Below the pieces are notes generated by a model that saw nothing but the letters and a program-made list of their open reading frames with translations, had not been told where the DNA came from and ran no database searches. DNA of 64,000 nucleotides, from NCBI GenBank assembly GCA_013298895.1, contig JAAFJM010000010.1, positions 32,699 through 96,698 of the forward strand, read 5' to 3'. Shown in pieces: positions 1-64,000 of this stretch. Each line of letters starts with the position of its first letter. The stretch's first letter is position 1. Both the position numbers and the translations under genes were made by a program. This DNA comes from Bacteroidota bacterium (GTDB lineage: Bacteria; Bacteroidota; Bacteroidia; UKL13-3).

Positions 1-669
1 TTCTTGAACTTTTAAGTTTACAGCCCAATTTAAATCAATACTGGTTTTATTACGTTGAATTACTTTTTCTAAACCTACTAGGTTTAAATTGTATTTCAAC
101 ATATTATTATTTTCATCAAAAGCATATAATTGTTCAATGTATTGGTTATTGCCAATACTTACCTTCATACTGATGCTTTTTTTATCATCTGCTAATGTTG
201 GCGTAAAATACAAATCAGCGGTATTGATTACTTTATTATCAACTGTCGAAAAATCGAACGATTGAACGTTTTCAGCACCATCTAATAAAACTAAATCTTT
301 CTTTTCGTAAGTTTTGTATTTTTTTAATTCTACACGGTAAATACGTCCACCTTTATTACTTACAGTAATTTTTAATTCTTCGTTTTCAATGGTCGAAAAT
401 TGTTCAGTTCCTTTGGCATAAGCTGCAAAAGTTCCAAATGTTTGAACAGCCATATTCGAATCGTTGGCAGCAGTTAATACTGCATTGGTTTTGGCCGAAT
501 CAATAACTGTTTTAGCTAAACTGTCTTGTTGAACTTCGGCTATTTTTAAACTATCTTGTTGACGTTTGTAAGCCTCTATTTCTGCATCGCTAGGTTTTAA
601 AAAGTAAGCCCAACCTACTAATAAGGCTAAAATTAGCGAAAAGCCAATAATCGTATTTCTATCTAACAT
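1..669 (-). CDS. yidC: YidC membrane protein insertase, N-terminal part (cut by window edge)
   Basis: YidC inserts proteins into the inner membrane, alone or with SecYEG. The minus-strand frame is open from an ATG at 669 to base 1, giving 223 residues. It begins MLDRNTIIGFSLILALLVGW: a short basic N-terminus and one membrane helix (about residues 6-22), as in Bacteroidota YidC. A charged, Gln/Asp-rich linker follows (about 25-45), then a beta-rich domain with GGRIYRVELKKY, typical of the large periplasmic domain between TM1 and TM2. The conserved insertase core lies beyond the left edge. A TAnnTTTG box lies just upstream. The match rests on the N-terminus and the periplasmic domain only. Confidence 0.88.
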   Translation of the reverse strand, partial: MLDRNTIIGFSLILALLVGWAYFLKPSDAEIEAYKRQQDSLKIAEVQQDSLAKTVIDSAKTNAVLTAANDSNMAVQTFGTFAAYAKGTEQFSTIENEELKITVSNKGGRIYRVELKKYKTYEKKDLVLLDGAENVQSFDFSTVDNKVINTADLYFTPTLADDKKSISMKVSIGNNQYIEQLYAFDENNNMLKYNLNLVGLEKVIQRNKTSIDLNWAVNLKVQE

Positions 670-686
670 ATTTTTTTAAAAGGATG

Positions 687-694
687 CAAATGTA
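687..694 (-). promoter_or_regulatory. Candidate -7 box for yidC
   Basis: On the minus strand this reads TACATTTG, an exact match to the Bacteroidota -7 consensus TAnnTTTG, 17 bases before the yidC ATG. No clear TTTG -33 box is seen at the usual spacing. Confidence 0.4.
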
Positions 695-761
695 ATAAGT
701 TACCTTGTTTAATAACTTAATTTACATTGCAAAGCAAAATTATTAATTAATTGATTTTAAA

Positions 762-1244
762 CTATTTACCAATAAACTCAACGTTTAACGCATCGCCCCA
801 AAGTTCTTCTACTGCATAAAACTCGCGTTTTTCAGTTTGGAAAATATGCGCTACCACGTTAAAATAATCTAATAAAACCCATTCGTTATTTTCTAAACCT
901 TCGCGGTGCCAAGGAGTTTCGCCTGTTAATTTTTTCACTTCTTCGTCCACACTATGAGCAATAGCTTCTACTTGCTTATCGCTATCGGCATTACAAATTA
1001 CAAAAAAATCGGAACTTGCACCACGTACATTGCGCATATCTAATATCTTAATATCTTGTGCTTTGCGCTCAAACATTCCTTGCGCTACTGCCCAAGCTAA
1101 AAACTCGGTAGGATCAGTTATTTTAGGTGTTTTTGCGGTTTCTTTTTTAGCACTTACTGCTTTTGAACTCACTTTTTTTGCAGCTACTTTTTTGGCTACT
1201 TTCTTTGCAGCTACTTTTTTTGCTGGTTTTTTATCAATGCTCAT
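762..1244 (-). CDS. rsfS: Ribosome silencing factor RsfS (Iojap family) with Lys/Ala-rich N-terminal tail
   Basis: RsfS binds ribosomal protein uL14 on the 50S subunit and blocks subunit joining when nutrients are low. Residues about 42-158 carry the family core: the SSDFFVICNADSDKQVEAIA stretch, a W-x-E-G loop (PWHREGLENNEW), WVLLDYFNVVAHIF, and the REFYAVEELWGDA C-terminus. The first 40 residues are a low-complexity tail of repeated KKVAAKK units, longer than in the standard ~110-residue protein; it could contact nucleic acid. The ATG at 1244 follows a spacer of about 60 bases shared with divergent birA. Confidence 0.9.
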   Translation of the reverse strand: MSIDKKPAKKVAAKKVAKKVAAKKVSSKAVSAKKETAKTPKITDPTEFLAWAVAQGMFERKAQDIKILDMRNVRGASSDFFVICNADSDKQVEAIAHSVDEEVKKLTGETPWHREGLENNEWVLLDYFNVVAHIFQTEKREFYAVEELWGDALNVEFIGK

Positions 1245-1305
1245 CTTCTATTTATCTTATCTATATTGCGCGCCAAAAATAGCTTTTAAAAACGGTTTTA
1301 AAAAT

Positions 1306-2037
1306 TTGTTCCCAATTCATTTTAAATATCATTTCATAAATCAGGTAAATTCTACCAACAATTACATCAAAAACCTGAATGCCGAAAATGGTTTGTTGGT
1401 ATACACTGCCCACCAAACGGCAGGAAGAGGCATGGCTAGCAATACTTGGGAAAGTGAACCCAATAAAAACTTGTTATGCAGTATTTTACTTGAATTTCAT
1501 TTTGTAAAAATTGAACATCAGGCATATATAAACATGGCTATTAGCATTGCTTTACAAACAGTTATAAAAAATATTGCACAAAAAAACTGTTTTATAAAAT
1601 GGCCAAACGATATTTATATAGAGAACAAAAAAATAGCCGGCATTTTAATTGAAAATGCCATTCAAGGAACTGTTTTAAAACAAACCATTATTGGAATTGG
1701 GCTCAATGTAAACCAAACTGTTTTTGAAAATAAAAATACCATTTCCCTAAAAAATATTTTAAATCATGATTTGGAAATAGAAGCCATTTTACACCAACTG
1801 ACTGACAGAATAAATATTGTATATCAAACACTTAAGCAAGGTAATTACAGCGAAATTGCTGAACAATACAACCAACTTTTATACCGAAAAAATGAAATTT
1901 GCCAATTTATGGTAAACAACAAAATATGCCAAGGTACCATTGTAAATGTAAATAATTATGGTTTATTGCAAGTAATAATTGATAATAAATTGCAAGAGTT
2001 CGCGCACAAAGAAATTGCTATGATAAATGAGTTGTGA
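1306..2037 (+). CDS. birA: Biotin--[acetyl-CoA-carboxylase] ligase (BirA, no HTH domain)
   Basis: BirA makes biotinyl-AMP and transfers biotin to the carboxyl-carrier protein of biotin carboxylases. Family motifs: the STNNY start, the TAGRGMASNTW adenylate loop (usual GRGR/Q motif), KWPNDIY, KIAGILIE and IIGIGLNVNQ. The C-terminal SH3-like segment contains QGTIVNVNNYGLLQV. There is no N-terminal repressor HTH, so this is the monofunctional (class I) form. The frame stays open back to 1030, but that part is antisense to rsfS. I choose the TTG at 1306, giving 243 residues, close to the family norm. An ATG at 1237 would add 23 residues and overlap rsfS by 8 bases. Confidence 0.9.
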   Translation: MFPIHFKYHFINQVNSTNNYIKNLNAENGLLVYTAHQTAGRGMASNTWESEPNKNLLCSILLEFHFVKIEHQAYINMAISIALQTVIKNIAQKNCFIKWPNDIYIENKKIAGILIENAIQGTVLKQTIIGIGLNVNQTVFENKNTISLKNILNHDLEIEAILHQLTDRINIVYQTLKQGNYSEIAEQYNQLLYRKNEICQFMVNNKICQGTIVNVNNYGLLQVIIDNKLQEFAHKEIAMINEL

Positions 2038-2196
2038 AATGTGAGTTGTGAAATGTGAGATGACAAAGAAATGAGAATTAAACCAAAAACTTCGAACTGT
2101 GAACTTCGAACTTAAAACTGAATCACACAAGGCGCGAAAAAACTATGAACTTAAAACTTCGAACTTCGAACTAAAAACTGTGAACTAAAAAAAAGA
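2038..2196. repeat. Low-complexity intergenic repeat (GAACTTCGAACT / GTGAAATGTGAG type)
   Basis: The birA-coaX gap is made of short near-identical words. GTGAGTTGTGAAATGTGAGA is followed by several copies of AACTTCGAAC, GTGAAC and AACTTAAAAC. No ORF, hairpin terminator or RNA gene is seen. Similar word-repeat DNA recurs at 26180-26360 and 53563-53600. Confidence 0.6.
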
Positions 2197-2919
2197 GTGA
2201 AAAACATTTGTATTGATATAGGAAACACACAAACTAAGTTGGGCATTTTTGATAAGTCAGAATTGCTCGATACTATTTTGCTGCCTGAACTTACCACAGA
2301 GTTGTTGGAACCTATTTTAATCAAATACGAAATTACACACAGCATTGTAAGTAATGTAAACAATAATTTGGAATCTGTAACTCAGTTATTGCAAGATAAA
2401 ACTAATTATTTGCCTTTTAATCATTTTACCAAACTACCTTTTACCAACCAATACCAAACACCACAAACACTTGGATTGGATAGAATTGCACTCGTTGCTG
2501 CAGCAACTAATTTTGCCGCACAGCAAAACATTTTAGTAATAAGTTTAGGCACTTGTGTAACCTTTGAGTTTTTGAACCGTAAATTAACCTACTTGGGCGG
2601 AGCAATTTCGCCAGGATTAAATATGCGATTACAAGCCATGAATCATTTTACAGCAAAACTACCTTTGCTAAACTTTAGTGAGCCAACTCATTTTAATGGA
2701 AATACCACCGAAAGCTGCATGCAAAGCGGTGCTTTCTATGGCATTTTAGCCGAAATAAACAGCAGAATAGAATGGTATAAAAACCAATTTGGACCAACTG
2801 AAATACTATTAAGCGGTGGCGATTGTTTTTTGTTTGAAAAACACCTAAAAAATGCCTTATTTGCGCATCCTTATTTAACTTTATTCGGACTTAATAAAAT
2901 ATTAACCTACAATGTATAA
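2197..2919 (+). CDS. coaX: Type III pantothenate kinase
   Basis: CoaX phosphorylates pantothenate, the first step of coenzyme A synthesis, and needs a monovalent cation. The acetate-kinase/Hsp70 fold motifs are present: DIGNTQTKLGIFD near the N-terminus (phosphate-1 loop), GLDRIALVAAA, the phosphate-2 loop SLGTCVTFEFL, YLGGAISPGLNMRLQAM and LSGGDCF (adenosine motif). Length 240 is normal. The start is a GTG; there is no nearby in-frame ATG before the DIGNT motif. The 3' end overlaps the next gene by 8 bases, which suggests co-transcription. Confidence 0.94.
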   Translation: MKNICIDIGNTQTKLGIFDKSELLDTILLPELTTELLEPILIKYEITHSIVSNVNNNLESVTQLLQDKTNYLPFNHFTKLPFTNQYQTPQTLGLDRIALVAAATNFAAQQNILVISLGTCVTFEFLNRKLTYLGGAISPGLNMRLQAMNHFTAKLPLLNFSEPTHFNGNTTESCMQSGAFYGILAEINSRIEWYKNQFGPTEILLSGGDCFLFEKHLKNALFAHPYLTLFGLNKILTYNV

Positions 2920-4318
2920 AGCCCCTGCTAGGCAATTAACTATATTAAACAACAAAATAAGCTTAGGTTTATTGTTCTGTTTTTTATTCCAAAATTTTTA
3001 CTCTAATGCTCAAAACCTTTCGCAAAGTCCATATTCTTTCTTTGGAATAGGCGATTTACAATACTATGGTTCGGCCACTTTAGGTAACATGGGACAAGTA
3101 AGCCAAGGTATAAGACGTGGTTATGATTTAAATAATTTAAATCCCGCATCATACAGTGCTTTAAAACAAACTAATTTAGAAGCAGGTGCCATGCTAAGTA
3201 ATGGTACTTTGAAAAGTGGCGGTTCACAAATTAATAGCTCATTATCAGGCTTAACTTACTTTAATTTTGGAACTAACATTTCAAAACGTGGAATTGGAGT
3301 AGCTTTTGGTGCAGCACCATATTCAGCATTAGGTTATGATATTAAACGCAGTACTCCTATTCAAACCGACACTGCCGGAATTATCAATGCAACTACAACT
3401 CAAACAGGGGATGGAGGATTAAATAGAGCCTATATTGGTGTTGGTGCAAAAATCAACAAAAATTTTTCTGCTGGTGTGAATTTGGGATATGTTTTTGGAC
3501 AGAATAATTCTAAAATTATTCAAACTGTTCCAACAGATTATTTTATGTTCAATTGGACTCAGGAGAGTAAAAATTATATCAATGGTTTTGTAATTGAATA
3601 TGGTTTACAAGCTCATTTTGATAGTGTAAATATTAGTTTACCATTTTATAGGAATATCATTGATTCAAATGGTTTTGAAAGAAAGAAATTCACAACTTCT
3701 AAAAAATATCCAATAACAATAAATGCTGGATTTACTATTAATACCGAAACAAATATTGATATTATTCAAAGATATTCATTTAGAACTCTTTCGAGAGGTG
3801 GTATTGACAATTCTAGAGATTCTATAAAAACGGATGACAATAAAACAGGTAATATTACAATTCCAATGAGTTTACAATACGGAATAGCATTTACTAATAA
3901 TTACAATTGGACTATTGCTGCCGATTTTGGTACCACTGCATGGAGCAATTTTAGTAGTTTCGGAATAAATAGAGGATTACAAAATTCATGGTTTTTTAAA
4001 ACAGGTGCATGTTGGTTACCTGATGTGAAAGAGGATGCTAGAAATTATTTTAAACGTTTAGAGTATAGAATTGGTTATAGGGTTGAGCAGTCAAACATAA
4101 TATTAGACAATCAATCGGTTAATATTAATGCATACAGTTGCGGAATTGGCATACCAATTGCTGAAAGAGATAGAAACAGAAAATTTTCTAGGGTAAATGT
4201 TGGTTTTGAATATTTAACTAGGGGCGCAAATACTAATTTAATAAACGAAGAATACTATAAGTTTACTGTTGGAATTGTATTTTCTGATAAATGGTTTATT
4301 AAATATAAATATGATTAA
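2912..4318 (+). CDS. Outer-membrane beta-barrel protein, function unknown
   Basis: 468 residues with a signal peptide (hydrophobic stretch ending FYSNAQ). The rest alternates in the way of a transmembrane beta-barrel and ends in an aromatic/charged strand (VGIVFSDKWFIKYKYD). The SPYSFFGIGDL and LNPASYSAL elements resemble Bacteroidota FadL/OmpP1-like or hypothetical outer-membrane proteins. It is packed between coaX (8-base overlap) and lptC (8-base overlap), so it is probably co-expressed with envelope-assembly genes. The substrate cannot be read from the sequence. Confidence 0.8.
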   Translation: MYKAPARQLTILNNKISLGLLFCFLFQNFYSNAQNLSQSPYSFFGIGDLQYYGSATLGNMGQVSQGIRRGYDLNNLNPASYSALKQTNLEAGAMLSNGTLKSGGSQINSSLSGLTYFNFGTNISKRGIGVAFGAAPYSALGYDIKRSTPIQTDTAGIINATTTQTGDGGLNRAYIGVGAKINKNFSAGVNLGYVFGQNNSKIIQTVPTDYFMFNWTQESKNYINGFVIEYGLQAHFDSVNISLPFYRNIIDSNGFERKKFTTSKKYPITINAGFTINTETNIDIIQRYSFRTLSRGGIDNSRDSIKTDDNKTGNITIPMSLQYGIAFTNNYNWTIAADFGTTAWSNFSSFGINRGLQNSWFFKTGACWLPDVKEDARNYFKRLEYRIGYRVEQSNIILDNQSVNINAYSCGIGIPIAERDRNRKFSRVNVGFEYLTRGANTNLINEEYYKFTVGIVFSDKWFIKYKYD

Positions 4319-4868
4319 TTTTTCTTTCAAATTCAGAACTATTTTAACCTTCAGTATTATTACCAGCATATTAGCTTGCAAAAATGATAATATAGAAAAA
4401 ATACAAGTACTAACTGCTTCCGATAATTTACCAATAGAGGTTGGAACAAATATTTTATTAAATTATACCGATTCGGGCCTGGTAAAAGCGAAAGTATTCG
4501 CACCAACCCTCGAACGTTTTGATAATGATAAAAGTAATCAATCCATTATGAAAAAGGGCATCACTGCCTATTTTTACAACAATCAAAAAAAAATAACCAG
4601 TTACATTAAATCAAAATATGCCATACGCGATGACAGAGCTAGAACCATGACTGTTAAAAATGATGTGATTGTGGTAAATATTAAAGGTGATACTCTTAGA
4701 ACAGAATTACTTATTTGGGATGAAAAAACCAATAAAATTAATACCAATGAAGCTGTTAAAATTACTACTCCTGATGAAATTATTTATGGAGATGGTTTAG
4801 AAAGTAATACAGAATTCTCTCAATACAAAATATTTAAAATTAAAGGAATAATTAGTTTAAAAAAATGA
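4311..4868 (+). CDS. lptC: LptC-like LPS export ABC transporter periplasmic protein (lipoprotein)
   Basis: LptC passes lipopolysaccharide from the LptBFG transporter to the periplasmic LptA bridge. The 185-residue product begins with a lipoprotein signal ending SILAC (Cys23). It then shows the OstA/LptC beta-jellyroll pattern: LPIEVGTNILLNYTDSGLVKAKVFAPTLERF, GITAYFYNN..KKITSYIKSKYAI, VKNDVIVVNIKGDTLRTELLIWDEKTNKI, VKITTPDEIIYGDGLESN. The ATG at 4311 is preferred over an upstream in-frame TTG at 4269, because it sits directly before the signal peptide and gives a short overlap with the barrel gene. Confidence 0.85.
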   Translation: MINFSFKFRTILTFSIITSILACKNDNIEKIQVLTASDNLPIEVGTNILLNYTDSGLVKAKVFAPTLERFDNDKSNQSIMKKGITAYFYNNQKKITSYIKSKYAIRDDRARTMTVKNDVIVVNIKGDTLRTELLIWDEKTNKINTNEAVKITTPDEIIYGDGLESNTEFSQYKIFKIKGIISLKK

Positions 4869-5035
4869 TGGATAAGTGGATTTTAAGAAATTGGCTTGTG
4901 CTTGCTATAATATGCCTTTTAGTTGGTTTTTATATTTCCATTTTCGAAAACTTTGTAGAAGGAAAAGCTTACTTATACTTTATTCTTACCATTGTTTTTA
5001 CTTTTATTTGGTTAAAGAAAAGGGGTAGTTTATAG
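4865..5035 (+). CDS. 56-residue membrane protein coupled to lptC
   Basis: An ATGA overlap links the lptC stop (TGA 4866-4868) to this ATG at 4865, a classic translational-coupling arrangement. The product starts MMDKWILRNWLVLAII and has two hydrophobic helices (about residues 10-27 and 36-50) separated by a short acidic loop, ending KKRGSL. It has no recognised family. The overlap, the position in the operon and the membrane topology support it as real. It might be a small accessory of LPS transport, but that is inference. Confidence 0.6.
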   Translation: MMDKWILRNWLVLAIICLLVGFYISIFENFVEGKAYLYFILTIVFTFIWLKKRGSL

Positions 5036-5056
5036 TTTTATAAATTCCTTAAATAA

Positions 5057-6373
5057 CTAAAAATAAAACACAAGCCAAACCACAATTAAAACAGGTAACA
5101 AATACGGAATACTGTATTTATAAATATATTCACCAAAACTTGGCATTTTTACACCCGCTTTATCAGCAATTGATTTAACCATAAAATTTGGTCCATTTCC
5201 AATATAGGTCATTGCTCCAAAAAACACTGCTCCGGTTGATAATGCGGAGAGAAATTCAATATTATTTGACTTTAAAAATAACTTTACATCATTTAAATTA
5301 TCGATACTAAAACCAAATTTAGATAATACTACTGCAAAAACATTTAAGTAAGTTGGCGCATTATCTAAAACAGATGAAAAAATACCGCTAAACCAATAAG
5401 CTACACCCACAGTTATTTGATTACTTATTAATGGATTTTGTGCACTGTGTTCTAACCATTGTAAAGCTGGAATCATAGTTAAAAAAATACCAATAAAAAG
5501 CCATGCCACTTCTTTTATAGGTTCAAATGAAAATTCGTTACTTTCCATGGCATTTTTGTTACTAAATTTAAAACAAAAAAATGCTGAACTTAATTGAATT
5601 ATTTCTCTTAAATACGATATTTTATTACCTTCCATATCAATATGGGGTAAACCATCTATAAGATTTGGATCAATAAAAATACTTATAATTCCAATGGCAA
5701 GCCAAACAAAATTACGTTTTCCATTGATTAAAATTTTATTAGTGTAATGAGAGCTCGTATCTACATCATCTAACTTGGTGTTTTTTCTATCCACCAAAAA
5801 GAAAACAAATAATATAAGAGAAATAGCTAGAAACCATTTAGGTAACAAATGTATAAAAGTCCATTCAAATGGCACACCTTTCAAATAGCCCATGAATAAA
5901 GGTGGATCGCCAATAGGAGTTAATAAACCACCTAAATTAGATACAATAAAAATAAAAAACACAATGTGATAGGGTTGAAGCCTGTATCTATTAATGCGCA
6001 TAAAAGGTTTTATTAATAGTACAGAAGCTCCTGTAGTTCCTAATAAATTGGTTAAAATAGCAGCCAAAAATAAAAATAAAATATTGGTTAAAGGCTTACT
6101 TTCTACATCAATAAATGCATAAATACCGCCACTTGCCACAAATAATATAGTAAGTAAACTAATAAATGAAATATATTCTGCAATGGTTTCTAAAGAATGC
6201 GAAAAACTATCCATCATCAACCCATAATATAAAAAGACAACTGCTCCCAAACCAACACTAACTTTTTGAAAATGATGGTGCCAAAATTTACTTAAAAATA
6301 TGGGGCCAATTGCAATTAAAAGTAAAAGTATAATAAATGGAAAAACCAATAAAAATGGAGGAAGTTGATGCAT
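5057..6373 (-). CDS. Sodium:proton antiporter (NhaD/ArsB-like ion transporter superfamily)
   Basis: 438 residues, almost entirely membrane helices (about 11-12). Landmarks include GTTGASVLLIKPFMRINRYR, the discontinuous-helix motif NLGGLLTPIGDPPLFMGYLKG, and near the C-terminus SSVLDNAPTYLNVF and GNGPNFMVKSIADKAGVKMPSFGEYI. These are hallmarks of the NhaD/CitM/ArsB superfamily, and this version is the Bacteroidota putative Na+/H+ antiporter type. It would exchange internal Na+ for protons. It stands alone on the minus strand. Confidence 0.85.
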   Translation of the reverse strand: MHQLPPFLLVFPFIILLLLIAIGPIFLSKFWHHHFQKVSVGLGAVVFLYYGLMMDSFSHSLETIAEYISFISLLTILFVASGGIYAFIDVESKPLTNILFLFLAAILTNLLGTTGASVLLIKPFMRINRYRLQPYHIVFFIFIVSNLGGLLTPIGDPPLFMGYLKGVPFEWTFIHLLPKWFLAISLILFVFFLVDRKNTKLDDVDTSSHYTNKILINGKRNFVWLAIGIISIFIDPNLIDGLPHIDMEGNKISYLREIIQLSSAFFCFKFSNKNAMESNEFSFEPIKEVAWLFIGIFLTMIPALQWLEHSAQNPLISNQITVGVAYWFSGIFSSVLDNAPTYLNVFAVVLSKFGFSIDNLNDVKLFLKSNNIEFLSALSTGAVFFGAMTYIGNGPNFMVKSIADKAGVKMPSFGEYIYKYSIPYLLPVLIVVWLVFYF

Positions 6374-6438
6374 TATAAAAATTGAATGTTTGATTTAAAA
6401 ATATTTTATTTAATTGCAAATAAATTAACACAGCAAAT

Positions 6439-6825
6439 ATGAAAAAACTATTCGTAATATTAACTTTTTTATTTTTAAGCACCTTAAACGTTCAACATAT
6501 TTGTGCTAAACCAAATTTATGCTTTCAAAATAATATTGAAGAAGAAAAAATTAATAAACTTATTTTATTTATAGAAAAAAGCAATGCAGTTTTTATTAGA
6601 AATGGAAATGAATATGAAGCAAAAGAAGCTGCTGACCATTTAAGAATGAAAAGGAAAAAGGCAGGTAATAAAGTAAAAACAGCTAAAGATTTTATTGACC
6701 TAATAGCAAGTAAATCCTACATGAGTGGAGATGCTTATAAAATGAAATTTAGCAATGGTTCCATTATCAATACGCGAGATATGTTGTATAATGAGTTAAG
6801 AAAACTTGAACGAAATTCAAAATAA
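6439..6825 (+). CDS. DUF5329 family periplasmic protein
   Basis: 128 residues with a signal peptide (MKKLFVILTFLFLSTLNVQHICA). The mature part has the conserved DUF5329 pattern: EKINKLILFIEKSNAVFIRNGNEY, EAADHLRMKRKKAG, KTAKDFIDLIASKSYMSGD, YKMKFSNGS and a C-terminal LYNELRKLE. The family is small, helical and secreted, with no established function. It is monocistronic, divergent from the antiporter, and ends at the terminator invaded by the MITE. Confidence 0.8.
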   Translation: MKKLFVILTFLFLSTLNVQHICAKPNLCFQNNIEEEKINKLILFIEKSNAVFIRNGNEYEAKEAADHLRMKRKKAGNKVKTAKDFIDLIASKSYMSGDAYKMKFSNGSIINTRDMLYNELRKLERNSK

Positions 6826-7049
6826 AAAAGCCAACCTTTTTTGTTAGAGGGCACTGAAAAAGTCCTTTAATATTTTAAACACTTTAGAAATATTAAATAA
6901 AGGCTCTGAGAATCGACTGTACGAGAGTAGTTGTGAGTCCCGACCCAATTACTTTAAAGAAAAAGAGGCTGTTTTCTAAGTTGAAAACAGCCTCTTTTGA
7001 TAAACAGCCACTTTTTCAGTGCCCTCTTTTTGTTAGGGTCGGCTTTTTA
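6824..7049. terminator. Bidirectional terminator split by an inserted element
   Basis: The arms AAAAAAGCCAACC (6824-6836) and GGTCGGCTTTTT (7037-7048) pair with one mismatch and end in an A-tract and a T-tract. Together they form a convergent terminator for the DUF5329 gene and the thioredoxin-like gene. The loop was originally about 11 bases; it now holds the 179-base element. Confidence 0.65.
6848..7026. mobile_element. MITE-like non-coding element, about 180 bp, with perfect terminal inverted repeats
   Basis: Perfect 18-base terminal inverted repeats, AGAGGGCACTGAAAAAGT (6846-6863) and its reverse complement (7010-7027), surround a non-coding core. A direct repeat TTTTTGTTAG flanks it at 6838-6847 and 7027-7036, as expected of a target-site duplication. 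The core holds a separate perfect 16-bp hairpin (6961-6976 with 6983-6998, built on AAAAGAGGCTGTTTTC). There is no transposase, so it would be mobilised in trans. The short ORF that can be drawn across it is not a gene. Confidence 0.75.
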
Positions 7050-8591
7050 TTATTTATTAGTTTTTTCTTTTTCAAACTTTTCAGCATTCTCAACAAATTC
7101 TTTAATTTGGTTTGCTGCTATTCGCTTTGCTATCACTTTTTTATTGCTATCTAATATATAAAGCACTGGTGTGCTGTAAACATCATAATATTGTCTAAAA
7201 TTAGTTTCATTCAATGGGTCATAAACATTTAATTTCCAAGGTAATTTTTGTTCAATTAAATACTTTTTCCAGTCATCTACACTTTCGGTTAAACTAACCG
7301 AAAATACATCAAACTTTAAAGGCAGTAGATTGGGTCCAATTTTATCTTTGGTTTTAATTTTCGAAAGAGCTAAATTTTTTTCAATTACATCCTTATTTAT
7401 TTCATTGTATGCTTCTACTACCTTAGGCATTTCTTCTTTACAATGTCCGCATGTAGCATTCCAGAACATAACAAGTGTATATTTAGCATCCATATTATAA
7501 AGTGCATGATAACGATTGTTAGTGTCAAGCATATTTAAATTCTTAGCCTTAACACCAATTAAGTTATTACGTAATTTATCACATTTATCTTTCATTTTCC
7601 AAATCAATAAACTATCAACCCAATAAGCTTTTCCTTTAGCGTAGTAATTGTCAATTAAGTGCACAAATACAGCATCCATTCCCATGTATTGAGATGCTTC
7701 GTAATGGTTTGTGGTCCAAAACAAGCAAAACTTGAAATTTTCTTTTCCTCTACTCGCTTGCTTTAGCATTAAATCTGAACCAACAATAATACTATCAGGA
7801 ATTTGTGGTACTACTTTTAACATATAGGTTTCGAACTTTGGAAAAAAAGTAGGTGTTCTCGTGATTCTTTCATCCGAAAAATCAAAATTATCGAAATAAT
7901 GAGTTTTATAATATTGATATTGGAAATTAGAATCAATTAAATCACCTTTTGCATTTTTAGGTGCTTCAGGTACATCAATTTCCTGCATCATTTTAAAAAT
8001 TTTACTAATTAAAAAGGTTGGATTAGTTTCTAAAATTCTTTTTCGTTCAGCATTTAAATCAGCCATTAATAATTTATATTCCGACATTAATTTATCTTCC
8101 TCTTCTTTATTTTTACTTTCTTTAGCATCTTTAATTTTAGGTTCCAAAATACTGGCTTTTTTACCTACTATACTTGTAAATTTAGTATATTCAAAAAATG
8201 CCACATTTTCAGGTGAATTTGTTACTTTCATGTTTTCAATGATGCCATTCGTATCTGTCTCTAGTGAAAAATTTTGTTCGGTAACTATAAAATCAAATAG
8301 TAACGATTTGTCAGCGGTTGCAATTAAATAAACTCCACCTTCTAAAGTTTTGTTATCCTTAAAAATCATTTTACCTTTCGCATCTGTTATAGCACTGTCT
8401 CGCAAATACTGTTTATCTCCAAAATAATACCCTAAATAAAACATCTTGTTGGGAAATCCTTTTAAAGTTATTGAAATTAAATGACCTTGAGGTTGATTTG
8501 TTTGAACTTTTTTTGTTTCAGGTTTTTGAGCAAATATTGCACAATTGAATACCGAGAATAAAATTAGTAGTGATATTTTTAAAATACGCAT
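7050..8591 (-). CDS. TlpA-like thiol-disulfide oxidoreductase with DUF4369/DUF5106-type N-terminal regions
   Basis: 513 residues with a signal peptide (LLILFSVFNCAIFAQ). The N-terminal about 100 residues look like DUF4369 (ISITLKGFPNKMFYLGYYFGDKQYLRDSAITDAKGKMIF). A helical middle region follows, as in DUF5106. The C-terminus is a thioredoxin fold with the redox pair Cys381-Gly-His-Cys384 in TLVMFWNATCGHCKEEMPKV and the cis-Pro region YSTPVLYILD. Proteins of this build reduce or shuffle disulfides in the Bacteroidota periplasm. The gene is alone on its strand. Confidence 0.85.
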   Translation of the reverse strand: MRILKISLLILFSVFNCAIFAQKPETKKVQTNQPQGHLISITLKGFPNKMFYLGYYFGDKQYLRDSAITDAKGKMIFKDNKTLEGGVYLIATADKSLLFDFIVTEQNFSLETDTNGIIENMKVTNSPENVAFFEYTKFTSIVGKKASILEPKIKDAKESKNKEEEDKLMSEYKLLMADLNAERKRILETNPTFLISKIFKMMQEIDVPEAPKNAKGDLIDSNFQYQYYKTHYFDNFDFSDERITRTPTFFPKFETYMLKVVPQIPDSIIVGSDLMLKQASRGKENFKFCLFWTTNHYEASQYMGMDAVFVHLIDNYYAKGKAYWVDSLLIWKMKDKCDKLRNNLIGVKAKNLNMLDTNNRYHALYNMDAKYTLVMFWNATCGHCKEEMPKVVEAYNEINKDVIEKNLALSKIKTKDKIGPNLLPLKFDVFSVSLTESVDDWKKYLIEQKLPWKLNVYDPLNETNFRQYYDVYSTPVLYILDSNKKVIAKRIAANQIKEFVENAEKFEKEKTNK

Positions 8592-8732
8592 ATATATATA
8601 TTGTTATTTTTTTGGGGGTAAAATTAATAAAAATATAAGCCTATACACACAAGTTAATAAGTTTAATAAATTTTTAAGTTTAGCCTTTATACTTTTCGAT
8701 TTATAAAAATAGTAAACATCATAAATTTTACA

Positions 8733-8763
8733 TTTGTTAAAGCGCAAGTGTTTAATAGATTTG
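8733..8763 (+). promoter_or_regulatory. Promoter for the 3-hydroxyacyl-CoA dehydrogenase gene
   Basis: TTTG at 8733-8736 and TAGATTTG at 8756-8763 match the Bacteroidota -33/-7 consensus TTTG-N19-TAnnTTTG exactly, with 19 bases between. The -7 box ends 32 bases before the ATG. Confidence 0.6.
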
Positions 8764-8795
8764 CCTGATAAAAAAACTAAACAGATAAAATAATA

Positions 8796-9692
8796 ATGAA
8801 AAATATTACAGTAATTGGTTCTGGAACAATGGGAAATGGCATAGCGCATACATTTGCTCAATTTGGCTACCAAGTAAATTTAATTGATGTTAATGAAGCT
8901 GCTTTGCAAAAAGCATTGGCTACCATTGCTAAAAATCTTGATCGTCAGGTTGCAAAAGGCTCCATAACAGAAGCTGATAAAACGGCTACTTTTGCCAATA
9001 TTACTACATATACCAATTTAAAAGATGCTGCAAGCAATGCAGATTTAGTAGTTGAAGCCGCAAGTGAAAATATTGCTATTAAATTAGATATATTCAAACA
9101 ATTGGATGAAATTTGTCCAGCTCATACTATTTTAGCATCTAACACTTCGTCTATATCAATAACTAAAATAGCAAGTGTTACTAAACGCGCTGATAAAGTA
9201 ATAGGTATGCACTTTATGAATCCGGTTCCAGTAATGAAATTGGTTGAAGTAATTAATGGTTTTAAAACAAGCGAAGAAGTTACTACCACAATTATCGAAT
9301 TATCTAAAGCAGTAGGTAAAATTCCTGCTTTGGCAAATGATTACGCAGGTTTTATTGCAAATCGTATTTTGATGCCAATGATTAACGAAGCTATTTTCTG
9401 TTTACAACAAGGAGTTGGTTCGGTTGAATCAATTGATACTGTTATGAAACTTGGTATGGCTCATCCAATGGGTCCATTACAATTAGCTGATTTTATTGGC
9501 TTAGATGTTTGTTTAGCTATTATGAATGTACTACACGAAGGTTTAGGCGATCACAGATATGCACCATCTCCATTATTGGTAAATATGGTTACTGCTGGTA
9601 ATTTAGGAGTTAAATCTGGGGAAGGTTTTTATGTTCATACCGCTGGTAGTAAAGAGTTAGTGGTTAGTGATAGATTCAAAAATCATAGATAA
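8796..9692 (+). CDS. hbd: 3-hydroxyacyl-CoA (3-hydroxybutyryl-CoA) dehydrogenase
   Basis: The enzyme interconverts 3-hydroxyacyl-CoA and 3-oxoacyl-CoA with NAD(P)H, in beta-oxidation or butanoate metabolism. The N-terminal Rossmann domain has GSGTMG (residues 8-13) and the acidic LIDVN end of beta-2. The catalytic His lies in GMHFMNPVPVMKLVEVI, with the partner Glu in that block. The C-terminal helical domain carries NRILMPMINEAIFCLQQGVGSVESIDTVMKLGMAHPMGPLQLADFIGLD. Length 298 is that of single-domain HBD enzymes. It is monocistronic with its own promoter and terminator. Confidence 0.93.
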   Translation: MKNITVIGSGTMGNGIAHTFAQFGYQVNLIDVNEAALQKALATIAKNLDRQVAKGSITEADKTATFANITTYTNLKDAASNADLVVEAASENIAIKLDIFKQLDEICPAHTILASNTSSISITKIASVTKRADKVIGMHFMNPVPVMKLVEVINGFKTSEEVTTTIIELSKAVGKIPALANDYAGFIANRILMPMINEAIFCLQQGVGSVESIDTVMKLGMAHPMGPLQLADFIGLDVCLAIMNVLHEGLGDHRYAPSPLLVNMVTAGNLGVKSGEGFYVHTAGSKELVVSDRFKNHR

Positions 9693-9697
9693 TATCC

Positions 9698-9739
9698 AAA
9701 AACACCTTGCACTTTTAATCAGTTGCAAGGTGTTTTTTT
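9698..9739. terminator. Bidirectional terminator between hbd and the CoA-binding gene
   Basis: A perfect 14-bp stem, AAAAACACCTTGCA (9698-9711) with its complement (9724-9737), encloses a 12-base loop. An A-tract on one side and a T-tract on the other let it serve both convergent genes. Confidence 0.85.
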
Positions 9740-9740
9740 A

Positions 9741-10100
9741 TTAAAACTGGTTAGTTCTTAACAGAACCAAAGTACAAGCCTCAATTGGTTCAATATTATT
9801 TTGAATTAATAAATTTTCAAATTCCTTATTCTCAGTTCCGGGATTAAAAATTACTCGCTTAGGTTTTAAACTCACTACCTTATTAAAATAATCGGCTTGA
9901 TTTTGAGGCCCAACATACAAAGTTACAGTATCAAATTCTTCATTAATAGGCCATTCAGTTTGTATTTCGGTTTCATTAATCTTTCCTTTTTTTAAGCCAA
10001 ATGCAAAAACAGGATGTTTGTATTCCTTGAGCATTTCAGTTGCCAAGTAGGCATATCTATCAGGATTAGGGCTTGCTCCTATTACTAAAGTTTTTTTCAT
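9741..10100 (-). CDS. CoA-binding domain protein (CoA_binding_2, YccU-like)
   Basis: 119 residues, a single Rossmann-type domain. It starts MKKTLVIGASPNPDRYAY, and the NP-x-RYA segment is typical of the YccU/CoA_binding_2 family. Later landmarks are HPVFAFGLKKG, VTLYVGPQNQADYF and RVIFNPGTENKEFE; the NPGTEN loop is family-specific. The ATG at 10100 is preferred over a start 15 bases upstream because it precedes the first beta-strand directly. Its biological role is unknown. Confidence 0.82.
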   Translation of the reverse strand: MKKTLVIGASPNPDRYAYLATEMLKEYKHPVFAFGLKKGKINETEIQTEWPINEEFDTVTLYVGPQNQADYFNKVVSLKPKRVIFNPGTENKEFENLLIQNNIEPIEACTLVLLRTNQF

Positions 10101-10179
10101 ATTCAAAAATAGCAATCCTATCCTTCATTTTGTTATTTTCGCACACAAATTTTTATAAAACAATTACAATTATTCATTA

Positions 10180-12615
10180 ATGAAAATAAGTTATAACTGG
10201 TTAAAAGATATTATTGATATAAATTCAACTCCTAACGAAGTGAGCCAAATGCTTACTGGTTGCGGATTAGAGGTAGAACATGTTGAAAATTACCAAAGCA
10301 TTAAAGGTGGTTTAGACGGCATTGTTATTGGCTTTGTTAGAGAAAGAGAAAAACATCCAAATGCCGACAAATTAAGTGTTTGTAAAGTTGATATTGGCAC
10401 AGGCGAAGATAAACAAATTGTTTGTGGAGCACCCAATGTGGCCGCTGGTCAAAAAGTATTGGTGGCAACAGTTGGAGCAACTTTATACCCAAGCAAAGGC
10501 GAACCATTCAAAATCAGTAAATCAAAAATTAGAGGCGAAGTAAGCGAAGGAATGATTTGTGCTGAGGATGAAATTGGTTTAGGCGAAAGTCATGATGGTA
10601 TTTTAATTTTACCCGAAAACTACGAAGTAGGAAAACCTGCATCTGAATATTTTAAAGTTTATAACGATTTTGTTTTTGAAATAGGCTTAACAGCCAATAG
10701 AGGCGATGCTGCTAGTCATTTAGGTACAGCTAGAGACTTAAGGGCAATTACAAAGTGCGAAGTGAGAAGTGTGGATTTCGAAGTGCCGTCCATAAATAGC
10801 AGCCAGCAGCCAGTAGCCGTGACCATAGAAGATACCAAAGGTTGCAAACGTTACACTGGATTGAGCATTTCAAATATTGAAGTTAAACCTTCGCCTGAAT
10901 GGATGCAAAACAGATTGCGCGCCATTGGTATTAGCCCTATTAACAATATTGTGGATGCTACCAATTATGTTTTACATGAATTAGGACAACCTTTACATGC
11001 TTTTGATGCTGATAAAATTAAAGGCAATCAAATAATAGTGAAAAAAGCCGTAGCTGGCGGTAAATTTACTACTTTAGATAAAACAGAACGTACCTTAAAA
11101 GGACACGAATGCATGATTTGTGATTCAGAAAAACCTTTGGCATTAGCGGGTGTTTTTGGTGGATTAGATTCTGGAATTTCGGATACAACCAAAAATATAT
11201 TTTTAGAAAGCGCCTATTTTGATGCAGCAACCATTAGAAAAGCTGCAAAAGCACATGGTTTGAGTACCGATGCAAGTTTTAGATATGAAAGAGGAACTGA
11301 CCCTAATATAACCGAAATAGCCTTAAAACGCGTTGCTAATTTAATTATTGAAATAGCTGGTGGTAATATTAGTTCAGCAATTATTGATATTTATCCAACC
11401 AAAATTGAAAATACAGTTATTGAATTTTCTTTGACCAAATCAAATCAATTAATTGGAAAAGAAATTGAAAAAGAGAGAGTCACACAGATTTTAACTGCTT
11501 TAGATATTGAAATAGTAGCTGATAAAGGTGATGTATTAACTATTTCAATTCCTCCTTATCGTTCTGATGTTACTAGACCTGCCGATGTTACTGAAGAAAT
11601 TTTGCGTATTTATGGTTTAAACAATATTGAAATTGGGAATGATATTAAATCAACTATTTCGTACAACGAAACTGAACAAAAAGTTAAACTTAAAAATAAT
11701 TTAGCTGATTATTTAAGCGCAAATGGTTTTAACGAAATTGCTACCAATACCCTAACAAAATCGGCTTATTACAGCGAGGATGAATTGCAAAATGCAGTTA
11801 AAATGTTGAATCCGTTAAGCAGCGATTTAGACATTATGCGTTTAAATATGTTGCCAAGTGTTTTAGAGGCTTTGCAATACAATAATAACCGTAAATTAAG
11901 CAATTTAAAGTTTTATGAGTTTGGCAAAACTTACTTTAAAGGCAATAAAACCGAAGCTGGTGGAATTAATTTACTAGAAAATTATGTGGAGCAATCGCAC
12001 CTAGTTTTAGCCATGACAGGTTCTACTGAAAACGAAAATTGGAATCAAAATAACAAGCAAGCTAACTATTATATTATTAAAGGATTTGTTCAAAATATTT
12101 TAGCTAAAAGTAAATTAACTAAATTGGAGTTGGTGTTAACTGAAAATGTCAATTTTGATTATGCTGTAGCGGTAAATTACAAGCAAAAACAAATTGCTGT
12201 AATGGGAACTGTAAATCAAAAATTAGCTGATAAATTTGATTTAAATGCACCTGTTTTTTATGCTGATATCAATGTAGATTTATTAGTAGAATTAAACAAA
12301 AACGAAAAAACTACCATTAAGTTAGTTCCAGCGTTTCCAGCCGTTAGGCGCGATTTAGCTTTGTTGATTGATGATGCAATTAATTATGCTCAATTAGAAA
12401 AAATCGCAGTAAAAACAGATAGTAATTTAATCAAGCAAGTAAATGTTTTTGATGTATACAAAGGTGATAAAATAGAAAGCGGTAAAAAAAGTTACGCTTT
12501 AAGTTTTATGCTGCAAGATGAAAACAAAACCTTAACCGAAGATGAAATTGATTCGGTTATGAAAAAATTAATTAAGAACTTTGAAAAAGAAGTTGGAGCT
12601 AGTTTAAGAGCATAA
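10180..12615 (+). CDS. pheT: Phenylalanine--tRNA ligase beta subunit
   Basis: PheT forms the (alpha-beta)2 enzyme that charges tRNA-Phe; pheS is not in this window. At 811 residues it has the standard order. The EMAP/tRNA-binding OB fold is at about 40-155 (KHPNADKLSVCKVDIGTG, QIVCGAPNVAAGQKV, GEVSEGMICAEDEIGLG). The B3/B4 editing domain includes GISPINNIVDATNYVLHELGQPLHAFD. B5 and the catalytic-like core include PPYRSDVTRPADVTEEILRIYG. A C-terminal anticodon-binding FDX-ACB domain (FPAVRRDLALLIDD) follows. Residues about 191-214, in an inter-domain loop, have a low-complexity nucleotide sequence resembling the local intergenic repeats. Confidence 0.96.
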   Translation: MKISYNWLKDIIDINSTPNEVSQMLTGCGLEVEHVENYQSIKGGLDGIVIGFVREREKHPNADKLSVCKVDIGTGEDKQIVCGAPNVAAGQKVLVATVGATLYPSKGEPFKISKSKIRGEVSEGMICAEDEIGLGESHDGILILPENYEVGKPASEYFKVYNDFVFEIGLTANRGDAASHLGTARDLRAITKCEVRSVDFEVPSINSSQQPVAVTIEDTKGCKRYTGLSISNIEVKPSPEWMQNRLRAIGISPINNIVDATNYVLHELGQPLHAFDADKIKGNQIIVKKAVAGGKFTTLDKTERTLKGHECMICDSEKPLALAGVFGGLDSGISDTTKNIFLESAYFDAATIRKAAKAHGLSTDASFRYERGTDPNITEIALKRVANLIIEIAGGNISSAIIDIYPTKIENTVIEFSLTKSNQLIGKEIEKERVTQILTALDIEIVADKGDVLTISIPPYRSDVTRPADVTEEILRIYGLNNIEIGNDIKSTISYNETEQKVKLKNNLADYLSANGFNEIATNTLTKSAYYSEDELQNAVKMLNPLSSDLDIMRLNMLPSVLEALQYNNNRKLSNLKFYEFGKTYFKGNKTEAGGINLLENYVEQSHLVLAMTGSTENENWNQNNKQANYYIIKGFVQNILAKSKLTKLELVLTENVNFDYAVAVNYKQKQIAVMGTVNQKLADKFDLNAPVFYADINVDLLVELNKNEKTTIKLVPAFPAVRRDLALLIDDAINYAQLEKIAVKTDSNLIKQVNVFDVYKGDKIESGKKSYALSFMLQDENKTLTEDEIDSVMKKLIKNFEKEVGASLRA

Positions 12616-12635
12616 AATTTATTGAAAACTGAAAA

Positions 12636-12926
12636 ATGAATCAAAATTCATTGTTAACAACTGAAATAAAACTGAAAGTTTTAAAGCTGCTAGCGCAAAA
12701 TAAAAAATTGAGCATTAGCAATATGGAGTTAAAAAATGAAAACGAGGAATTAAAAAAATTTATACAAAATCAAAAAAATAGTATAGAACAGTTAGAAGAT
12801 AACAATAAAATTATTAAACTTGCGAGTGAAATGCATTTATCGGATTTAGAAAAAAAACAGTTGAAAACAGAATTAACTGAAAAAATAAAACTAATAGATG
12901 AATGTATAAAAATGTTAAGCACTTAA
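12636..12926 (+). CDS. Small coiled-coil protein between pheT and zapA
   Basis: 96 residues, highly charged, with heptad-like spacing (LKNENEELKKFIQNQKNSIEQLEDNNKIIKLA), so almost certainly a coiled coil. No family is assigned. It lies 20 bases after pheT and 13 bases before zapA. Its place next to zapA makes a ZapB-like division-related role attractive, but that is inference from context. Confidence 0.7.
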   Translation: MNQNSLLTTEIKLKVLKLLAQNKKLSISNMELKNENEELKKFIQNQKNSIEQLEDNNKIIKLASEMHLSDLEKKQLKTELTEKIKLIDECIKMLST

Positions 12927-12939
12927 ATTACTTAACAGT

Positions 12940-13227
12940 TTGAACGAAATATCAATAAATATCAGTATAGCTGGGCGTAAATATCCGCTAACCATTGCCG
13001 CAAGCGATGAGCAAAATATTAGGGCTATAAGCAAAATGATAAACGAAAAAGTGCAAGCCTATGGCGAACAGTTTTCGTTAAAAGATAACCAAGATGCATT
13101 GGCCATGTTCGCTTTAGAAATAGCTGCCGAGTATCAAAAAATAAGTTTGCAATTGGAAGCAAACACGGAGCAAACAAACAAAGAATTGCTTGAAATAAAG
13201 CAACTATTGGCTTCTGTTCAACTGTAA
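12940..13227 (+). CDS. zapA: Cell division protein ZapA
   Basis: ZapA cross-links FtsZ filaments at the division site. The 95-residue protein has the pattern SINISIAGRKYPLTIAASDEQNIRAISKMINEKV (beta hairpin plus helix) and DALAMFALEIAAEYQKI, followed by a C-terminal coiled coil for dimerisation. The start is TTG; there is no upstream in-frame ATG within the short gap. It lies in the pheT-coiled coil-zapA-rny order typical of Bacteroidota. Confidence 0.88.
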   Translation: MNEISINISIAGRKYPLTIAASDEQNIRAISKMINEKVQAYGEQFSLKDNQDALAMFALEIAAEYQKISLQLEANTEQTNKELLEIKQLLASVQL

Positions 13228-13317
13228 AAGCTAGTTTTAGCTGTTTAACTTTATTAATTGTAACTAATTGTTACTGTTGATGTTATGAATTAAAACAAAA
13301 AGTTAAACCAAAAACAA

Positions 13318-14859
13318 ATGGAAATTTATTTAGTAGTAATTATTGCTATGCTTACATTTGGTGGAGGAGCTGTTATTGCATTTATTGTAAATAATAATTT
13401 GCTAAAAAACAAAGCTAACACCCTAATTAAAGACGCAGAAGCACAAGCCGAAATTAACAAAAAGAAAAAAGAGCTTGAAGCCAAAGAACGATTTATTCAG
13501 TTAAAATCGGAACATGAAAAAGAAGTAAACAAACGCAACAGCGAAATTGCTCAAAACGAGAACAGACTAAAGCAAGTTGAAAACAGTTTAAAGCAAAAAA
13601 CGGAAGCTGCAACAAAAAAAGATGCTGAATTAGAACAAATCAAGCAAACTTTAACAAAACAACAAGAAACAGTAAAGTTAAAACAACAAGAAGCCGAAAA
13701 AGCATTATTAAACCAACAAAAGCAATTAGAGAAAATTGCTGGTTTAACTGCCGAAGAAGCTAAAAAACAATTGGTTGAAACTTTAACAGATCAAGCAAGA
13801 ACTGAAGCCTTAAGTAGGGTTAAAGATATTGTTGACGAGGCTAAATTAACAGCTAATAAAGAAGCTAAAAAAATTATTTTAGGAACTATTCAACGTACTG
13901 CAGCGGAACATGCTATTGAAAATGCAATCTCTGTATTTAATATTGAAAGCGATGAATTAAAAGGCCGTATTATCGGTAGAGAAGGAAGAAATATCAGAGC
14001 ATTGGAAGCAGCAACAGGTGTTGAATTTATTGTTGATGATACCCCTGAAGCAATTATTCTTTCATGTTTTGATCCCATCAGACGTGAAATTGCTCGTTTG
14101 GCGATTCACCGCTTGGTTACCGATGGACGTATTCACCCTGCACGTATCGAAGAAGTAGTTGCTAAAACTAAAAAACAAATTGAAGACGAAATTGTAGAAA
14201 TAGGTGAACGTACTTGTATTGATTTAGGAATTCATGGTTTACACCCTGAATTGATAAGAATGGTTGGTAGAATGAAATACAGAAGTAGTTATGGCCAAAA
14301 TCTATTAATGCACAGTAGAGAAGTAGCAAACTTATGTGCTACCATGGCAGCCGAATTAGGCTTAAATGTAAAATTAGCTAAACGTGCCGGTTTATTACAC
14401 GATATTGGTAAAGTGCCAGATGACGATGCAGAAACTCCACATGCATTATTGGGTATGAAACTAGCCGAAAAATATAAAGAACATCCCGAAGTAGTAAACG
14501 CTATTGGAGCCCATCATGATGAAATAGAGATGACAAGTATGTTATCGCCAATTGTTCAAGCTTGTGATGCCATAAGTGGCGCAAGACCAGGTGCAAGACG
14601 TGAAGATACTGAAAACTACATGAAGCGCTTAAAAACCTTAGAAGATATGGCTTTAAGTTTCAAAGGTGTAGAAAAAGCATTTGCAATTCAAGCAGGACGC
14701 GAATTACGTGTAATGGTTGAAAGCGAAAAAGTTACTGATGAAGAATCAGAAATGATTTCATTACAATTATCTAACCGTATTCAAACTGAAATGACTTATC
14801 CAGGTCAGATTAAAGTAACTGTTATACGCGAAAGAAGAGCAGTAAATTATGCTAAATAA
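13318..14859 (+). CDS. rny: Ribonuclease Y
   Basis: RNase Y is a membrane-anchored endoribonuclease that starts mRNA decay. The N-terminal helix (residues about 3-25) anchors it, followed by a long Lys/Glu/Gln-rich coiled coil (about 30-160). A KH RNA-binding domain follows ([31 protein letters not shown]). The HD phosphodiesterase domain contains LLHDIGK (His361-Asp362) and AIGAHHDE. Length 513 is normal. Its last 11 bases overlap the following gene. Confidence 0.95.
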
Positions 14860-15607
14860 TAAAATACAACTAATAATTTTCAAAAACTGTAAGCACTTAA
14901 AACTGCTTACAGTTTTTTTAGTTTTGATGCTATTTAGTTTTAAAACAGCTAACGAAAACTTTGAAAAAATTAGTGTTACTATGCAAAGTAAAAAATCGGC
15001 TAAAGGCAAACTAATTGTAACAAATGCCGATATTTTTTACAATGTAGATGGCAAAATGGTTACACATGTTTTATCACCAATTGAAACAATAGTAATTAAT
15101 AACTCTAAAGGCGATTTAAGTATTTATAATCCATCAGAAAATTCTGTTTATAAAGATTTTAACTATATGCAAAGTACAGAAACATCAACTCTATACTATT
15201 TTTTAAAAGATAAAAACAATGAATTGGGACTTCGTAGTTTAGGTTTTACATTAAAAGGCACCAAATTTGAAAATGGTTATATGATTACAACTTGGATGCC
15301 TTCCACTAATTATATGAAACTTTTTAGTGCAGTTGAATTAGTTTACCAGCAAGGAAAACCAGTTTTCACTAAGTTCATAAACAATAAAAATCAAGTTATT
15401 AAACGCAGCTATTATTACAATTATTCAAAAGTGTTCAATATCAATTTTCCATTGGCAATTACTCATATAAATTATTTTGAAAATGGCGATTCAACAGTAG
15501 AAAAAACAGTTTTTTCAAATGTTAAAGTAAATGGAAATGTAAGTAGTTCGTATCTAGATTTTACTATTCCATCTAATGCAAAATTGATAAAAATTGAGAA
15601 AAAATGA
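14849..15607 (+). CDS. LolA-like periplasmic protein
   Basis: 252 residues with an N-terminal hydrophobic signal ([15 protein letters not shown]). The mature region alternates beta-strands: [52 protein letters not shown]. This resembles LolA/LolB lipoprotein-carrier folds found in Bacteroidota outer-membrane lipoprotein sorting. The assignment is to the fold only and is moderate. It overlaps rny by 11 bases and the YidD gene by 4 (ATGA), so it is part of an operon. Confidence 0.6.
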
Positions 15608-16041
15608 AATTTTTACTACTTACATGCTTGATGATTTTTATAAAAACTACTGTATTTGGGCAAATAGCTAAATCAGATTTGTTTTTAATTAAAGAAAAAA
15701 ACGAAAGTATAATAATTAAAAAAAATATCAGAGAATATACCAATTTAAGTAAGAATAAATGGCAAGTATATAACCCAATAAATTTAACATTTTCAGGACT
15801 TATGTTTTTTTATCAAAATGTACTTTCAAGTCAAGTAAATGCCGGTTGTATTTATTCGCCCTCATGCAGCGAATTTTCAAAACAATGTATAAAAAAACAT
15901 GGACTTGTTAAAGGCATTTTTTTATCAGCCGATAGGGTTCAAAGATGCAATAGAATAACAGCCTTAGGATTGAATATTAAAAATTTAAATTCTCAATTTA
16001 AGTTTCCTGACAATCCAGAAGAATATAGTTGTAAACACTGA
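15604..16041 (+). CDS. yidD: Membrane protein insertion efficiency factor YidD (secreted-type variant)
   Basis: The YidD core is clear: MFFYQNVLSSQVNAGCIYSPSCSEFSKQCIKKHGLVKGIFLSADRVQRCN contains the conserved CxxxPSCSxF and RxxRCN motifs. It acts with YidC in inserting membrane proteins. Unlike the classical ~80-residue YidD, this 145-residue protein has an N-terminal signal peptide (LLLTCLMIFIKTTVFGQ) and a 40-residue linker before the core. It shares ATGA-type overlaps with both neighbours. Confidence 0.85.
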   Translation: MKFLLLTCLMIFIKTTVFGQIAKSDLFLIKEKNESIIIKKNIREYTNLSKNKWQVYNPINLTFSGLMFFYQNVLSSQVNAGCIYSPSCSEFSKQCIKKHGLVKGIFLSADRVQRCNRITALGLNIKNLNSQFKFPDNPEEYSCKH

Positions 16042-16895
16042 TGAACATTAGATTCAAAATATTTTTCTTGCTATTTATCGCGGGTTTATATTCCAAAGCC
16101 CAAAGCCAATTTGATTATACTTTTTATAAAAATTTAATCAATCAAAAGGAACAAGATTTAGCTCTTCTTTATTTAAATAATGCATTATCCGTAAATAGCC
16201 TTATACAAAAAGATAGCATTCATTATTTAAAGGGAATTCAATTTTATGAAAAAAAACAATTTGATTCCTCAGAAATAAATTTTCAAAAAATAAGTAATTC
16301 ATCCCCAACTTTTAATCACGCTAAGTTGGTTCAAGTTATTGCTTTAAGCTTTTTAAACCAGCCCGAATTAGCTATTTCTAAAAGTTTAAATGCTGTTTCA
16401 AATAGCGATACCGTGATTAAACAAATAAAAATATTATTACTTGCTTCAAATGCAATTATTCATAAAAACTATTCAAGTTATGATTCTTTAATTTTACAAA
16501 TAAATGATTCATTGTATATTTATAACTCATTACAAACTACTTTAAACAAATGGAGTAAAAAAAGAACTCAAAAAGTGAAAAGTGGTTTTGTGGCAGGAAT
16601 ATTTTCGGCAGTTGTACCTGGTTTAGGAAAAGTTTATGCAGGTAAAGGTTTTGATGGCCTTAGTACGTTTTTTACACATGTACCTTTGGTATTTATACTT
16701 AATGAAAGTTTACAAAATTCAGGTGTAAACTCTGGTAGATTTATAACATTCGCATCTATAACATCCTTATTTTATATTGGAAATATTTTAACAAGTTATC
16801 ATGATGTAAAATTAAGTAGAAAGGAGGTTGATTTTGAAAGGAAAAATGAAGTACTGCTTCAGTGTAATATTATGCTGCGCAACTATTTTAATTAA
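16041..16895 (+). CDS. TPR-like protein with C-terminal TM2-like membrane hairpin
   Basis: 284 residues: signal peptide (FFLLFIAGLYSKAQS), then a helical repeat region with TPR-like spacing (about 30-175). A hydrophobic C-terminal module follows with the motif AVVPGLGKVYAGKGFDGLSTFF, which resembles the PGxGxxYxG turn of TM2-type domains. It is a distant paralogue of the next gene. It starts within the yidD stop (TGATG), so it is translationally coupled. Function unknown; context suggests envelope or membrane-protein biogenesis. Confidence 0.65.
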   Translation: MNIRFKIFFLLFIAGLYSKAQSQFDYTFYKNLINQKEQDLALLYLNNALSVNSLIQKDSIHYLKGIQFYEKKQFDSSEINFQKISNSSPTFNHAKLVQVIALSFLNQPELAISKSLNAVSNSDTVIKQIKILLLASNAIIHKNYSSYDSLILQINDSLYIYNSLQTTLNKWSKKRTQKVKSGFVAGIFSAVVPGLGKVYAGKGFDGLSTFFTHVPLVFILNESLQNSGVNSGRFITFASITSLFYIGNILTSYHDVKLSRKEVDFERKNEVLLQCNIMLRNYFN

Positions 16896-17658
16896 TGCAC
16901 AAAGCAATAATTTAAACAATTTACAAACTGAACTAGCATATGAGCAAAAAATTTTTAAGAACATAAATAACTTAGACAGTTTAAATATACTTTTTTTCAA
17001 AAAAGCTATTTATCTAAAGGAGCAAAAAAAATATGGTAAAGCCATACAAACATTGAATAGAATTAATGAAAACGATTTATCAGATTCAAGTAAATTTAGA
17101 CTTTACTATGAGCAAGCCATATTGAATTATTTAACCAATAATTACAATGAAGTTGAATTAAATTTAAATAAAACCAAATACTTCATTAGTGATACTACTT
17201 TTCATAATAAACTAACTTTACTAGAAATACTTAATTTAAACAATTTACAAAGATGGGGGGAAAGTAAAGTTCTACTAATTTCTGAGTTAAAAAATAAAAG
17301 TGATAGTAACATAATAAATGAATGGTATAAACAAGCATTAAGCTTGAAATTAAAAAAAGTAAAAACTGCCCAAACATTACAAACCTTTTTACCAGGAACT
17401 GGCCATGTTTATGTTGGAAAAACTACACATGGAATTATAAATGCAGGTTTAATTTTATCGGGTTTAACTTGGGGAGCTTACAACTTTTATTATGGTTATT
17501 ATGTAACAGGAGTTTTTACAGGTTTCTTTATTTCGTATGTTTTTTATTCAGGTGGTATTGCTTATGCCATAAATAACGTTGGGAAATATAATACAATGAA
17601 GATTAATCAGATTAACAGTGATTTAAATAAAAAAATTATTGAAATTTTAGAACCATAA
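16846..17658 (+). CDS. TPR-like protein with C-terminal TM2-like membrane hairpin (paralogue of upstream gene)
   Basis: Signal peptide (KYCFSVILCCATILINAQS), then a TPR-like helical region including EQKKYGKAIQTLNRINENDL, then a membrane module with TFLPGTGHVYVGKTTHGIINAGLI. The PG-x-G-x-VY-x-GK element is shared with the preceding protein. I start at the ATG 16846, just before the signal peptide. TTG codons at 16828 and 16834 are alternatives, because AAGGAGG at 16821-16827 sits at Shine-Dalgarno distance from the second. The gene overlaps its upstream neighbour by 50 bases. Function unknown. Confidence 0.65.
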   Translation: MKYCFSVILCCATILINAQSNNLNNLQTELAYEQKIFKNINNLDSLNILFFKKAIYLKEQKKYGKAIQTLNRINENDLSDSSKFRLYYEQAILNYLTNNYNEVELNLNKTKYFISDTTFHNKLTLLEILNLNNLQRWGESKVLLISELKNKSDSNIINEWYKQALSLKLKKVKTAQTLQTFLPGTGHVYVGKTTHGIINAGLILSGLTWGAYNFYYGYYVTGVFTGFFISYVFYSGGIAYAINNVGKYNTMKINQINSDLNKKIIEILEP

Positions 17659-17695
17659 AAAAGCCCAATCAATAAATTTGATTGGGCTTTTTTAT
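17657..17695. terminator. Bidirectional terminator after the yidD operon
   Basis: A perfect 15-bp stem, AAAAAAGCCCAATCA (17657-17671) with its complement (17679-17693), and a 7-base loop. It separates the plus-strand operon from the convergent TM2 gene. Confidence 0.85.
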
Positions 17696-17712
17696 TTTGT
17701 AGTTAATTAAAA

Positions 17713-18138
17713 CTACCACATAAAGAATTTAGTATTATCCTCGTATTTTCCAATGTCGTTTTTAATTGCTCCTACTAATAAAACAACCCAATCAACAAAA
17801 GGAACAATTCCAAAAATTCCACCACATGTTAAAATGTAACCAATACCAGTTAAAGTAGCTGTACCTAAGTAAAAACGGTGAATACCTAATTGACCAATTA
17901 TGGTACATAAAGCAAATGCAACCCAAGCATTGGCACCACCTGTAACTTTAGCTTGTTCAGTTGGAACATTAGGTAAAATTGAATTTACATAATCTAATGT
18001 AACTGGGGCAGCATCGCAAGAAGCAAAAACAGCCTCTACAGCATTGTCGTTAATTACATAATTTTCAGCTTTTACTGAAGTTGTGCCAGCAATAACCATT
18101 ACTGCTAAAACACTAAAAATAGTTAAGATTTTTTTCAT
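17713..18138 (-). CDS. TM2 domain protein with signal peptide (copy A)
   Basis: 141 residues. A cleavable signal (MKKILTIFSVLAVMVIAGTTSVKA) is followed by the mature start ENYVINDNAVEAVFASCD, then a TM2 domain of two membrane helices with the turn GIHRFYLGTATLTGIGYI and the PFVDWVVLL second helix. TM2 proteins of this type recur in Bacteroidota, with no firm function. The next gene upstream (copy B) is a tandem paralogue: the first 42 residues differ at only two positions, the rest diverges much more. Confidence 0.82.
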   Translation of the reverse strand: MKKILTIFSVLAVMVIAGTTSVKAENYVINDNAVEAVFASCDAAPVTLDYVNSILPNVPTEQAKVTGGANAWVAFALCTIIGQLGIHRFYLGTATLTGIGYILTCGGIFGIVPFVDWVVLLVGAIKNDIGKYEDNTKFFMW

Positions 18139-18203
18139 ATTCTTTTTTATAAATGAATTTGCAAAATATAAATTGAAATTGAAAAAACAAAAAAATAATT
18201 AAC

Positions 18204-18632
18204 TTACCACATCATAAATTTTGAATTGTCTTCATATTTACTTATATCATTATTAACTGCATTCGCTATTAACAACACAAACCAATCTATTGTGGGAATA
18301 ACTCCAAAGCATCCTCCACAAGTTAATATATAAGCGAACCCTGTAAAAGGATCTGTTCCCATATAAAACCTATGTATTCCAAGTGGACCCAGAAAGGTAC
18401 ACAACGCAAAAGCAACCCAACCATTAGCATTTCCTGTAAGTTTAGCTTTTTCATTTGGAATATGAGGTAAAATTGAGTTAGCATAATCTAAGGTACCAGA
18501 TGCAACATCGCAAGATGCAAAAACAGCTTCTACAGCATTGTCGTTGATTACATAGTTTTCAGCTTTTACTGAAGTTGTGCCAGCAATAACCATTACTGCT
18601 AAAGCACTAAAAATTCTTAAGATTTTTTTCAT
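18204..18632 (-). CDS. TM2 domain protein with signal peptide (copy B)
   Basis: 142 residues with the same layout as copy A: signal peptide, ENYVINDNAVEAVFASCD, and a TM2 module with GIHRFYMGTDPFTGFAYILTCGG. A 65-base gap separates the two copies and each has its own AT-rich leader, so they may be transcribed separately. Copy B has an extra residue in the second helix region (LLIANAVNNDISKYEDN). Confidence 0.82.
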   Translation of the reverse strand: MKKILRIFSALAVMVIAGTTSVKAENYVINDNAVEAVFASCDVASGTLDYANSILPHIPNEKAKLTGNANGWVAFALCTFLGPLGIHRFYMGTDPFTGFAYILTCGGCFGVIPTIDWFVLLIANAVNNDISKYEDNSKFMMW

Positions 18633-18733
18633 ATATTTAAATAATTTTGCAAATTAAATATTGCATTTAATAAAACAAACAACATGAAAAAAACATTTCA
18701 ACAAATAAACTAAATGTAATATAATAAATTTTA

Positions 18734-19735
18734 TTACCTAGCACTTGGAGCCACTTCCAAACTTTCAAATTCATTATTAAAGTATTTGTAATGCGCTGTC
18801 ATAGCAATCATTGCAGCATTATCAGTACAATATTCAAAAGCAGGAATAAAGGTTTTCCATTGGTATTTTTTTCCAGCATCTTCTATCGCTTTTCGTAAGC
18901 CACTATTAGCCGAGACCCCACCTGCTAATGCAATATTTTTTATGCCTGTTTGTTTACTAGCTAAAACCAATTTTTTCATCAGATGAGTAACAATACTATG
19001 TTGTATAGATGCACATAAATTATCCCTATTCTCCTTAATAAAATTTTCGTTTTTAGCCATTTCATTTTTTAAGAAATATAAAAACGAAGTTTTTAAACCG
19101 CTAAAACTGTAGTCAAGTTCAGGAATATTGGGTTTAGCAAATTCATAAACCACATTTCCTTGTTGGGCATATTTATCAATTAATGGCCCACCAGGATAAG
19201 GTAAACTCAACATTTTTGCTGCTTTATCAAAAGCTTCGCCTGCCGCATCATCAATGGTTTTTCCTATAATTTCACTTTCAAAATAATTTTTAAAAACTGC
19301 AATTTGTGTGTGACCACCACTTACGGTTAAGCATAAAAATGGAAAAAGAGGTTTAGGCTCGTCAATAAAATGAGCTAGAACATGCGCCTGCATATGGTTA
19401 ACTGCTATAAGCGGAATATTTAATGTTTGTGCTAAGGATTTTGCGAAACTACAACCAACCATTAATGAACCAATTAAACCTGGGTTTTGTGTAAATGCTA
19501 TTGCGTTCAATTCAGATAATTGAATATTAGCTTGTTTTATGGCCACATCTAAAACAGGTACTATATTGGCTTGATGCGCCCTGCTGGCCAATTCTGGAAC
19601 TACACCACCATATTGTTCATGTACCTGTTGTCCTGCAACTACATTGCTTAATATTTTTCCATTTTTTATAATAGAAACAGCAGTATCATCGCAGCTTGAT
19701 TCGATGGCAAGTATAGTAATATTGGTTAATGACAT
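18734..19735 (-). CDS. tsaD: tRNA N6-adenosine threonylcarbamoyltransferase TsaD
   Basis: TsaD transfers threonylcarbamoyl to A37 of ANN-decoding tRNAs. Motifs: AIESSCDDTAVSII at the N-terminus, GGVVPELASRAHQANIVPVL, the metal-binding HMQAHVLAHF (HxxxH), LTVSGGHTQIAVF, DDAAGEAFDKAAKML, GLKTSFLYFL and ALAGGVSANSGLRKAIE, then the CTDNAAMIA C-terminus. Started at the ATG 19735 the product has 333 residues, the family norm. It is divergent from tamB over a 73-base spacer. Confidence 0.95.
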   Translation of the reverse strand: MSLTNITILAIESSCDDTAVSIIKNGKILSNVVAGQQVHEQYGGVVPELASRAHQANIVPVLDVAIKQANIQLSELNAIAFTQNPGLIGSLMVGCSFAKSLAQTLNIPLIAVNHMQAHVLAHFIDEPKPLFPFLCLTVSGGHTQIAVFKNYFESEIIGKTIDDAAGEAFDKAAKMLSLPYPGGPLIDKYAQQGNVVYEFAKPNIPELDYSFSGLKTSFLYFLKNEMAKNENFIKENRDNLCASIQHSIVTHLMKKLVLASKQTGIKNIALAGGVSANSGLRKAIEDAGKKYQWKTFIPAFEYCTDNAAMIAMTAHYKYFNNEFESLEVAPSAR

Positions 19736-19789
19736 TTTATGGTTCAAAATTTGACAGGTGTAATTTATTCCAATCAGAATAAATTATTA

Positions 19790-19797
19790 TATATTTG
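19790..19797 (+). promoter_or_regulatory. Candidate -7 box for tamB
   Basis: TATATTTG matches TAnnTTTG and ends 11 bases before the TTG start of tamB, which implies a very short leader. Confidence 0.4.
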
Positions 19798-19808
19798 GCA
19801 AAACTACA

Positions 19809-22800
19809 TTGAAAAAGCTATTAATTAAAATATCGTACACAATTATAGGAATTTTCTTTTCCCTATTGCTATTGGGCTACCTTATTTTTAACAGTGGAAC
19901 TTTTCAAAATTTTATAATCCAAAAAGCTGATAACTACTTAAGTAAAGCCTTTAAATGCGAAATTTCAATTGGTAGATTTAATTACGATGGTTGGACAACT
20001 TTTAGTTTGGATAATATTTATTGGGGCGATCAAAAAAAGGACACTTTATTTTTTGTAAAAAACTTACAGTTTGATTTAGGTGGAGTTGAACTTGACTCAA
20101 GTAAGTTTACACTTTCCAAAGTAAATATTAATGGAGGTATGTGTAAAATAATTACTTACCCCGATAAAACTTTTAATATTGATGTTTTATTCAATATTTT
20201 GGATCCAAATGATACCATGCCACCCGACCCCAATGCTCAAAAATTTAAACTTATTTTTGATGAGGTAAATGGAAAAAACTGTAGGTTTAAAATGATTGAT
20301 TATACTGCAAAATGGGATCAGCCTGGGTTTAATCCTTTTGATGAAGATTTTTACAATATTGACATCAAAGCTTCGCATTTTAAAATTATTGAAGACTCGC
20401 TTCATTTTTTTTTACAAAACTTAAGTGGAATGGAAAAAGGTGGTTTGCAAATAAAAAAGATGGCTTGCAAAACTATCATTTCGCCTACCACCATGGAGTT
20501 TGCCAACCTTGATTTACAGCTAAACAAAAGTAAAATTAAGGATTATGCTTGTATGCGCTATGCTAATTACGATAGTATGGCCAATAATTTTATAAGCAAT
20601 GTTAAGCTTGAAGCCAATTTAAAACAAAGTTACGTGCACATATCCGACATAGCATTTTTTGCACCGCTTTTAAATCAATATGATTACGATGCTACCATAA
20701 CTGCAAAAATTAAAGGTACTATTGATAATTTGAGCATGAAAAATGGCCATTTACGTTATGCAAATAATACCGAATTTAATGGCAGTGCTAGTTTAAGTGG
20801 CTTACCCGATATAGACCAAACGTTTTTTGAAATTAAAGCTGATTATGCCACTTCAACTAAAAAGGAATTAGATAAACTTGCGGGCATGTTATTACCAGCC
20901 GAATTAGAACGCTTTGGTTTGCTAAAATTTAAAGGCAGTTATACTGGTTTCTATAACGATTTTGTGGCTTATGGAAATTTAGAAACTCCTTTTGGAAATA
21001 TCAGTTCAGATTTAAATATGAAACTTACAGATGATGCTTTGCAATCAATTTATTCAGGAAACTTAAACTTAACTGAATTTAATTTAGGTGCATTGTTAAA
21101 CGATACCAAACAGTTTGGAATGGTAAGTCTAACAAGTGAGTTAAATGGAAAAGGATTCAACTTAAAAACGTTAAAAGCAAATACCACTACCACAATTAAA
21201 AACTTTACTTATAATAATTACGATTATAAAAATATTAGCATAATTGGTGATTTTGACCGAAAGTATTTTAACGGTAAGCTTGAAATAAATGATGAGAATA
21301 TTGGTTTTAATTTAGTTGGTAAAGCAGATTTAAACAAAAAAATTCCAGAATTTTTATTTGAAACAAATATAAACCAAGCTCATTTAAAAACACTCAATTT
21401 ATACGATAAAGACATAATTTTAACAACCAAAATTAAGGGTGATTTTGCTGTAAAAGATATTGATAGAAATAATGGTGAACTTAATATTAGTAACACCTCT
21501 TTAGAATACAACCATGTTGATTATACAATTAATCAAATTAAAGTAAAATCAAGCAATGCTGGAACTGAAAACAGAAATTTGGTGCTAAAAAGCGATTTCC
21601 TAAATGCTACTATTAATGGAGAATATAATTTTTTAAGTCTTTACAAATCCTTTAACAACATGCTATGTAAAGTGGTGCCTAATTATTTATCGCCATATAA
21701 AAACGAAGAAATTACCAAACAGAACTTTAGCTTTGATTTAGCTTTAGATAATACTCAAAAACTAAATGTATTATTTTTTCCTGACTTAGATATAGAGCAA
21801 CTTGAGCTAAAAGGTAATTTAAATAATTATAAAGATAAAGCCGAGGTGCTTGGTTATGTTGAAACATTTAGATACAAAAATTATCTGTTAAATGATTTAA
21901 CCTTAAAAACAGAAATTAAACCCAATAATTCAGCTCAATTTTTATTTGCTATTTCAAAGTTTGCCCAAAATGATACCATTTTGATGAAGGAGTTTGCATT
22001 AAAAGCTAGTGGGGCAAACAATAAAGCGTTACTACAAGTCATTGTTCAAGATACAACCAGTTTAATTTATGCTAACCTAAACAGTGCAGTCAATTTTTTA
22101 CCAAAACAAGTTCAGTTTAAGTTTAACGAATCTAACATCATCTATAGTCAATCAAACTGGAAAATAAATCCGGATGGAGAATTAAATTTATACGACTCAT
22201 TGATTAAAATAGAACAAGTATCATTAAGTAGTGGCAAACAATTGATAGCAATAAATGGGCAGGTTAATCAAAAAACTAGCAAAAAGAATTTATTGGTTTC
22301 GTTAACCGATTTTGAACTCAACAACCTAAATTTACTTTATCCTAATTTATACATTAACATAGAGGGGAAAAGTAATGGTAATCTTTCATATCAATCGTAC
22401 CAAGATAAGAATATAATAAATGGAAATGTAGTTGTAAATAACTTAAAATTGGATAACGACACCATTGGTGATATTGAGTTAATAAGTAATTTTGATGATA
22501 AAAATAAACGACTTTCGTTTGATGCAACTGCTTTAAACGGTAAATTAAATAATTTTGAAGCCAGTGGTTATTGGTTAGTTAATACCAACGTAATTGATGC
22601 CAATGTTAGCTTTAGTGAGGCCGATGCAAGCGCCTTTCAATCGTTTGGTAAAGATTATATAACCATTTATAAAGGTAAACTAAGTTTAAAAGCATTGGTG
22701 AGTGGAACATTAGATAAACCAGATATTGATGGCGTTTTACAAGTAAATAATTTACATACCAAAATTAACTATTTACAAACTACTTACCATTGCACCAACA

Positions 22801-24191
22801 CCATTCATTTTAATAAAAGTATCATAGAGTTTGTACCTTTTGAAATGATGGATATAAATAACAATATTGCCAAAGTAAATGGCAGTATCAATCACCATAA
22901 TTTTAACAGATTTGACTTTGATATAGATATCAAAGACTTTAATAACTTAATGGTTTTGAACACCACTAGTAAAGATAATTCGCTTTACCATGGACAAGCA
23001 TTTGGAAGTGGAAATATGTCGATTAAGGGTCCCTTAAATGATATTGCACTAAACATAGAAGCTGCTACCGAAAAAGGCACCAAAGTTACTATTACTCCAT
23101 TTGGTGTAAGCGATGGTGAAGATGAAACACTGATGCACTTCAATTCAAAAGATACCACCAAAAAACTTTTAATAACAAGGCAAGAAAATTTAAGTGGATT
23201 TTCAATAAATTGTTTAATAAAAACTAGGCCAAATGCTGAAGTAGCAATTTTGTTAAATGAACAAACTGACGATAAAATTAGAGCTACTGGCTTAGGTGAT
23301 ATAAAACTTGAACTTACGCGACAAGGCGCATTTAATATGTATGGCGAGTATAATGTAATTGAGGGCGACTATATTTTTACTGCATTAAATATTGTACCAA
23401 AAAAATTTAAATTACAGAAAAGTAACATAAATTGGAGTGGCGACCCATTGAATGCTCAGCTAAATATTGTTGGTATTTATAAGTTAAGAACTACAACAAG
23501 CGAACTTACAGGTAATAATGCAGCTGCCGCTCAAAATACGAACGGAACAGCAACAAGTGACCCCAAAACTACAGTTGAAGCAGTTATGAATATTAAAGGA
23601 TCATTATTACAACCTCAATATGTATTTGATTTAAATTTCCCTGATATTGATAATTCAATGAACAGCAGCAGTATTTCTGATTTAAATTTAGCAGTCAGTA
23701 ATTTACGTAAAGAGCCAGAAAATATGACTCAGCAAATTATTAGTTTAATAGTTTTTGGAAGATTTACGGCAATTAATTCGGCTAATTCAGCCACTGCAGG
23801 AATAAATAATAATATTGGAATTAATACCCTTTCTCAAATAGCGTCAGCTCAAGTTACCAATATAGTAAATAAGTATATACCTAATTTTGACTTAAATGTT
23901 GATCTTATAAACAGTACAGACCAAACTAGAAGAAATATTATTATATCCGCTAGTAAGAAATTACTTAATAATAAATTGGAAGTACGTGGAAGTTTTGCTA
24001 CCGATAATTCACAAAATAATATTTTAGCACAATACAATATTTCACAAAATGGAAATTTTAAAGCAAGAGCATTTAACCGCTTTACAACAGATCCAATTTT
24101 TAATAGAAACATAACCACTCAAGGTATTGGATTGTACTATCGCAAAGAATTTGATGGCATAAAAGATTTATTTAAAAAAAGAAGTTATTAG
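19809..24191 (+). CDS. tamB: TamB-like translocation and assembly module protein (AsmA/DUF490 family)
   Basis: 1460 residues. A single N-terminal membrane helix (about 7-27) anchors it in the inner membrane. The rest is a very long, repetitive beta-strand array that would form the periplasm-spanning groove of bridge-like lipid-transfer proteins. The C-terminal about 350 residues carry the TamB_C/DUF490 pattern (GLGDIKLELTRQGAFNMYGEYNVIEGDYIFTALN, ITTQGIGLYYRKEFD). It supports outer-membrane protein assembly and/or phospholipid transport. The start is TTG at 19809, followed at once by KKLLIKISY. The predicted promoter lies 11 bases upstream. Confidence 0.9.
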   Translation: MKKLLIKISYTIIGIFFSLLLLGYLIFNSGTFQNFIIQKADNYLSKAFKCEISIGRFNYDGWTTFSLDNIYWGDQKKDTLFFVKNLQFDLGGVELDSSKFTLSKVNINGGMCKIITYPDKTFNIDVLFNILDPNDTMPPDPNAQKFKLIFDEVNGKNCRFKMIDYTAKWDQPGFNPFDEDFYNIDIKASHFKIIEDSLHFFLQNLSGMEKGGLQIKKMACKTIISPTTMEFANLDLQLNKSKIKDYACMRYANYDSMANNFISNVKLEANLKQSYVHISDIAFFAPLLNQYDYDATITAKIKGTIDNLSMKNGHLRYANNTEFNGSASLSGLPDIDQTFFEIKADYATSTKKELDKLAGMLLPAELERFGLLKFKGSYTGFYNDFVAYGNLETPFGNISSDLNMKLTDDALQSIYSGNLNLTEFNLGALLNDTKQFGMVSLTSELNGKGFNLKTLKANTTTTIKNFTYNNYDYKNISIIGDFDRKYFNGKLEINDENIGFNLVGKADLNKKIPEFLFETNINQAHLKTLNLYDKDIILTTKIKGDFAVKDIDRNNGELNISNTSLEYNHVDYTINQIKVKSSNAGTENRNLVLKSDFLNATINGEYNFLSLYKSFNNMLCKVVPNYLSPYKNEEITKQNFSFDLALDNTQKLNVLFFPDLDIEQLELKGNLNNYKDKAEVLGYVETFRYKNYLLNDLTLKTEIKPNNSAQFLFAISKFAQNDTILMKEFALKASGANNKALLQVIVQDTTSLIYANLNSAVNFLPKQVQFKFNESNIIYSQSNWKINPDGELNLYDSLIKIEQVSLSSGKQLIAINGQVNQKTSKKNLLVSLTDFELNNLNLLYPNLYINIEGKSNGNLSYQSYQDKNIINGNVVVNNLKLDNDTIGDIELISNFDDKNKRLSFDATALNGKLNNFEASGYWLVNTNVIDANVSFSEADASAFQSFGKDYITIYKGKLSLKALVSGTLDKPDIDGVLQVNNLHTKINYLQTTYHCTNTIHFNKSIIEFVPFEMMDINNNIAKVNGSINHHNFNRFDFDIDIKDFNNLMVLNTTSKDNSLYHGQAFGSGNMSIKGPLNDIALNIEAATEKGTKVTITPFGVSDGEDETLMHFNSKDTTKKLLITRQENLSGFSINCLIKTRPNAEVAILLNEQTDDKIRATGLGDIKLELTRQGAFNMYGEYNVIEGDYIFTALNIVPKKFKLQKSNINWSGDPLNAQLNIVGIYKLRTTTSELTGNNAAAAQNTNGTATSDPKTTVEAVMNIKGSLLQPQYVFDLNFPDIDNSMNSSSISDLNLAVSNLRKEPENMTQQIISLIVFGRFTAINSANSATAGINNNIGINTLSQIASAQVTNIVNKYIPNFDLNVDLINSTDQTRRNIIISASKKLLNNKLEVRGSFATDNSQNNILAQYNISQNGNFKARAFNRFTTDPIFNRNITTQGIGLYYRKEFDGIKDLFKKRSY

Positions 24192-24365
24192 TTTTTAATA
24201 TAAAGAAGTAAACCTTAAAAAGTTGTAATTTTTTAAATAATAAACATTTGTTAAACATGGATAAACATTTTATGGTTCAATCATTTTGTTAACTGTAAGC
24301 ATCATATTCATGGTTTTTAACCTAATGAAAGAAATTAATTTTTCGGTTATAGAACTTTTCAATCA

Positions 24366-24545
24366 ATGAGTTCGAGAGAAAACTTGATTTATGCCAATAA
24401 ATTGTCAGCTAAATTTTTAGTATATCTTTTTTCAATATTATTTACTGTTTCAATTATGTGTAATTTACAAGGTATAGATTACGAAAAATATTATTGGGCA
24501 ATTTGTGGAGGAGGTATATTAATATCAATGTTTTACATTGAATAA
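24366..24545 (+). CDS. 59-residue predicted membrane protein
   Basis: ATG to TAA, starting MSSRENLIYANKLSAKFLVY. There are two hydrophobic helices (about residues 16-33 and 43-57) with a short loop containing YEKYYW. No family is recognised. It is followed by a good rho-independent terminator and lies in an otherwise empty gap; both support a transcribed unit. Still hypothetical. Confidence 0.4.
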   Translation: MSSRENLIYANKLSAKFLVYLFSILFTVSIMCNLQGIDYEKYYWAICGGGILISMFYIE

Positions 24546-24623
24546 AAATTGAAATTTGGTGAGAAAAAGTTTTAATTACTACAATAACAATTTTTAACCA
24601 AGGTGGATTCCTTACCAACCTTC

Positions 24624-24660
24624 AAAAAAGTTCAATCATTTATTTGGTTGAACTTTTTTT
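24624..24660 (+). terminator. Rho-independent terminator
   Basis: A 12-bp perfect stem (AAAAAAGTTCAA at 24624-24635 with its complement at 24648-24659), a 12-base loop and a run of T residues. Confidence 0.75.
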
Positions 24661-24721
24661 ATAATAAATACCTTTAAAATACTGTTATTTGCAAACAGAA
24701 TAATCTGCGTTTATAAGCGAG

Positions 24722-24739
24722 TCCCGATAGCTATCGGGA
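24722..24739. repeat. Perfect 18-base palindrome
   Basis: TCCCGATAGCTATCGGGA is its own reverse complement. From memory, this word is strongly over-represented in many Bacteroidota genomes. It lies 30 bases before the rlmD start. Confidence 0.6.
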
Positions 24740-24769
24740 TGCGAGGAACCAAAAAAAAATAATACAACA

Positions 24770-26179
24770 TTGAGCAAGAGAAAATTTAAACCATACGTTT
24801 TAGAAAATATTGAAATAATCAATGCTGGTAGTGAGGGAAAAGCTATTGCAAAGCACGAAGGACAAGTAATTTTTGTTGATTTTGCTGTTCCTGGAGATAT
24901 AGTAGATTTATATGTTCATAATAAAAAGAAAAGTTTTTGTTTTGCACGAATTCATAAAATTGTAAAACCTTCAGATGAACGTATAGAACCTTTTTGTGCT
25001 CATTTTGGAACTTGTGGTGGCTGTAAATGGCAGCACATGAGTTACCCAATTCAATTAAAATACAAACAGCAACAAGTAATTGATGCTTTTGAACGCATTG
25101 GTAAATTTCCTTTTCCAACTCCTGAAAATATAATTGGTTCAGCTCAAACTCAGTATTACAGAAATAAATTAGAGTTTACATTTACAGATAAAAAATGGCT
25201 TGAAACACTTGATAACAAAGACGAATTAAGCGTGGCCGAACATAAAGGTTTAGGTTTTCATATTCCTGGAAAATTTGATAAAATTTTGGATGTTCAAAAA
25301 TGTTATTTGATGGACGATTTCCATAATCAAATAAGAAATACCATTAAAGAATTTTGTGTAAATCAAGGATTTGATTTCTTCAATGCCCGCAGCCAAGAAG
25401 GATTTATGCGCAATATGATTTTGCGTAATACCAGCTTAAACGAGTGGATGTTAATAGTTGTTTTTAAACAAAACGATGAAGAAAAAATAAATGTGTTGAT
25501 GGAATATTTAAAAAATACTTTCCCTCAAATAACCTCATTGTTATATGTGGTAAACGATAAAATGAACGACACCATTCACGATTTGGATGTGCATGTTTAT
25601 GCAGGAAAATCATACATGGTGGAGCAATTAGAAGATTTGAAATTTAATATTCAACCTAAATCGTTTTTCCAAACCAATACTGAGCAAACTTTTAATTTAT
25701 ACAACGAAGCGCGTAAAATGGCCAATATCCAAAGCCATGAAACAGTTTACGATTTATATACTGGTGTGGGTTCAATAGCTAATTTTGTAGCTAAACAAGC
25801 GTTAACAGTTGTGGGTATTGAGTATGTGGAGCAAGCAATTATTGATGCTAAAGAAAACTCAGCCATCAATCAAATAAACAATACACACTTTTATGCAGGC
25901 GATATGAAAGATGTGTTGAATGATGAATTGATTGCAAAGCATGGCAAACCTGATGTAATAATTACTGATCCACCTCGTGCAGGAATGCATCCTGATGTAA
26001 TCAATAAAATGTTGGAATTACGTGCTCCTAAAATTGTGTATGTAAGCTGTAATCCTGCTAGCCAAGCGCGTGACATAGCTATGATGCAAGAAGTTTATAA
26101 AGTAACCAAAGTGCAAGCGGTAGATATGTTTCCGCATACGCATCATGTAGAGTGTGTTACGTTATTAGAGTTGATTTAG
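24770..26179 (+). CDS. rlmD: 23S rRNA (uracil-5-)-methyltransferase, RlmD/RumA family
   Basis: The enzyme methylates a uridine of 23S rRNA at C5 (U1939 in E. coli). An N-terminal TRAM domain (about 1-65) is followed by the 4Fe-4S site CAHFGTCGGCKWQ plus a later Cys in VQKCYL. The SAM-binding domain has YDLYTGVGSIANF and TDPPRAGMHPDVI. The catalytic nucleophile is Cys427 in IVYVSCNPASQARD, and TKVQAVDMFPHTHHVECV closes the protein. Length 469 is typical. The start is TTG, directly before SKRKFKPYVLEN. It is monocistronic. Confidence 0.9.
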   Translation: MSKRKFKPYVLENIEIINAGSEGKAIAKHEGQVIFVDFAVPGDIVDLYVHNKKKSFCFARIHKIVKPSDERIEPFCAHFGTCGGCKWQHMSYPIQLKYKQQQVIDAFERIGKFPFPTPENIIGSAQTQYYRNKLEFTFTDKKWLETLDNKDELSVAEHKGLGFHIPGKFDKILDVQKCYLMDDFHNQIRNTIKEFCVNQGFDFFNARSQEGFMRNMILRNTSLNEWMLIVVFKQNDEEKINVLMEYLKNTFPQITSLLYVVNDKMNDTIHDLDVHVYAGKSYMVEQLEDLKFNIQPKSFFQTNTEQTFNLYNEARKMANIQSHETVYDLYTGVGSIANFVAKQALTVVGIEYVEQAIIDAKENSAINQINNTHFYAGDMKDVLNDELIAKHGKPDVIITDPPRAGMHPDVINKMLELRAPKIVYVSCNPASQARDIAMMQEVYKVTKVQAVDMFPHTHHVECVTLLELI

Positions 26180-26371
26180 GAGAATTGTGATTTTTGATGT
26201 GTGAAATATGAGATAGAGGTTGAGAAATGTGAGATGAGATGTGAGAGATGAGCGTTGAGAATTGAGAAAAATGAGTGCTGAGAACATTAACCTTGTAATC
26301 TTTCAAACCTTGTAACCTTCTACACCTTGTGATCTCTAAATCTCTAAATCAAAAAATCTTTAAATAAAATA
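26180..26371. repeat. Low-complexity intergenic repeat (GTGAGATGTGAGAG type)
   Basis: The rlmD-folK gap is built of repeated short words (TGTGAAATATGAGAT, GTGAGATGAGATGTGAGAG, TTGAGAATTGAG), then CCTTGTAATCTTTC and CTCTAAATCTCTAAATC repeats. It is the same style as 2038-2196. No coding or RNA signal. Confidence 0.55.
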
Positions 26372-26848
26372 ATGAATAGAACTTATATTTTATTAGGAAC
26401 CAATTTAGGTGATAAAAGGGCCAATTTACTAAAAGCTGTTGAACTTATAAAAAATCATTCTTTATTAACAAAACAATCGAGCATATATGAAACTGCGGCT
26501 TGGGGTAATACCAATCAAGATAATTTTTACAACCAAGTAATTGAGGTAAAAACTGAATTATCTGCTAATGATTTGTTGCAAACGCTTTTGCAAATAGAAA
26601 TCCAAATGGGAAGAGTGCGCAATCAGAAATGGGAAGCGAGGATAATTGATTTGGATATTTTATATTATAACCATGAAATAATTGATACTGAAAATTTAAA
26701 AGTTCCGCATCCTTATTTGCATGTTCGGAGGTTTACTTTAGCACCATTGGTTCAAATTGCTCCCGAGTTTTTGCATCCTGTTTTTAATAAAACCAATACA
26801 GCACTTTTAGAAAATTGTAGCGATAATAGTGAGGTGAAATTGGTATAA
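26372..26848 (+). CDS. folK: 2-amino-4-hydroxy-6-hydroxymethyldihydropteridine diphosphokinase
   Basis: FolK transfers pyrophosphate from ATP to the pterin in folate synthesis. Motifs: TYILLGTNLGDKRANLLKAV at the N-terminus, SSIYETAAWGNTNQDNFYNQVIEV, LLQIEIQMGRVRNQKWEARIIDLDILYYN (with the metal-binding Asp pair in DLD), and VPHPYLHVRRFTLAPLVQIAPEFLHP. Length 158 is normal. It stands alone between a repeat-rich gap and a T9SS-secreted protein gene. Confidence 0.95.
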   Translation: MNRTYILLGTNLGDKRANLLKAVELIKNHSLLTKQSSIYETAAWGNTNQDNFYNQVIEVKTELSANDLLQTLLQIEIQMGRVRNQKWEARIIDLDILYYNHEIIDTENLKVPHPYLHVRRFTLAPLVQIAPEFLHPVFNKTNTALLENCSDNSEVKLV

Positions 26849-26916
26849 ATATTATTAAGTTTACATAAATTATTTAATTTAAAACGTATTTTCGTTACTC
26901 AATAAAATAGCTTATT

Positions 26917-27864
26917 ATGAAATTGACTCTCCAATTATTGTTTATCCTATTTTTAGGTTTTAGCGAAATAAGTGCACAGATTAGACCTTTTCAAGGCATT
27001 TATAATTTAGATAGTTGTGATTTTGAAAGTGTTGCTTGTCAATATGTTAGTTTTACAAATGATAGCAATAATGTTTGGCAATTAGGTAAGCCCAATAAAG
27101 TGCTTTTTGATAGTGCTTATAGTGGAAATAATGCAATAGTTACTGATACAACTAATTCTTATCCGGTAAATAATCATTCATATTTTGATGTAAGAATTGT
27201 TTCAAAAAATAATGCCCCTTATGGCAATAGAATTATAAGTTTTAAACACAAATTTGATACTGATAGTTTAAAAGATGGCGGTTATATTGAAGTATCTTAT
27301 GATAATGGAAATACTTGGAACAATGTTATCTATCAAAACGGTGATCGTAAACCTGCATTTTTTGCAACAGAAAATATGTACTCAAGTAATGATTCTTTAT
27401 TCAATGGAAAAGTAGGGTTTTCTGGAAAATCAAAAGGTTGGATTTATTCTCGTATTCAGTGGGTTTGGGTTTTTGTTATGAAACAATATTCTGATACCAT
27501 TATTTTACGATTTAATTTTATGAGTGATTCAATTCAAACTAATAAAGCAGGTTGGATAATTGATGATTTCATGATTTCATATGTTGATCAAGGTAGTGGA
27601 GTAAATAACATTTCGAAACGTGCAACTTATTTAGAAATATCGCCCAACCCAATAAATGAAAATACTAAAATCAATTTAATTGGAACTATTGGATCTAATT
27701 ACAACATTACTCTTTTAAACAGCTTAGGGCAAACTGTTAAAAATATTGATATTATTGATCAACAGGCTATTTTAAATAATCAAAGTTTAAAGCAAGGACT
27801 TTATTTTGTTCAATTAAAAAAAGAAGAACAAGTGTTAGAAACTAAAAAAATAATAGTAGAATAA
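26917..27864 (+). CDS. Secreted protein with type IX sorting domain
   Basis: 315 residues: signal peptide (LTLQLLFILFLGFSEISAQ), a beta-sandwich-like central region (YNLDSCDFES..., GGYIEVSYDNGNTWNNVIYQNGD, GWIIDDFMISY), and a C-terminal T9SS type A sorting domain (ISPNPINENTKINL, then SLKQGLYFVQLKKEEQ...KKIIVE). The middle resembles the lectin/MAM-like domains often attached to T9SS cargo. It should be exported by the type IX system and anchored or released at the surface. The ligand is unknown. Confidence 0.82.
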   Translation: MKLTLQLLFILFLGFSEISAQIRPFQGIYNLDSCDFESVACQYVSFTNDSNNVWQLGKPNKVLFDSAYSGNNAIVTDTTNSYPVNNHSYFDVRIVSKNNAPYGNRIISFKHKFDTDSLKDGGYIEVSYDNGNTWNNVIYQNGDRKPAFFATENMYSSNDSLFNGKVGFSGKSKGWIYSRIQWVWVFVMKQYSDTIILRFNFMSDSIQTNKAGWIIDDFMISYVDQGSGVNNISKRATYLEISPNPINENTKINLIGTIGSNYNITLLNSLGQTVKNIDIIDQQAILNNQSLKQGLYFVQLKKEEQVLETKKIIVE

Positions 27865-27979
27865 TTTTTGCTAATATTTTCTATATAAATACGCTATTCA
27901 ATTCTAAATCTGAAAGAAATTTTAAAAACTTTTGCAATTGAAATTAGTTAAAGGTTCAAAGAATTATAGCTCAACAGAA

Positions 27980-28564
27980 CTAATCTAAATTGGCAAAAAC
28001 CTCGTCTAAATTTAAAACAAAACCGGGTAAAATAGGGGTGATAATTTTATCGCCAAGCGTGAGTAGTTTAGAAGGTTGGTATTTTCCATTTACCAGAGTA
28101 TAAACCAACATGGTTTGGCTTTCAGGCTCAATTATCCAATATTCTTTCACAGCAGACTCTTCATAAACTTCATATTTGTTTTGAAGTTCCTTTTTATTAT
28201 TTCCTTTCGATAAAATTTCAATAATTAAATCAGGAGCTCCAATGCAGCCAGCATCGTCTAATTTAGTTGGGTCGCAAATTACACAAATATCGGGTTGAAC
28301 TACTGTAAATATATCTTCGTTTTTTCTAGATTTTACCGGTAATCTCACATCAAAAGGTGCAGAATAAACTTTACATTTTTGTCCTTCTAAAAGATTGAAT
28401 ATTTTACTACTAATTCTTATAGAAATAGTTTGATGCACTCTTTTTGGAGCACTTAGTTTATAAACTCTTCCTTTAATAATTTCAACCATTTCATCCATGG
28501 TCCATTTAAGGTAATCGGCATACGAGTAGTTAACATACGATAAGTCAGGCTCATTTACTTCCAT
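27980..28564 (-). CDS. Uma2 family (DUF820) PD-(D/E)xK nuclease-like protein
   Basis: 194 residues. The Uma2 nuclease-fold signature is present: VVQPDICVICDP, APDLIIEILSKGNNKKELQNKYEVYEESAVKEYWIIEPESQTMLVYTL. The PD and ExK-like positions lie in PDLIIEILS and the helix that follows. The family is common in cyanobacteria and Bacteroidota; its role is unknown although the fold is that of restriction-like nucleases. It is a single gene. Confidence 0.85.
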   Translation of the reverse strand: MEVNEPDLSYVNYSYADYLKWTMDEMVEIIKGRVYKLSAPKRVHQTISIRISSKIFNLLEGQKCKVYSAPFDVRLPVKSRKNEDIFTVVQPDICVICDPTKLDDAGCIGAPDLIIEILSKGNNKKELQNKYEVYEESAVKEYWIIEPESQTMLVYTLVNGKYQPSKLLTLGDKIITPILPGFVLNLDEVFANLD

Positions 28565-28610
28565 AGAATGATTGATTTTTATAGTTCAAAAATAGAATAA
28601 ATTTATTGAA

Positions 28611-30203
28611 CTACAAGTCCATTTTAACTTGTTCAACAACCTTTTTACTAACCTTTTTTGTAGCTTTTTTCTTGCGTTTAAATGTTGATTCTCTATCCAC
28701 TACACCATCGCCAAGTTTAACTTCTTCTTCCGTATTACGGTGTGATAATTTGTTCAAAATTTCATTTACCTCAACCTTTGAAGCTTTTGATTTTTTGAGT
28801 GCCCACAAATTATTGCTAGCAATTTTGGTGCTTGTTTTTAAATCAACTTTTGGTGCTGGATAATCTTTACCGATTATACAATTAAATGTTTGTTGCTGTT
28901 CCAAATTCATTAACCAAGGCTCATGTATAAATTCTTTGGGAACATAAGATAACTCAGGAATCCATTGTTTAATAAATTCTCCATTTTCATCGTGGTCGTA
29001 CGATTGTTTAATGGGGTTATAGGTTCTAATAATATGAACGCCCATGGTGGCAGCTTGCATTTGAAACTGTGGGTAATGTATGCCAGGTTCAAAATCCAAA
29101 AATTGTTGTGCTAAATGATGCACGCCAAAGCGCCAATCTTGCCATAAATTATGCGTTAAAAAACTAACTAACATGGCTCGCATTCTAAAGTTCAAATAAC
29201 CAGTAGCAATAACCGAACGCATACAAGCATCAATAAGCGGATAACCCGTATTTCCTGTTTTCCATGCGGTAACAAAAGCCTCATTTTTTTCGGTTCTAAT
29301 TGAATTGTAAGCTGAGTTTACATTATTAAACTCCATACTACAATCGGTTTCAAACTTTTGAATAAAATGGCAATGCCAATGCAATCGAGCTATAAAAAAG
29401 TTAATAGCTCTTTTGTTAGCATTAGGTTTATTTTTAGTTGCCATTACTGCTTGGTAAACCATGCGCATACTTAAATTTCCCCACGCTAAGTAAGGTGAAA
29501 GGCGGCTACAACTTTTACGTGCCAAAGCCGGTTTTGAAATATGTTTGGCATAATTGATATGCCTTGTTTCTACAAACGACTGCAAATATTGTAAAGCATA
29601 ACTTTCGCCCCCAGGTTGAAAATTTTTATTATACGTTTTTACTGTTTCATCAAAATTATAAAAATGAAGTTCCTTGAGTAATCTTTCGTTTGGAATGAGT
29701 AAATTAAGGTCAAAACCATATTGTGATGAATTCATGGTCTTTATCCATTTTTTATTCCAATCATTTGGGCGGTATTTCAAACCTCTAATAATGCCATCTC
29801 GCTTACATTCGGTCCAAGTAATATTGTTTTGCTTAAATAAATTTGCCATTAGCTTATCGCGCTTGAAGCTCAGGTTATTTCCAATTTCTTGATGGCTAAA
29901 TACATATTTTACATCAAACTCATTGCCAAGCAAACTGAAAACTTCATTGGCCTCTTGGTAAGCAATAAAAATATTGTTTTCCATGCCCGAAAATGTTTGC
30001 AGTTTTTTATTCATATCAGTTAAACTTTGCCACACAAACTGATGATGACGTAAGCTGCTATCGGCATATTGCATTAAAGTAGGTTCAAAAATATAAAGCA
30101 AAATAGTTTCTAATCCATTAGCATTGGCCAGTGCTAGTGGTTCATGATCGCTTAAACGTAAATCACGTTTTAGCCAAACTATATTGATTGTTTTTTTGCT
30201 CAA
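28611..30203 (-). CDS. Cryptochrome/deoxyribodipyrimidine photolyase family protein
   Basis: 530 residues. The N-terminal antenna-binding alpha/beta domain starts NIVWLKRDLRLSDHEPLALA. The C-terminal helical FAD-binding domain contains RLSPYLAWGNLSMRMVYQAV, TGYPLIDACMRSVIATGYLNFRMRAMLVSFLTHNLWQDWRFG and AQQFLDFEPGIHYPQFQMQA. The usual C-terminal end is followed by about 60 extra residues, finishing in a Lys-rich tail (FKRKKKATKKVSKKVV). It is either a light-driven DNA repair enzyme or a photoreceptor; motif inspection cannot decide which. It is divergent from a TIGR03643 gene, a known genomic partner. Confidence 0.9.
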   Translation of the reverse strand: MSKKTINIVWLKRDLRLSDHEPLALANANGLETILLYIFEPTLMQYADSSLRHHQFVWQSLTDMNKKLQTFSGMENNIFIAYQEANEVFSLLGNEFDVKYVFSHQEIGNNLSFKRDKLMANLFKQNNITWTECKRDGIIRGLKYRPNDWNKKWIKTMNSSQYGFDLNLLIPNERLLKELHFYNFDETVKTYNKNFQPGGESYALQYLQSFVETRHINYAKHISKPALARKSCSRLSPYLAWGNLSMRMVYQAVMATKNKPNANKRAINFFIARLHWHCHFIQKFETDCSMEFNNVNSAYNSIRTEKNEAFVTAWKTGNTGYPLIDACMRSVIATGYLNFRMRAMLVSFLTHNLWQDWRFGVHHLAQQFLDFEPGIHYPQFQMQAATMGVHIIRTYNPIKQSYDHDENGEFIKQWIPELSYVPKEFIHEPWLMNLEQQQTFNCIIGKDYPAPKVDLKTSTKIASNNLWALKKSKASKVEVNEILNKLSHRNTEEEVKLGDGVVDRESTFKRKKKATKKVSKKVVEQVKMDL

Positions 30204-30260
30204 TTTTTTTTGTTTACTATTTTTTAAACAACAACGGCTGTTTTGTGTTTCAATTTTAGT

Positions 30261-30539
30261 ATGAATAATTTAACCGAAATAGAAATTGATAGAATTATAG
30301 AAATGGCTTGGGAAGACAGAACTCCGTTTGATGCCATTAAATTTCAGTTTGGTGTAAGCGAAGCTGAAGTTATAAAGCTGATGCGTAATCAATTAAAACC
30401 AAGCAGTTGGAGACTTTGGCGTAAAAGGGTTAATCAAGGTGTTTCGCAAAAACATGCTAAAAAGCGTAATCCTGAAATTAATCGTTTTAAATGCACTTTG
30501 CAACGACAAATTACAAGTAATAAGATGAGTAAACGCTAA
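30261..30539 (+). CDS. TIGR03643 family protein
   Basis: 92 residues; the IDRIIEMAWEDRTPFDAIKFQFGVSEAEVIKLMR and WRLWRKRVNQGVSQKHAKKR segments are diagnostic of TIGR03643/DUF2805. The first half looks like a helix-turn-helix. These proteins usually sit beside cryptochrome/photolyase genes, as here (57-base divergent spacer). The ATG at 30261 is chosen over an upstream in-frame start at 30243, because conserved sequence begins at MNNLTEIE. The function is not established. Confidence 0.88.
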   Translation: MNNLTEIEIDRIIEMAWEDRTPFDAIKFQFGVSEAEVIKLMRNQLKPSSWRLWRKRVNQGVSQKHAKKRNPEINRFKCTLQRQITSNKMSKR

Positions 30540-30541
30540 AA

Positions 30542-31429
30542 TTAATTTTGATTATTTAAATTGATGGTTTCATTCATTAAACGAACCTCTTCGTCAAGTT
30601 GAAGAGCAGATATTCGAAGTAACTCCAAGAATTTGTTATTAGTTTCTAAATCATTCTCTTCTTTTAGTAATGGAATAATAGCTAGAATATTAGCCAAAGG
30701 TCTTCTGAGTTCATGTGAAGTTTTAAAAGCAAATTTTTCTAATTGATTATTATACCTTTTTAGTTCAAATTCGTTTTTTTTACGAGCATTAATATCACGC
30801 GTAATACCCATACAACCAACTATTTCATTTTTACCATTAAGAACAGGATTTAAGTTAATTTCAGCATAATCAACCTCATTATCTATCTTTCTTTCATCTT
30901 CAAAATGAAGTTTTTTCCCTGTTAAAACCTGCTCATAAATCGGTTTCCATTTTTTTATATTATTTTCAGGAACATCTCTAAAAAAACTATCACCTAATTG
31001 AATATCGGAATTAAATACCCTTTTTCTTAAATCAAAAAAAGCTTTGTTGGCGGCAGTTAAAATAAAGTTTTTATCAAACGACCAAATAATTTCAAAGGTG
31101 CTATCAACTAATGCCTTGAATTGATTACTATTATTATCAAACTCAGAGAATCGTTTTACTCTTGAGGTAATATTGTTGATTATGCAAGTACATTCATTTA
31201 TTCCACCAAGAAGTCGAAAATTATAGAATTGCTGACCATTTTCTACATTTCTAAAGCAGTGGTAGTTATTTTCTTGCAAATACTTACTTATTAAATCGGT
31301 AAACACATTTGGTAAATTTTGTTCAGATAAATGCTTATTAACTAAAACGCTTAAGTCACCTTCAATAAGTTGACTTAAGCATTCAGTAACAATACCTTTT
31401 TTGTTTATCTTAAAACACAATTCACTCAT
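30542..31429 (-). CDS. PAS domain protein with HisKA dimerisation/phosphoacceptor domain but no ATPase domain
   Basis: 295 residues. An N-terminal variable sensor-like region (about 1-95) precedes a PAS domain (about 100-215: FKALVDSTFEIIWSFDKNFILTAANKAFFDLRK, EIVGCMGITRDINARKKNE). A HisKA-like helix pair follows with the phosphoacceptor His239 in KTSHELRRPLANILAIIPLL. The frame then stops, so the HATPase domain needed for autophosphorylation is missing. The stop lies 3 bases from the convergent TIGR03643 stop. It may be phosphorylated in trans or act only as a sensor/dimeriser. Confidence 0.78.
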   Translation of the reverse strand: MSELCFKINKKGIVTECLSQLIEGDLSVLVNKHLSEQNLPNVFTDLISKYLQENNYHCFRNVENGQQFYNFRLLGGINECTCIINNITSRVKRFSEFDNNSNQFKALVDSTFEIIWSFDKNFILTAANKAFFDLRKRVFNSDIQLGDSFFRDVPENNIKKWKPIYEQVLTGKKLHFEDERKIDNEVDYAEINLNPVLNGKNEIVGCMGITRDINARKKNEFELKRYNNQLEKFAFKTSHELRRPLANILAIIPLLKEENDLETNNKFLELLRISALQLDEEVRLMNETINLNNQN

Positions 31430-31465
31430 TGTATATTTTCTTTAACCTTAAAGCGATTCGTCAGA

Positions 31466-33043
31466 TTACTTGTGTAGTTTACTATTTTTTCTACTGTAAA
31501 GAAAATAAATAAACAATCCGAAAACCATCCACAATGAAGCAACTGTTAAAGTATGAATATCTAAAGCAATGATCATACCAGTACAAATAATAATGCCTAA
31601 TATTGGTACCAATGGAACCAAAGGTGTTTTAAAAGGTCTAACCAATTCTGGTGATTTTCTTCTCAGCAATAAAACGCCCAAGCTCACCAAAACAAAAGCA
31701 AATAAGGTTCCAAATGAAGTCAAATCACCAGCAACACTTCCAGGAACAAATGCAGCGAACAATCCTACAAAAACAAATAAAATTAAATTCGATTTATAAG
31801 GTGTTTTATATTTTGGATGTAACTCGCCAAAAGCTTTTGGAATTAAACCATCATTACTCATACTATAGAAAACCCTACTTTGACCCATTAACATAACAAG
31901 AATAACAGATGAAAATCCTGCTAAAATTGCCACAGTTACGCTTGTACCAAGCCATTCATAACCTTTCATATAGGTTTGAATAACATAAGAAACAGAAGCC
32001 TCTTTACCTGCTGAATTAAATTCAGCCCAATTAGCAACTCCTGTTAAAACATGACCAAATAATATGTATAATATAGTACAAACAACTAATGAACCTAAAA
32101 TTCCAATGGGCATATCTCTTTTAGGATTTTTAGCTTCTTGTGCAGCTGTGCTTACTGCGTCAAAACCAATAAATGCAAAAAATACAATACCAGCTCCTCC
32201 CAATACACCACCCCAACCATGTTTAAAAAAACCTTCATGACCAATGGTATTATCTGGAATCATATAAGGCGTGTAGTTGGCTGGGTTAATAAATTGCCAG
32301 CCTATGCCAATAAATAAAAGAACAATAGCAACTTTAACAAAAACAATAATACTATTAACCATTGCAGATTCTTTAGTTCCTTTGATTAAAACCAAAGTAA
32401 TTAAAAGTAAAATGATTAATGCAGGTGCATTAATTATTCCACTTGTAACTTGCACCAACCCCATTAAATTTGTTGGTAATAAATCAAATTGTTTGTCATT
32501 TAAGATTAGAATTCCATTTTTAGCAGTTTTTACAAATTCAGCATTAAAAACCCCAATTTGATCAATATTAGCTTGCCCTACAACTTTTTTTATACTTTCA
32601 AATGGTGAATGACACCATTCATAAGGTATGGCCCCCCCTAACAAATTATTTAAATATTCACTCCACGCAATTGAAACAGTTGCAGCCCCCAAAGCATATT
32701 CCATCACTAAAGCCCAACCAATAATCCATGCAACCAATTCTCCCATAGTTACATATGAATAAGCATAAGCACTTCCTGAAATAGGAATCATGGCTGCAAA
32801 CTCTGCATAACATAAGCCAGCAAACGCACAACCAACTGCAGCAATAACAAAAGATAGTGTAATAGCTGCACCTGATGCTTCAGCCGCACCTGCTGCAGTT
32901 CTAACAAATAAGCCAGCACCAATAATTGCACCAATTCCCAAAGCAACAAGATTTGCAGATGATAAAGTTCGTTTTAAACCCTTCTCTGAATCTGCAGCAT
33001 TTGCCAACATATCATTTAAAGATTTTTTTCTAAATAGACTCAT
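31466..33043 (-). CDS. APC family amino-acid permease (cationic amino-acid transporter type)
   Basis: 525 residues, with about 12-14 membrane helices. The N-terminal block LKRTLSSANLVALGIGAIIGAGLFV holds the GxG substrate-binding break of TM1. It continues with CYAEFAAMIPISGSAYAYSYVTMGELVAWIIGWALVMEYALG and GGAGIVFFAFIGFDAVSTAAQEAKNPKRDMPIGI, typical of the CAT subgroup. It imports amino acids by proton or sodium symport; specificity is not readable. Between helices 3 and 4 of this type there is an extended loop (about residues 135-190). Confidence 0.9.
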   Translation of the reverse strand: MSLFRKKSLNDMLANAADSEKGLKRTLSSANLVALGIGAIIGAGLFVRTAAGAAEASGAAITLSFVIAAVGCAFAGLCYAEFAAMIPISGSAYAYSYVTMGELVAWIIGWALVMEYALGAATVSIAWSEYLNNLLGGAIPYEWCHSPFESIKKVVGQANIDQIGVFNAEFVKTAKNGILILNDKQFDLLPTNLMGLVQVTSGIINAPALIILLLITLVLIKGTKESAMVNSIIVFVKVAIVLLFIGIGWQFINPANYTPYMIPDNTIGHEGFFKHGWGGVLGGAGIVFFAFIGFDAVSTAAQEAKNPKRDMPIGILGSLVVCTILYILFGHVLTGVANWAEFNSAGKEASVSYVIQTYMKGYEWLGTSVTVAILAGFSSVILVMLMGQSRVFYSMSNDGLIPKAFGELHPKYKTPYKSNLILFVFVGLFAAFVPGSVAGDLTSFGTLFAFVLVSLGVLLLRRKSPELVRPFKTPLVPLVPILGIIICTGMIIALDIHTLTVASLWMVFGLFIYFLYSRKNSKLHK

Positions 33044-33295
33044 AAATATTTATAATAATTTTATTGGGCAATATAATAAGTTTTTACTTATTGCAAATTA
33101 TTTTAAACAATATAACAAGGATATCCAGCACTTAAAATTTGAATTGATATCAGTATTTTATTGCTTATTGATGTAACACATTCAAAACAGATTAAATTAG
33201 ATAACAGAAAACAAAGTATTTATCCCGAATAATTCAACATATTTGATTAAATTGTTAAAAAAAGTTACGTTTGAGCATTATAAATTTATTGACTC
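33044..33295. other. 252-base divergent spacer, no gene
   Basis: AT-rich spacer between the divergent permease and E1 genes. I see no ORF, repeat or convincing promoter pair. Confidence 0.4.
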
Positions 33296-35698
33296 ATGAA
33301 CAGCATGCAAGCCAACCTTTCATTTTCAGATTTTAAAGCAGTAGTTTTAGAAGATTATAAAATAGCATTTACAAGTAGAGCAGCAAGTTTGCTTGGAAGA
33401 AAAGAAGTTTTAACAGGAAAAGCCAAATTTGGTATTTTTGGCGATGGTAAAGAATTGCCACAAATAGCTATGGCTAAGGCATTTAAAAACGGGGACTTTA
33501 GAAGTGGTTACTACCGCGACCAAACTTTTATGATGGCTGCAGGTTTACTTACCGTTCAAGAATTTTTTGCACAATTATATGCTCATACAGATGCTGATGC
33601 TGAACCTGCAAGTGCTGGTCGTATGATGAATGGTCATTACGGAACACGCAGCATTGATGCAGAAGGAAATTGGAAAGATTTAAAAAATTTAAAAAATTCA
33701 TCGAGCGATATATCTCCAACAGCCGGGCAAATGATTCGCTTAGTTGGCTTAGCACAAGCCAGCAAATACTACAGAACCCATGCCAACGAAATTGGCCAAA
33801 ATAATTTTAGTAACAACGGAAACGAAGTAGCTTGGGGAACTATTGGTAATGCTAGTAGCAGCGAAGGTCATTTCTTTGAAGCCATTAATGCTGGAGGCGT
33901 TTTACAAATACCGATGGTGGTTTCTGTTTGGGACGATGGTTATGGAATTTCAGTTCCAGCCAAATACCAAACAACCAAGGAAAATATAAGTGAAATTTTA
34001 AAAGGTTTCCAACGCGATTCTGAAAATGCAGGCTATCAAATTTTCAATGTAAAAGGTTGGGATTATGTAGCATTATGTAGTGCTTACGAGAAAGCTGCAA
34101 ACATTTCAAGGCAAGAACATGTTCCATGTTTAATACATGTAAACGAATTAACACAACCGCAAGGACACAGTACAAGTGGTTCGCACGAACGTTACAAATC
34201 GAAAGAGCGTTTGGCTTGGGAAGCAGAATTTGATTGCAACGCACAATTTAAAAAATGGATTATTGAAAATGGTTTAGCTTCTGAAGAAGAATTAAGCACC
34301 ATTGAAAACGAAGCTCAAATTCATGTGAACGTAAGCAAAAAAGCTGCATGGGAAGCTTATTTAAACCCAATAAAAACTGAAATTGCTGAGGCTTCAGAAT
34401 TATTAACTGATTTAGCCAATGCCTCACAAATTAGTGCTATAAACGATTTAGTTACCGAACTAAAAAGTATCAATGATCCAATTAGAAAAGATATTGCTGT
34501 AGCAATAAATAAAGCGTTACGCCTTACCTATAAAATCCAAAGTATGGAGCGTGAGCGTTTGATAAGCTTTAAAAACCTTTATTTAAAAAGCAACGAAGAA
34601 CGTTATAATTCCTACTTACACAGCCAATCAAAACAAAATGCTTTATTGGTAAATGAAGTAGCTGCAATTTACTCAGATGACTCGAAAGTGGTAGATGGAA
34701 GAGAAATTATGGTAGCTTGCTTTGATAATTTACTATCGACCGACCCGCGCGTTTTGGCTTTTGGTGAAGATGTAGGAAAAATTGGGGATGTGAACCAAGG
34801 ATTTGCAGGATTGCAAGAAAAACATGGGGAAAGCCGTGTAAGTGATACTGGAATTAGAGAATTAACCATTATTGGCCAAGGAATTGGAACCGCTTTACGT
34901 GGTTTACGTCCAATTGCTGAAATTCAATATTTAGATTATTTGTTGTATGGTTTACAACCTTTAAGTGATGATTTAGCCACTTTACAATACAGAACCAAAG
35001 GCGGCCAAAAAGCTCCTTTAATAGTTCGTACACGCGGACACAGGTTAGAAGGAATTTGGCACTCTGGCTCTCCAATTGGAATGATCATAAATTCGCTAAG
35101 AGGAATGTATGTATGCGTTCCTCGTAATATGACACAAGCAGCAGGTATGTATAATACATTAATGAAAAGCGATGAGCCTGCATTGGTAATTGAATGTTTG
35201 AACGGTTATCGTTTAAAAGAAAAAATGCCAGATAATTTACCTGAATTTACAGTAGCTTTAGGTAAACCAGAAGTGTTAATGCAAGGTTCTGATGTAACTA
35301 TAGTAACTTATGGCAGTACTACTCGTGTAGCCGAAGAAGCTATCAAACAATTAGCCGAAATTGGAATAAGTGTGGAACTAATTGATGTGCAAACATTGTT
35401 ACCATTTGACATAAACCATAGTATTGTTGAATCAATAAAGAAAACCAATAAAGTAATTTTCTTAGATGAAGATGTACCAGGTGGAGCAACAGCTTATATG
35501 ATGCAGCAAGTTTTGGAAAATCAAGGTGCCTACCAATATCTTGATTACAAACCCTTAACTATCTCGGCTAAAGCCCACCGCCCTCCTTATGGAACCGATG
35601 GCGACTACTGGAGTAAACCAAATGCAGAAGAAATATTTGAAGAAGTTTGTAATATGATGAGTGATTACGAACCAGGATACTTCCCCAAATTTTTATAA
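33296..35698 (+). CDS. 2-oxoacid dehydrogenase E1, fused alpha and beta subunits
   Basis: 800 residues. The alpha half (about 1-400) binds thiamine diphosphate: GDGKELPQIAMAKAF, GYYRDQTFMMAAGL, NASSSEGHFFEAINAGG, VSVWDDGYGISVPAKYQT. The beta half (from about 455) has GEDVGKIGDVNQGFAGLQEKHG, RVSDTGIRELTIIGQGIGTALRGLRPIAEIQYLDYL and IVRTRGHRLEGIWHSGSP. Such fusions are common in Bacteroidota and are annotated as pyruvate or branched-chain 2-oxoacid dehydrogenase E1. The substrate is not certain. No E2 or E3 genes are adjacent. An ATG nine bases downstream is an alternative start. Confidence 0.9.
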   Translation: MNSMQANLSFSDFKAVVLEDYKIAFTSRAASLLGRKEVLTGKAKFGIFGDGKELPQIAMAKAFKNGDFRSGYYRDQTFMMAAGLLTVQEFFAQLYAHTDADAEPASAGRMMNGHYGTRSIDAEGNWKDLKNLKNSSSDISPTAGQMIRLVGLAQASKYYRTHANEIGQNNFSNNGNEVAWGTIGNASSSEGHFFEAINAGGVLQIPMVVSVWDDGYGISVPAKYQTTKENISEILKGFQRDSENAGYQIFNVKGWDYVALCSAYEKAANISRQEHVPCLIHVNELTQPQGHSTSGSHERYKSKERLAWEAEFDCNAQFKKWIIENGLASEEELSTIENEAQIHVNVSKKAAWEAYLNPIKTEIAEASELLTDLANASQISAINDLVTELKSINDPIRKDIAVAINKALRLTYKIQSMERERLISFKNLYLKSNEERYNSYLHSQSKQNALLVNEVAAIYSDDSKVVDGREIMVACFDNLLSTDPRVLAFGEDVGKIGDVNQGFAGLQEKHGESRVSDTGIRELTIIGQGIGTALRGLRPIAEIQYLDYLLYGLQPLSDDLATLQYRTKGGQKAPLIVRTRGHRLEGIWHSGSPIGMIINSLRGMYVCVPRNMTQAAGMYNTLMKSDEPALVIECLNGYRLKEKMPDNLPEFTVALGKPEVLMQGSDVTIVTYGSTTRVAEEAIKQLAEIGISVELIDVQTLLPFDINHSIVESIKKTNKVIFLDEDVPGGATAYMMQQVLENQGAYQYLDYKPLTISAKAHRPPYGTDGDYWSKPNAEEIFEEVCNMMSDYEPGYFPKFL

Positions 35699-35723
35699 TT
35701 AATACTTACAGAAAAATAAATAA

Positions 35724-36416
35724 ATGAAAAAAACAATTTTAGCATTTTGCACAATTGCAGCTTTAACATCGTGTAACAACAAAAGTGGCTCAAATGGGAA
35801 TTTAGATAACTATAAAAAGTTATTTGATAAAAGCATGAATAGTAAAGATTTTAATACTGCTATTGTTGCAGCACAATTAATTCTGACTGAAGATAGTTCT
35901 TTAACCTTATATGGAGATACATTACCAGAACTTTATGCTGCAACAAGTAATATTATGGCTTGCGATGATGCAGTAACAACTGCACTAAAGCGTAATCCAA
36001 AAAGTGAAAGATTCTTATTATTAAAAGCGCTTTGTGCTGAACAATTAGGAAAAGTAGATGAACAAATGAGTTTATACAATCAACTTTATGCTATAAATAA
36101 AAAGCCTGAGTATTTGTATAGAATCACTGCTGCTGAATTTGGAACTGGAAATTTTAAAGCTGTTGAAAACAATTTAAAAGAACTAGATCAATTAGCTTTA
36201 ACCACCAAAGACAGTATTGATTTTATGCTAAGTGAAACCGAAAAACAAAAAGTTCCTTTAAAAGCTGCCTTATTAAATATGCGTGCTATAATGGCTGCAC
36301 AAAAGGATAGAGATATGCTAAGCGCAAAAAAATATTTTGAAGCTGCAATTCGCGAATTCCCTGATTTTATTGTGGCTAAAGAATATTATAAACGCCTAAT
36401 GACTGGTGGAAAATAG
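35724..36416 (+). CDS. TPR-like lipoprotein
   Basis: 230 residues. A lipoprotein signal ends LTSC (Cys17), followed by NNKSGSNG. The rest is helical with TPR-like spacing (NTAIVAAQLILTEDSSL, ALKRNPKSERFLLLKALCAEQLGKVDEQMSLYNQLYAINK, AKKYFEAAIREFPDFIVAKEYY). Likely a periplasmic or outer-membrane scaffold protein. It lies 25 bases after the E1 gene and may be co-transcribed. No specific function. Confidence 0.72.
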   Translation: MKKTILAFCTIAALTSCNNKSGSNGNLDNYKKLFDKSMNSKDFNTAIVAAQLILTEDSSLTLYGDTLPELYAATSNIMACDDAVTTALKRNPKSERFLLLKALCAEQLGKVDEQMSLYNQLYAINKKPEYLYRITAAEFGTGNFKAVENNLKELDQLALTTKDSIDFMLSETEKQKVPLKAALLNMRAIMAAQKDRDMLSAKKYFEAAIREFPDFIVAKEYYKRLMTGGK

Positions 36417-36497
36417 TCATTAATAAAATAAAATTTGACTTTAATCATTTAAAATGTTTAATTGTAAATGTATTTCTGAATTTAAATCAATAAACTT

Positions 36498-37283
36498 ATG
36501 AAACTCTCTATTTCAAATATTACTGTAACCTGTGGTAACTCTACAAATTTTGATTCAATCATTAAATTGAGCGCTTCAATGGCGAATAAATTTAATGCCA
36601 AATTGCATTTTTTATTTTATGATATGCCTGAAGTTGATTTGTCATCTCAATTAGCAGGTATAAGTTTCGAAACAGAGTACAGAAATAATGCAAGTCCAAA
36701 AGATTTGGCATCAAGACTAAATAATCTTTTGCCTGATTTACTTATATTAAGTAACAAAACTAAAGATAGTAATGAGGGCTTATTTTCAGTAAATGATTCT
36801 TGCAAGATTATTGAACACGCTGACAAACCCGTTTTAACAATTCCGGGAAATTACCATTTTGAACAGTTTAGCAAAATATTAATTCCAATTGATACAAGTT
36901 TTGAAACTCGTCAAAAAGGACCTGCAACCATTGTAATGGCTCAAAAATATGATGCTTACGTAAATATTTTAGGGGTAAGTACAGATAAAAGTAAGGATAG
37001 CGAGGTAACAGTTTCTAATTACTGCAGACAAGTTAGTAATAAGGTAGCAGAAAATGGAATTGATAATGAAATTGAAATACGATTAGGAGGCAATATTACA
37101 GAACAAACACTTAGTTATGCTAATGAAATTGCTGCAGACTTGGTAGTTATTATGACAGAACAAGAGGTTAACTTTAAATCTTTTTTTACAGGCAAATTCT
37201 CAGAACAATTTATTAAATTAGCTAATTTCCCTGTACTTAGTGTTAATACAAAAGATCTAATAGTTAGTGAAGCTAGATTATAA
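36498..37283 (+). CDS. Universal stress protein (tandem UspA domains)
   Basis: 261 residues with two UspA-like domains. The first is degenerate (NITVTCGNSTNFDSIIKLSASMANKFNAKLHFLF, ending ADKPVLTIPG). The second starts at FSKILIPIDTSFETRQKGPATIVMAQKYDAYVNILGVS and ends ADLVVIMTEQ...FFTGKFSEQFIKLANFPVLSV. The G-x9-G-S/T ATP-binding element is not canonical, so ATP binding is doubtful. Stress-response role by family. Confidence 0.82.
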   Translation: MKLSISNITVTCGNSTNFDSIIKLSASMANKFNAKLHFLFYDMPEVDLSSQLAGISFETEYRNNASPKDLASRLNNLLPDLLILSNKTKDSNEGLFSVNDSCKIIEHADKPVLTIPGNYHFEQFSKILIPIDTSFETRQKGPATIVMAQKYDAYVNILGVSTDKSKDSEVTVSNYCRQVSNKVAENGIDNEIEIRLGGNITEQTLSYANEIAADLVVIMTEQEVNFKSFFTGKFSEQFIKLANFPVLSVNTKDLIVSEARL

Positions 37284-37300
37284 TAGTTCTAATTATAGTA

Positions 37301-37346
37301 AATAAAAAAGACCCATTGGAAAATTTTCTAATGGGTCTTTTTTATT
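37301..37346. terminator. Bidirectional terminator after uspA
   Basis: A perfect 17-bp stem (37301-37317 with 37330-37346), including AAAAAAGACCCATT and its complement, and a 12-base loop. Confidence 0.85.
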
Positions 37347-37369
37347 TACTATTCATTGTATTACATAAA

Positions 37370-37396
37370 AAAACCGCACCAATTAAGTGCGGTTTT
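37370..37396 (-). terminator. Terminator of the Omp28-like gene
   Basis: A 10-bp stem AAAACCGCAC / GTGCGGTTTT with a 7-base loop. Read on the minus strand it ends in a T-run, just downstream of the 37421 stop. Confidence 0.75.
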
Positions 37397-37420
37397 CTGT
37401 ATAGAATTTAATAAATATTA

Positions 37421-39367
37421 TTATTTAGCAATATTTAATTTTTTGCTAGAAACAATACCATTTGCTTCAATTTGAACAATGTATAAACCATTGTTTAAAG
37501 ATGAACAATCAATAGTAGATTCAGTTGTTCTGATAACTTCTTTACCTGTTAAATCTTTAACACTGATAGATAAATTCTTCACATTAGTTGGTGTAACTAT
37601 AGTAAAATTATTAGTAGCAGGATTAGGGAAAATTTCAAAAGAAACTCCTTTTGAATTCTCTTCAACAGCTAATTTAGTATAAGAATTTACATTGATTTCA
37701 TCAATGAATAATGAATTACCATGAGTACCAGATGTTGCAGTAAGTTTAACTAAAACTTTTTTGTTTTTGTATTCACTTAAAGAAACTCTAACATATTTGT
37801 ATTCTCCACCTTTAGGATCGTAAAAGGTATTTGCAGTAGTAGGTTGACCAGTTTCAACACAATTAACAGTGTTAACTTTAGTCCAAGTTGCACCACAATC
37901 AATTGATACATATAAATCAATTGTAGGTGCAGTTCCACCCAATTCACCATCAGAATAAGCGTAATAATAAGAAACGCCAGGATCAGTGTTAGCTGAATAA
38001 TCTACTTCACCAAATATAATACTAGCTGGTTTATTTGCTGTATTCCAAGAGTTATGAAGTTTTAAAACTACTGCACTTGCTGAACCAAATTGACCATATT
38101 TTGTAGTAGAACCAGTTAAAATTTGCATATTAGGATTTTCGCTTAAATCAAAAGCCATATTAGCAGGAATACCTGATTCGAAGCCAGCCTTGAACGTTGT
38201 AAATGCAGCTTGTTTAAATCCAAATGTAGAAGTGCTAGCTAAATCATTACTATTATCTGTATCATACAAATTATTTGCATTGATATTTTTAAAGCCAGCA
38301 AAAGCTAATTTAAAAGTACCAGTATTATTTAAATTTATTGTTCCCCAATCAACTATTGTTTTTGCTCCCTTAGCAAGTGAACCAGTAAATGTTTTAGTAG
38401 TTGCAGTGCCATTTACAGTAGCAGTAACATCAAAAGAAGTAACTTCTGCATCTAAATTATTTGTAACTTCAACTTTGGGATTAATTGAGCTAAAACAATA
38501 GCCTGAAGGCATTACAGTGATATCTTTTAATGCTAAATCTGTTTTTAAAGTTGGATCAAAATCTACTTTTGCTCCTGAACCTGATAATATTTTTGAACCA
38601 CCAGCTGACTCAGTTACAAAAGCAACGACATTTAATTTGTTTAAAACTGCTTCAATATTATTATAGCTTGCAGGAATGGTAGTCGTAATTTTTTTGTACA
38701 TGTAATAGTCTTTCGTGGTGGTGTCAATTACCTCACCAAAATTTCCAGCTGTTAATAATTGACGTAAAGCGTGATTATGCTTGTATTGTCCATTAACGAA
38801 ATTTGATGGATTAGCATTGCTACCGTCTATTTGAGATCCTAATATACCATCTTGAGTTAAGGCAACAGTTAGGTAATTTTTAGGTTGTGAACTAGCGCTT
38901 GTATAATATACTTCAACTTCAGTAGTTAAAACTCTTGTTTTAAAATCAACAAACGCTTTAACATAAACATTTACTGGAGACGACTCATTTAAAATTGCTG
39001 ATGCTTGCGATGACCATAAATTTCTACCTTGTCCCCAAGGTGATGTATTTCTATTGACTGAACCACTTGGGTATCCTGTAATACCTGCTGCTGCATCAAT
39101 TGCATTACCAGCAGGTGTTCTTAAATCAAGCTGACCTGCAGAAGGCGCTGCAAATGAGCCAGAGTGAATGTTAATTAAAAAAACTTTTCCAGGATTAGAT
39201 GCTTCAATTTGATTAGCAATAACATGTCCAGCAGGACACCAAGTACAGTTAATTCCAGTAAACTCCTCTAAAACTACATTTCTTTTCTGTGGAGTTGTAG
39301 CAACCCACTGTTGTGCTGAGGCGTGAATTGCGGCAAAGCATAAACCTGCAAGTAATAATTTTTTCAT
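37421..39367 (-). CDS. Omp28-related secreted protein with type IX sorting domain
   Basis: 648 residues: signal peptide (LLLAGLCFAAIHASAQQ), then a thioredoxin-like Omp28 domain. It has the motif RNVVLEEFTGINCTWCPAGHVIANQI (Cys41-x2-Cys44). A beta-rich middle follows (FKTDLALKDITVMPSGYC...), including a lectin-like domain with SLFIDEINVNSYTKL, and finally a T9SS type A domain (FEIFPNPATNNFTIV...SLNNGLYIVQIEANGIVSSKKLNIAK). Surface-exposed or released; function not established beyond the family name. Confidence 0.87.
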   Translation of the reverse strand: MKKLLLAGLCFAAIHASAQQWVATTPQKRNVVLEEFTGINCTWCPAGHVIANQIEASNPGKVFLINIHSGSFAAPSAGQLDLRTPAGNAIDAAAGITGYPSGSVNRNTSPWGQGRNLWSSQASAILNESSPVNVYVKAFVDFKTRVLTTEVEVYYTSASSQPKNYLTVALTQDGILGSQIDGSNANPSNFVNGQYKHNHALRQLLTAGNFGEVIDTTTKDYYMYKKITTTIPASYNNIEAVLNKLNVVAFVTESAGGSKILSGSGAKVDFDPTLKTDLALKDITVMPSGYCFSSINPKVEVTNNLDAEVTSFDVTATVNGTATTKTFTGSLAKGAKTIVDWGTINLNNTGTFKLAFAGFKNINANNLYDTDNSNDLASTSTFGFKQAAFTTFKAGFESGIPANMAFDLSENPNMQILTGSTTKYGQFGSASAVVLKLHNSWNTANKPASIIFGEVDYSANTDPGVSYYYAYSDGELGGTAPTIDLYVSIDCGATWTKVNTVNCVETGQPTTANTFYDPKGGEYKYVRVSLSEYKNKKVLVKLTATSGTHGNSLFIDEINVNSYTKLAVEENSKGVSFEIFPNPATNNFTIVTPTNVKNLSISVKDLTGKEVIRTTESTIDCSSLNNGLYIVQIEANGIVSSKKLNIAK

Positions 39368-39479
39368 ATAATTAATTTGTATTTTAAAATATCAATATTA
39401 AGGTTTTTTTTAGAAATTTTACTTGCTTTTTGTCACTTTTTGGCGAAAATAAAAAATAGCAATATTTTCAATTTCAACT

Positions 39480-39487
39480 TACTTTTG
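39480..39487 (+). promoter_or_regulatory. Candidate -7 box for recF
   Basis: TACTTTTG matches TAnnTTTG only 7 bases before the recF ATG. If used, the transcript would be nearly leaderless. No matching -33 TTTG is seen. Confidence 0.35.
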
Positions 39488-39494
39488 AAGACGA

Positions 39495-40598
39495 ATGCTT
39501 TTGAACTTAAATACAATAAGACTTTACAATTTTAAAAACTACAAAACCATAAATTTTGATTTTTGTAATCAGATTAACTGTTTTACTGGATTAAATGGAA
39601 GTGGTAAAACAAATGTTTTAGATGCAATTTATTATCTGTGTTTCACAAAAAGCTATTTTCAAAACCAAGATTTTATTAACATAAATCAAGGCGAAGTAGA
39701 AATGAGTATTTCTGGTGTTTTTAATAAGAATAGCAACATAGAGAATGTTCAATTGATTATTAAAAAAGGAAGTAAAAAATTAAAATTAAATAATAACGAA
39801 TACCCAAAACTATCTGACCACATAGGGATTTATCCACTTGTTATTATCGCACCAAACGATATTTACTTAATCCATGAAGGAAGCGAAGAAAGACGTAAAT
39901 TCATCGATTCTTTTATTTCTCAATTTGATAAAGAATACTTATTTCAGTTAATACAATATAATAAAACTTTAGAGCAAAGAAATGCGCTATTAAAAAGCTT
40001 TTTCGATAACCAATATTTTAATGAAAGTTTGATTGAAACCTACAATTCAAAATTAACACTAACAGGCAGTATCATTTTTGAAAAAAGAAAATTATTTATG
40101 CTTGATTTTGAAGTTTTATTTTCAAAATATTATAACCTCATTAGTAATAAAAGCGACATAATAGCTATAAAATATGAAAGTCAATTATTCAATAATAACC
40201 TCGATACATTACTCACCAATTCAATTGCAATAGATAAGGCATCACAAAGGACCACAAAAGGCATTCATAAAGATGATATTTTATTTGAACTCAATGATCT
40301 GCCTTTAAAAAAAATGGGAAGTCAAGGTCAGCAAAAGTCGTATATCATAGCTTTAAAACTGGCTCAATATGAATACTTATTGTTAAAAACAGGCATTAAG
40401 CCAATTCTTTTACTTGATGATATTTTTGAAAAACTGGATAATAACCGATTGGCTATTATTCTCTCGATGATTGCCAACGATAATTTTGGGCAAATTTTTA
40501 TTAGCGATACCGACAAAAAAAGGCTTGAAGAAATGTTTAAAAATCTTCAAGCCAATATTAAGTATTTTGAAATTGATAAAGGAACTTTAGTGGTTTAA
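39495..40598 (+). CDS. recF: DNA replication and repair protein RecF
   Basis: RecF loads RecA at single-strand gaps together with RecO and RecR. Its ABC/SMC-type ATPase motifs are visible: Walker A GLNGSGKT (residues 32-39) followed by NVLDAIYYLCF; IAPNDIYLIHEGSEERRKFIDSFISQ; the signature GSQGQQKSYIIALKLAQY; and Walker B PILLLDDIFEKLD with the D-loop. Length 367 is normal. It is convergent with the response regulator, the two stops overlapping by 4 bases. dnaA and dnaN, its usual neighbours, are absent here. Confidence 0.95.
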   Translation: MLLNLNTIRLYNFKNYKTINFDFCNQINCFTGLNGSGKTNVLDAIYYLCFTKSYFQNQDFININQGEVEMSISGVFNKNSNIENVQLIIKKGSKKLKLNNNEYPKLSDHIGIYPLVIIAPNDIYLIHEGSEERRKFIDSFISQFDKEYLFQLIQYNKTLEQRNALLKSFFDNQYFNESLIETYNSKLTLTGSIIFEKRKLFMLDFEVLFSKYYNLISNKSDIIAIKYESQLFNNNLDTLLTNSIAIDKASQRTTKGIHKDDILFELNDLPLKKMGSQGQQKSYIIALKLAQYEYLLLKTGIKPILLLDDIFEKLDNNRLAIILSMIANDNFGQIFISDTDKKRLEEMFKNLQANIKYFEIDKGTLVV

Positions 40599-40963
40599 CT
40601 TTTGGCATTTAAAGCCAAATCAATGGCTAATTCAACCATTTGCGATGTAATTGGTTTTGATAAAAAACCATGGCTATTTGCTTCGCTAATTCTTTTAAAA
40701 GTTTCGCTTTCTTTATGACTAGATGTAAAAATAACTTTGGTCTTATCCCCTACTATTTTGGCTGTATCTACTCCATCAAGCTTGTTATTTAACTCAATAT
40801 CCATGATACAAATATCTATTGTTTCGCGCCTAATAATATCTATGGCTTCAAAACCATTTGTGCAAGAAATAATATTCTTATAATTTAAACCATTAAGTGT
40901 TTTACGTAAAACTTCTCTAGTTAACTCATCATCTTCTACTATTAAGAATGTTGTATTTTTCAT
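40595..40963 (-). CDS. Single-domain response regulator
   Basis: 122 residues, receiver domain only. The acidic pocket is Glu10/Asp11/Asp12, the phosphoacceptor Asp55 in ICIMDIEL, the Thr/Ser switch at 80-81 (VIFTSS), and Lys103 in GFLSKPIT. There is no output domain, as in CheY-like proteins. The ATG at 40963 gives the usual start KNTTFLIVEDD; a frame extension of 7 residues exists upstream. The kinase is not adjacent; the PAS-HisKA protein at 30.5-31.4 kb lacks an ATPase domain. Confidence 0.88.
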   Translation of the reverse strand: MKNTTFLIVEDDELTREVLRKTLNGLNYKNIISCTNGFEAIDIIRRETIDICIMDIELNNKLDGVDTAKIVGDKTKVIFTSSHKESETFKRISEANSHGFLSKPITSQMVELAIDLALNAKS

Positions 40964-41113
40964 GTATTTAAGTTTTTTCAACAAATGTGGTAATTATTTC
41001 AAATAAATTACCATTAAATAATTTAATTTATTAGCACATTCATGTGTTTTTAATAAACAAATAGACAAACCATGCAGCATATTTTTTAAAACTAACAAAA
41101 CAAATTTTAAAAA

Positions 41114-41144
41114 TTGACGTATAAACAATAATAACTTATAATTG
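41114..41144 (+). promoter_or_regulatory. Candidate promoter for metF
   Basis: TTG at 41114-41116 and TATAATTG at 41137-41144, 20 bases apart, approximate the TTTG-N19-21-TAnnTTTG consensus with one mismatch in the -7 box. 32 bases to the ATG. Confidence 0.35.
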
Positions 41145-41176
41145 CAAAATATTCAAACCTGGAATTAAATATACAA

Positions 41177-42130
41177 ATGAAAGTAACAGATATAATTAAA
41201 AATGCCAAAGACACCTTATTTTCTATTGAAATTTTACCCCCATTAAAAGGCAAGGATATTAAATCTGTATATAGTGGAATTGATCCTTTGATTGAATTTA
41301 AACCAGCATTTATTGATGTAACTTATCATCGTGAAGAATTTGTTTTGCGTAAACGTAATGATGGTGGTTTTGACAAAGTTTATACTCGTAAACGACCAGG
41401 CACCGTTGCCATTTGTGCAGCATTGATGAATCACTATAAAATTGATACAGTACCTCATTTAATTTGTGGCGGATTTAGTAAAGAGGAAACAGAAAATGCG
41501 CTTATTGAATTAAACTTTTTAGGTGTAGATAATGTATTGGTTTTGCGAGGTGACAATGTTAAAAACGAGTCGAATTTTATACCTGAGCCAGATGGAAACA
41601 AGGACTCTATAGAACTTCTCAAACAAGTCAAAAATATGAACAATGGCATTTATCTTGACCCAGACCTAGAAAACGCTACGCCTTCTAATTTTTGTATTTC
41701 AGTTTCAGGATATCCAGAAAAACACTATGAAGCTCCAAATATGAATAGCGATCTAAAATGGTTAAAAGCCAAAATAGATGCAGGTGCTGAATATATTGTT
41801 ACTCAAATGTTTTTTGATAATCAAAAATTTTTGAATTTTGTTAAAACTGTAAAAGATATGGGAATTGATGTGCCTATTATTCCTGGTATAAAACCAATTA
41901 CAACAAAAAAACAACTTAGCATCCTTCCTAAAATATTTCATATTGACATCCCTGTAGAGTTAACCAATGAAATTGAAAAATGTAAAGACGATAAGGCCGT
42001 AAAACAAGTTGGAATTGAGTGGGCTATACAACAATCAATTGAACTGAAGAATGCGGGCACTCCTGTACTACATTATTACACCATGGGATTGGCAGAAACA
42101 ACCAAACAAATAGCTAGTAAAGTTTTTTAA
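41177..42130 (+). CDS. metF: 5,10-methylenetetrahydrofolate reductase
   Basis: MetF reduces methylene-THF to methyl-THF for methionine synthesis, using FAD. The TIM-barrel motifs are present: FSIEILPPLKG (catalytic Glu), FIDVTYHREEF, TVAICAALMNHYKIDTVPHLICGGFSKEETENALIELNFLGVDNVLVLRGD, GAEYIVTQMFFDNQKFLNFV and VPIIPGIKPITTKKQL. Length 317 is normal. A 44-residue DUF2256 gene follows after 7 bases. Confidence 0.95.
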   Translation: MKVTDIIKNAKDTLFSIEILPPLKGKDIKSVYSGIDPLIEFKPAFIDVTYHREEFVLRKRNDGGFDKVYTRKRPGTVAICAALMNHYKIDTVPHLICGGFSKEETENALIELNFLGVDNVLVLRGDNVKNESNFIPEPDGNKDSIELLKQVKNMNNGIYLDPDLENATPSNFCISVSGYPEKHYEAPNMNSDLKWLKAKIDAGAEYIVTQMFFDNQKFLNFVKTVKDMGIDVPIIPGIKPITTKKQLSILPKIFHIDIPVELTNEIEKCKDDKAVKQVGIEWAIQQSIELKNAGTPVLHYYTMGLAETTKQIASKVF

Positions 42131-42137
42131 CTATAAT

Positions 42138-42272
42138 ATGAAAGGGGTAAAAAAAGAAAACCTACCCACCAAAATATGTTTGGTTTGTAATAAACCATTT
42201 GTTTGGCGCAAAAAATGGGAAAAAGTATGGACAGAGGTAAAATATTGTAGTAATAGGTGTAAAGGAAAATAG
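42138..42272 (+). CDS. DUF2256 zinc-ribbon protein (44 residues)
   Basis: A clear short gene encoding KICLVCNKPFVWRKKW...VWTEVKYCSNRC: Cys14, Cys17, Cys37 and Cys41 form a zinc-binding pair of CxxC/CxxxC motifs, and the WRKKW core is diagnostic of DUF2256. It follows metF by 7 bases and is probably co-transcribed. In other genomes DUF2256 genes occur with cryptochrome/photolyase and TIGR03643 genes; here those lie about 12 kb away. Function unknown. Confidence 0.85.
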   Translation: MKGVKKENLPTKICLVCNKPFVWRKKWEKVWTEVKYCSNRCKGK

Positions 42273-42282
42273 TTTACTATTA

Positions 42283-42747
42283 TTACATATAAAGTAATAC
42301 TTCTTCGTTATTTACAATTTTGATATTGTCGATCAAATTATTTTCTAATACGTTTGCCCATGTCTCAAGATATAAAGCTACGTCTTCCCTCTTGTTATTT
42401 TTTAATATGGGTGTGTTTTCAGGTAAATTAGATAAAATTAATGGATCTGAAAGATATTCTAAATGCTTTAAATCGTTGGTACTTAATCCTTTTTCTAGCA
42501 ATCCGAAAATCATTTTATCCATCTGCATACCACTTGTTGGGCAATAATCATTAACTTGTTCAGTCCAATCACCAACACCAACCATTGCATATTCATGGAT
42601 GGTTTTTTTATCAATATTCAATAAAGTTTGAGCTAAGTTTCCACAATTACAATTTCCCATGTGTCCCCATTCGTAGGGTTTGCCATTTCGCAAATTTTTA
42701 GCTGTAATTCTAAATGCTTCAATTAACAATAAATTTACCTTTGCCAT
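42283..42747 (-). CDS. Conserved hypothetical protein, 154 residues
   Basis: Not recognised. It has no signal or membrane segment. A notable GNCNCGNLAQTLL motif (Cys-x-Cys) lies near residue 34, with EWGHMGNCNCG and DYCPTSG further on, which could bind a metal. The sequence otherwise looks like a globular helical cytosolic protein. The stop is 11 bases from the convergent DUF2256 stop. The start ATG precedes AKVNLLLIEAFRITAKNL. Confidence 0.65.
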   Translation of the reverse strand: MAKVNLLLIEAFRITAKNLRNGKPYEWGHMGNCNCGNLAQTLLNIDKKTIHEYAMVGVGDWTEQVNDYCPTSGMQMDKMIFGLLEKGLSTNDLKHLEYLSDPLILSNLPENTPILKNNKREDVALYLETWANVLENNLIDNIKIVNNEEVLLYM

Positions 42748-42811
42748 AATGATTTCTATTTATAGTATATAAAAAAATAATGGGGAAATTGTTTTTTAAA
42801 ATTAATATTGT

Positions 42812-43417
42812 TTAAGGTATTTGCAAAAACTTGTGAGTTTGCAAGCTAATTTTCCATTTAGGATTTTGTTTTACATATTCAATAATTTGTGGAAGCATTT
42901 GGCTAGATTTATCCCACTCTGGTTGTAAATAAAGCTTACAATTAGGATTTACCAAAGCAGCATATTTTTCGGCCCAATCAAAGTCAGATTTATTAAAAAC
43001 CACTATTTTTAATTCGTTGGCTTTTTCAATCACTTCTAATAAAGGTTCTTTAAACTTTTTTGGCGAAAGGCAAATCCAATCCCAACTGCCACTTAACGGG
43101 CTAGAACCACTTGTTTCAATATTGGTTTCAATATGATTTGATTGTAGTAATTCAGTTAGCTCATTTAGGTTATGCAAAAGAGGCTCTCCTCCAGTTATTA
43201 CAGCCATTTCGGCTTTAGCTTCTTTTATGTACTGAAGCATAGTGTTTAATCCAACTTTTGGATGGCTATTAGAATCCCAACTTTCTTTTACATCACACCA
43301 AACACAGCCTACATCGCAACCGCCTAAACGTAAAAAGTAGGCCGCTCTTCCTGTATGAAAACCTTCACCTTGCAGTGTATAAAAATGTTCCATTAACGGA
43401 AGTGTGGTGTTGCTCAT
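42812..43417 (-). CDS. queE: 7-carboxy-7-deazaguanine synthase
   Basis: QueE is the radical SAM enzyme that makes 7-carboxy-7-deazaguanine for queuosine. It has the short-type sequence LMEHFYTLQGEGFHTGRAAYFLRLGGCDVGCVWCDVKESWD, with the 4Fe-4S cysteines C34-x3-C38-x2-C41. VITGGEPLL (SAM-binding GGE) and NIETSGSSPL follow. Length 201 fits the family. The other que genes are not in this window. Confidence 0.93.
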   Translation of the reverse strand: MSNTTLPLMEHFYTLQGEGFHTGRAAYFLRLGGCDVGCVWCDVKESWDSNSHPKVGLNTMLQYIKEAKAEMAVITGGEPLLHNLNELTELLQSNHIETNIETSGSSPLSGSWDWICLSPKKFKEPLLEVIEKANELKIVVFNKSDFDWAEKYAALVNPNCKLYLQPEWDKSSQMLPQIIEYVKQNPKWKISLQTHKFLQIP

Positions 43418-43469
43418 GATGTAATTTGTTTACTGCAAAGAAAACGGAAAGATTGGTAAAACGAAAGTA

Positions 43470-43700
43470 TTAAGCAGTTTCTATTTCCTTTGTATAAAGC
43501 ACTTTGTCGTTATGTTGGTGCAATACCACATTTTCAGGATTAATAACCACGGGTTTATCCTTTAAGAAAAATAAGATGAATAAAGATACAATAGGTAAAA
43601 ATAAACCAATAGTAAACCACAACCAAAAACTGAGTCCTTTACAAATAGCTAAATAACCCATAATAGGCGCATAAAAAACCAATAATACTAAAGCTTCCAT
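43470..43700 (-). CDS. Small membrane protein, 76 residues
   Basis: Two membrane helices (about residues 2-20 and 24-46) followed by a polar C-terminal tail (DKPVVINPENVVLHQHNDKVLYTKEIETA). No family recognised. It lies 52 bases upstream of queE on the same strand, so they could share a transcript. Confidence 0.5.
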   Translation of the reverse strand: MEALVLLVFYAPIMGYLAICKGLSFWLWFTIGLFLPIVSLFILFFLKDKPVVINPENVVLHQHNDKVLYTKEIETA

Positions 43701-43784
43701 TTTTAATTATTTTATATTACAAATGTACTTTTAAACAAAAATTTAAAAAGATGATTTTATATTGCAATACCTTTTTAATTGTAC

Positions 43785-44495
43785 ATGCTAAACAAAACTT
43801 TTAAATATCCGATTGTATTAATTTTATTGCTAAATGTAAATCAGTTATTTGCCCAAAGTAAATGGAGCCTCGGAGGGAGTGCATCTATTGATTATAGCTA
43901 TAGATTTAACGAAAAAGGAAATGAACGATTTTTTTTTTCAAGTGATAAAACCATAAACGATTTTGAAAATGGCTCAATTGGCTTTAATGGAGGGATAAAA
44001 ATTAAATTTGACGTCAATAAAGTTATTTCCTTAATTGGAGGAGTAAGTTATTTACAAAATAATTTTTACACCAGCGATATATATTTAACACCTATTGATC
44101 CTAATGACGCTCTGATACCTAATTATTTCACTTTAAGCTACAGAAAAGATTACGTTCAATTGCCTTTGTTGGCATCTTTTTATTGGGGAAATAAATGGAA
44201 ATTTGGTTTAACAACAGGATTTGCTTGTAATATTTCAACAAAGCAAGAGATTACTAGTCATCTTTATTTTCTGGATAGGAGCAATTCTTCTTCTAGTTCA
44301 AATCAACTTACAAAAGCAGGAAATGATGCTGTTACTGTTTTTGGCATTTTGGGATTTGGTACCGAATACAGTTATAAAAAGTATATATATAGATTTGAGC
44401 CTACCTTCAATGGTAAAATATTTGACATTAGTCCCAAAACAGATTTATATCCATGGAATTTAGGTGCTAACATAAGTGTTTTTTTTAAGCTGTAA
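43785..44495 (+). CDS. Outer-membrane beta-barrel protein (PorT-like type)
   Basis: 236 residues: signal peptide (YPIVLILLLNVNQLFAQ), then alternating amphipathic strands (WSLGGSASIDYSYRF, GFNGGIKIKFDVNKVISLIGGVSYLQNNFYT, YVQLPLLASFYWGNKWKFGLTTGFACNIS, VFGILGFGTEYSYKKYIYRFEP) ending in LGANISVFFKL. This is a small 8-stranded barrel of the type common in Bacteroidota. The ATG at 43785 is preferred over a TTG 6 bases upstream. Confidence 0.78.
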   Translation: MLNKTFKYPIVLILLLNVNQLFAQSKWSLGGSASIDYSYRFNEKGNERFFFSSDKTINDFENGSIGFNGGIKIKFDVNKVISLIGGVSYLQNNFYTSDIYLTPIDPNDALIPNYFTLSYRKDYVQLPLLASFYWGNKWKFGLTTGFACNISTKQEITSHLYFLDRSNSSSSSNQLTKAGNDAVTVFGILGFGTEYSYKKYIYRFEPTFNGKIFDISPKTDLYPWNLGANISVFFKL

Positions 44496-44501
44496 TGCAG
44501 C

Positions 44502-44846
44502 TTACAAAAAACCCAATTGCAATTTGGCGGCTTCGCTCATTAAGTCTTGGCTCCAAGGTGGATCAAAAGTTACACGAACTTCTACTTCATTTACACCTTC
44601 AATAGTGCTTAGTTTTTCTTTTATTTCAGCAGGCATACTTTGCGCTGCAGGGCAAAATGGAGAGGTTAAACTCATTACAATTTCAATATTCAACTCGTTT
44701 GAAACATTTACTTCGTAAATTAACCCCAATTCGTAAATGTTTACAGGAATCTCAGGATCGTACACAGTTTGAATAACTTGTATAGCTTCGTTTTGTACAT
44801 CTACAAAAGTGCGAAGTGGTTTATGTTCTATGTTGGTTTCTTCCAT
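44502..44846 (-). CDS. DUF59/MIP18 family Fe-S assembly protein (SufT-like)
   Basis: 114 residues. The motif VIQTVYDPEIPVNIYELGLIYEVNV, followed by IVMSLTSPFCPAAQSMPAEI (conserved Cys) and VRVTFDPPWSQDLMSEAAKLQLG, is characteristic of SufT/PaaD-like DUF59 proteins, which help mature Fe-S proteins. It is the last gene of the suf locus, after sufE; the gap carries intergenic repeats. Confidence 0.88.
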   Translation of the reverse strand: MEETNIEHKPLRTFVDVQNEAIQVIQTVYDPEIPVNIYELGLIYEVNVSNELNIEIVMSLTSPFCPAAQSMPAEIKEKLSTIEGVNEVEVRVTFDPPWSQDLMSEAAKLQLGFL

Positions 44847-44945
44847 ATTGTTTTGCTTCTGGCCTCTGGCTGTTAGCCACTGGCGTTTTAAAACTCTTTA
44901 TTATTACTATTTATCAGCTAGAAGCTAGTGGCTAGTTGCCAGCAG
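44847..44945. repeat. Intergenic repeat of the CTGGCCTCTGGC / GCTAGAAGCTAG type
   Basis: GCTTCTGGCCTCTGGCTGTTAGCC and, in opposite sense, AGCTAGAAGCTAGTGGCTAG and TTGCCAGCAGCC lie within the sufE-DUF59 gap. The second block runs into sufE and supplies its stop codon. A relative occurs at 49545-49645. Confidence 0.6.
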
Positions 44946-45360
44946 CCTTATAAGCTAAAGCATACATTTTTATTTGTTTAATCATGTTGGTAAATCCATT
45001 GCTTCGTTGGCTTCCAATCATACGGCTCATTCCTATTTTTTCTATAAAAAACAATTCACTGTTTAATATCTCGTCAGGTGTTTGGTTGCCCCAAACTTGT
45101 ACCAATAAACTCACCAAACCTTTTGTTATTTCGGTATTGCTATCTGCTTCAAAAATTACCTTACCATCCATAAAACTTGGATAAACCCAAACTTTACTTT
45201 GACAGCCTTTTACTATAAAATCTTCTGTTTTATGAGCTTCGGGCATGGCAGGTAATTTTTTACCTAAATCCATTAAGTAAAATAATATGCTTTCCATATC
45301 GCCATCAAATAACTCAAAGTTTTCGATGATTTCGTTTTGTATGTCTGTTATGGTTTTCAT
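44932..45360 (-). CDS. sufE: SufE sulfur acceptor protein
   Basis: SufE takes persulfide sulfur from SufS and passes it to the SufBCD scaffold. 142 residues with IIENFELFDGDMESILFYLMDLGKKLPAMPEA, the acceptor Cys53 in DFIVKGCQSKVWV, GLVSLLVQVWGNQTPDEIL and IGMSRMIGSQRSNGFTNMIKQI. The last few codons and the stop fall inside an intergenic repeat. It follows sufS at a repeat-filled 87-base gap. Confidence 0.93.
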   Translation of the reverse strand: MKTITDIQNEIIENFELFDGDMESILFYLMDLGKKLPAMPEAHKTEDFIVKGCQSKVWVYPSFMDGKVIFEADSNTEITKGLVSLLVQVWGNQTPDEILNSELFFIEKIGMSRMIGSQRSNGFTNMIKQIKMYALAYKAAGN

Positions 45361-45380
45361 TTACTTTCATTTTCCTAAGT

Positions 45381-45475
45381 TAAACCGCTAAGGTCGCTAT
45401 GTTTTTTCGCAAAGTTCGCGAAGCTTTTCTTTGTGCTCTTTGCGTTTTTACTTTGTGTACTTTGCGGTTAATAAT
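45381..45475. repeat. Intergenic repeat of the AACCGCTAAGGTCGCTA / TTCGCAAAG type
   Basis: Repeated words TTTCGCAAAGTTCGCG, CTTTGTGCTCTTTGCG and CTTTGTGTACTTTGCGGTTA fill the sufS-sufE gap and extend into the 3' end of sufS. The same family occurs at 46736-46905 and 48641-48732. Confidence 0.65.
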
Positions 45476-46713
45476 ACTAATCTCTGCACTGCTTCCAAAA
45501 ATACATCTACTTCTTCTAAGGTATTATAAACCGAAAACGAGGCACGAATGGTTCCATCCAATCCCAAACGGTTCATTAATGGTTGTGTGCAATGATGGCC
45601 TGTTCTTACCGCAATTCCTTTGGCATCCAACATCATTCCTGCATCAAAATGATGCATTCCATTAATTACAAATGATTGAACTGAAACCTTTTGTTTTGCT
45701 GTTCCAACTAATTGTATGATTTGTTGATTTGTTGACTTGTTGATTTGTTCCAATCCTTCCACACAATGTTTTAATAATGTATTTTCATGGATGGCAATGT
45801 TTTCTTTGCCAATTTCATTCACAAAATCTAACGCATATTTAAAGGCAATTATATCGCCAATATTGGGTGTTCCTGCTTCAAATTTATATGGAATTTCGTT
45901 GTAAGTAGTTTTTTCAAAACTTACTTCTTTTATCATTTCACCACCACCTTGATATGGCGGTATGGCGTCTAATAATTCTCTTTTGCCATAAAGCACTCCA
46001 ACACCAGTTGGGCCGTATAATTTATGAGATGAAACTGCTAAAAAATCGCAATCTAAATCTTGTACATTAACCGCTAAATGTGAGCATGCTTGCGCGCCAT
46101 CTAACAATACTTTTGCGCCTAATGCATGTGCTTTTTGTATAATTTCTTTTACAGGATTAATGGTTCCTAATGTGTTGCTTACCCAAACGCAAGCCACCAT
46201 TTTAGTTTTTGATGAAAGCATTTTATCATACTCATCCATCAATAATTCACCTGCTTCGTTTATTGGAATTACCTTTAAAATAGCACCTTTTTCTTCGCAA
46301 ATCATTTGCCAAGGAACTATATTGCTGTGGTGCTCCATGGTAGTAATAATTACTTCATCACCTGCTTGCAAAAATTTTCTTCCCCAAGTTTGAGCAACTA
46401 AATTAATACTCTCAGTTACTCCTTTGGTAAAAATACATTCTTCGGCTTCCTTCGCATTGATGAATGTTTGAATGGTTTTGCGGGTATCTTCAAACATATC
46501 TGTAGAGCGAGCAGCTAGTGTATGCGCAGCACGGTGAATGTTTGCATTATCGGTACTATAATATTTAACCAAAGCATCAATTACAGCTTGTGGTTTTTGC
46601 GTGGTAGCAGCATTGTCAAAATAAACCAATGGCTTTCCATTTACCTCTTGATGAAGTATTGGAAACTGATTTCTTATTGATATAATATCTAATTTTTGAG
46701 CCACAGATTTCAC
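45448..46713 (-). CDS. sufS: Cysteine desulfurase SufS
   Basis: SufS removes sulfur from cysteine using PLP. 421 residues: RNQFPILHQEVNGKPLVYFDNAATTQKP, AAHTLAARSTDMFEDTRKTI, ITTMEHHSNIVPWQMI, LDGAQACSHLAVNVQDLDCDFLAVSSHKLYGPTGVGVLYGK (PLP Lys in SSHKLYGP) and the active-site Cys in VRTGHHCTQPLM. The first in-frame start is GTG 46713, inside a CACAGATTTCACAGATTT repeat. The last residues (TAKYTK) and the stop are read from another repeat, so both ends may have drifted. An 8-base tandem repeat lies at 45721-45752. Confidence 0.93.
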   Translation of the reverse strand: MKSVAQKLDIISIRNQFPILHQEVNGKPLVYFDNAATTQKPQAVIDALVKYYSTDNANIHRAAHTLAARSTDMFEDTRKTIQTFINAKEAEECIFTKGVTESINLVAQTWGRKFLQAGDEVIITTMEHHSNIVPWQMICEEKGAILKVIPINEAGELLMDEYDKMLSSKTKMVACVWVSNTLGTINPVKEIIQKAHALGAKVLLDGAQACSHLAVNVQDLDCDFLAVSSHKLYGPTGVGVLYGKRELLDAIPPYQGGGEMIKEVSFEKTTYNEIPYKFEAGTPNIGDIIAFKYALDFVNEIGKENIAIHENTLLKHCVEGLEQINKSTNQQIIQLVGTAKQKVSVQSFVINGMHHFDAGMMLDAKGIAVRTGHHCTQPLMNRLGLDGTIRASFSVYNTLEEVDVFLEAVQRLVLLTAKYTK

Positions 46714-46735
46714 AGATTTAAATGATTTTTTATTT

Positions 46736-46905
46736 TACTAACCGCAAAGATCGCAAAGTTGTTTCGCAAAGATCACAAAGTTTTTTTGTTCTTTGTTGTT
46801 ATATCCTTTAACCGCTAAGTTCACAAAGTTTTTTCGCAAAGTTCTTAAAGGTTTTCTTCGGGTTCTTTGCGTATTTTCTTCGGGTTCTTTGTGGTTAATC
46901 TTCTT
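46736..46905. repeat. Intergenic repeat array (ACCGCAAAGATCGCAAAG type)
   Basis: Two tandem-like blocks, each with CGCAAAG / CACAAAG words followed by TTCGCAAAG, ending TTCTTCGGGTTCTTTG twice (46855-46869 and 46877-46891). They fill the gap between sufS and the GxxExxY gene. Confidence 0.65.
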
Positions 46906-46910
46906 AACTA

Positions 46911-47309
46911 TTAGTTTTCTATTTTATTAGCAACTCTTTTAAGTCCATTTTTCAAAAGAGTTACATTAAAGTTTATCAAAAGACCTAGTCTAAAATCGCC
47001 TATTTTTAAATAAGTTAATGTTTGTGCTAAATCAACATCGTTTAAGGCTTCTTTTGACTTTATTTCTATTACCAATTTTTTCTCTACTAGTAAATCTATT
47101 CTATAACCAATTTCTAATTTAACCTCTTCATAAATTAAAGGCATTGGCTTTTCTTTTTCAACAAATAAACCAGCTTTTATCAATTCATAATATAAGCATT
47201 CTTTGTATGCAGATTCCAATAAGCCAGGTCCTAATGCTTTATTAACCTTGATTGCACAACCAATTACTTTTTTAGCTATTTCTTCTAAATTTAAATTACC
47301 TTCAATCAT
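46911..47309 (-). CDS. GxxExxY protein
   Basis: 132 residues with the signature G29-L-L-E-S-A-Y35 in ALGPGLLESAYKECLYYELIKAG, the PD-(D/E)xK-like core YEEVKLEIGYRIDLLVEKKLVIEIKSKEAL, and the C-terminal DFRLGLLINFNVTLLKNGLKRV. This family is frequent in Bacteroidota, often in mobile or repeat-rich contexts, with no known role. It sits between sufD and sufS on the same strand, flanked by ATCTGTGGC-type repeats, and is probably a passenger of the locus. Confidence 0.9.
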   Translation of the reverse strand: MIEGNLNLEEIAKKVIGCAIKVNKALGPGLLESAYKECLYYELIKAGLFVEKEKPMPLIYEEVKLEIGYRIDLLVEKKLVIEIKSKEALNDVDLAQTLTYLKIGDFRLGLLINFNVTLLKNGLKRVANKIEN

Positions 47310-47335
47310 ATAATCTTTGCAATCTGTGGCTAATC

Positions 47336-48622
47336 TTATATCTTTTTCTCTATTTCTTGTTCTAGCAATTCAACCAATTCCGGAATTTTAATTCTTTCAG
47401 CTATGTCATCTGCAAATGCGTTTAATAACATTTTTCTGGCCACATCTGAAGGAATTCCTCTGCTTCGTAAGTAGAACATAGGTTCTTCATCTAATTGACC
47501 AATAGTAGCACCATGCGTACATTTTACATCATCGGCAAAAATTTCTAACTGTGGTTTGGTATTTACAGTTGCTTCATTGCTCAATAAAATGTTTTGATTG
47601 CGTTGGTAAGCATTGGTTTTTTGCGCATCTAAATGCACCATAATTTTTCCATTAAATACTGCCACCGATTTATCCATCATAATGCCTTTGTATAACTCAT
47701 CGCTATGGCAATTTGGGAAAGCGTGGTCAACACGTGTGTGGTTATCAACCAACTCTGTTCCATGAGGCATGTACAAACCATACAATAAACTATTGCAGTT
47801 TTGTCCGTTCATGAAAAAATGTAAGTTGTTACGCACCAAAGTACCACTTAATGTTAAAGTTACGTGGTTAATATTGGTGTTTGCCTCTTGAAAAATTTGG
47901 GTAAAATTATTGTGGTAACTTTCGCCTTCTTGGTTTTGAATTTTATAGTGTTCAATATGCGCATTTTCATTAGCATAAACTTCGTTAACCACATTGGTGA
48001 AAGAAGGATTATTGCCAACGGCATAAAAAGTTTCAACCAAAGTTAGTGAAGCACTTTTTTCTACAATTATTAAATTGCGAGGTTGGCACAATACATTTAC
48101 ATCGGTTGAATCCGCAATATTAACAATGATAACAGGATTAGTTATTGTTTTATTATTGGGAACATATATAAAAGCTCCATCGCTTAATAAAGCAGTATTC
48201 ATGGCATTTAAGCCTTGTCCTTCAATGGGTGCATATTTGCCAAAATGCTTGTTAAACAATTCGCTATGAGCTGTTTTTGCTTTGGCTAAAGTAGAAATAA
48301 CAATGCTTTCATCAGTTTCAATAATGGTTGAAAGTTCTGGTCTAAAACTTCCATTTACAAAAACCAATTTATTAGCTGTTAGGTCTTTTAAAAATGCGTG
48401 CGATAACATTAATTCTGTTTCAATGGTACTTTCGCAAGTTGATTGAAACGACTGATTGGTAATGTTTTTAAGGTTGGTATATTTCCATTCCTCGTTTTTG
48501 GTGGTAGGAAAACCAACTTTTTCAAATTCAGCAAAAGCTTGCTCACGCTTCAAAAAGAAATCACTTTTATCCGCTTGATTTTTGTATAAATTAAACTCTG
48601 CTTTTATATTTTCTACTAACAT
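47336..48622 (-). CDS. sufD: SufD, Fe-S cluster assembly scaffold component
   Basis: SufD pairs with SufB in the SufBC2D scaffold. 428 residues with EEWKYTNLKNI near the N-terminus. The C-terminal beta-helix has LHFFMNGQNCNSLLYGLYMPHGTELVDNHTRVDHAFPNCHSDELYKGIMMDKSVAVFNGKIMVHLDAQKTNAYQRNQNILLS and DDVKCTHGATIGQLDEEPMFYLRSRGI (conserved Cys and His of the assembly site). Confidence 0.95.
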   Translation of the reverse strand: MLVENIKAEFNLYKNQADKSDFFLKREQAFAEFEKVGFPTTKNEEWKYTNLKNITNQSFQSTCESTIETELMLSHAFLKDLTANKLVFVNGSFRPELSTIIETDESIVISTLAKAKTAHSELFNKHFGKYAPIEGQGLNAMNTALLSDGAFIYVPNNKTITNPVIIVNIADSTDVNVLCQPRNLIIVEKSASLTLVETFYAVGNNPSFTNVVNEVYANENAHIEHYKIQNQEGESYHNNFTQIFQEANTNINHVTLTLSGTLVRNNLHFFMNGQNCNSLLYGLYMPHGTELVDNHTRVDHAFPNCHSDELYKGIMMDKSVAVFNGKIMVHLDAQKTNAYQRNQNILLSNEATVNTKPQLEIFADDVKCTHGATIGQLDEEPMFYLRSRGIPSDVARKMLLNAFADDIAERIKIPELVELLEQEIEKKI

Positions 48623-48640
48623 TATTACTAAATTATTTTA

Positions 48641-48732
48641 TTAACCGCTAAGGTCGCTAAGGTTTTTCGCAAAGGTCGCAATGGCTTTCTTTGCGTCCTT
48701 TTTGGTTTTTCTTTGTGTTCTTTGCGGTTAAA
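48641..48732. repeat. Intergenic repeat of the AACCGCTAAGGTCGCTAA type
   Basis: It starts TTAACCGCTAAGGTCGCTAA, then TTTTCGCAAAGGTCGCAATGG, and ends CTTTGTGTTCTTTGCGGTTA. Same family as 45381-45475, here between sufD and sufC. Confidence 0.65.
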
Positions 48733-48776
48733 TTCTATTTACAAAGTTGAAAACCATATTTCATACTTCCAATTTA

Positions 48777-49535
48777 CTACGAATTAGCTTCTACTTCTTG
48801 TTTAATCCAATCGTAGCCTTTTTCTTCTAATTCTTTGGCTAAACTTGCATCGCCACTTTTTACAATGCGGCCTTTGTATAATACGTGTACAAAATCAGGA
48901 ACAATATAATCCAACAAACGTTGGTAATGCGTAATTACAATAAACGAACGTTCTTTGTTGCGTAATTTATTTACACCTTCTGATACCAAACGCAATGCAT
49001 CAATATCTAATCCTGAATCGGTTTCATCTAAAATACCTAATTTAGGTTCAAGCATAGCCATTTGGAATATTTCGTTACGTTTTTTCTCACCACCACTAAA
49101 ACCTTCGTTTAACGAACGACTGGTTAATGATTTATCCATTTCAACCAGTTCCATTTTTTCGCGCATCATTTTCAAAAAGTCGGTAGCTTCCATTGGCTCT
49201 AAACCTTGGTATTTGCGCTTTTCGTTGATGGCTGTTTTCAGGAAATTGGTATTGCTTACACCAGGAATTTCAATTGGGTATTGAAAAGCTAAAAATACAC
49301 CTTCACGTGCTCTATCTTCTGGGCTTAGTTCTAATAAATCTTTGCCATCAAAGTCAACAGTTCCTTCGGTCACTTCGTAATCTGCTCTACCAGCCAATAC
49401 AGCCGATAGCGTACTTTTACCAGCACCATTTGGACCCATGATTGCATGCACTTCGCCTGCCTTTACTTCAAGGTTTAATCCGTTTAGAATTTTTTTACCT
49501 TCTATTTCTGCTTTTAGATTTTTTATTGATAACAT
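48777..49535 (-). CDS. sufC: SufC, Fe-S assembly ATPase
   Basis: ABC-type ATPase of the SufBCD complex. 252 residues: Walker [10 protein letters not shown] (34-42), Q-loop [12 protein letters not shown], signature [16 protein letters not shown], Walker [20 protein letters not shown] and the H-loop VITHYQRLL. All motifs are intact. It lies between sufB and sufD with repeat-filled gaps on both sides. Confidence 0.97.
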
Positions 49536-49544
49536 ATTTTGCTT

Positions 49545-49645
49545 TTGGCAACTGGCCTCTGGCTTCTAGCCAAACACCGTTAACGTTTATATTTTTTTAT
49601 TAATTATTTTTTGCCAGAGGCTAGAAGCCAGCCGCCAGCGGCTAT
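49545..49645. repeat. Intergenic repeat pair of the CTGGCCTCTGGCTTCTAGCC type
   Basis: GGCCTCTGGCTTCTAGCC (49554-49571) and the opposed GCCAGAGGCTAGAAGCC (49613-49629), followed by GCCGCCAGCGGC, could fold a sufB-sufC leader into a hairpin. Same family as 44847-44945. Confidence 0.6.
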
Positions 49646-51097
49646 TTATCCTACACTTCCTTCCAAACTTACCGCTAATAACTTTTGTGCTTCTACTGCA
49701 AATTCCATTGGTAATTGGTTCAATACTTCTTTACAGAAACCGTTTACAATTAATCCTATTGCTTCTTCAGTTCCTATGCCTCGTTGGTTGCAATAGAAAA
49801 TTTGATCTTCACCAATTTTACTAGTACTTGCTTCATGTTCTACTGTGGCGGTATTATTGCTAATTTCTAGGTAAGGAAAAGTATGCGCTCCACTGCGGCT
49901 ACCAATTAACATACTATCGCATTGGGTGTGGTTACGGGCATTTTCAGCTTTTTTATTTACTTTTACTAAACCTCGGTAAGTGTTGTGTGATTTTCCTGCT
50001 GAAATTCCTTTTGATACAATTCTGCTTTTGGTATTTTTACCAATGTGAATCATTTTGGTTCCAGTATCGGCTTGTTGCATATTATTGGTAACAGCTACCG
50101 AGAAAAACTCTCCGTTTGAGTAATCGCCTTTTAAAATGCAGCTTGGGTATTTCCAAGTAATAGCACTTCCTGTTTCTACTTGTGTCCAGCTAATTTTAGA
50201 GTGCGCACCTTCGCAACTTCCACGTTTGGTTACAAAATTATAAATACCACCTTTTCCGTCTTTATCGCCAGGATACCAGTTTTGAACAGTTGAGTATTTA
50301 ATTTCTGCTTTTTCCATGGCAACTAATTCTACCACAGCTGCGTGCAATTGGTTTTCATCTCGCATAGGAGCGGTACAACCTTCTAAATAACTTACATAAC
50401 TGTTATCGTCTGCAATGATTAAAGTACGCTCAAACTGACCGGTATTTTCAGCATTAATACGGAAATAAGTAGATAATTCCATAGGGCAACGAACACCTTT
50501 TGGGATATAAACAAAACTTCCATCGCTGAATACTGCTGCATTTAAAGCTGAAAAGTAATTATCGGTATAAGGAACAACAGAGCCAATGTACTTTTTTACC
50601 AATTCAGGATGCTCGTGTAAAGCTTCACTGATGGCGCAAAAAATGACACCTTTTTCGGCTAATTGGTCTTTAAAAGTAGTTGCAATTGAAACTGAATCGA
50701 AAACAGCATCTACGGCTACACCTGTCAAACGTTTTTGTTCGGTAAGGCTGATTCCTAATTTTTCGAAAGTTTTTAGTAATTCAGGGTCAACTTGGTCTAA
50801 ACTATCTAATTTTATTTTTTCTTTAGGAGCAGCGTAGTATATAATTTTCTGATAATCAATAGGGGCAAGTTTAAAGTTTTGCCAATTAGGTTCTTCTAAG
50901 GTTAACCAATAACGGTAAGCTTTTAAGCGCCACTCTAGCATCCATTCTGGCTCATTTTTTTTAGCCGAAATAAACCTAACAATTTCTTCGCTTAATCCCA
51001 TTGGGGCCGAATCCATTTCTATATCGGTTGTAAATCCGTATTTGTATTCTTGACTAACTACTTGGTCAATTATATCAACTTCTTGTGTATCAGACAT
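49646..51097 (-). CDS. sufB: SufB, Fe-S cluster assembly scaffold component
   Basis: SufB is the site where new Fe-S clusters form. 483 residues with [11 protein letters not shown] near the N-terminus. The beta-helix core has [64 protein letters not shown], the [11 protein letters not shown] block, [20 protein letters not shown], and the C-terminal [35 protein letters not shown]. It is the first gene of the minus-strand suf locus; a 478-base gap lies upstream. Confidence 0.97.
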
Positions 51098-51332
51098 TTT
51101 CTAACTTTTGTTTAAGTTTAGGGTGGCAAATTTAAACTAAATAATGAAACTATTTATATTTAGTCTAAATAGAAATACAAAAAAAGTACATAAGTGTTTT
51201 ACAAACTGATTAAGTTCTTTATTTTAGTTTGAAGTACCTAGTTTTTAGTACTTAGTTTTTGAGTTGCGGGTTATAATTTTAATAATTCATAATTAATCTT
51301 TTATAATTCATTGTTCTTAATTTTTAAATCAA

Positions 51333-51470
51333 ACCTTGCGTAAGGGATAGCAGCGGAAATCCTTTTTTGTTTTGGCTTTGTGGGTTTGGTAAAAAAGATT
51401 GGAGCGAATAGCCCGACCCATTTTGGCTTGCAATGGCCTTAGAATTGGGCCAAATGGGTTACGTCCAAAA
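51333..51470 (+). ncRNA. Structured repeat element (GCGTAAGGGATAGCAGCGG...GAATAGCCCGACCC), possible Flavo-1-like RNA
   Basis: The left half GCGTAAGGGATAGCAGCGG (51338-51356) and right half GGAGCGAATAGCCCGACCC (51401-51419) are joined by a stem AATC-c-TTTTTT (51358-51368) with AAAAAAGATT (51391-51400). GGG 51344-51346 can pair with CCC 51412-51414. A second hairpin pairs ACCCATTTTGGC (from 51417) with GGCCAAATGGGT (to about 51459). From memory, this type of sequence recurs in Flavobacteria and other Bacteroidota genomes; the link to the Rfam Flavo-1 motif is uncertain. The strand is chosen from the remembered orientation. Confidence 0.45.
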
Positions 51471-51544
51471 ATAAATTTTAAAATTGAGGTAAGTGGCTAA
51501 TATGTATTTAATTAAAAAAAGGTAGGCAATTTAGTAGCTTTATT

Positions 51545-51552
51545 TATATTTG
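51545..51552 (+). promoter_or_regulatory. Candidate -7 box for psd
   Basis: TATATTTG matches TAnnTTTG and ends 23 bases before the psd ATG. Confidence 0.45.
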
Positions 51553-51575
51553 CCGATTAATTAAAAACACAAAAC

Positions 51576-52226
51576 ATGCTACATAAAGAAGGAAAAGCTA
51601 CCATATTAATTACACTATTAGGATTATTTGCCTTAAATTTTGCCATTAGTTTTACTGAAATTAACTGGCTAATCAATACCATTTTAGGTTTATCGGTAGT
51701 ATTTTTAATTATTATTCTTCAATTTTTTAGAAACCCAACTGTTACTGTTACTCAAAACGAAAACCATGTTATTTGCCCTGCAGATGGAAAAGTGGTGGTA
51801 ATTGAGGAAGTAATGGAAACTGAATATTATAACGAAAAAAGATTACAGGTTTCGGTATTTATGAGTCCTTTTAATGTGCATGTAAACCGCAATCCAATTG
51901 GTGGTTTGGTAAAATATTTTAAATACCATCCGGGTTTATATTTGGTGGCTTGGCATCCAAAATCGTCAACCGAAAATGAGCGTACTACAACTGTAATTGA
52001 AAAACCAAATGGTGTTTCGGTATTGTTTCGTCAAATTGCGGGAGCTTTGGCTAAACGAATTGTTTGGTATGTAAAAGAAGGACAACAAGCTGAGCAAGGC
52101 GCAGAAATGGGTTTTATTAAATTTGGTTCGAGGGTTGATTTGTATTTGCCTTTAGATGCTAAAATAAATGTTACGTTAAATCAAGTAGTTAAAGGTGGTA
52201 AAACCGTAATTGCTGAGATTAAATAA
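51576..52226 (+). CDS. psd: Phosphatidylserine decarboxylase family protein
   Basis: The enzyme converts phosphatidylserine to phosphatidylethanolamine and self-cleaves to form a pyruvoyl cofactor. It is the short (archaeal/Bacteroidota) type, 216 residues. Two N-terminal membrane helices (about 8-50) precede FFRNPTVTV, ICPADGKVVVIEEV, VFMSPFNVHVNRNPIGGLVKYFKYHPG, ENERTTTVIE, VLFRQIAGALAKRIV, and MGFIKFGSRVDLYLP. The Gly-Ser in KFGSRVD is the expected cleavage site. pssA is not adjacent. Confidence 0.92.
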   Translation: MLHKEGKATILITLLGLFALNFAISFTEINWLINTILGLSVVFLIIILQFFRNPTVTVTQNENHVICPADGKVVVIEEVMETEYYNEKRLQVSVFMSPFNVHVNRNPIGGLVKYFKYHPGLYLVAWHPKSSTENERTTTVIEKPNGVSVLFRQIAGALAKRIVWYVKEGQQAEQGAEMGFIKFGSRVDLYLPLDAKINVTLNQVVKGGKTVIAEIK

Positions 52227-52249
52227 GGTTAGGTTTTAGTAAATTATAA

Positions 52250-52375
52250 GCAAACACTTTTTTTCTTCTTTCTTTTTCCTTAGATGAAAAAGAAACAAAA
52301 AATCAAGGCAAAAAAATGCTTCCACGCACAAAGCTTGGGCTGGCCCGCTTTTTTGCCGACCCAACGCACTTAGTT
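52250..52375. repeat. Structured intergenic repeat (GAAACAAAAAATCAAGGC ... CTGGCCCG type)
   Basis: TTCTTTTTCC... pairs with GATGAAAAAGAA around 52270-52293, and GGCAAAAAA (52307-52315) pairs with TTTTTTGCC (52349-52357), enclosing GCTTCCACGCACAAAGC and GGGCTGGCCCGC. From memory, near-identical blocks occur in many Bacteroidota genomes. It is non-coding. Confidence 0.5.
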
Positions 52376-52501
52376 AATGGCATAATTGATTATAAGTTAA
52401 AGGTTCTTTCAATTCAAATTGTTATATAGATTTTTTAAATAAATCTGTCTGCCATATGAATAGGAGTTTTAGTAAAAAATATTGATTATCAATAAAAAAT
52501 T

Positions 52502-53560
52502 TTGAACAAAATAGATATACGCGAACTTACGCTTGACGAATTAAAAGACATTTTTGTAAAAAAAGGTCAGCCTGCTTTTAGGGGTAAGCAAGTGTATGAG
52601 TGGCTATGGAAAAAGTCGGCTACCAGTTTTGATGAAATGAGCAATCTTTCCATCGAACTGCGTAATTTGCTGAACGAAGAGTTTTGTATCAATCATATAA
52701 AAGTTCAAGATAAACAGGTTAGTGAAGATAGAACTATAAAAAGTAGTTTTAGGCTTCATGATGGATTTTTGGTAGAAGGAGTTTTAATTCCGGCCGAAGA
52801 CAGAATGACGGCTTGTGTTAGCAGTCAAGTGGGTTGTAGTTTAACATGTAAATTTTGCGCTACAGGCACCATGAAACGTGAGCGTAATTTAACGCCTGCC
52901 GAAATTTACGACCAAGTAGTTCATATAAAAAATTGGGCACAAAATCATTACGGAAAACCGCTTACCAATATCGTTTTTATGGGCATGGGAGAGCCATTGT
53001 TAAATTACAGCAATGTAATGGCGGCCATTAAAAAAATTACCTTGCCCGAAGGTTTGGGCATGAGTAATGAGCGCATTACAGTTAGTACTGCTGGTATTGC
53101 TAAAATGATAGAAAAGTTGGGCGATGATAATGTAAAGTTCCGTTTGGCACTTTCGTTACACGCTGCAAGCGATGAAAAACGAAACTTAATAATGCCAATT
53201 AACGAAAGCAACAGTTTAGAAGCTGTAGGCAAGGCATTGCAACATTTTTACAATAAAACCAAAAGCCGCATTACCTTTGAATACATAGCCTTTAAAGATT
53301 TTAACGAAAGCATTGAAGATGCTAAAATGTTGCTTAAATTCTGCAAAAAAGTTCCTGCTAAAGTTAACGTAATAGAATATAATCCTACTGGTGACGGTCA
53401 GTTTGAAAAAGCTGATAGCAAAAAAATAGATGCATTTTGTGCCTATTTAGAAAAAAACGGTGTGAAAGCAACAGTGCGCAGAAGCCGTGGTAAAGACATA
53501 GATGCAGCTTGTGGCCAATTAGCCAATAAGAAGCACGATGATGCTTTGATGGAAGGGTAA
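52502..53560 (+). CDS. rlmN: 23S rRNA/tRNA adenine-C2 methyltransferase RlmN
   Basis: RlmN is a radical SAM enzyme that methylates A2503 of 23S rRNA and A37 of tRNAs. It has GKQVYEWLWKKSATSFDEMSNLS, the cluster cysteines C112-x3-C116-x2-C119 in GCSLTCKFCATG, NIVFMGMGEPLLNY, RITVSTAGI, LALSLHAASDEKRNLIMP and the C-terminal catalytic Cys in GKDIDAACGQLA. Length 352 is normal. The start is TTG at 52502 (NKIDIRELTLDEL follows); no better ATG exists. It is the last host gene before the integrative element. Confidence 0.95.
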   Translation: MNKIDIRELTLDELKDIFVKKGQPAFRGKQVYEWLWKKSATSFDEMSNLSIELRNLLNEEFCINHIKVQDKQVSEDRTIKSSFRLHDGFLVEGVLIPAEDRMTACVSSQVGCSLTCKFCATGTMKRERNLTPAEIYDQVVHIKNWAQNHYGKPLTNIVFMGMGEPLLNYSNVMAAIKKITLPEGLGMSNERITVSTAGIAKMIEKLGDDNVKFRLALSLHAASDEKRNLIMPINESNSLEAVGKALQHFYNKTKSRITFEYIAFKDFNESIEDAKMLLKFCKKVPAKVNVIEYNPTGDGQFEKADSKKIDAFCAYLEKNGVKATVRRSRGKDIDAACGQLANKKHDDALMEG

Positions 53561-54050
53561 ATTAATGTTGGATTTTGAATGCTGAATTTTGAATGATAAT
53601 CATGCAAGTCGGGAATGAATGATTAAAGTTTAATAATTTTTATACTCTATAAAAAGCTATCGACTTTAATCGTGGAAAATATAATTGCAATTGTAGAGAA
53701 AGAATCTAAAATGAGCCGTTGACTTTTATACTTTTGATTGCTTTATCCCTCGAATCGACAAAAAATCCAAAGATTTGTGAAATACATCTTCTGAATTGTA
53801 TTAAGATAGGTTTACAAAAAAATTGTAATATATGTACAAATAAATTATTGAAAGAAAAACAAATAAATTTTATTGTGTCCGAAATCTAGTGTATCATTCC
53901 CGAGTCAAAGTAAAATACCGAACAAACTATGCCACATCTTTAATAATTATAATCAGAGTTTATTTCTGATAATTATTAAAATTTTCATAATAAACAAATA
54001 CCTAATAGTAAAATTTTTAGAAATAAAAACAAATCAATGAGTAAAAAAAA

Positions 54051-54102
54051 GACAACTCTCAAATAAATTGGAGTTGTCCTGTATGGTAGTCCCTCAAGGA
54101 CT
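54051..54102. other. Candidate left attachment region of the integrative element
   Basis: A hairpin GACAACTC (54051-54058) / GAGTTGTC (54071-54078) is followed by an inverted repeat AGTCC-CTCAA-GGACT (54088-54102), the size and form of a tyrosine-recombinase core site. No tRNA or tmRNA 3' end is visible here. The right-end copy lies outside the window, so this stays a candidate. Confidence 0.35.
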
Positions 54103-54213
54103 TTCCTAAACTCACCCAATTGCACCAATTTTATACAATATACACATTTTCAATATATTACAAATTAGCCAAAATGCACATTAGTGCAATAAAAAGTATA
54201 TAAATGTTGAAAA

Positions 54214-54237
54214 TGTTTACCCCATTGTTTACCCCAT
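54214..54237. repeat. Perfect 12-base tandem duplication upstream of the integrase
   Basis: TGTTTACCCCAT occurs twice without a gap (54214-54225 and 54226-54237). It ends 16 bases before the integrase -7 box, so it is well placed as an operator or as an arm-type recombinase/excisionase site. Confidence 0.7.
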
Positions 54238-54253
54238 TTTCAATATATTTACC

Positions 54254-54261
54254 TATATTTG
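54254..54261 (+). promoter_or_regulatory. -7 box of the integrase promoter
   Basis: TATATTTG matches TAnnTTTG, 21 bases before the integrase ATG at 54283. Confidence 0.45.
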
Positions 54262-54282
54262 ATTCAAATAAAAATCAATGTA

Positions 54283-55491
54283 ATGGCAAGTATATTAACG
54301 GTTTTCAGAACTGACAAGGTTAACAAAAAAGGAGAAGCTCCTATTCATTTTCGTATCATAAAAGATAGAAAAATCTCATACATAGCAACTGGATTTATGA
54401 TTCCAGCTGACATGTGGGATGCAGAAAAGAAAAGAGTTAAAAGCAAACACCCTAATAGCAAAAGACTTAACTCCGAAATCAGCAATAAATTTGCCGAGAT
54501 TCAAGACCAAGTTTATGAATTTGACAACAGAAACAAATCTGTAACCTCGCGCCAAATCAGAGACAATGTATATGGCAAAAAACCAACTGACTTTTTCACC
54601 TTCGCTCAGGAAGTAAACGAAAACTATTTAAAGGAAGGCAAAATAAGCAGTTACGATAAAAACAAAGCCATTATAGCCAAAATAAAGGAATATGTTAAAA
54701 ATGTCAATATCGACTTTCAGGATATTACAGCAGATTTTTTAACCAAATATGAAAAACACCTTCGTGAAAAGAAAAATAACTCAGTGAACACTATTCACAA
54801 GGATATAAAATATATCCGTAAACTTTTTAACGATGCATACCGAGTTGATTTGATTGAGCACAGCCTTATTCCTTTCAACAAATACAAACTAAAAACAGAA
54901 AAAACAGAACGTACCTACTTAACCGAAGAAGAACTTTTGTCAATAATTAACCTTGAACTAAAGCCAGGTTCTAAAATGGATTTACACAGAGATATGTTTG
55001 TATTCTCTTCATATACCGGAGGGCTTCGTGTATCAGATATGCTCCAAATCAAATGGCCTAATTTTGATGGAACCAATATCAATCTTACTGTTAAAAAAAC
55101 TGGCAGTCAACTATCTATCAAAGTACCTAATAAGGGGTTAGAAATCATAGAAAAACATAAAAAATTGAGTAATGATAGTTTAGGTTTTATATTTCCCGTA
55201 CTGCCTAATGATTTAAAAATGAATGACCCTAGAGCATTAGATGATGCATTAGGTAGTGCAACAGCACACATCAATAAAAACTTAAAGCTAATTGCAAAAA
55301 AACTAGAAATAACAAAACCAGTAAGTTTCCATATTTCTCGCCATACATGGGCAACAAGAGCGCTCAAAAAAGGGATGTCTATTGACAAGGTTTCTAAAAT
55401 TATGGGCCATTCCGCTATAAAAGAAACCCAAATTTATGCTAAGATTGTAAATTCAGAATTAGACAAAGCAATGGATGTATTTAATGACTAA
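54283..55491 (+). CDS. Tyrosine recombinase (phage/ICE integrase)
   Basis: 402 residues. The N-terminal Bacteroidota-type arm-binding region starts MASILTVFRTDKVNKKGEAPIHFRI. A SAM-like core-binding domain (about 105-205: DFFTFAQEVNENYLKEGKISSYDKNKAII) is followed by the catalytic domain. Catalytic residues are Arg249 (GGLRVSDML), His350-x-x-Arg353 (SFHISRHTWAT), the GHS His and Tyr385 (TQIYAKI). All are intact, so the element could still integrate. The ATG at 54283 is preferred over an upstream in-frame start because it begins the conserved family N-terminus. Confidence 0.93.
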   Translation: MASILTVFRTDKVNKKGEAPIHFRIIKDRKISYIATGFMIPADMWDAEKKRVKSKHPNSKRLNSEISNKFAEIQDQVYEFDNRNKSVTSRQIRDNVYGKKPTDFFTFAQEVNENYLKEGKISSYDKNKAIIAKIKEYVKNVNIDFQDITADFLTKYEKHLREKKNNSVNTIHKDIKYIRKLFNDAYRVDLIEHSLIPFNKYKLKTEKTERTYLTEEELLSIINLELKPGSKMDLHRDMFVFSSYTGGLRVSDMLQIKWPNFDGTNINLTVKKTGSQLSIKVPNKGLEIIEKHKKLSNDSLGFIFPVLPNDLKMNDPRALDDALGSATAHINKNLKLIAKKLEITKPVSFHISRHTWATRALKKGMSIDKVSKIMGHSAIKETQIYAKIVNSELDKAMDVFND

Positions 55492-55499
55492 TGATAACG

Positions 55500-55526
55500 A
55501 AATGAGGTTCCTAAAGAGCCTCATTT
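55500..55526 (+). terminator. Terminator after the integrase
   Basis: An 11-bp stem (AAATGAGGTTC with GAGCCTCATTT, one G-T pair) and a 5-base loop, followed by TGTT and then an AT-rich stretch. Confidence 0.6.
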
Positions 55527-55573
55527 TGTTAAAATATTATTAATACAAGTGCTTGATAATTAATAGCTTACAA

Positions 55574-57019
55574 ATGAACATCAGAGACGAAAAAATTAAT
55601 AAAATATACGAGATATTAGGTAAAAGGTTAGCCGATATTATAGAAATGCTTGCCTATAATGATAATGAAAAAGACAAACTAATTTATAGAGCTTGTCTTA
55701 ACGATGAGGAGAAAATTAATTATACAAAGGCAGAACTAAAAAAATGTCAAGATGAGATACTTGATTGTGATGTAAGTTTCGCTCCATATGTAAGCTCAAT
55801 TATTTATGATTTCCATATGCCGAATATTGATAAAAGGCTTCCTATAATCTGCACCAACTATATGGTTGAACATATGGAAAATTTAGGAGAACTATTCGTA
55901 GATGATTATGAAAATGTTGACGAAATAGAAAATGATGACTTTTTAAATTATGACTTTGAATTTGAAGGAGAAGATTTTGCATATGAACAATTATTTATTT
56001 ACGTAAAACATTTTTTCTATATGGGCTATAGAATATTTTTACTCAAATCATTGTTTGAAGATGTCGAAAATACAAACAATGAAAGTCAAAAAAACACCCC
56101 ACAAAACGATACCAATCAAGTGATTATCGCTGACAATAATTTTGAAAAATTTAAAACCGATTTAGAATACAATTACCCTTTCGAGCATGCTCCTATGGTT
56201 TATTTCCAAAAATGGAAAACTAATTTATCCCATTTTAAAAAAGAGGTACTAAATAACATCACCAATTTAACTACTGAAAGAAGAATACCTTTTTTAAATA
56301 AACTTTTATTTGAATTAGAGGAAATGCTAGATGGCATCCAAGTAACTAAGGAAGAATTAGACGAACTATACTTACAGCATAATACTAGCGAATACGATAT
56401 TTTCAAAAAGAGAGATTACAAAAATTCACTACATATAGCAGTTCATTCAGACCCAGCAAAATTTGACAATCATTTCGAAGAAGGCTTTGATCAAATGTCA
56501 GAAACATATCAATTTACTTTCTATAATTACCATTATGGCCAAACAATCAATAATGCAATTAATTTCTTAAAGGAACAAAAAATTGAATACACATCAAGTT
56601 CTATAGAAATTGAAAAGCAAGAAAATGAACCAAAAGAAGCAAGGAATAATATCAAATCATTTGAATATATCTATTTACAAACTGAATCAGAAAACATTAC
56701 CAACCTCTTAAAAGAACTAAAAAGATTAAAATTAGTAGACCAAGTAACAGAACTCAAGCACTTTAGAAGTGTTTTTACTAATAAAGAAGTTGTACAAAAA
56801 ATTAATTGGACCGGCAACTTATCAGAACTATCATTTTTTATAAAAACAATACATAATACATCAAAAAAGGTTAAATATACTAAGCAAAAGTTATGGGAAA
56901 TAACTGTAAATTGTTTCCAAATGGCTAACGGTAGCATTTTAGAACAATCAAAACTTAGAGGACAGAAAAAACCTGCTACATCTAATGAAATAGAAAAAGT
57001 AATAAATGATTATTTATAG
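55574..57019 (+). CDS. Hypothetical mobile-element protein, 481 residues
   Basis: Not recognised with confidence. It has no signal or membrane segment. The N-terminal 200 residues are acidic and helical (EDEKINKIYEILGKRLADIIEMLAYND-like pattern, ending in a Gln/Asn-rich linker at about 170-190). The middle contains FEKFKTDLEYNYPFEHAPMVYFQKWK. The C-terminal 110 residues (SFEYIYLQTESENITNLLKELKRLKLV...NKEVVQKINWTGNLSELSFFIKTIHNTSKK) resemble a domain seen in other Bacteroidota mobile-element proteins, including RteC-like ones. The position between integrase and excisionase suggests regulation of transfer or excision. ATG 55574 is chosen; a TTG at 55553 is an alternative. Confidence 0.6.
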   Translation: MNIRDEKINKIYEILGKRLADIIEMLAYNDNEKDKLIYRACLNDEEKINYTKAELKKCQDEILDCDVSFAPYVSSIIYDFHMPNIDKRLPIICTNYMVEHMENLGELFVDDYENVDEIENDDFLNYDFEFEGEDFAYEQLFIYVKHFFYMGYRIFLLKSLFEDVENTNNESQKNTPQNDTNQVIIADNNFEKFKTDLEYNYPFEHAPMVYFQKWKTNLSHFKKEVLNNITNLTTERRIPFLNKLLFELEEMLDGIQVTKEELDELYLQHNTSEYDIFKKRDYKNSLHIAVHSDPAKFDNHFEEGFDQMSETYQFTFYNYHYGQTINNAINFLKEQKIEYTSSSIEIEKQENEPKEARNNIKSFEYIYLQTESENITNLLKELKRLKLVDQVTELKHFRSVFTNKEVVQKINWTGNLSELSFFIKTIHNTSKKVKYTKQKLWEITVNCFQMANGSILEQSKLRGQKKPATSNEIEKVINDYL

Positions 57020-57069
57020 AATGATTGCTCCACACCTAAAATAAATTATTAAAAAACTTTCTACCAATA

Positions 57070-57104
57070 AAAAATGCCAGGCTTATCAGCTTGGCTTTTT
57101 TTAT
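57070..57104 (+). terminator. Terminator after the 481-residue protein gene
   Basis: AAAAATGCCAGGCT pairs with AGCTTGGCTTTTT around a 4-base loop, with one bulge and one G-T pair, followed by T residues. Confidence 0.6.
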
Positions 57105-57208
57105 GCCCACTCCACACTCTACACTCCACTCCAACCCTATTCCTATATATAATTTCGACCCATTTTCTTGCACAATTTTGCTCCCAGAAATCAACAACAA
57201 AAATTCAA

Positions 57209-57487
57209 ATGGAAGCAGTAATCCTAACCAAAGACCAATATCAAGATATATTGGCAAAAATTGAAGCAATTAACACTTCAATCAGTCAAAACCACAAAGA
57301 ACCTAAAGATTCTTTCCTCGACAATCAAGAGTTTCTACAACTCATGAACATTAGCAAACGTACAGCGCAAACCTGGCGCGATGAAGGTATTGTAGCCTTT
57401 TCACAAGTAGGTGGTAAAATTTATTACCGCATGTCAGATATTCAAACAATGCTTGACAAAAACCATAAACCAGCATTCAAAAAATGA
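57209..57487 (+). CDS. Excisionase-type helix-turn-helix protein
   Basis: 92 residues. The N-terminal helix resembles a short coiled coil (TKDQYQDILAKIEAINTSI). The HTH_17/excisionase domain spans about 38-85: FLDNQEFLQLMNISKRTAQTWRDEGIVAFSQVGGKIYYRMSDIQTML. Such proteins control excision or replication of Bacteroidota elements. The stop overlaps the next start by 4 bases (ATGA), so the two are coupled. A longer frame begins at 57074, but the ATG 57209 starts the conserved part. Confidence 0.82.
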   Translation: MEAVILTKDQYQDILAKIEAINTSISQNHKEPKDSFLDNQEFLQLMNISKRTAQTWRDEGIVAFSQVGGKIYYRMSDIQTMLDKNHKPAFKK

Positions 57488-59775
57488 GTTTCGATTTATT
57501 TAGTCAACCTAATCAAGATAACATGGCATCAGCAACAATATTCAAAAATTTTACCCAGAAAGTAGAAAACCTTTCCCTTATTAACATAACCAAACGAATC
57601 CAAAATGATACCTATCAAGTAGAAATCGAAAACATTAGAACCTTAACAGAATTAGGAAAACTTGAGGAAGCTAGCGAAGCCAAGAAACAATTACTTGGCT
57701 TCACCACCTCAGGCACTTTCGATAATGGGCGCAAATCCGAATTAATTACAACATACAGCCAATACATTGTACTCGATTTTGATAAAATTGGGAAAGATAA
57801 AGTAGCAGAAATAAAACAAATAGCAGCTAGCATTCCTCACACATTTTGCGCCTTTATAAGTCCAAGCGGAAATGGTTTAAAAATAATAGTAGAAGTTAAC
57901 AGCCCTGTTGAACATCACGAAACAGCTTATTTTCAAATTGCTGATTATTATTCAAAGGCGCTAAATATAGAGATTGATTCGTCAGGTAAGGACCTTGCTA
58001 GACTTTGCTTTATGTCATACGACCATGAATTGTATAAAAACCTTAACCCTACCCCTTTTCAAGTTGATATAAATAAAAACAAAGAATTTAAAGAATCTCA
58101 AACAGCCAACCATAAAAAAAACACTGATAATCTAAACTTTGAAAACAGTGAAAATGATTGGAACGAACCCTTTAACGCAAGTATTAATTTCACCAATAGA
58201 ATTACAACTTATAACAATGGCAATAGAAACAACTACATACATATTTTAGCCTGCAATTGTAATAGAATTGGTATTCCAGAAATAGAAGCCCAACAATTGA
58301 TTAAATCAAATTTCGATTTAAGTCCACAAGAAATACATACAACTGTTAAAAGTGCTTATAAAAACCAAACACACGAATTTGCAAGCTTTGCAAACTTTGC
58401 AAACTCTGCAAATACTCACCAACCAATTTCAATCAATAAAAACGAACAACTTTTAAATATGCCTTATTTACCCGACCATATTTTTGACAAATTACCCAAC
58501 ATACTTAAAAATGGCAGTACTGTGCTAAACGACAAAAGAGAAAGAGATATTTTCCTAACCAGTTCTTTAGCTATTATTAGTGGATGTATGCCCAACGTTA
58601 AAGGATTGTATAATAGCAAAGAAGTTTATAGCAACTTATATGTTTTTGTAATTGCACCTGCTGCCAGTGGCAAAGGCTCATTAACATACGCCAAGCAATT
58701 AGGCGATAAATACCATGATTACTTAGTAAACGATAGCAGAGAAAAAAAGAAAAACTATGAAATAGAATTAAACGAATACAAGCAGAAATTTAAAGAAAAG
58801 AAAACCGATATTTCTTCACTTGAAATACCCCAAGCACCTCCATTTAAAGTTCTTTTTATTCCTGCTAATAACAGCAGTGCAAGAGTAATTCAACAATTAC
58901 AAGATGGCGATGAACAAGGCATATTTTGCGAAACAGAAGCAGATACAATGGGCAATGTATTTAAGCAAGATTGGGGAAGCTACTCCGACATGCTTCGTAA
59001 AGCATACCACCACGAATTAATATCCTACAGCCGTAAAGCAGATAAAGAATGGGTTGAAATAAAAAAACCACGTTTATCAGTTGCATTAGCCGGAACACCA
59101 GGTCAGGTTATTAATTTAATTACTTCGGCCGAAGATGGACTTTTCAGTCGTTTTATTTTCTACACCTTTAAATCCGAAATAAAATGGCAAAATGTTGCTC
59201 CTAATAGCAATAACATCAACTATACACAACACTACGAAAACCTTTCTAACAACATTTATGACTTTGTTAATTACCTTACCTCAACACCCGAAATATCCTT
59301 CAATTTAACAACCGAACAATGGCAAAAAGTGAACGAATTTGGTGAAGAATGTATTAATAAATTAGCAACATTTATCAGCGAAGATTTAAGCAGCACATCC
59401 AAACGACTAGGCTTAATTCTGTATAGAATAAGTATGGTTTTAACCGCTTTACGCTACTTCGATAATGCAGAAAGCACATCAGATTTTATTTGTACTGATG
59501 AAGATTTTGAAATTGCATTACAAATGATTAAAGTTTACCAAGAACACGCTGTTTTTATGTTTGGCGAATTGCCAAAAAGTGGGACCGTTACAGATAAAAA
59601 CTTGCAATTATTATTCGAAAAACTTCCCAATAGTTTCGACCGTAAAGAGGCAATCTTTATAGCTATGAATAATTTTAGCATTAAAGAACGCACTGCTGAC
59701 GGATATTTAAAAAAACTAGTGGATATGAAGATGTTAAATAAATTAAAATCAGGAACCTACGAAAAAGTTATATAG
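57484..59775 (+). CDS. BT4734/VirE-N plus DUF3987 primase-helicase-like protein
   Basis: 763 residues. The N-terminal BT4734-like domain (about 40-195) includes YIVLDFDKIGKDKVAEIKQIAASIPHTFCAFISPSGNGLKIIVEV and DSSGKDLARLCFMSYD; it resembles the primase fold of mobile elements. A primase C-terminal-like segment follows (about 235-300: NGNRNNYIHILACNCNRIGI). The DUF3987 region (from about 330) has the P-loop IAPAASGKGSLTYAK with Lys397, and later IFCETEADTMGNVFKQDWGSYSDMLRKAYHHE. It probably supports replication of the excised element. It is the last element-maintenance gene before the defence cargo. Confidence 0.85.
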   Translation: MSFDLFSQPNQDNMASATIFKNFTQKVENLSLINITKRIQNDTYQVEIENIRTLTELGKLEEASEAKKQLLGFTTSGTFDNGRKSELITTYSQYIVLDFDKIGKDKVAEIKQIAASIPHTFCAFISPSGNGLKIIVEVNSPVEHHETAYFQIADYYSKALNIEIDSSGKDLARLCFMSYDHELYKNLNPTPFQVDINKNKEFKESQTANHKKNTDNLNFENSENDWNEPFNASINFTNRITTYNNGNRNNYIHILACNCNRIGIPEIEAQQLIKSNFDLSPQEIHTTVKSAYKNQTHEFASFANFANSANTHQPISINKNEQLLNMPYLPDHIFDKLPNILKNGSTVLNDKRERDIFLTSSLAIISGCMPNVKGLYNSKEVYSNLYVFVIAPAASGKGSLTYAKQLGDKYHDYLVNDSREKKKNYEIELNEYKQKFKEKKTDISSLEIPQAPPFKVLFIPANNSSARVIQQLQDGDEQGIFCETEADTMGNVFKQDWGSYSDMLRKAYHHELISYSRKADKEWVEIKKPRLSVALAGTPGQVINLITSAEDGLFSRFIFYTFKSEIKWQNVAPNSNNINYTQHYENLSNNIYDFVNYLTSTPEISFNLTTEQWQKVNEFGEECINKLATFISEDLSSTSKRLGLILYRISMVLTALRYFDNAESTSDFICTDEDFEIALQMIKVYQEHAVFMFGELPKSGTVTDKNLQLLFEKLPNSFDRKEAIFIAMNNFSIKERTADGYLKKLVDMKMLNKLKSGTYEKVI

Positions 59776-60169
59776 TACTTTGTATGTTTTGCAAGTTTTG
59801 CATCCTAACTTTAATACATATCTATATATTTGCCAATATTTAACTCTTCGATCATAAATAAATGAATAACAAATTAATTAAACTAATTAAAATACCATTT
59901 TAGGAAAATCAAATATGTCTGCATCTAGTAGAACCCATCCACATAATAGATATTAAATAACTGTTTAAAATCCCCAAGGGTGTACTACAACTCAAACGAG
60001 AGCAGTTTCAAGTACTAGCAGAAGTTCTAAATGTAAATACTAACGAATTGCAGACCCTATGGGCTTGCCGACCAAATGTATACTGTGGTAAAAGATAAAA
60101 AATTTGTCAATGAAGCTATGCAAGTAGCAGACAAAAAAATAAACTTAAAAAACGTAAATAGTAAGTAGA
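59776..60169. other. 394-base gap holding a broken regulator gene
   Basis: The first 170 bases are AT-rich, with no ORF or clear terminator. The second half contains the XRE regulator remnant described separately. No other feature. Confidence 0.5.
59949..60168 (+). pseudogene. Remnant of an XRE-family helix-turn-helix regulator
   Basis: Reading from 59949 gives DIK-stop-LFKIPKGVLQLKREQFQVLAEVLNVNTNELQTLW, which matches the second half of an XRE domain (D-x-ALLSKIEKG-x-R-x-LKREQ) and the helices after it. After a +1 shift near 60062 the match resumes as LADQMYTVVKDKKFVNEAMQVADKKI and stops at 60166-60168. Regulators with this LWLADQ-xY-xV-xKD tail often accompany restriction and defence loci. 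At least one stop and one frameshift break it; the N-terminal helices are not recognisable. The stop is 1 base before the brxF ATG, so it was once the first gene of the defence operon. Confidence 0.6.
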
Positions 60170-60646
60170 ATGAGCACCTATTCAATTGAAGATACATCAT
60201 CAACATCCGACCGCTTCAAGCTTTATGCTTTGGTATATAATGTCAACGAATTGCCGGATAAGATTGCTTATTTAAAATCTCAAAATATTAATATCATCAA
60301 CATTGGTAAAGAACTGGCAAATTACATTGATGGTTTGGACGATTTCAGTTATTTAAACATTGATGTGTACGATTACACCAAAAAGCTATTAGACAAGCAT
60401 AAATCTAAAATAAATAGTAAAGGTAACGATGTTATTGCTATTTATAATCTTGGTATTTTGATGGAACCTGCTCTTGAATTAAATGCTGTACATTTATTCA
60501 AAGAATTTTCAAAATCAACCTCACTAATTATTTTATGGGATAATCAATCCGACATTCCTGATAGATTAGAATGGCTCACACAAAAACAAAATTTCTTCTT
60601 AGATTTTTCAGAATCGCAATTAAAAAAACTGCAATATGCAATATAA
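60170..60646 (+). CDS. BrxF-like BREX protein lacking the Walker A loop
   Basis: 158 residues, cytosolic. The second half NDVIAIYNLGILMEPALELNAVHLFKEFSKSTSLIILWDNQ follows the BrxF pattern (a hydrophobic Walker B-like strand, an L-x-P/N-xx-LFxEFSK helix and a second hydrophobic strand ending in W). NIINIGKELANYIDGLDD matches the strand after the P-loop in BrxF. BrxF proteins of type 3 BREX are described as P-loop proteins, but here no GxxxxGK(S/T) exists: YALVYNVNELPDKIAYLKSQ stands in its place. It is full length and overlaps the next gene by 11 bases. The family assignment is by pattern and gene order. Confidence 0.55.
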   Translation: MSTYSIEDTSSTSDRFKLYALVYNVNELPDKIAYLKSQNINIINIGKELANYIDGLDDFSYLNIDVYDYTKKLLDKHKSKINSKGNDVIAIYNLGILMEPALELNAVHLFKEFSKSTSLIILWDNQSDIPDRLEWLTQKQNFFLDFSESQLKKLQYAI

Positions 60647-63600
60647 AGAACTCATACAATTTGAACCAATTACTACGGTAGTAAAATTGGTAAATGCTAG
60701 TGAATTAAATGTAGCAGAAAATCTTGTGAAAACATTTGTTTTCTCTAAGAAAATGCAAGAGGATTTGCAGGAAATTATAATTAAAAACCTTATAACAGAA
60801 CCAACCTATGAAACAAAAGGTATTCAGGTAGTTGGTAGTTACGGCACAGGTAAATCCCATTTAATGTCACTGGTTTCAGCCATTGCTGAAAATGCTGATT
60901 TAATAAAACTCATTCAGAACGATGAGTTAAAAAAAGCATTCAAACCCATTGCAGGCAAATACAAGGTTCTTCGTTTTGAAATTGGTACTGATAGACCGTT
61001 AAAAGATGTTGTGTTTTCTCAAATTGAGAGATTCCTTAAAAAGGAAGGGATTGACTTTAAGTTCAAAGAAGATTCAAATGAAAGTTGGAAATCATTGATT
61101 CAAGAAATGATGGCTGTTTTTGAAGAGAATTATCCCAAACACCATTTTTTAGTGGTCATAGATGAAATGTTGGAGTATTTAAAAGGTAGAAATCCAACAG
61201 CATTGAACAACGATTTAATGTTGTTAAGACAATTAGGTGAGGTATGTGATAATTCGCGTTTCAAGTTAATATTTGGTGTGCAGGAATTATTATACAGAGC
61301 ACCTGAGTTTCAGTTTCAGGTAGAAATGTTGAATCGGGTTGAAGACCGCTATTCCGATTTGACAATTACTAAAGAGGATGTATCCTTTGTTGTTAAGGAA
61401 CGTTTGCTTAAAAAGGATTTACATCAAAAGGCTAAAATTCAAGAGCATCTACTAAAATTTGCTCACCTCTTTGAAGGCATCAATACAAACCTCAACGAAT
61501 TTATTGATCTCTTTCCAGTTCACCCTAATTATGTGAGCTACTTTGAGAAAATTAAGCATGGCAAAAGCCAGCGTGAAATCTTGAAAGTGCTTTCAGTAAA
61601 GTTTAAAGATATTTTAGAAAAAGAAGTTCCTATTAATAACCCTGGTTTAATTACATACGATACCTATTGGACAGACTTAGCCAGCAATCCTGCCATGCTT
61701 GCCATACCTGACATCAGAATGGTTCGTGATAAGGTAGAAATTATTGCAGGTAGAATTACAAACCACTTTTCAGGTGCAAGGGCTAACAGAAAAGATATTG
61801 CTCAAAGCATTGCTCAGGCATTGGCAATTCGTATTTTATGTGATGATTTAGATAAACGTAATGGTGCAAGTGCTCACAGCTTAAAGGAAGATTTATGTGT
61901 AAGCATTCCCAATGTAGATGAACCAGAATTGCTTTTAGCTGCAATAGATAGCACAGCAAAACAATTGGTTACAGCCACAGCAGGACAATATGTTGACCAA
62001 GACACAGTAAGTTCCGATTTTTATATTCGTACAGAAGGCGGTATAAACATTCCTCAATTAATTCGTGACTATGCAGATGAAGTTATTAAAAAAGATATTG
62101 ATCAAGCAGACCAATACTATTTCGACTTCCTGCAATATGTGTTAGAAATTCAGCAAGATTCTTACCGTTCTGGATTCAAAATTTGGCAGCATTCTTTAGA
62201 GTGGTTAGATAAAAAGAGTTTCCGATTAGGATATATCTTTTTTGGCAATCCTAATGAAAGAAGTACCACAGAACCTATACAGCAATACTATATTTTCTTC
62301 TGTCCTTTATTCAATACCATCAACAGAAATGATGAATCAGACGAAGTGTATTTTGATGTAGCAGGTTTATCAGATGAATTTAAAGATGTTATTTGTTTAT
62401 ATGGTGCTGCAAAAGCAAAATATGGTTCTGCACCTACCAATCAAAAAGCTTTATTCAGCAGTCAAATTGAAGAATACCAACGTAAAGCCATTGCTTTATT
62501 CGATAAAGAATATGCCGATAAAACAAAAGTGATTTACAAAGGCGATAGTAAAACACTAAAATCTTTCCCGCTACCTGGTGAAGGTTCTACCAAAGAAATG
62601 ATTTTCCGAACTGTTGCTGCTAAAGTGTTGAACAAAGCATTTAATGACAAGTTTCCTCACTACCCAGCATTTACCGATTTACCTCTACCACTATCGAAAG
62701 ATAATTACAATGGCACAATAAATGCAGCATTTAAGAAAATTACAAATCCATCTAGTCCTAATAAAAATGGAGAAGCCATTTTAAGTGGGCTTGGTTTGTG
62801 GAGTGGTCAAAACATTGTAAGTGACAATAGCAAATATGCTGAAAGTATTAAGACAAAACTGAAAGAAGCTGGCGAAGGGTCCGTTTTGAATAGGTCTGAA
62901 ATTTTATACCCTCATTATGCACCAGCTAATCTGTGGTATTCTGTAGTTTATGATATTGACTACCAGTTGGAGTTTATTGTATTGGCAGCTTTGGCATACA
63001 AAGGCGATATTGAAATCAACTGGTCAGGAAGCAAAAACCTTGCTGCAACCAATATCGAAACAGTGCTTTCACTTACAGAGGAAGATTACTTCACCTTCCA
63101 ACACATTAAGCAGCCACAAGGTATTCCAATAAAAAACCTAAAGGCATTATTTACTTGTTTGGGCTTGCCCGATTATACTTCTGAACTGGAGAAGCCTGAA
63201 ACTATTAGCAGGATTATTACCGAAGCCAAAACAAAAGCGGAACGAGTAGTAAAAACAAAAGCTTCTGTGGCAAAAGGTTTAAAATGCCGTAATGTATCAT
63301 TGCTAAGTGATTCGGATAGTTCGACTATGAAAACTGAATTGGAAGCATTAGGCAATATGCTTGATAGTATTCAATCTTACAATTCTTATGGGAAACTAAA
63401 GGCACTTAAATTCACTGAGGAAGAGTTATCTACAACTTTCAAGGCATGGCCTAATTGTGATTTAGTAGATAAACTGCAAGCAAAAGCCGAGAAATTTGAG
63501 AAAATGATAGGCTATCTCTACACTGCACAATCTTATGTGGTGGAGCAAGAAAAACCATTGTTTGATGAAATGAAAACTGCCATTGACCAATTACCCGAAG

Positions 63601-64000
63601 TTTTGGCAAGTAACAAAGAAGCAGACATAAAAAAATATGAAGCACTGCTTAATTCATTAATTGACCGCTATGCCGATTATTACTTAAACCAATACACCAA
63701 ATGCAGATTATCTAAACAAGATGATTTGTCTAAAGTGAGGGTATTAGGAAGTGAGAAAAAACGCATTTGCGACATCATTAAGGATTCTGAATTTATCACA
63801 GCTACCGAATACCAAAATTGGGTAAACAGCATCACTTCGCTGCATGAAGCCGATGCTTCATTAACCAAGGCAAGAGTATTGTTAGAACCTTACCACAATT
63901 TCAATCCTCGTGAATATTATGGTAAACCAGCATTTAACATCCATCAGTTAGAAGAGCAATTGGATAACATTTTAGAAAAGTGGACCACTGCCATGCGTTC
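60636..64000 (+). CDS. brxC: BREX ATPase BrxC/PglY (DUF6079), 3' end outside window
   Basis: The frame is open from ATG 60636 to the right edge, giving 1121 residues with no stop. It begins MQYKELIQFEPITTVVKL. Walker A is GSYGTGKSH (67-75), with the H typical of this family. Walker B is HHFLVVIDEMLEYL (Asp176-Glu177), with FKLIFGVQELLYRAPEF after it, a sensor-like block. NRVEDRYSDLTITKEDVSFVVKERLL follows. The long helical C-terminal region (from about 860) is rich in Lys/Glu. Size and motifs match DUF6079 proteins called BrxC or PglY. Its role in BREX is an ATPase in phage exclusion and DNA methylation. Following BrxF, it fits type 3 BREX gene order. Confidence 0.82.
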   Translation, partial: MQYKELIQFEPITTVVKLVNASELNVAENLVKTFVFSKKMQEDLQEIIIKNLITEPTYETKGIQVVGSYGTGKSHLMSLVSAIAENADLIKLIQNDELKKAFKPIAGKYKVLRFEIGTDRPLKDVVFSQIERFLKKEGIDFKFKEDSNESWKSLIQEMMAVFEENYPKHHFLVVIDEMLEYLKGRNPTALNNDLMLLRQLGEVCDNSRFKLIFGVQELLYRAPEFQFQVEMLNRVEDRYSDLTITKEDVSFVVKERLLKKDLHQKAKIQEHLLKFAHLFEGINTNLNEFIDLFPVHPNYVSYFEKIKHGKSQREILKVLSVKFKDILEKEVPINNPGLITYDTYWTDLASNPAMLAIPDIRMVRDKVEIIAGRITNHFSGARANRKDIAQSIAQALAIRILCDDLDKRNGASAHSLKEDLCVSIPNVDEPELLLAAIDSTAKQLVTATAGQYVDQDTVSSDFYIRTEGGINIPQLIRDYADEVIKKDIDQADQYYFDFLQYVLEIQQDSYRSGFKIWQHSLEWLDKKSFRLGYIFFGNPNERSTTEPIQQYYIFFCPLFNTINRNDESDEVYFDVAGLSDEFKDVICLYGAAKAKYGSAPTNQKALFSSQIEEYQRKAIALFDKEYADKTKVIYKGDSKTLKSFPLPGEGSTKEMIFRTVAAKVLNKAFNDKFPHYPAFTDLPLPLSKDNYNGTINAAFKKITNPSSPNKNGEAILSGLGLWSGQNIVSDNSKYAESIKTKLKEAGEGSVLNRSEILYPHYAPANLWYSVVYDIDYQLEFIVLAALAYKGDIEINWSGSKNLAATNIETVLSLTEEDYFTFQHIKQPQGIPIKNLKALFTCLGLPDYTSELEKPETISRIITEAKTKAERVVKTKASVAKGLKCRNVSLLSDSDSSTMKTELEALGNMLDSIQSYNSYGKLKALKFTEEELSTTFKAWPNCDLVDKLQAKAEKFEKMIGYLYTAQSYVVEQEKPLFDEMKTAIDQLPEVLASNKEADIKKYEALLNSLIDRYADYYLNQYTKCRLSKQDDLSKVRVLGSEKKRICDIIKDSEFITATEYQNWVNSITSLHEADASLTKARVLLEPYHNFNPREYYGKPAFNIHQLEEQLDNILEKWTTAMR

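What the first reader, a model, noticed from the sequence alone, without database searches (positions are those of the whole stretch)
60170..64000. Start of a BREX-like phage-defence operon on an integrative element, with a BrxF-like protein that has lost its ATP-binding loop
BrxF-like (158 residues) and BrxC/PglY-type DUF6079 (over 1121 residues) genes overlap by 11 bases, and the order matches type 3 BREX. The small protein keeps the Walker B-like half of BrxF but has YNVNELPDKIAYL where a GxxxxGKS/T loop should be. BrxC next to it has an intact GSYGTGKS loop. This could be a BREX variant in which BrxF is a non-ATPase adaptor. Only the first genes are visible, so the system type is not settled.
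Basis: partly seen in the sequence, partly recalled or inferred. Interest (0 to 1): 0.75.

Follow-up and report, generated by a model that had tools for sequence, protein, structure and literature searches.

The report
BREX connector without an ATP loop
Next to an integrase gene in a Bacteroidota genome lies the start of a likely type 3 BREX phage-defence operon whose first protein, BrxF, has lost both ATP-binding motifs and comes from a lineage in which the half that would once have held the ATP loop varies between near relatives like an exchangeable cassette, so it likely works as a non-enzymatic connector rather than as an ATPase.

Summary
Window 60170-60646 encodes a 158-aa BrxF and 60636-64000 the first 1121 residues of BrxC (DUF6079), overlapping by 11 bases. 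The contig ends there, so the rest of the operon is missing from this assembly. Relatives with the same BrxF have brxF-brxC-pglXI-brxHII-pglZ-brxA: type 3 BREX. BrxF lacks Walker A, and the Walker B acids are gone too. This is a lineage trait under purifying selection: 0 of 138 listed relatives have Walker A, against 119 of 120 BrxFs listed by a broader search. Loop-less BrxFs here go with a diverged BrxC and PglZ; one genome holds both kinds. The predicted fold is AAA+-like; its top (tied) solved match is type I BrxB, an inactive AAA+ protein that binds BrxC and PglZ. Likely role: nucleotide-free connector. A 2026 paper already calls BrxF an inactive STAND, so the lost loop is not new in kind. 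Not found described: many BrxFs keep an intact P-loop, and residues 1-38 of the loop-less lineage occur as at least four types (24-37% identical to each other) on remainders that are 87-92% identical, a pattern not seen in the P-loop set.

The parts
60170..60646 (+). brxF, loop-less (158 aa)
   Evidence: PADLOC BrxF 6.4e-6; profile match to P-loop BrxFs E 2.1e-22
60170..60283 (+). residues 1-38 of BrxF: variable half that aligns with the P-loop half of other BrxFs
60236..60274 (+). YNVNELPDKIAYL (residues 23-35) in place of Walker A
60443..60454 (+). YNLG (residues 92-95) in place of the Walker B DNxE
60636..64000 (+). brxC (DUF6079), first 1121 residues, cut by the contig end
   Evidence: PF19557 831 bits, PADLOC BrxC 1e-264, contig end
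60834..60857 (+). intact Walker A of BrxC, GSYGTGKS (residues 67-74)
59946..60153 (+). remnant of an XRE-like regulator gene in two frames, with a stop
   Evidence: tblastn with the intact 101-aa gene of L009
57484..59775 (+). element gene with BT4734-like, PriCT_1 and DUF3987 domains
57074..57487 (+). helix-turn-helix (HTH_17) gene of the element
55553..57019 (+). 488-aa element gene, no Pfam match
54259..55491 (+). tyrosine-type integrase
   Evidence: Pfam Phage_integrase 4.8e-19, Arm-DNA-bind_5 4.9e-20

Best explanation
This is the start of a likely type 3 BREX operon whose BrxF has lost both ATP-binding motifs and is predicted to work as a nucleotide-free, AAA+-like connector that would dock on the ATPase BrxC and help tie it to the effector PglZ, leaving BrxC as the only ATPase of the pair. 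Shown by sequence: operon type (through relatives), loss of Walker A and of the Walker B acids, intact BrxC motifs, purifying selection, pairing with a diverged BrxC and PglZ lineage. Predicted: the AAA+-like, BrxB-like fold. Inferred by analogy with type I BrxB: binding to BrxC and PglZ. The conserved part (residue 39 onward) would hold these contacts; the former P-loop half has become variable.
Confidence: 0.6

Rival explanations
1. Loop-less BrxF is mainly a sensor: it recognises a phage-derived molecule, perhaps through its variable N-terminal half, and switches PglZ on, as proposed for iSTAND domains in PMC12839542. This could coexist with a connector role.
For: N-terminal half variable and exchanged between near relatives while the rest is held; the sensing proposal is in print.
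Against: No ligand known; the variable half could also follow a varying partner, or recombination at the operon's edge.
Confidence: 0.3
2. The N-terminal types arose by ordinary recombination at the edge of the mobile operon: brxF is the first gene, and exchange of upstream DNA carried its first codons along, with no functional meaning.
For: brxF is the first gene of the operon and the change point lies near its start; the upstream regulator varies: remnant in the window, intact in L007 and L009.
Against: The P-loop set, also a first-gene BrxF in the operons read, shows 0 of 1263 such pairs against 283 of 1298; the R-[FYH]-K/R motif at residues 15-17 is kept across the types.
Confidence: 0.35
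3. Loop-less BrxF still takes part in ATP binding, in trans, by completing the pocket of BrxC.
For: In the type I complex an ATP sits between BrxC and BrxB, with an arginine from BrxB (PMC13326643).
Against: The YR of BrxB is not kept in the window.
Confidence: 0.15
4. The gene is decaying and BrxF is no longer used.
For: The regulator upstream is a remnant here, and the methylase of one relative (L037) reads as short frames.
Against: Full-length frame; dN/dS 0.08-0.16 in 10 of 15 pairs, 5 saturated; strong conservation from residue 39 on.
Confidence: 0.02

Closest known systems
Type 3 BREX with P-loop BrxF (NCBIfam NF033453, 'BREX-3 system P-loop-containing protein BrxF')
   Same: Gene order, BrxC family, PglXI, BrxHII, PglZ, BrxA-like gene; BrxF homologous from residue 39 on
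   Different: BrxF without Walker A and Walker B acids; BrxC 831-910 bits against PF19557 instead of 1677-1899; PglZ 289-315 bits instead of 782 and 839
iSTAND (inactive STAND) BrxF and BrxB of PMC12839542
   Same: BrxF is described there as an inactive STAND counterpart of BrxB (sections 21, 25 part 1 and 38 read; passages)
   Different: The parts I read do not mention BrxFs with an intact P-loop, a split of type 3 by P-loop state, or N-terminal types; figures and supplements were not seen
Type I BrxB (PF08747; chain 9zll_E)
   Same: Inactive AAA+-like fold of similar size, best (tied) structural match; weak profile match
   Different: The invariant YR near the C-terminus is not kept; different operon type

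Membership tests
Type 3 BREX | BrxC of the DUF6079 kind | tested here: met
   PF19557 831 bits, PADLOC BrxC 1e-264
Type 3 BREX | BrxF directly before BrxC | tested here: met
   11-base overlap; PADLOC BrxF 6.4e-6; profile match E 2.1e-22; below the NCBIfam cut-off
Type 3 BREX | PglXI, BrxHII, PglZ and BrxA downstream, in the window's own genome | tested here: inconclusive
   Contig ends inside brxC; no methylase hit and only weak helicase hits elsewhere
Type 3 BREX | PglXI, BrxHII, PglZ and BrxA downstream, in relatives with the same BrxF | tested here: met
   L034: PglXI 1027 bits, BrxHI/BrxHII model 860 bits, PglZ, BrxA weak at 2.5e-6; BREX_PglZ_3 above cut-off in 5 of 5 close relatives, below it in the distant L101 and L106
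P-loop BrxF (NF033453) | Walker A | tested here: not met
P-loop BrxF (NF033453) | Walker B acids | tested here: not met
P-loop BrxF (NF033453) | Curated score of 50 bits | tested here: not met
   23.7 bits
BrxB-like iSTAND | Loss of Walker motifs | tested here: met
BrxB-like iSTAND | AAA+-like fold closest to BrxB | tested here: inconclusive
BrxB-like iSTAND | Cap of strands after strand 4 and no C-terminal helical bundle | tested here: inconclusive
   Model: strands 132-136, 141-145, 152-154 after 118-124, no helix after residue 113; not compared strand by strand with BrxB
BrxB-like iSTAND | Binding to BrxC and PglZ | not testable with these tools
   Known for type I BrxB (PMC13326643, passages)

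The most novel reading that the evidence does not exclude
In this branch of type 3 BREX, BrxF gave up ATP binding and turned its former P-loop half into an exchangeable, diversified recognition (or inhibitor-evading) module on a fixed docking half, so that one defence machine is re-tuned by exchange of about 38 residues.
Probability: 0.3. Interest if true: 0.7.

Novelty: new variant of a known kind. Interest (0 to 1): 0.45.

Why it matters
How the small AAA+-like subunits of BREX work is open. A natural split of BrxF into P-loop and loop-less lineages, both held in one genome (G091), gives a ready comparison to ask what nucleotide binding by BrxF does. It also touches two labels: an Enterococcus faecium plasmid protein without a P-loop is annotated 'P-loop-containing BrxF', and the blanket 'inactive STAND' does not fit the 119 of 120 listed BrxFs that keep Walker A. 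The variable N-terminal half names a concrete place to look for recognition of phage or of a partner.

Tried and rejected
Decay by drift was rejected on dN/dS and conservation. Several independent losses of the P-loop looked likely from the scattered loop-less BrxFs, but the BrxC tree (35 rows; L011, L048, L076, L077, L091 left out) needs only two changes of state, it warns of long branches, and one clade of all loop-less rows is not rejected (p-AU 0.415); I claim no number of losses. An arginine contact shared with BrxB could not be upheld. Searches of solved structures by sequence with the window BrxC and the loop-less profile gave no relevant hit. No BrxC relative was found in the phage records. 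No tRNA gene at 48000-64000; the right end of the element is not in the contig. BrxF relatives in the window's own family of genomes: 1 of 64, the window itself. The first structure model (pLDDT 67.9) was replaced by one from a more diverse alignment. The comparison of A6 with A2 is partly circular, because A6 holds two P-loop sequences, and is not used. The swapped N-terminal types were sought in viral contigs with P0103 without success, so their DNA was not seen. A 'Walker B' count of 88 of 138 comes from a regular expression that also matches the later WDN of strand 4 and is not used.

Full report
What is there. The window ends inside brxC because the contig ends there. brxF (60170-60646) overlaps brxC (from 60636) by 11 bases. 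BrxC matches DUF6079 (831 bits) and PADLOC BrxC (1e-264) and keeps its Walker A and B. BrxF matches the BrxF models weakly (PADLOC 6.4e-6; NCBIfam NF033453 23.7 bits, cut-off 50). The assembly shows nothing like the rest of the operon: no hit to a relative's methylase, helicase hits of at most 31 bits, and one PglZ-domain protein on another contig. That one has 519 residues, and each of the six relative genomes searched also has one of 521-534 residues; I take it for a housekeeping protein of the PorX kind (by length and recall; not scanned).

The operon in relatives. A scan of genome contigs with the BrxF family gave six loci. Read outward with further stretches, brxF-brxC-methylase-helicase-pglZ-brxA operons appear in L032, L034, L036 and L103, with extra genes in between: an AlbA_2 protein (L034), a GmrSD-type protein (L036), a 107-aa gene (L032), a second methylase copy (L103). 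L037 has the same order with the methylase in short frames. L009 and L011 are cut by contig ends; another contig of the genome of L009 carries helicase, pglZ and brxA (L035). L101, more distant, has the same order. In L034 PADLOC names PglXI, BrxHII, PglZ and, weakly, BrxA. PglZ passes the BREX-3 cut-off of 250 bits in L034, L032, L036, L103 and L037 (289-315) and falls below it in L101 and L106 (167, 179). In L106, a viral contig, no helicase gene lies between methylase and pglZ, and the Enterococcus plasmid L107 annotates none there.

Loss of the ATP site. P-loop BrxFs read RLVLLVGxxGSGKT and VVLDNIE; the window reads FKLYALVYNVNELPDK and IAIYNLG. Homology is firm from residue 39 on (E 2.1e-22); the alignment through the N-terminal half is weaker (E 5.5e-6). 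In the model, strand 18-23 runs into helix 25-37 without a loop. Walker A is absent from all 138 proteins listed by two searches with this family (364 and 568 proteins reported, the best 120 of each listed) and present in 119 of 120 listed by a search with a mixed profile (2561 reported), the exception reading GSNKT. Of 39 BrxFs read beside their BrxC, 21 have the loop and 18 do not. Loop-less BrxFs occur outside this lineage too: Enterococcus, Klebsiella and Aeromonas records and 6 of 8 viral contigs that carry such a BrxC.

Two lineages. In the Bacteroidota genomes searched, the 10 BrxCs that have a P-loop BrxF read beside them and at least 1109 profile positions covered score 1677-1899 bits; the 4 beside loop-less BrxFs score 831-910. 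PF19557 may be built mostly on the former, so this measures divergence only. G091 carries one system of each kind. On the BrxC tree (35 rows) the P-loop state needs two changes, and loop-less rows as one clade are not rejected (p-AU 0.415), so the number of losses is open.

The variable half. In the loop-less set, residues 1-38 average 64% identity to the window and residues 39-158 84%; residues 24-38 are the most variable block. Twelve of 137 proteins have under 50% identity in the first part and over 80% in the second; eight of these have 22-30% and 88-93%. Four N-terminal types, compared on 11 chosen proteins, are 24-37% identical to each other in the first part and 87-92% in the second. 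Of 1298 pairs with at least 88% identity in the second part, 283 have under 45% in the first; in the P-loop set the count is 0 of 1263. The sets come from different searches and pairs are not independent, so this is a contrast, not a test. It fits an exchangeable module, or recombination at the operon's edge.

In print. PMC12839542 (sections 21, 25 part 1 and 38 read; passages) calls BrxF an inactive STAND and proposes a sensing role for such domains. So the lost loop is not new in kind. In my paper searches and the parts read I did not find the P-loop/loop-less split or the N-terminal types described; figures and supplements were not seen. PMC10799925 (passages) gives the type 3 gene order.

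Setting. An integrase and element genes lie upstream. All 10 genomes of the genus searched (own included) match the stretch that begins with the gene before the integrase (rlmN-like, recalled). In the 8 other loci tested, homology to the window stops within about 90 bases after that gene; the ninth was cut by its contig and not tested. This supports an insertion in this genome.

Noticed in passing
L032:8428-11538 (same contig as L102): The BrxHII helicase here has about 103 extra N-terminal residues that match domain 3 of elongation factor Tu (PF03143, E 1.1e-8; NCBIfam EF-Tu models); helicases of L034, L036 and L037 (933-936 aa) are shorter by that much. One paper search (EF-Tu, BREX, helicase, phage defense) listed two papers, neither opened.
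   Followed up: partly
window 59946-60153: Remnant of an XRE-like regulator gene in two frames just before brxF; an intact 101-aa gene stands at the same place in L009 (1598-1903) and L007 (9694-9996).
   Followed up: partly
L103:6602-11898: Two methylase genes (866 and 899 aa) in tandem in one BREX operon, with similar starts.
   Followed up: no
L037:7232-9832: The methylase of this otherwise ordered operon reads as several short frames.
   Followed up: no
L100:10759-17718: A long BrxC (1407 aa) preceded by a methylase-like gene, with helicase-like and BrxA-like genes facing it; no BrxF was seen on the piece held.
   Followed up: no
L107:11531-11989: Annotated 'BREX-3 system P-loop-containing protein BrxF' but has no GxxxxGK[ST] motif; it keeps VIDNFE at the Walker B site.
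   Followed up: partly
L108, L110: The Klebsiella plasmid shows brxF and brxC followed by an arsenic gene cluster, without annotated methylase or pglZ nearby; in the Aeromonas record other frames, transposase-like by eye, lie after brxC and next to a short methylase frame.
   Followed up: no
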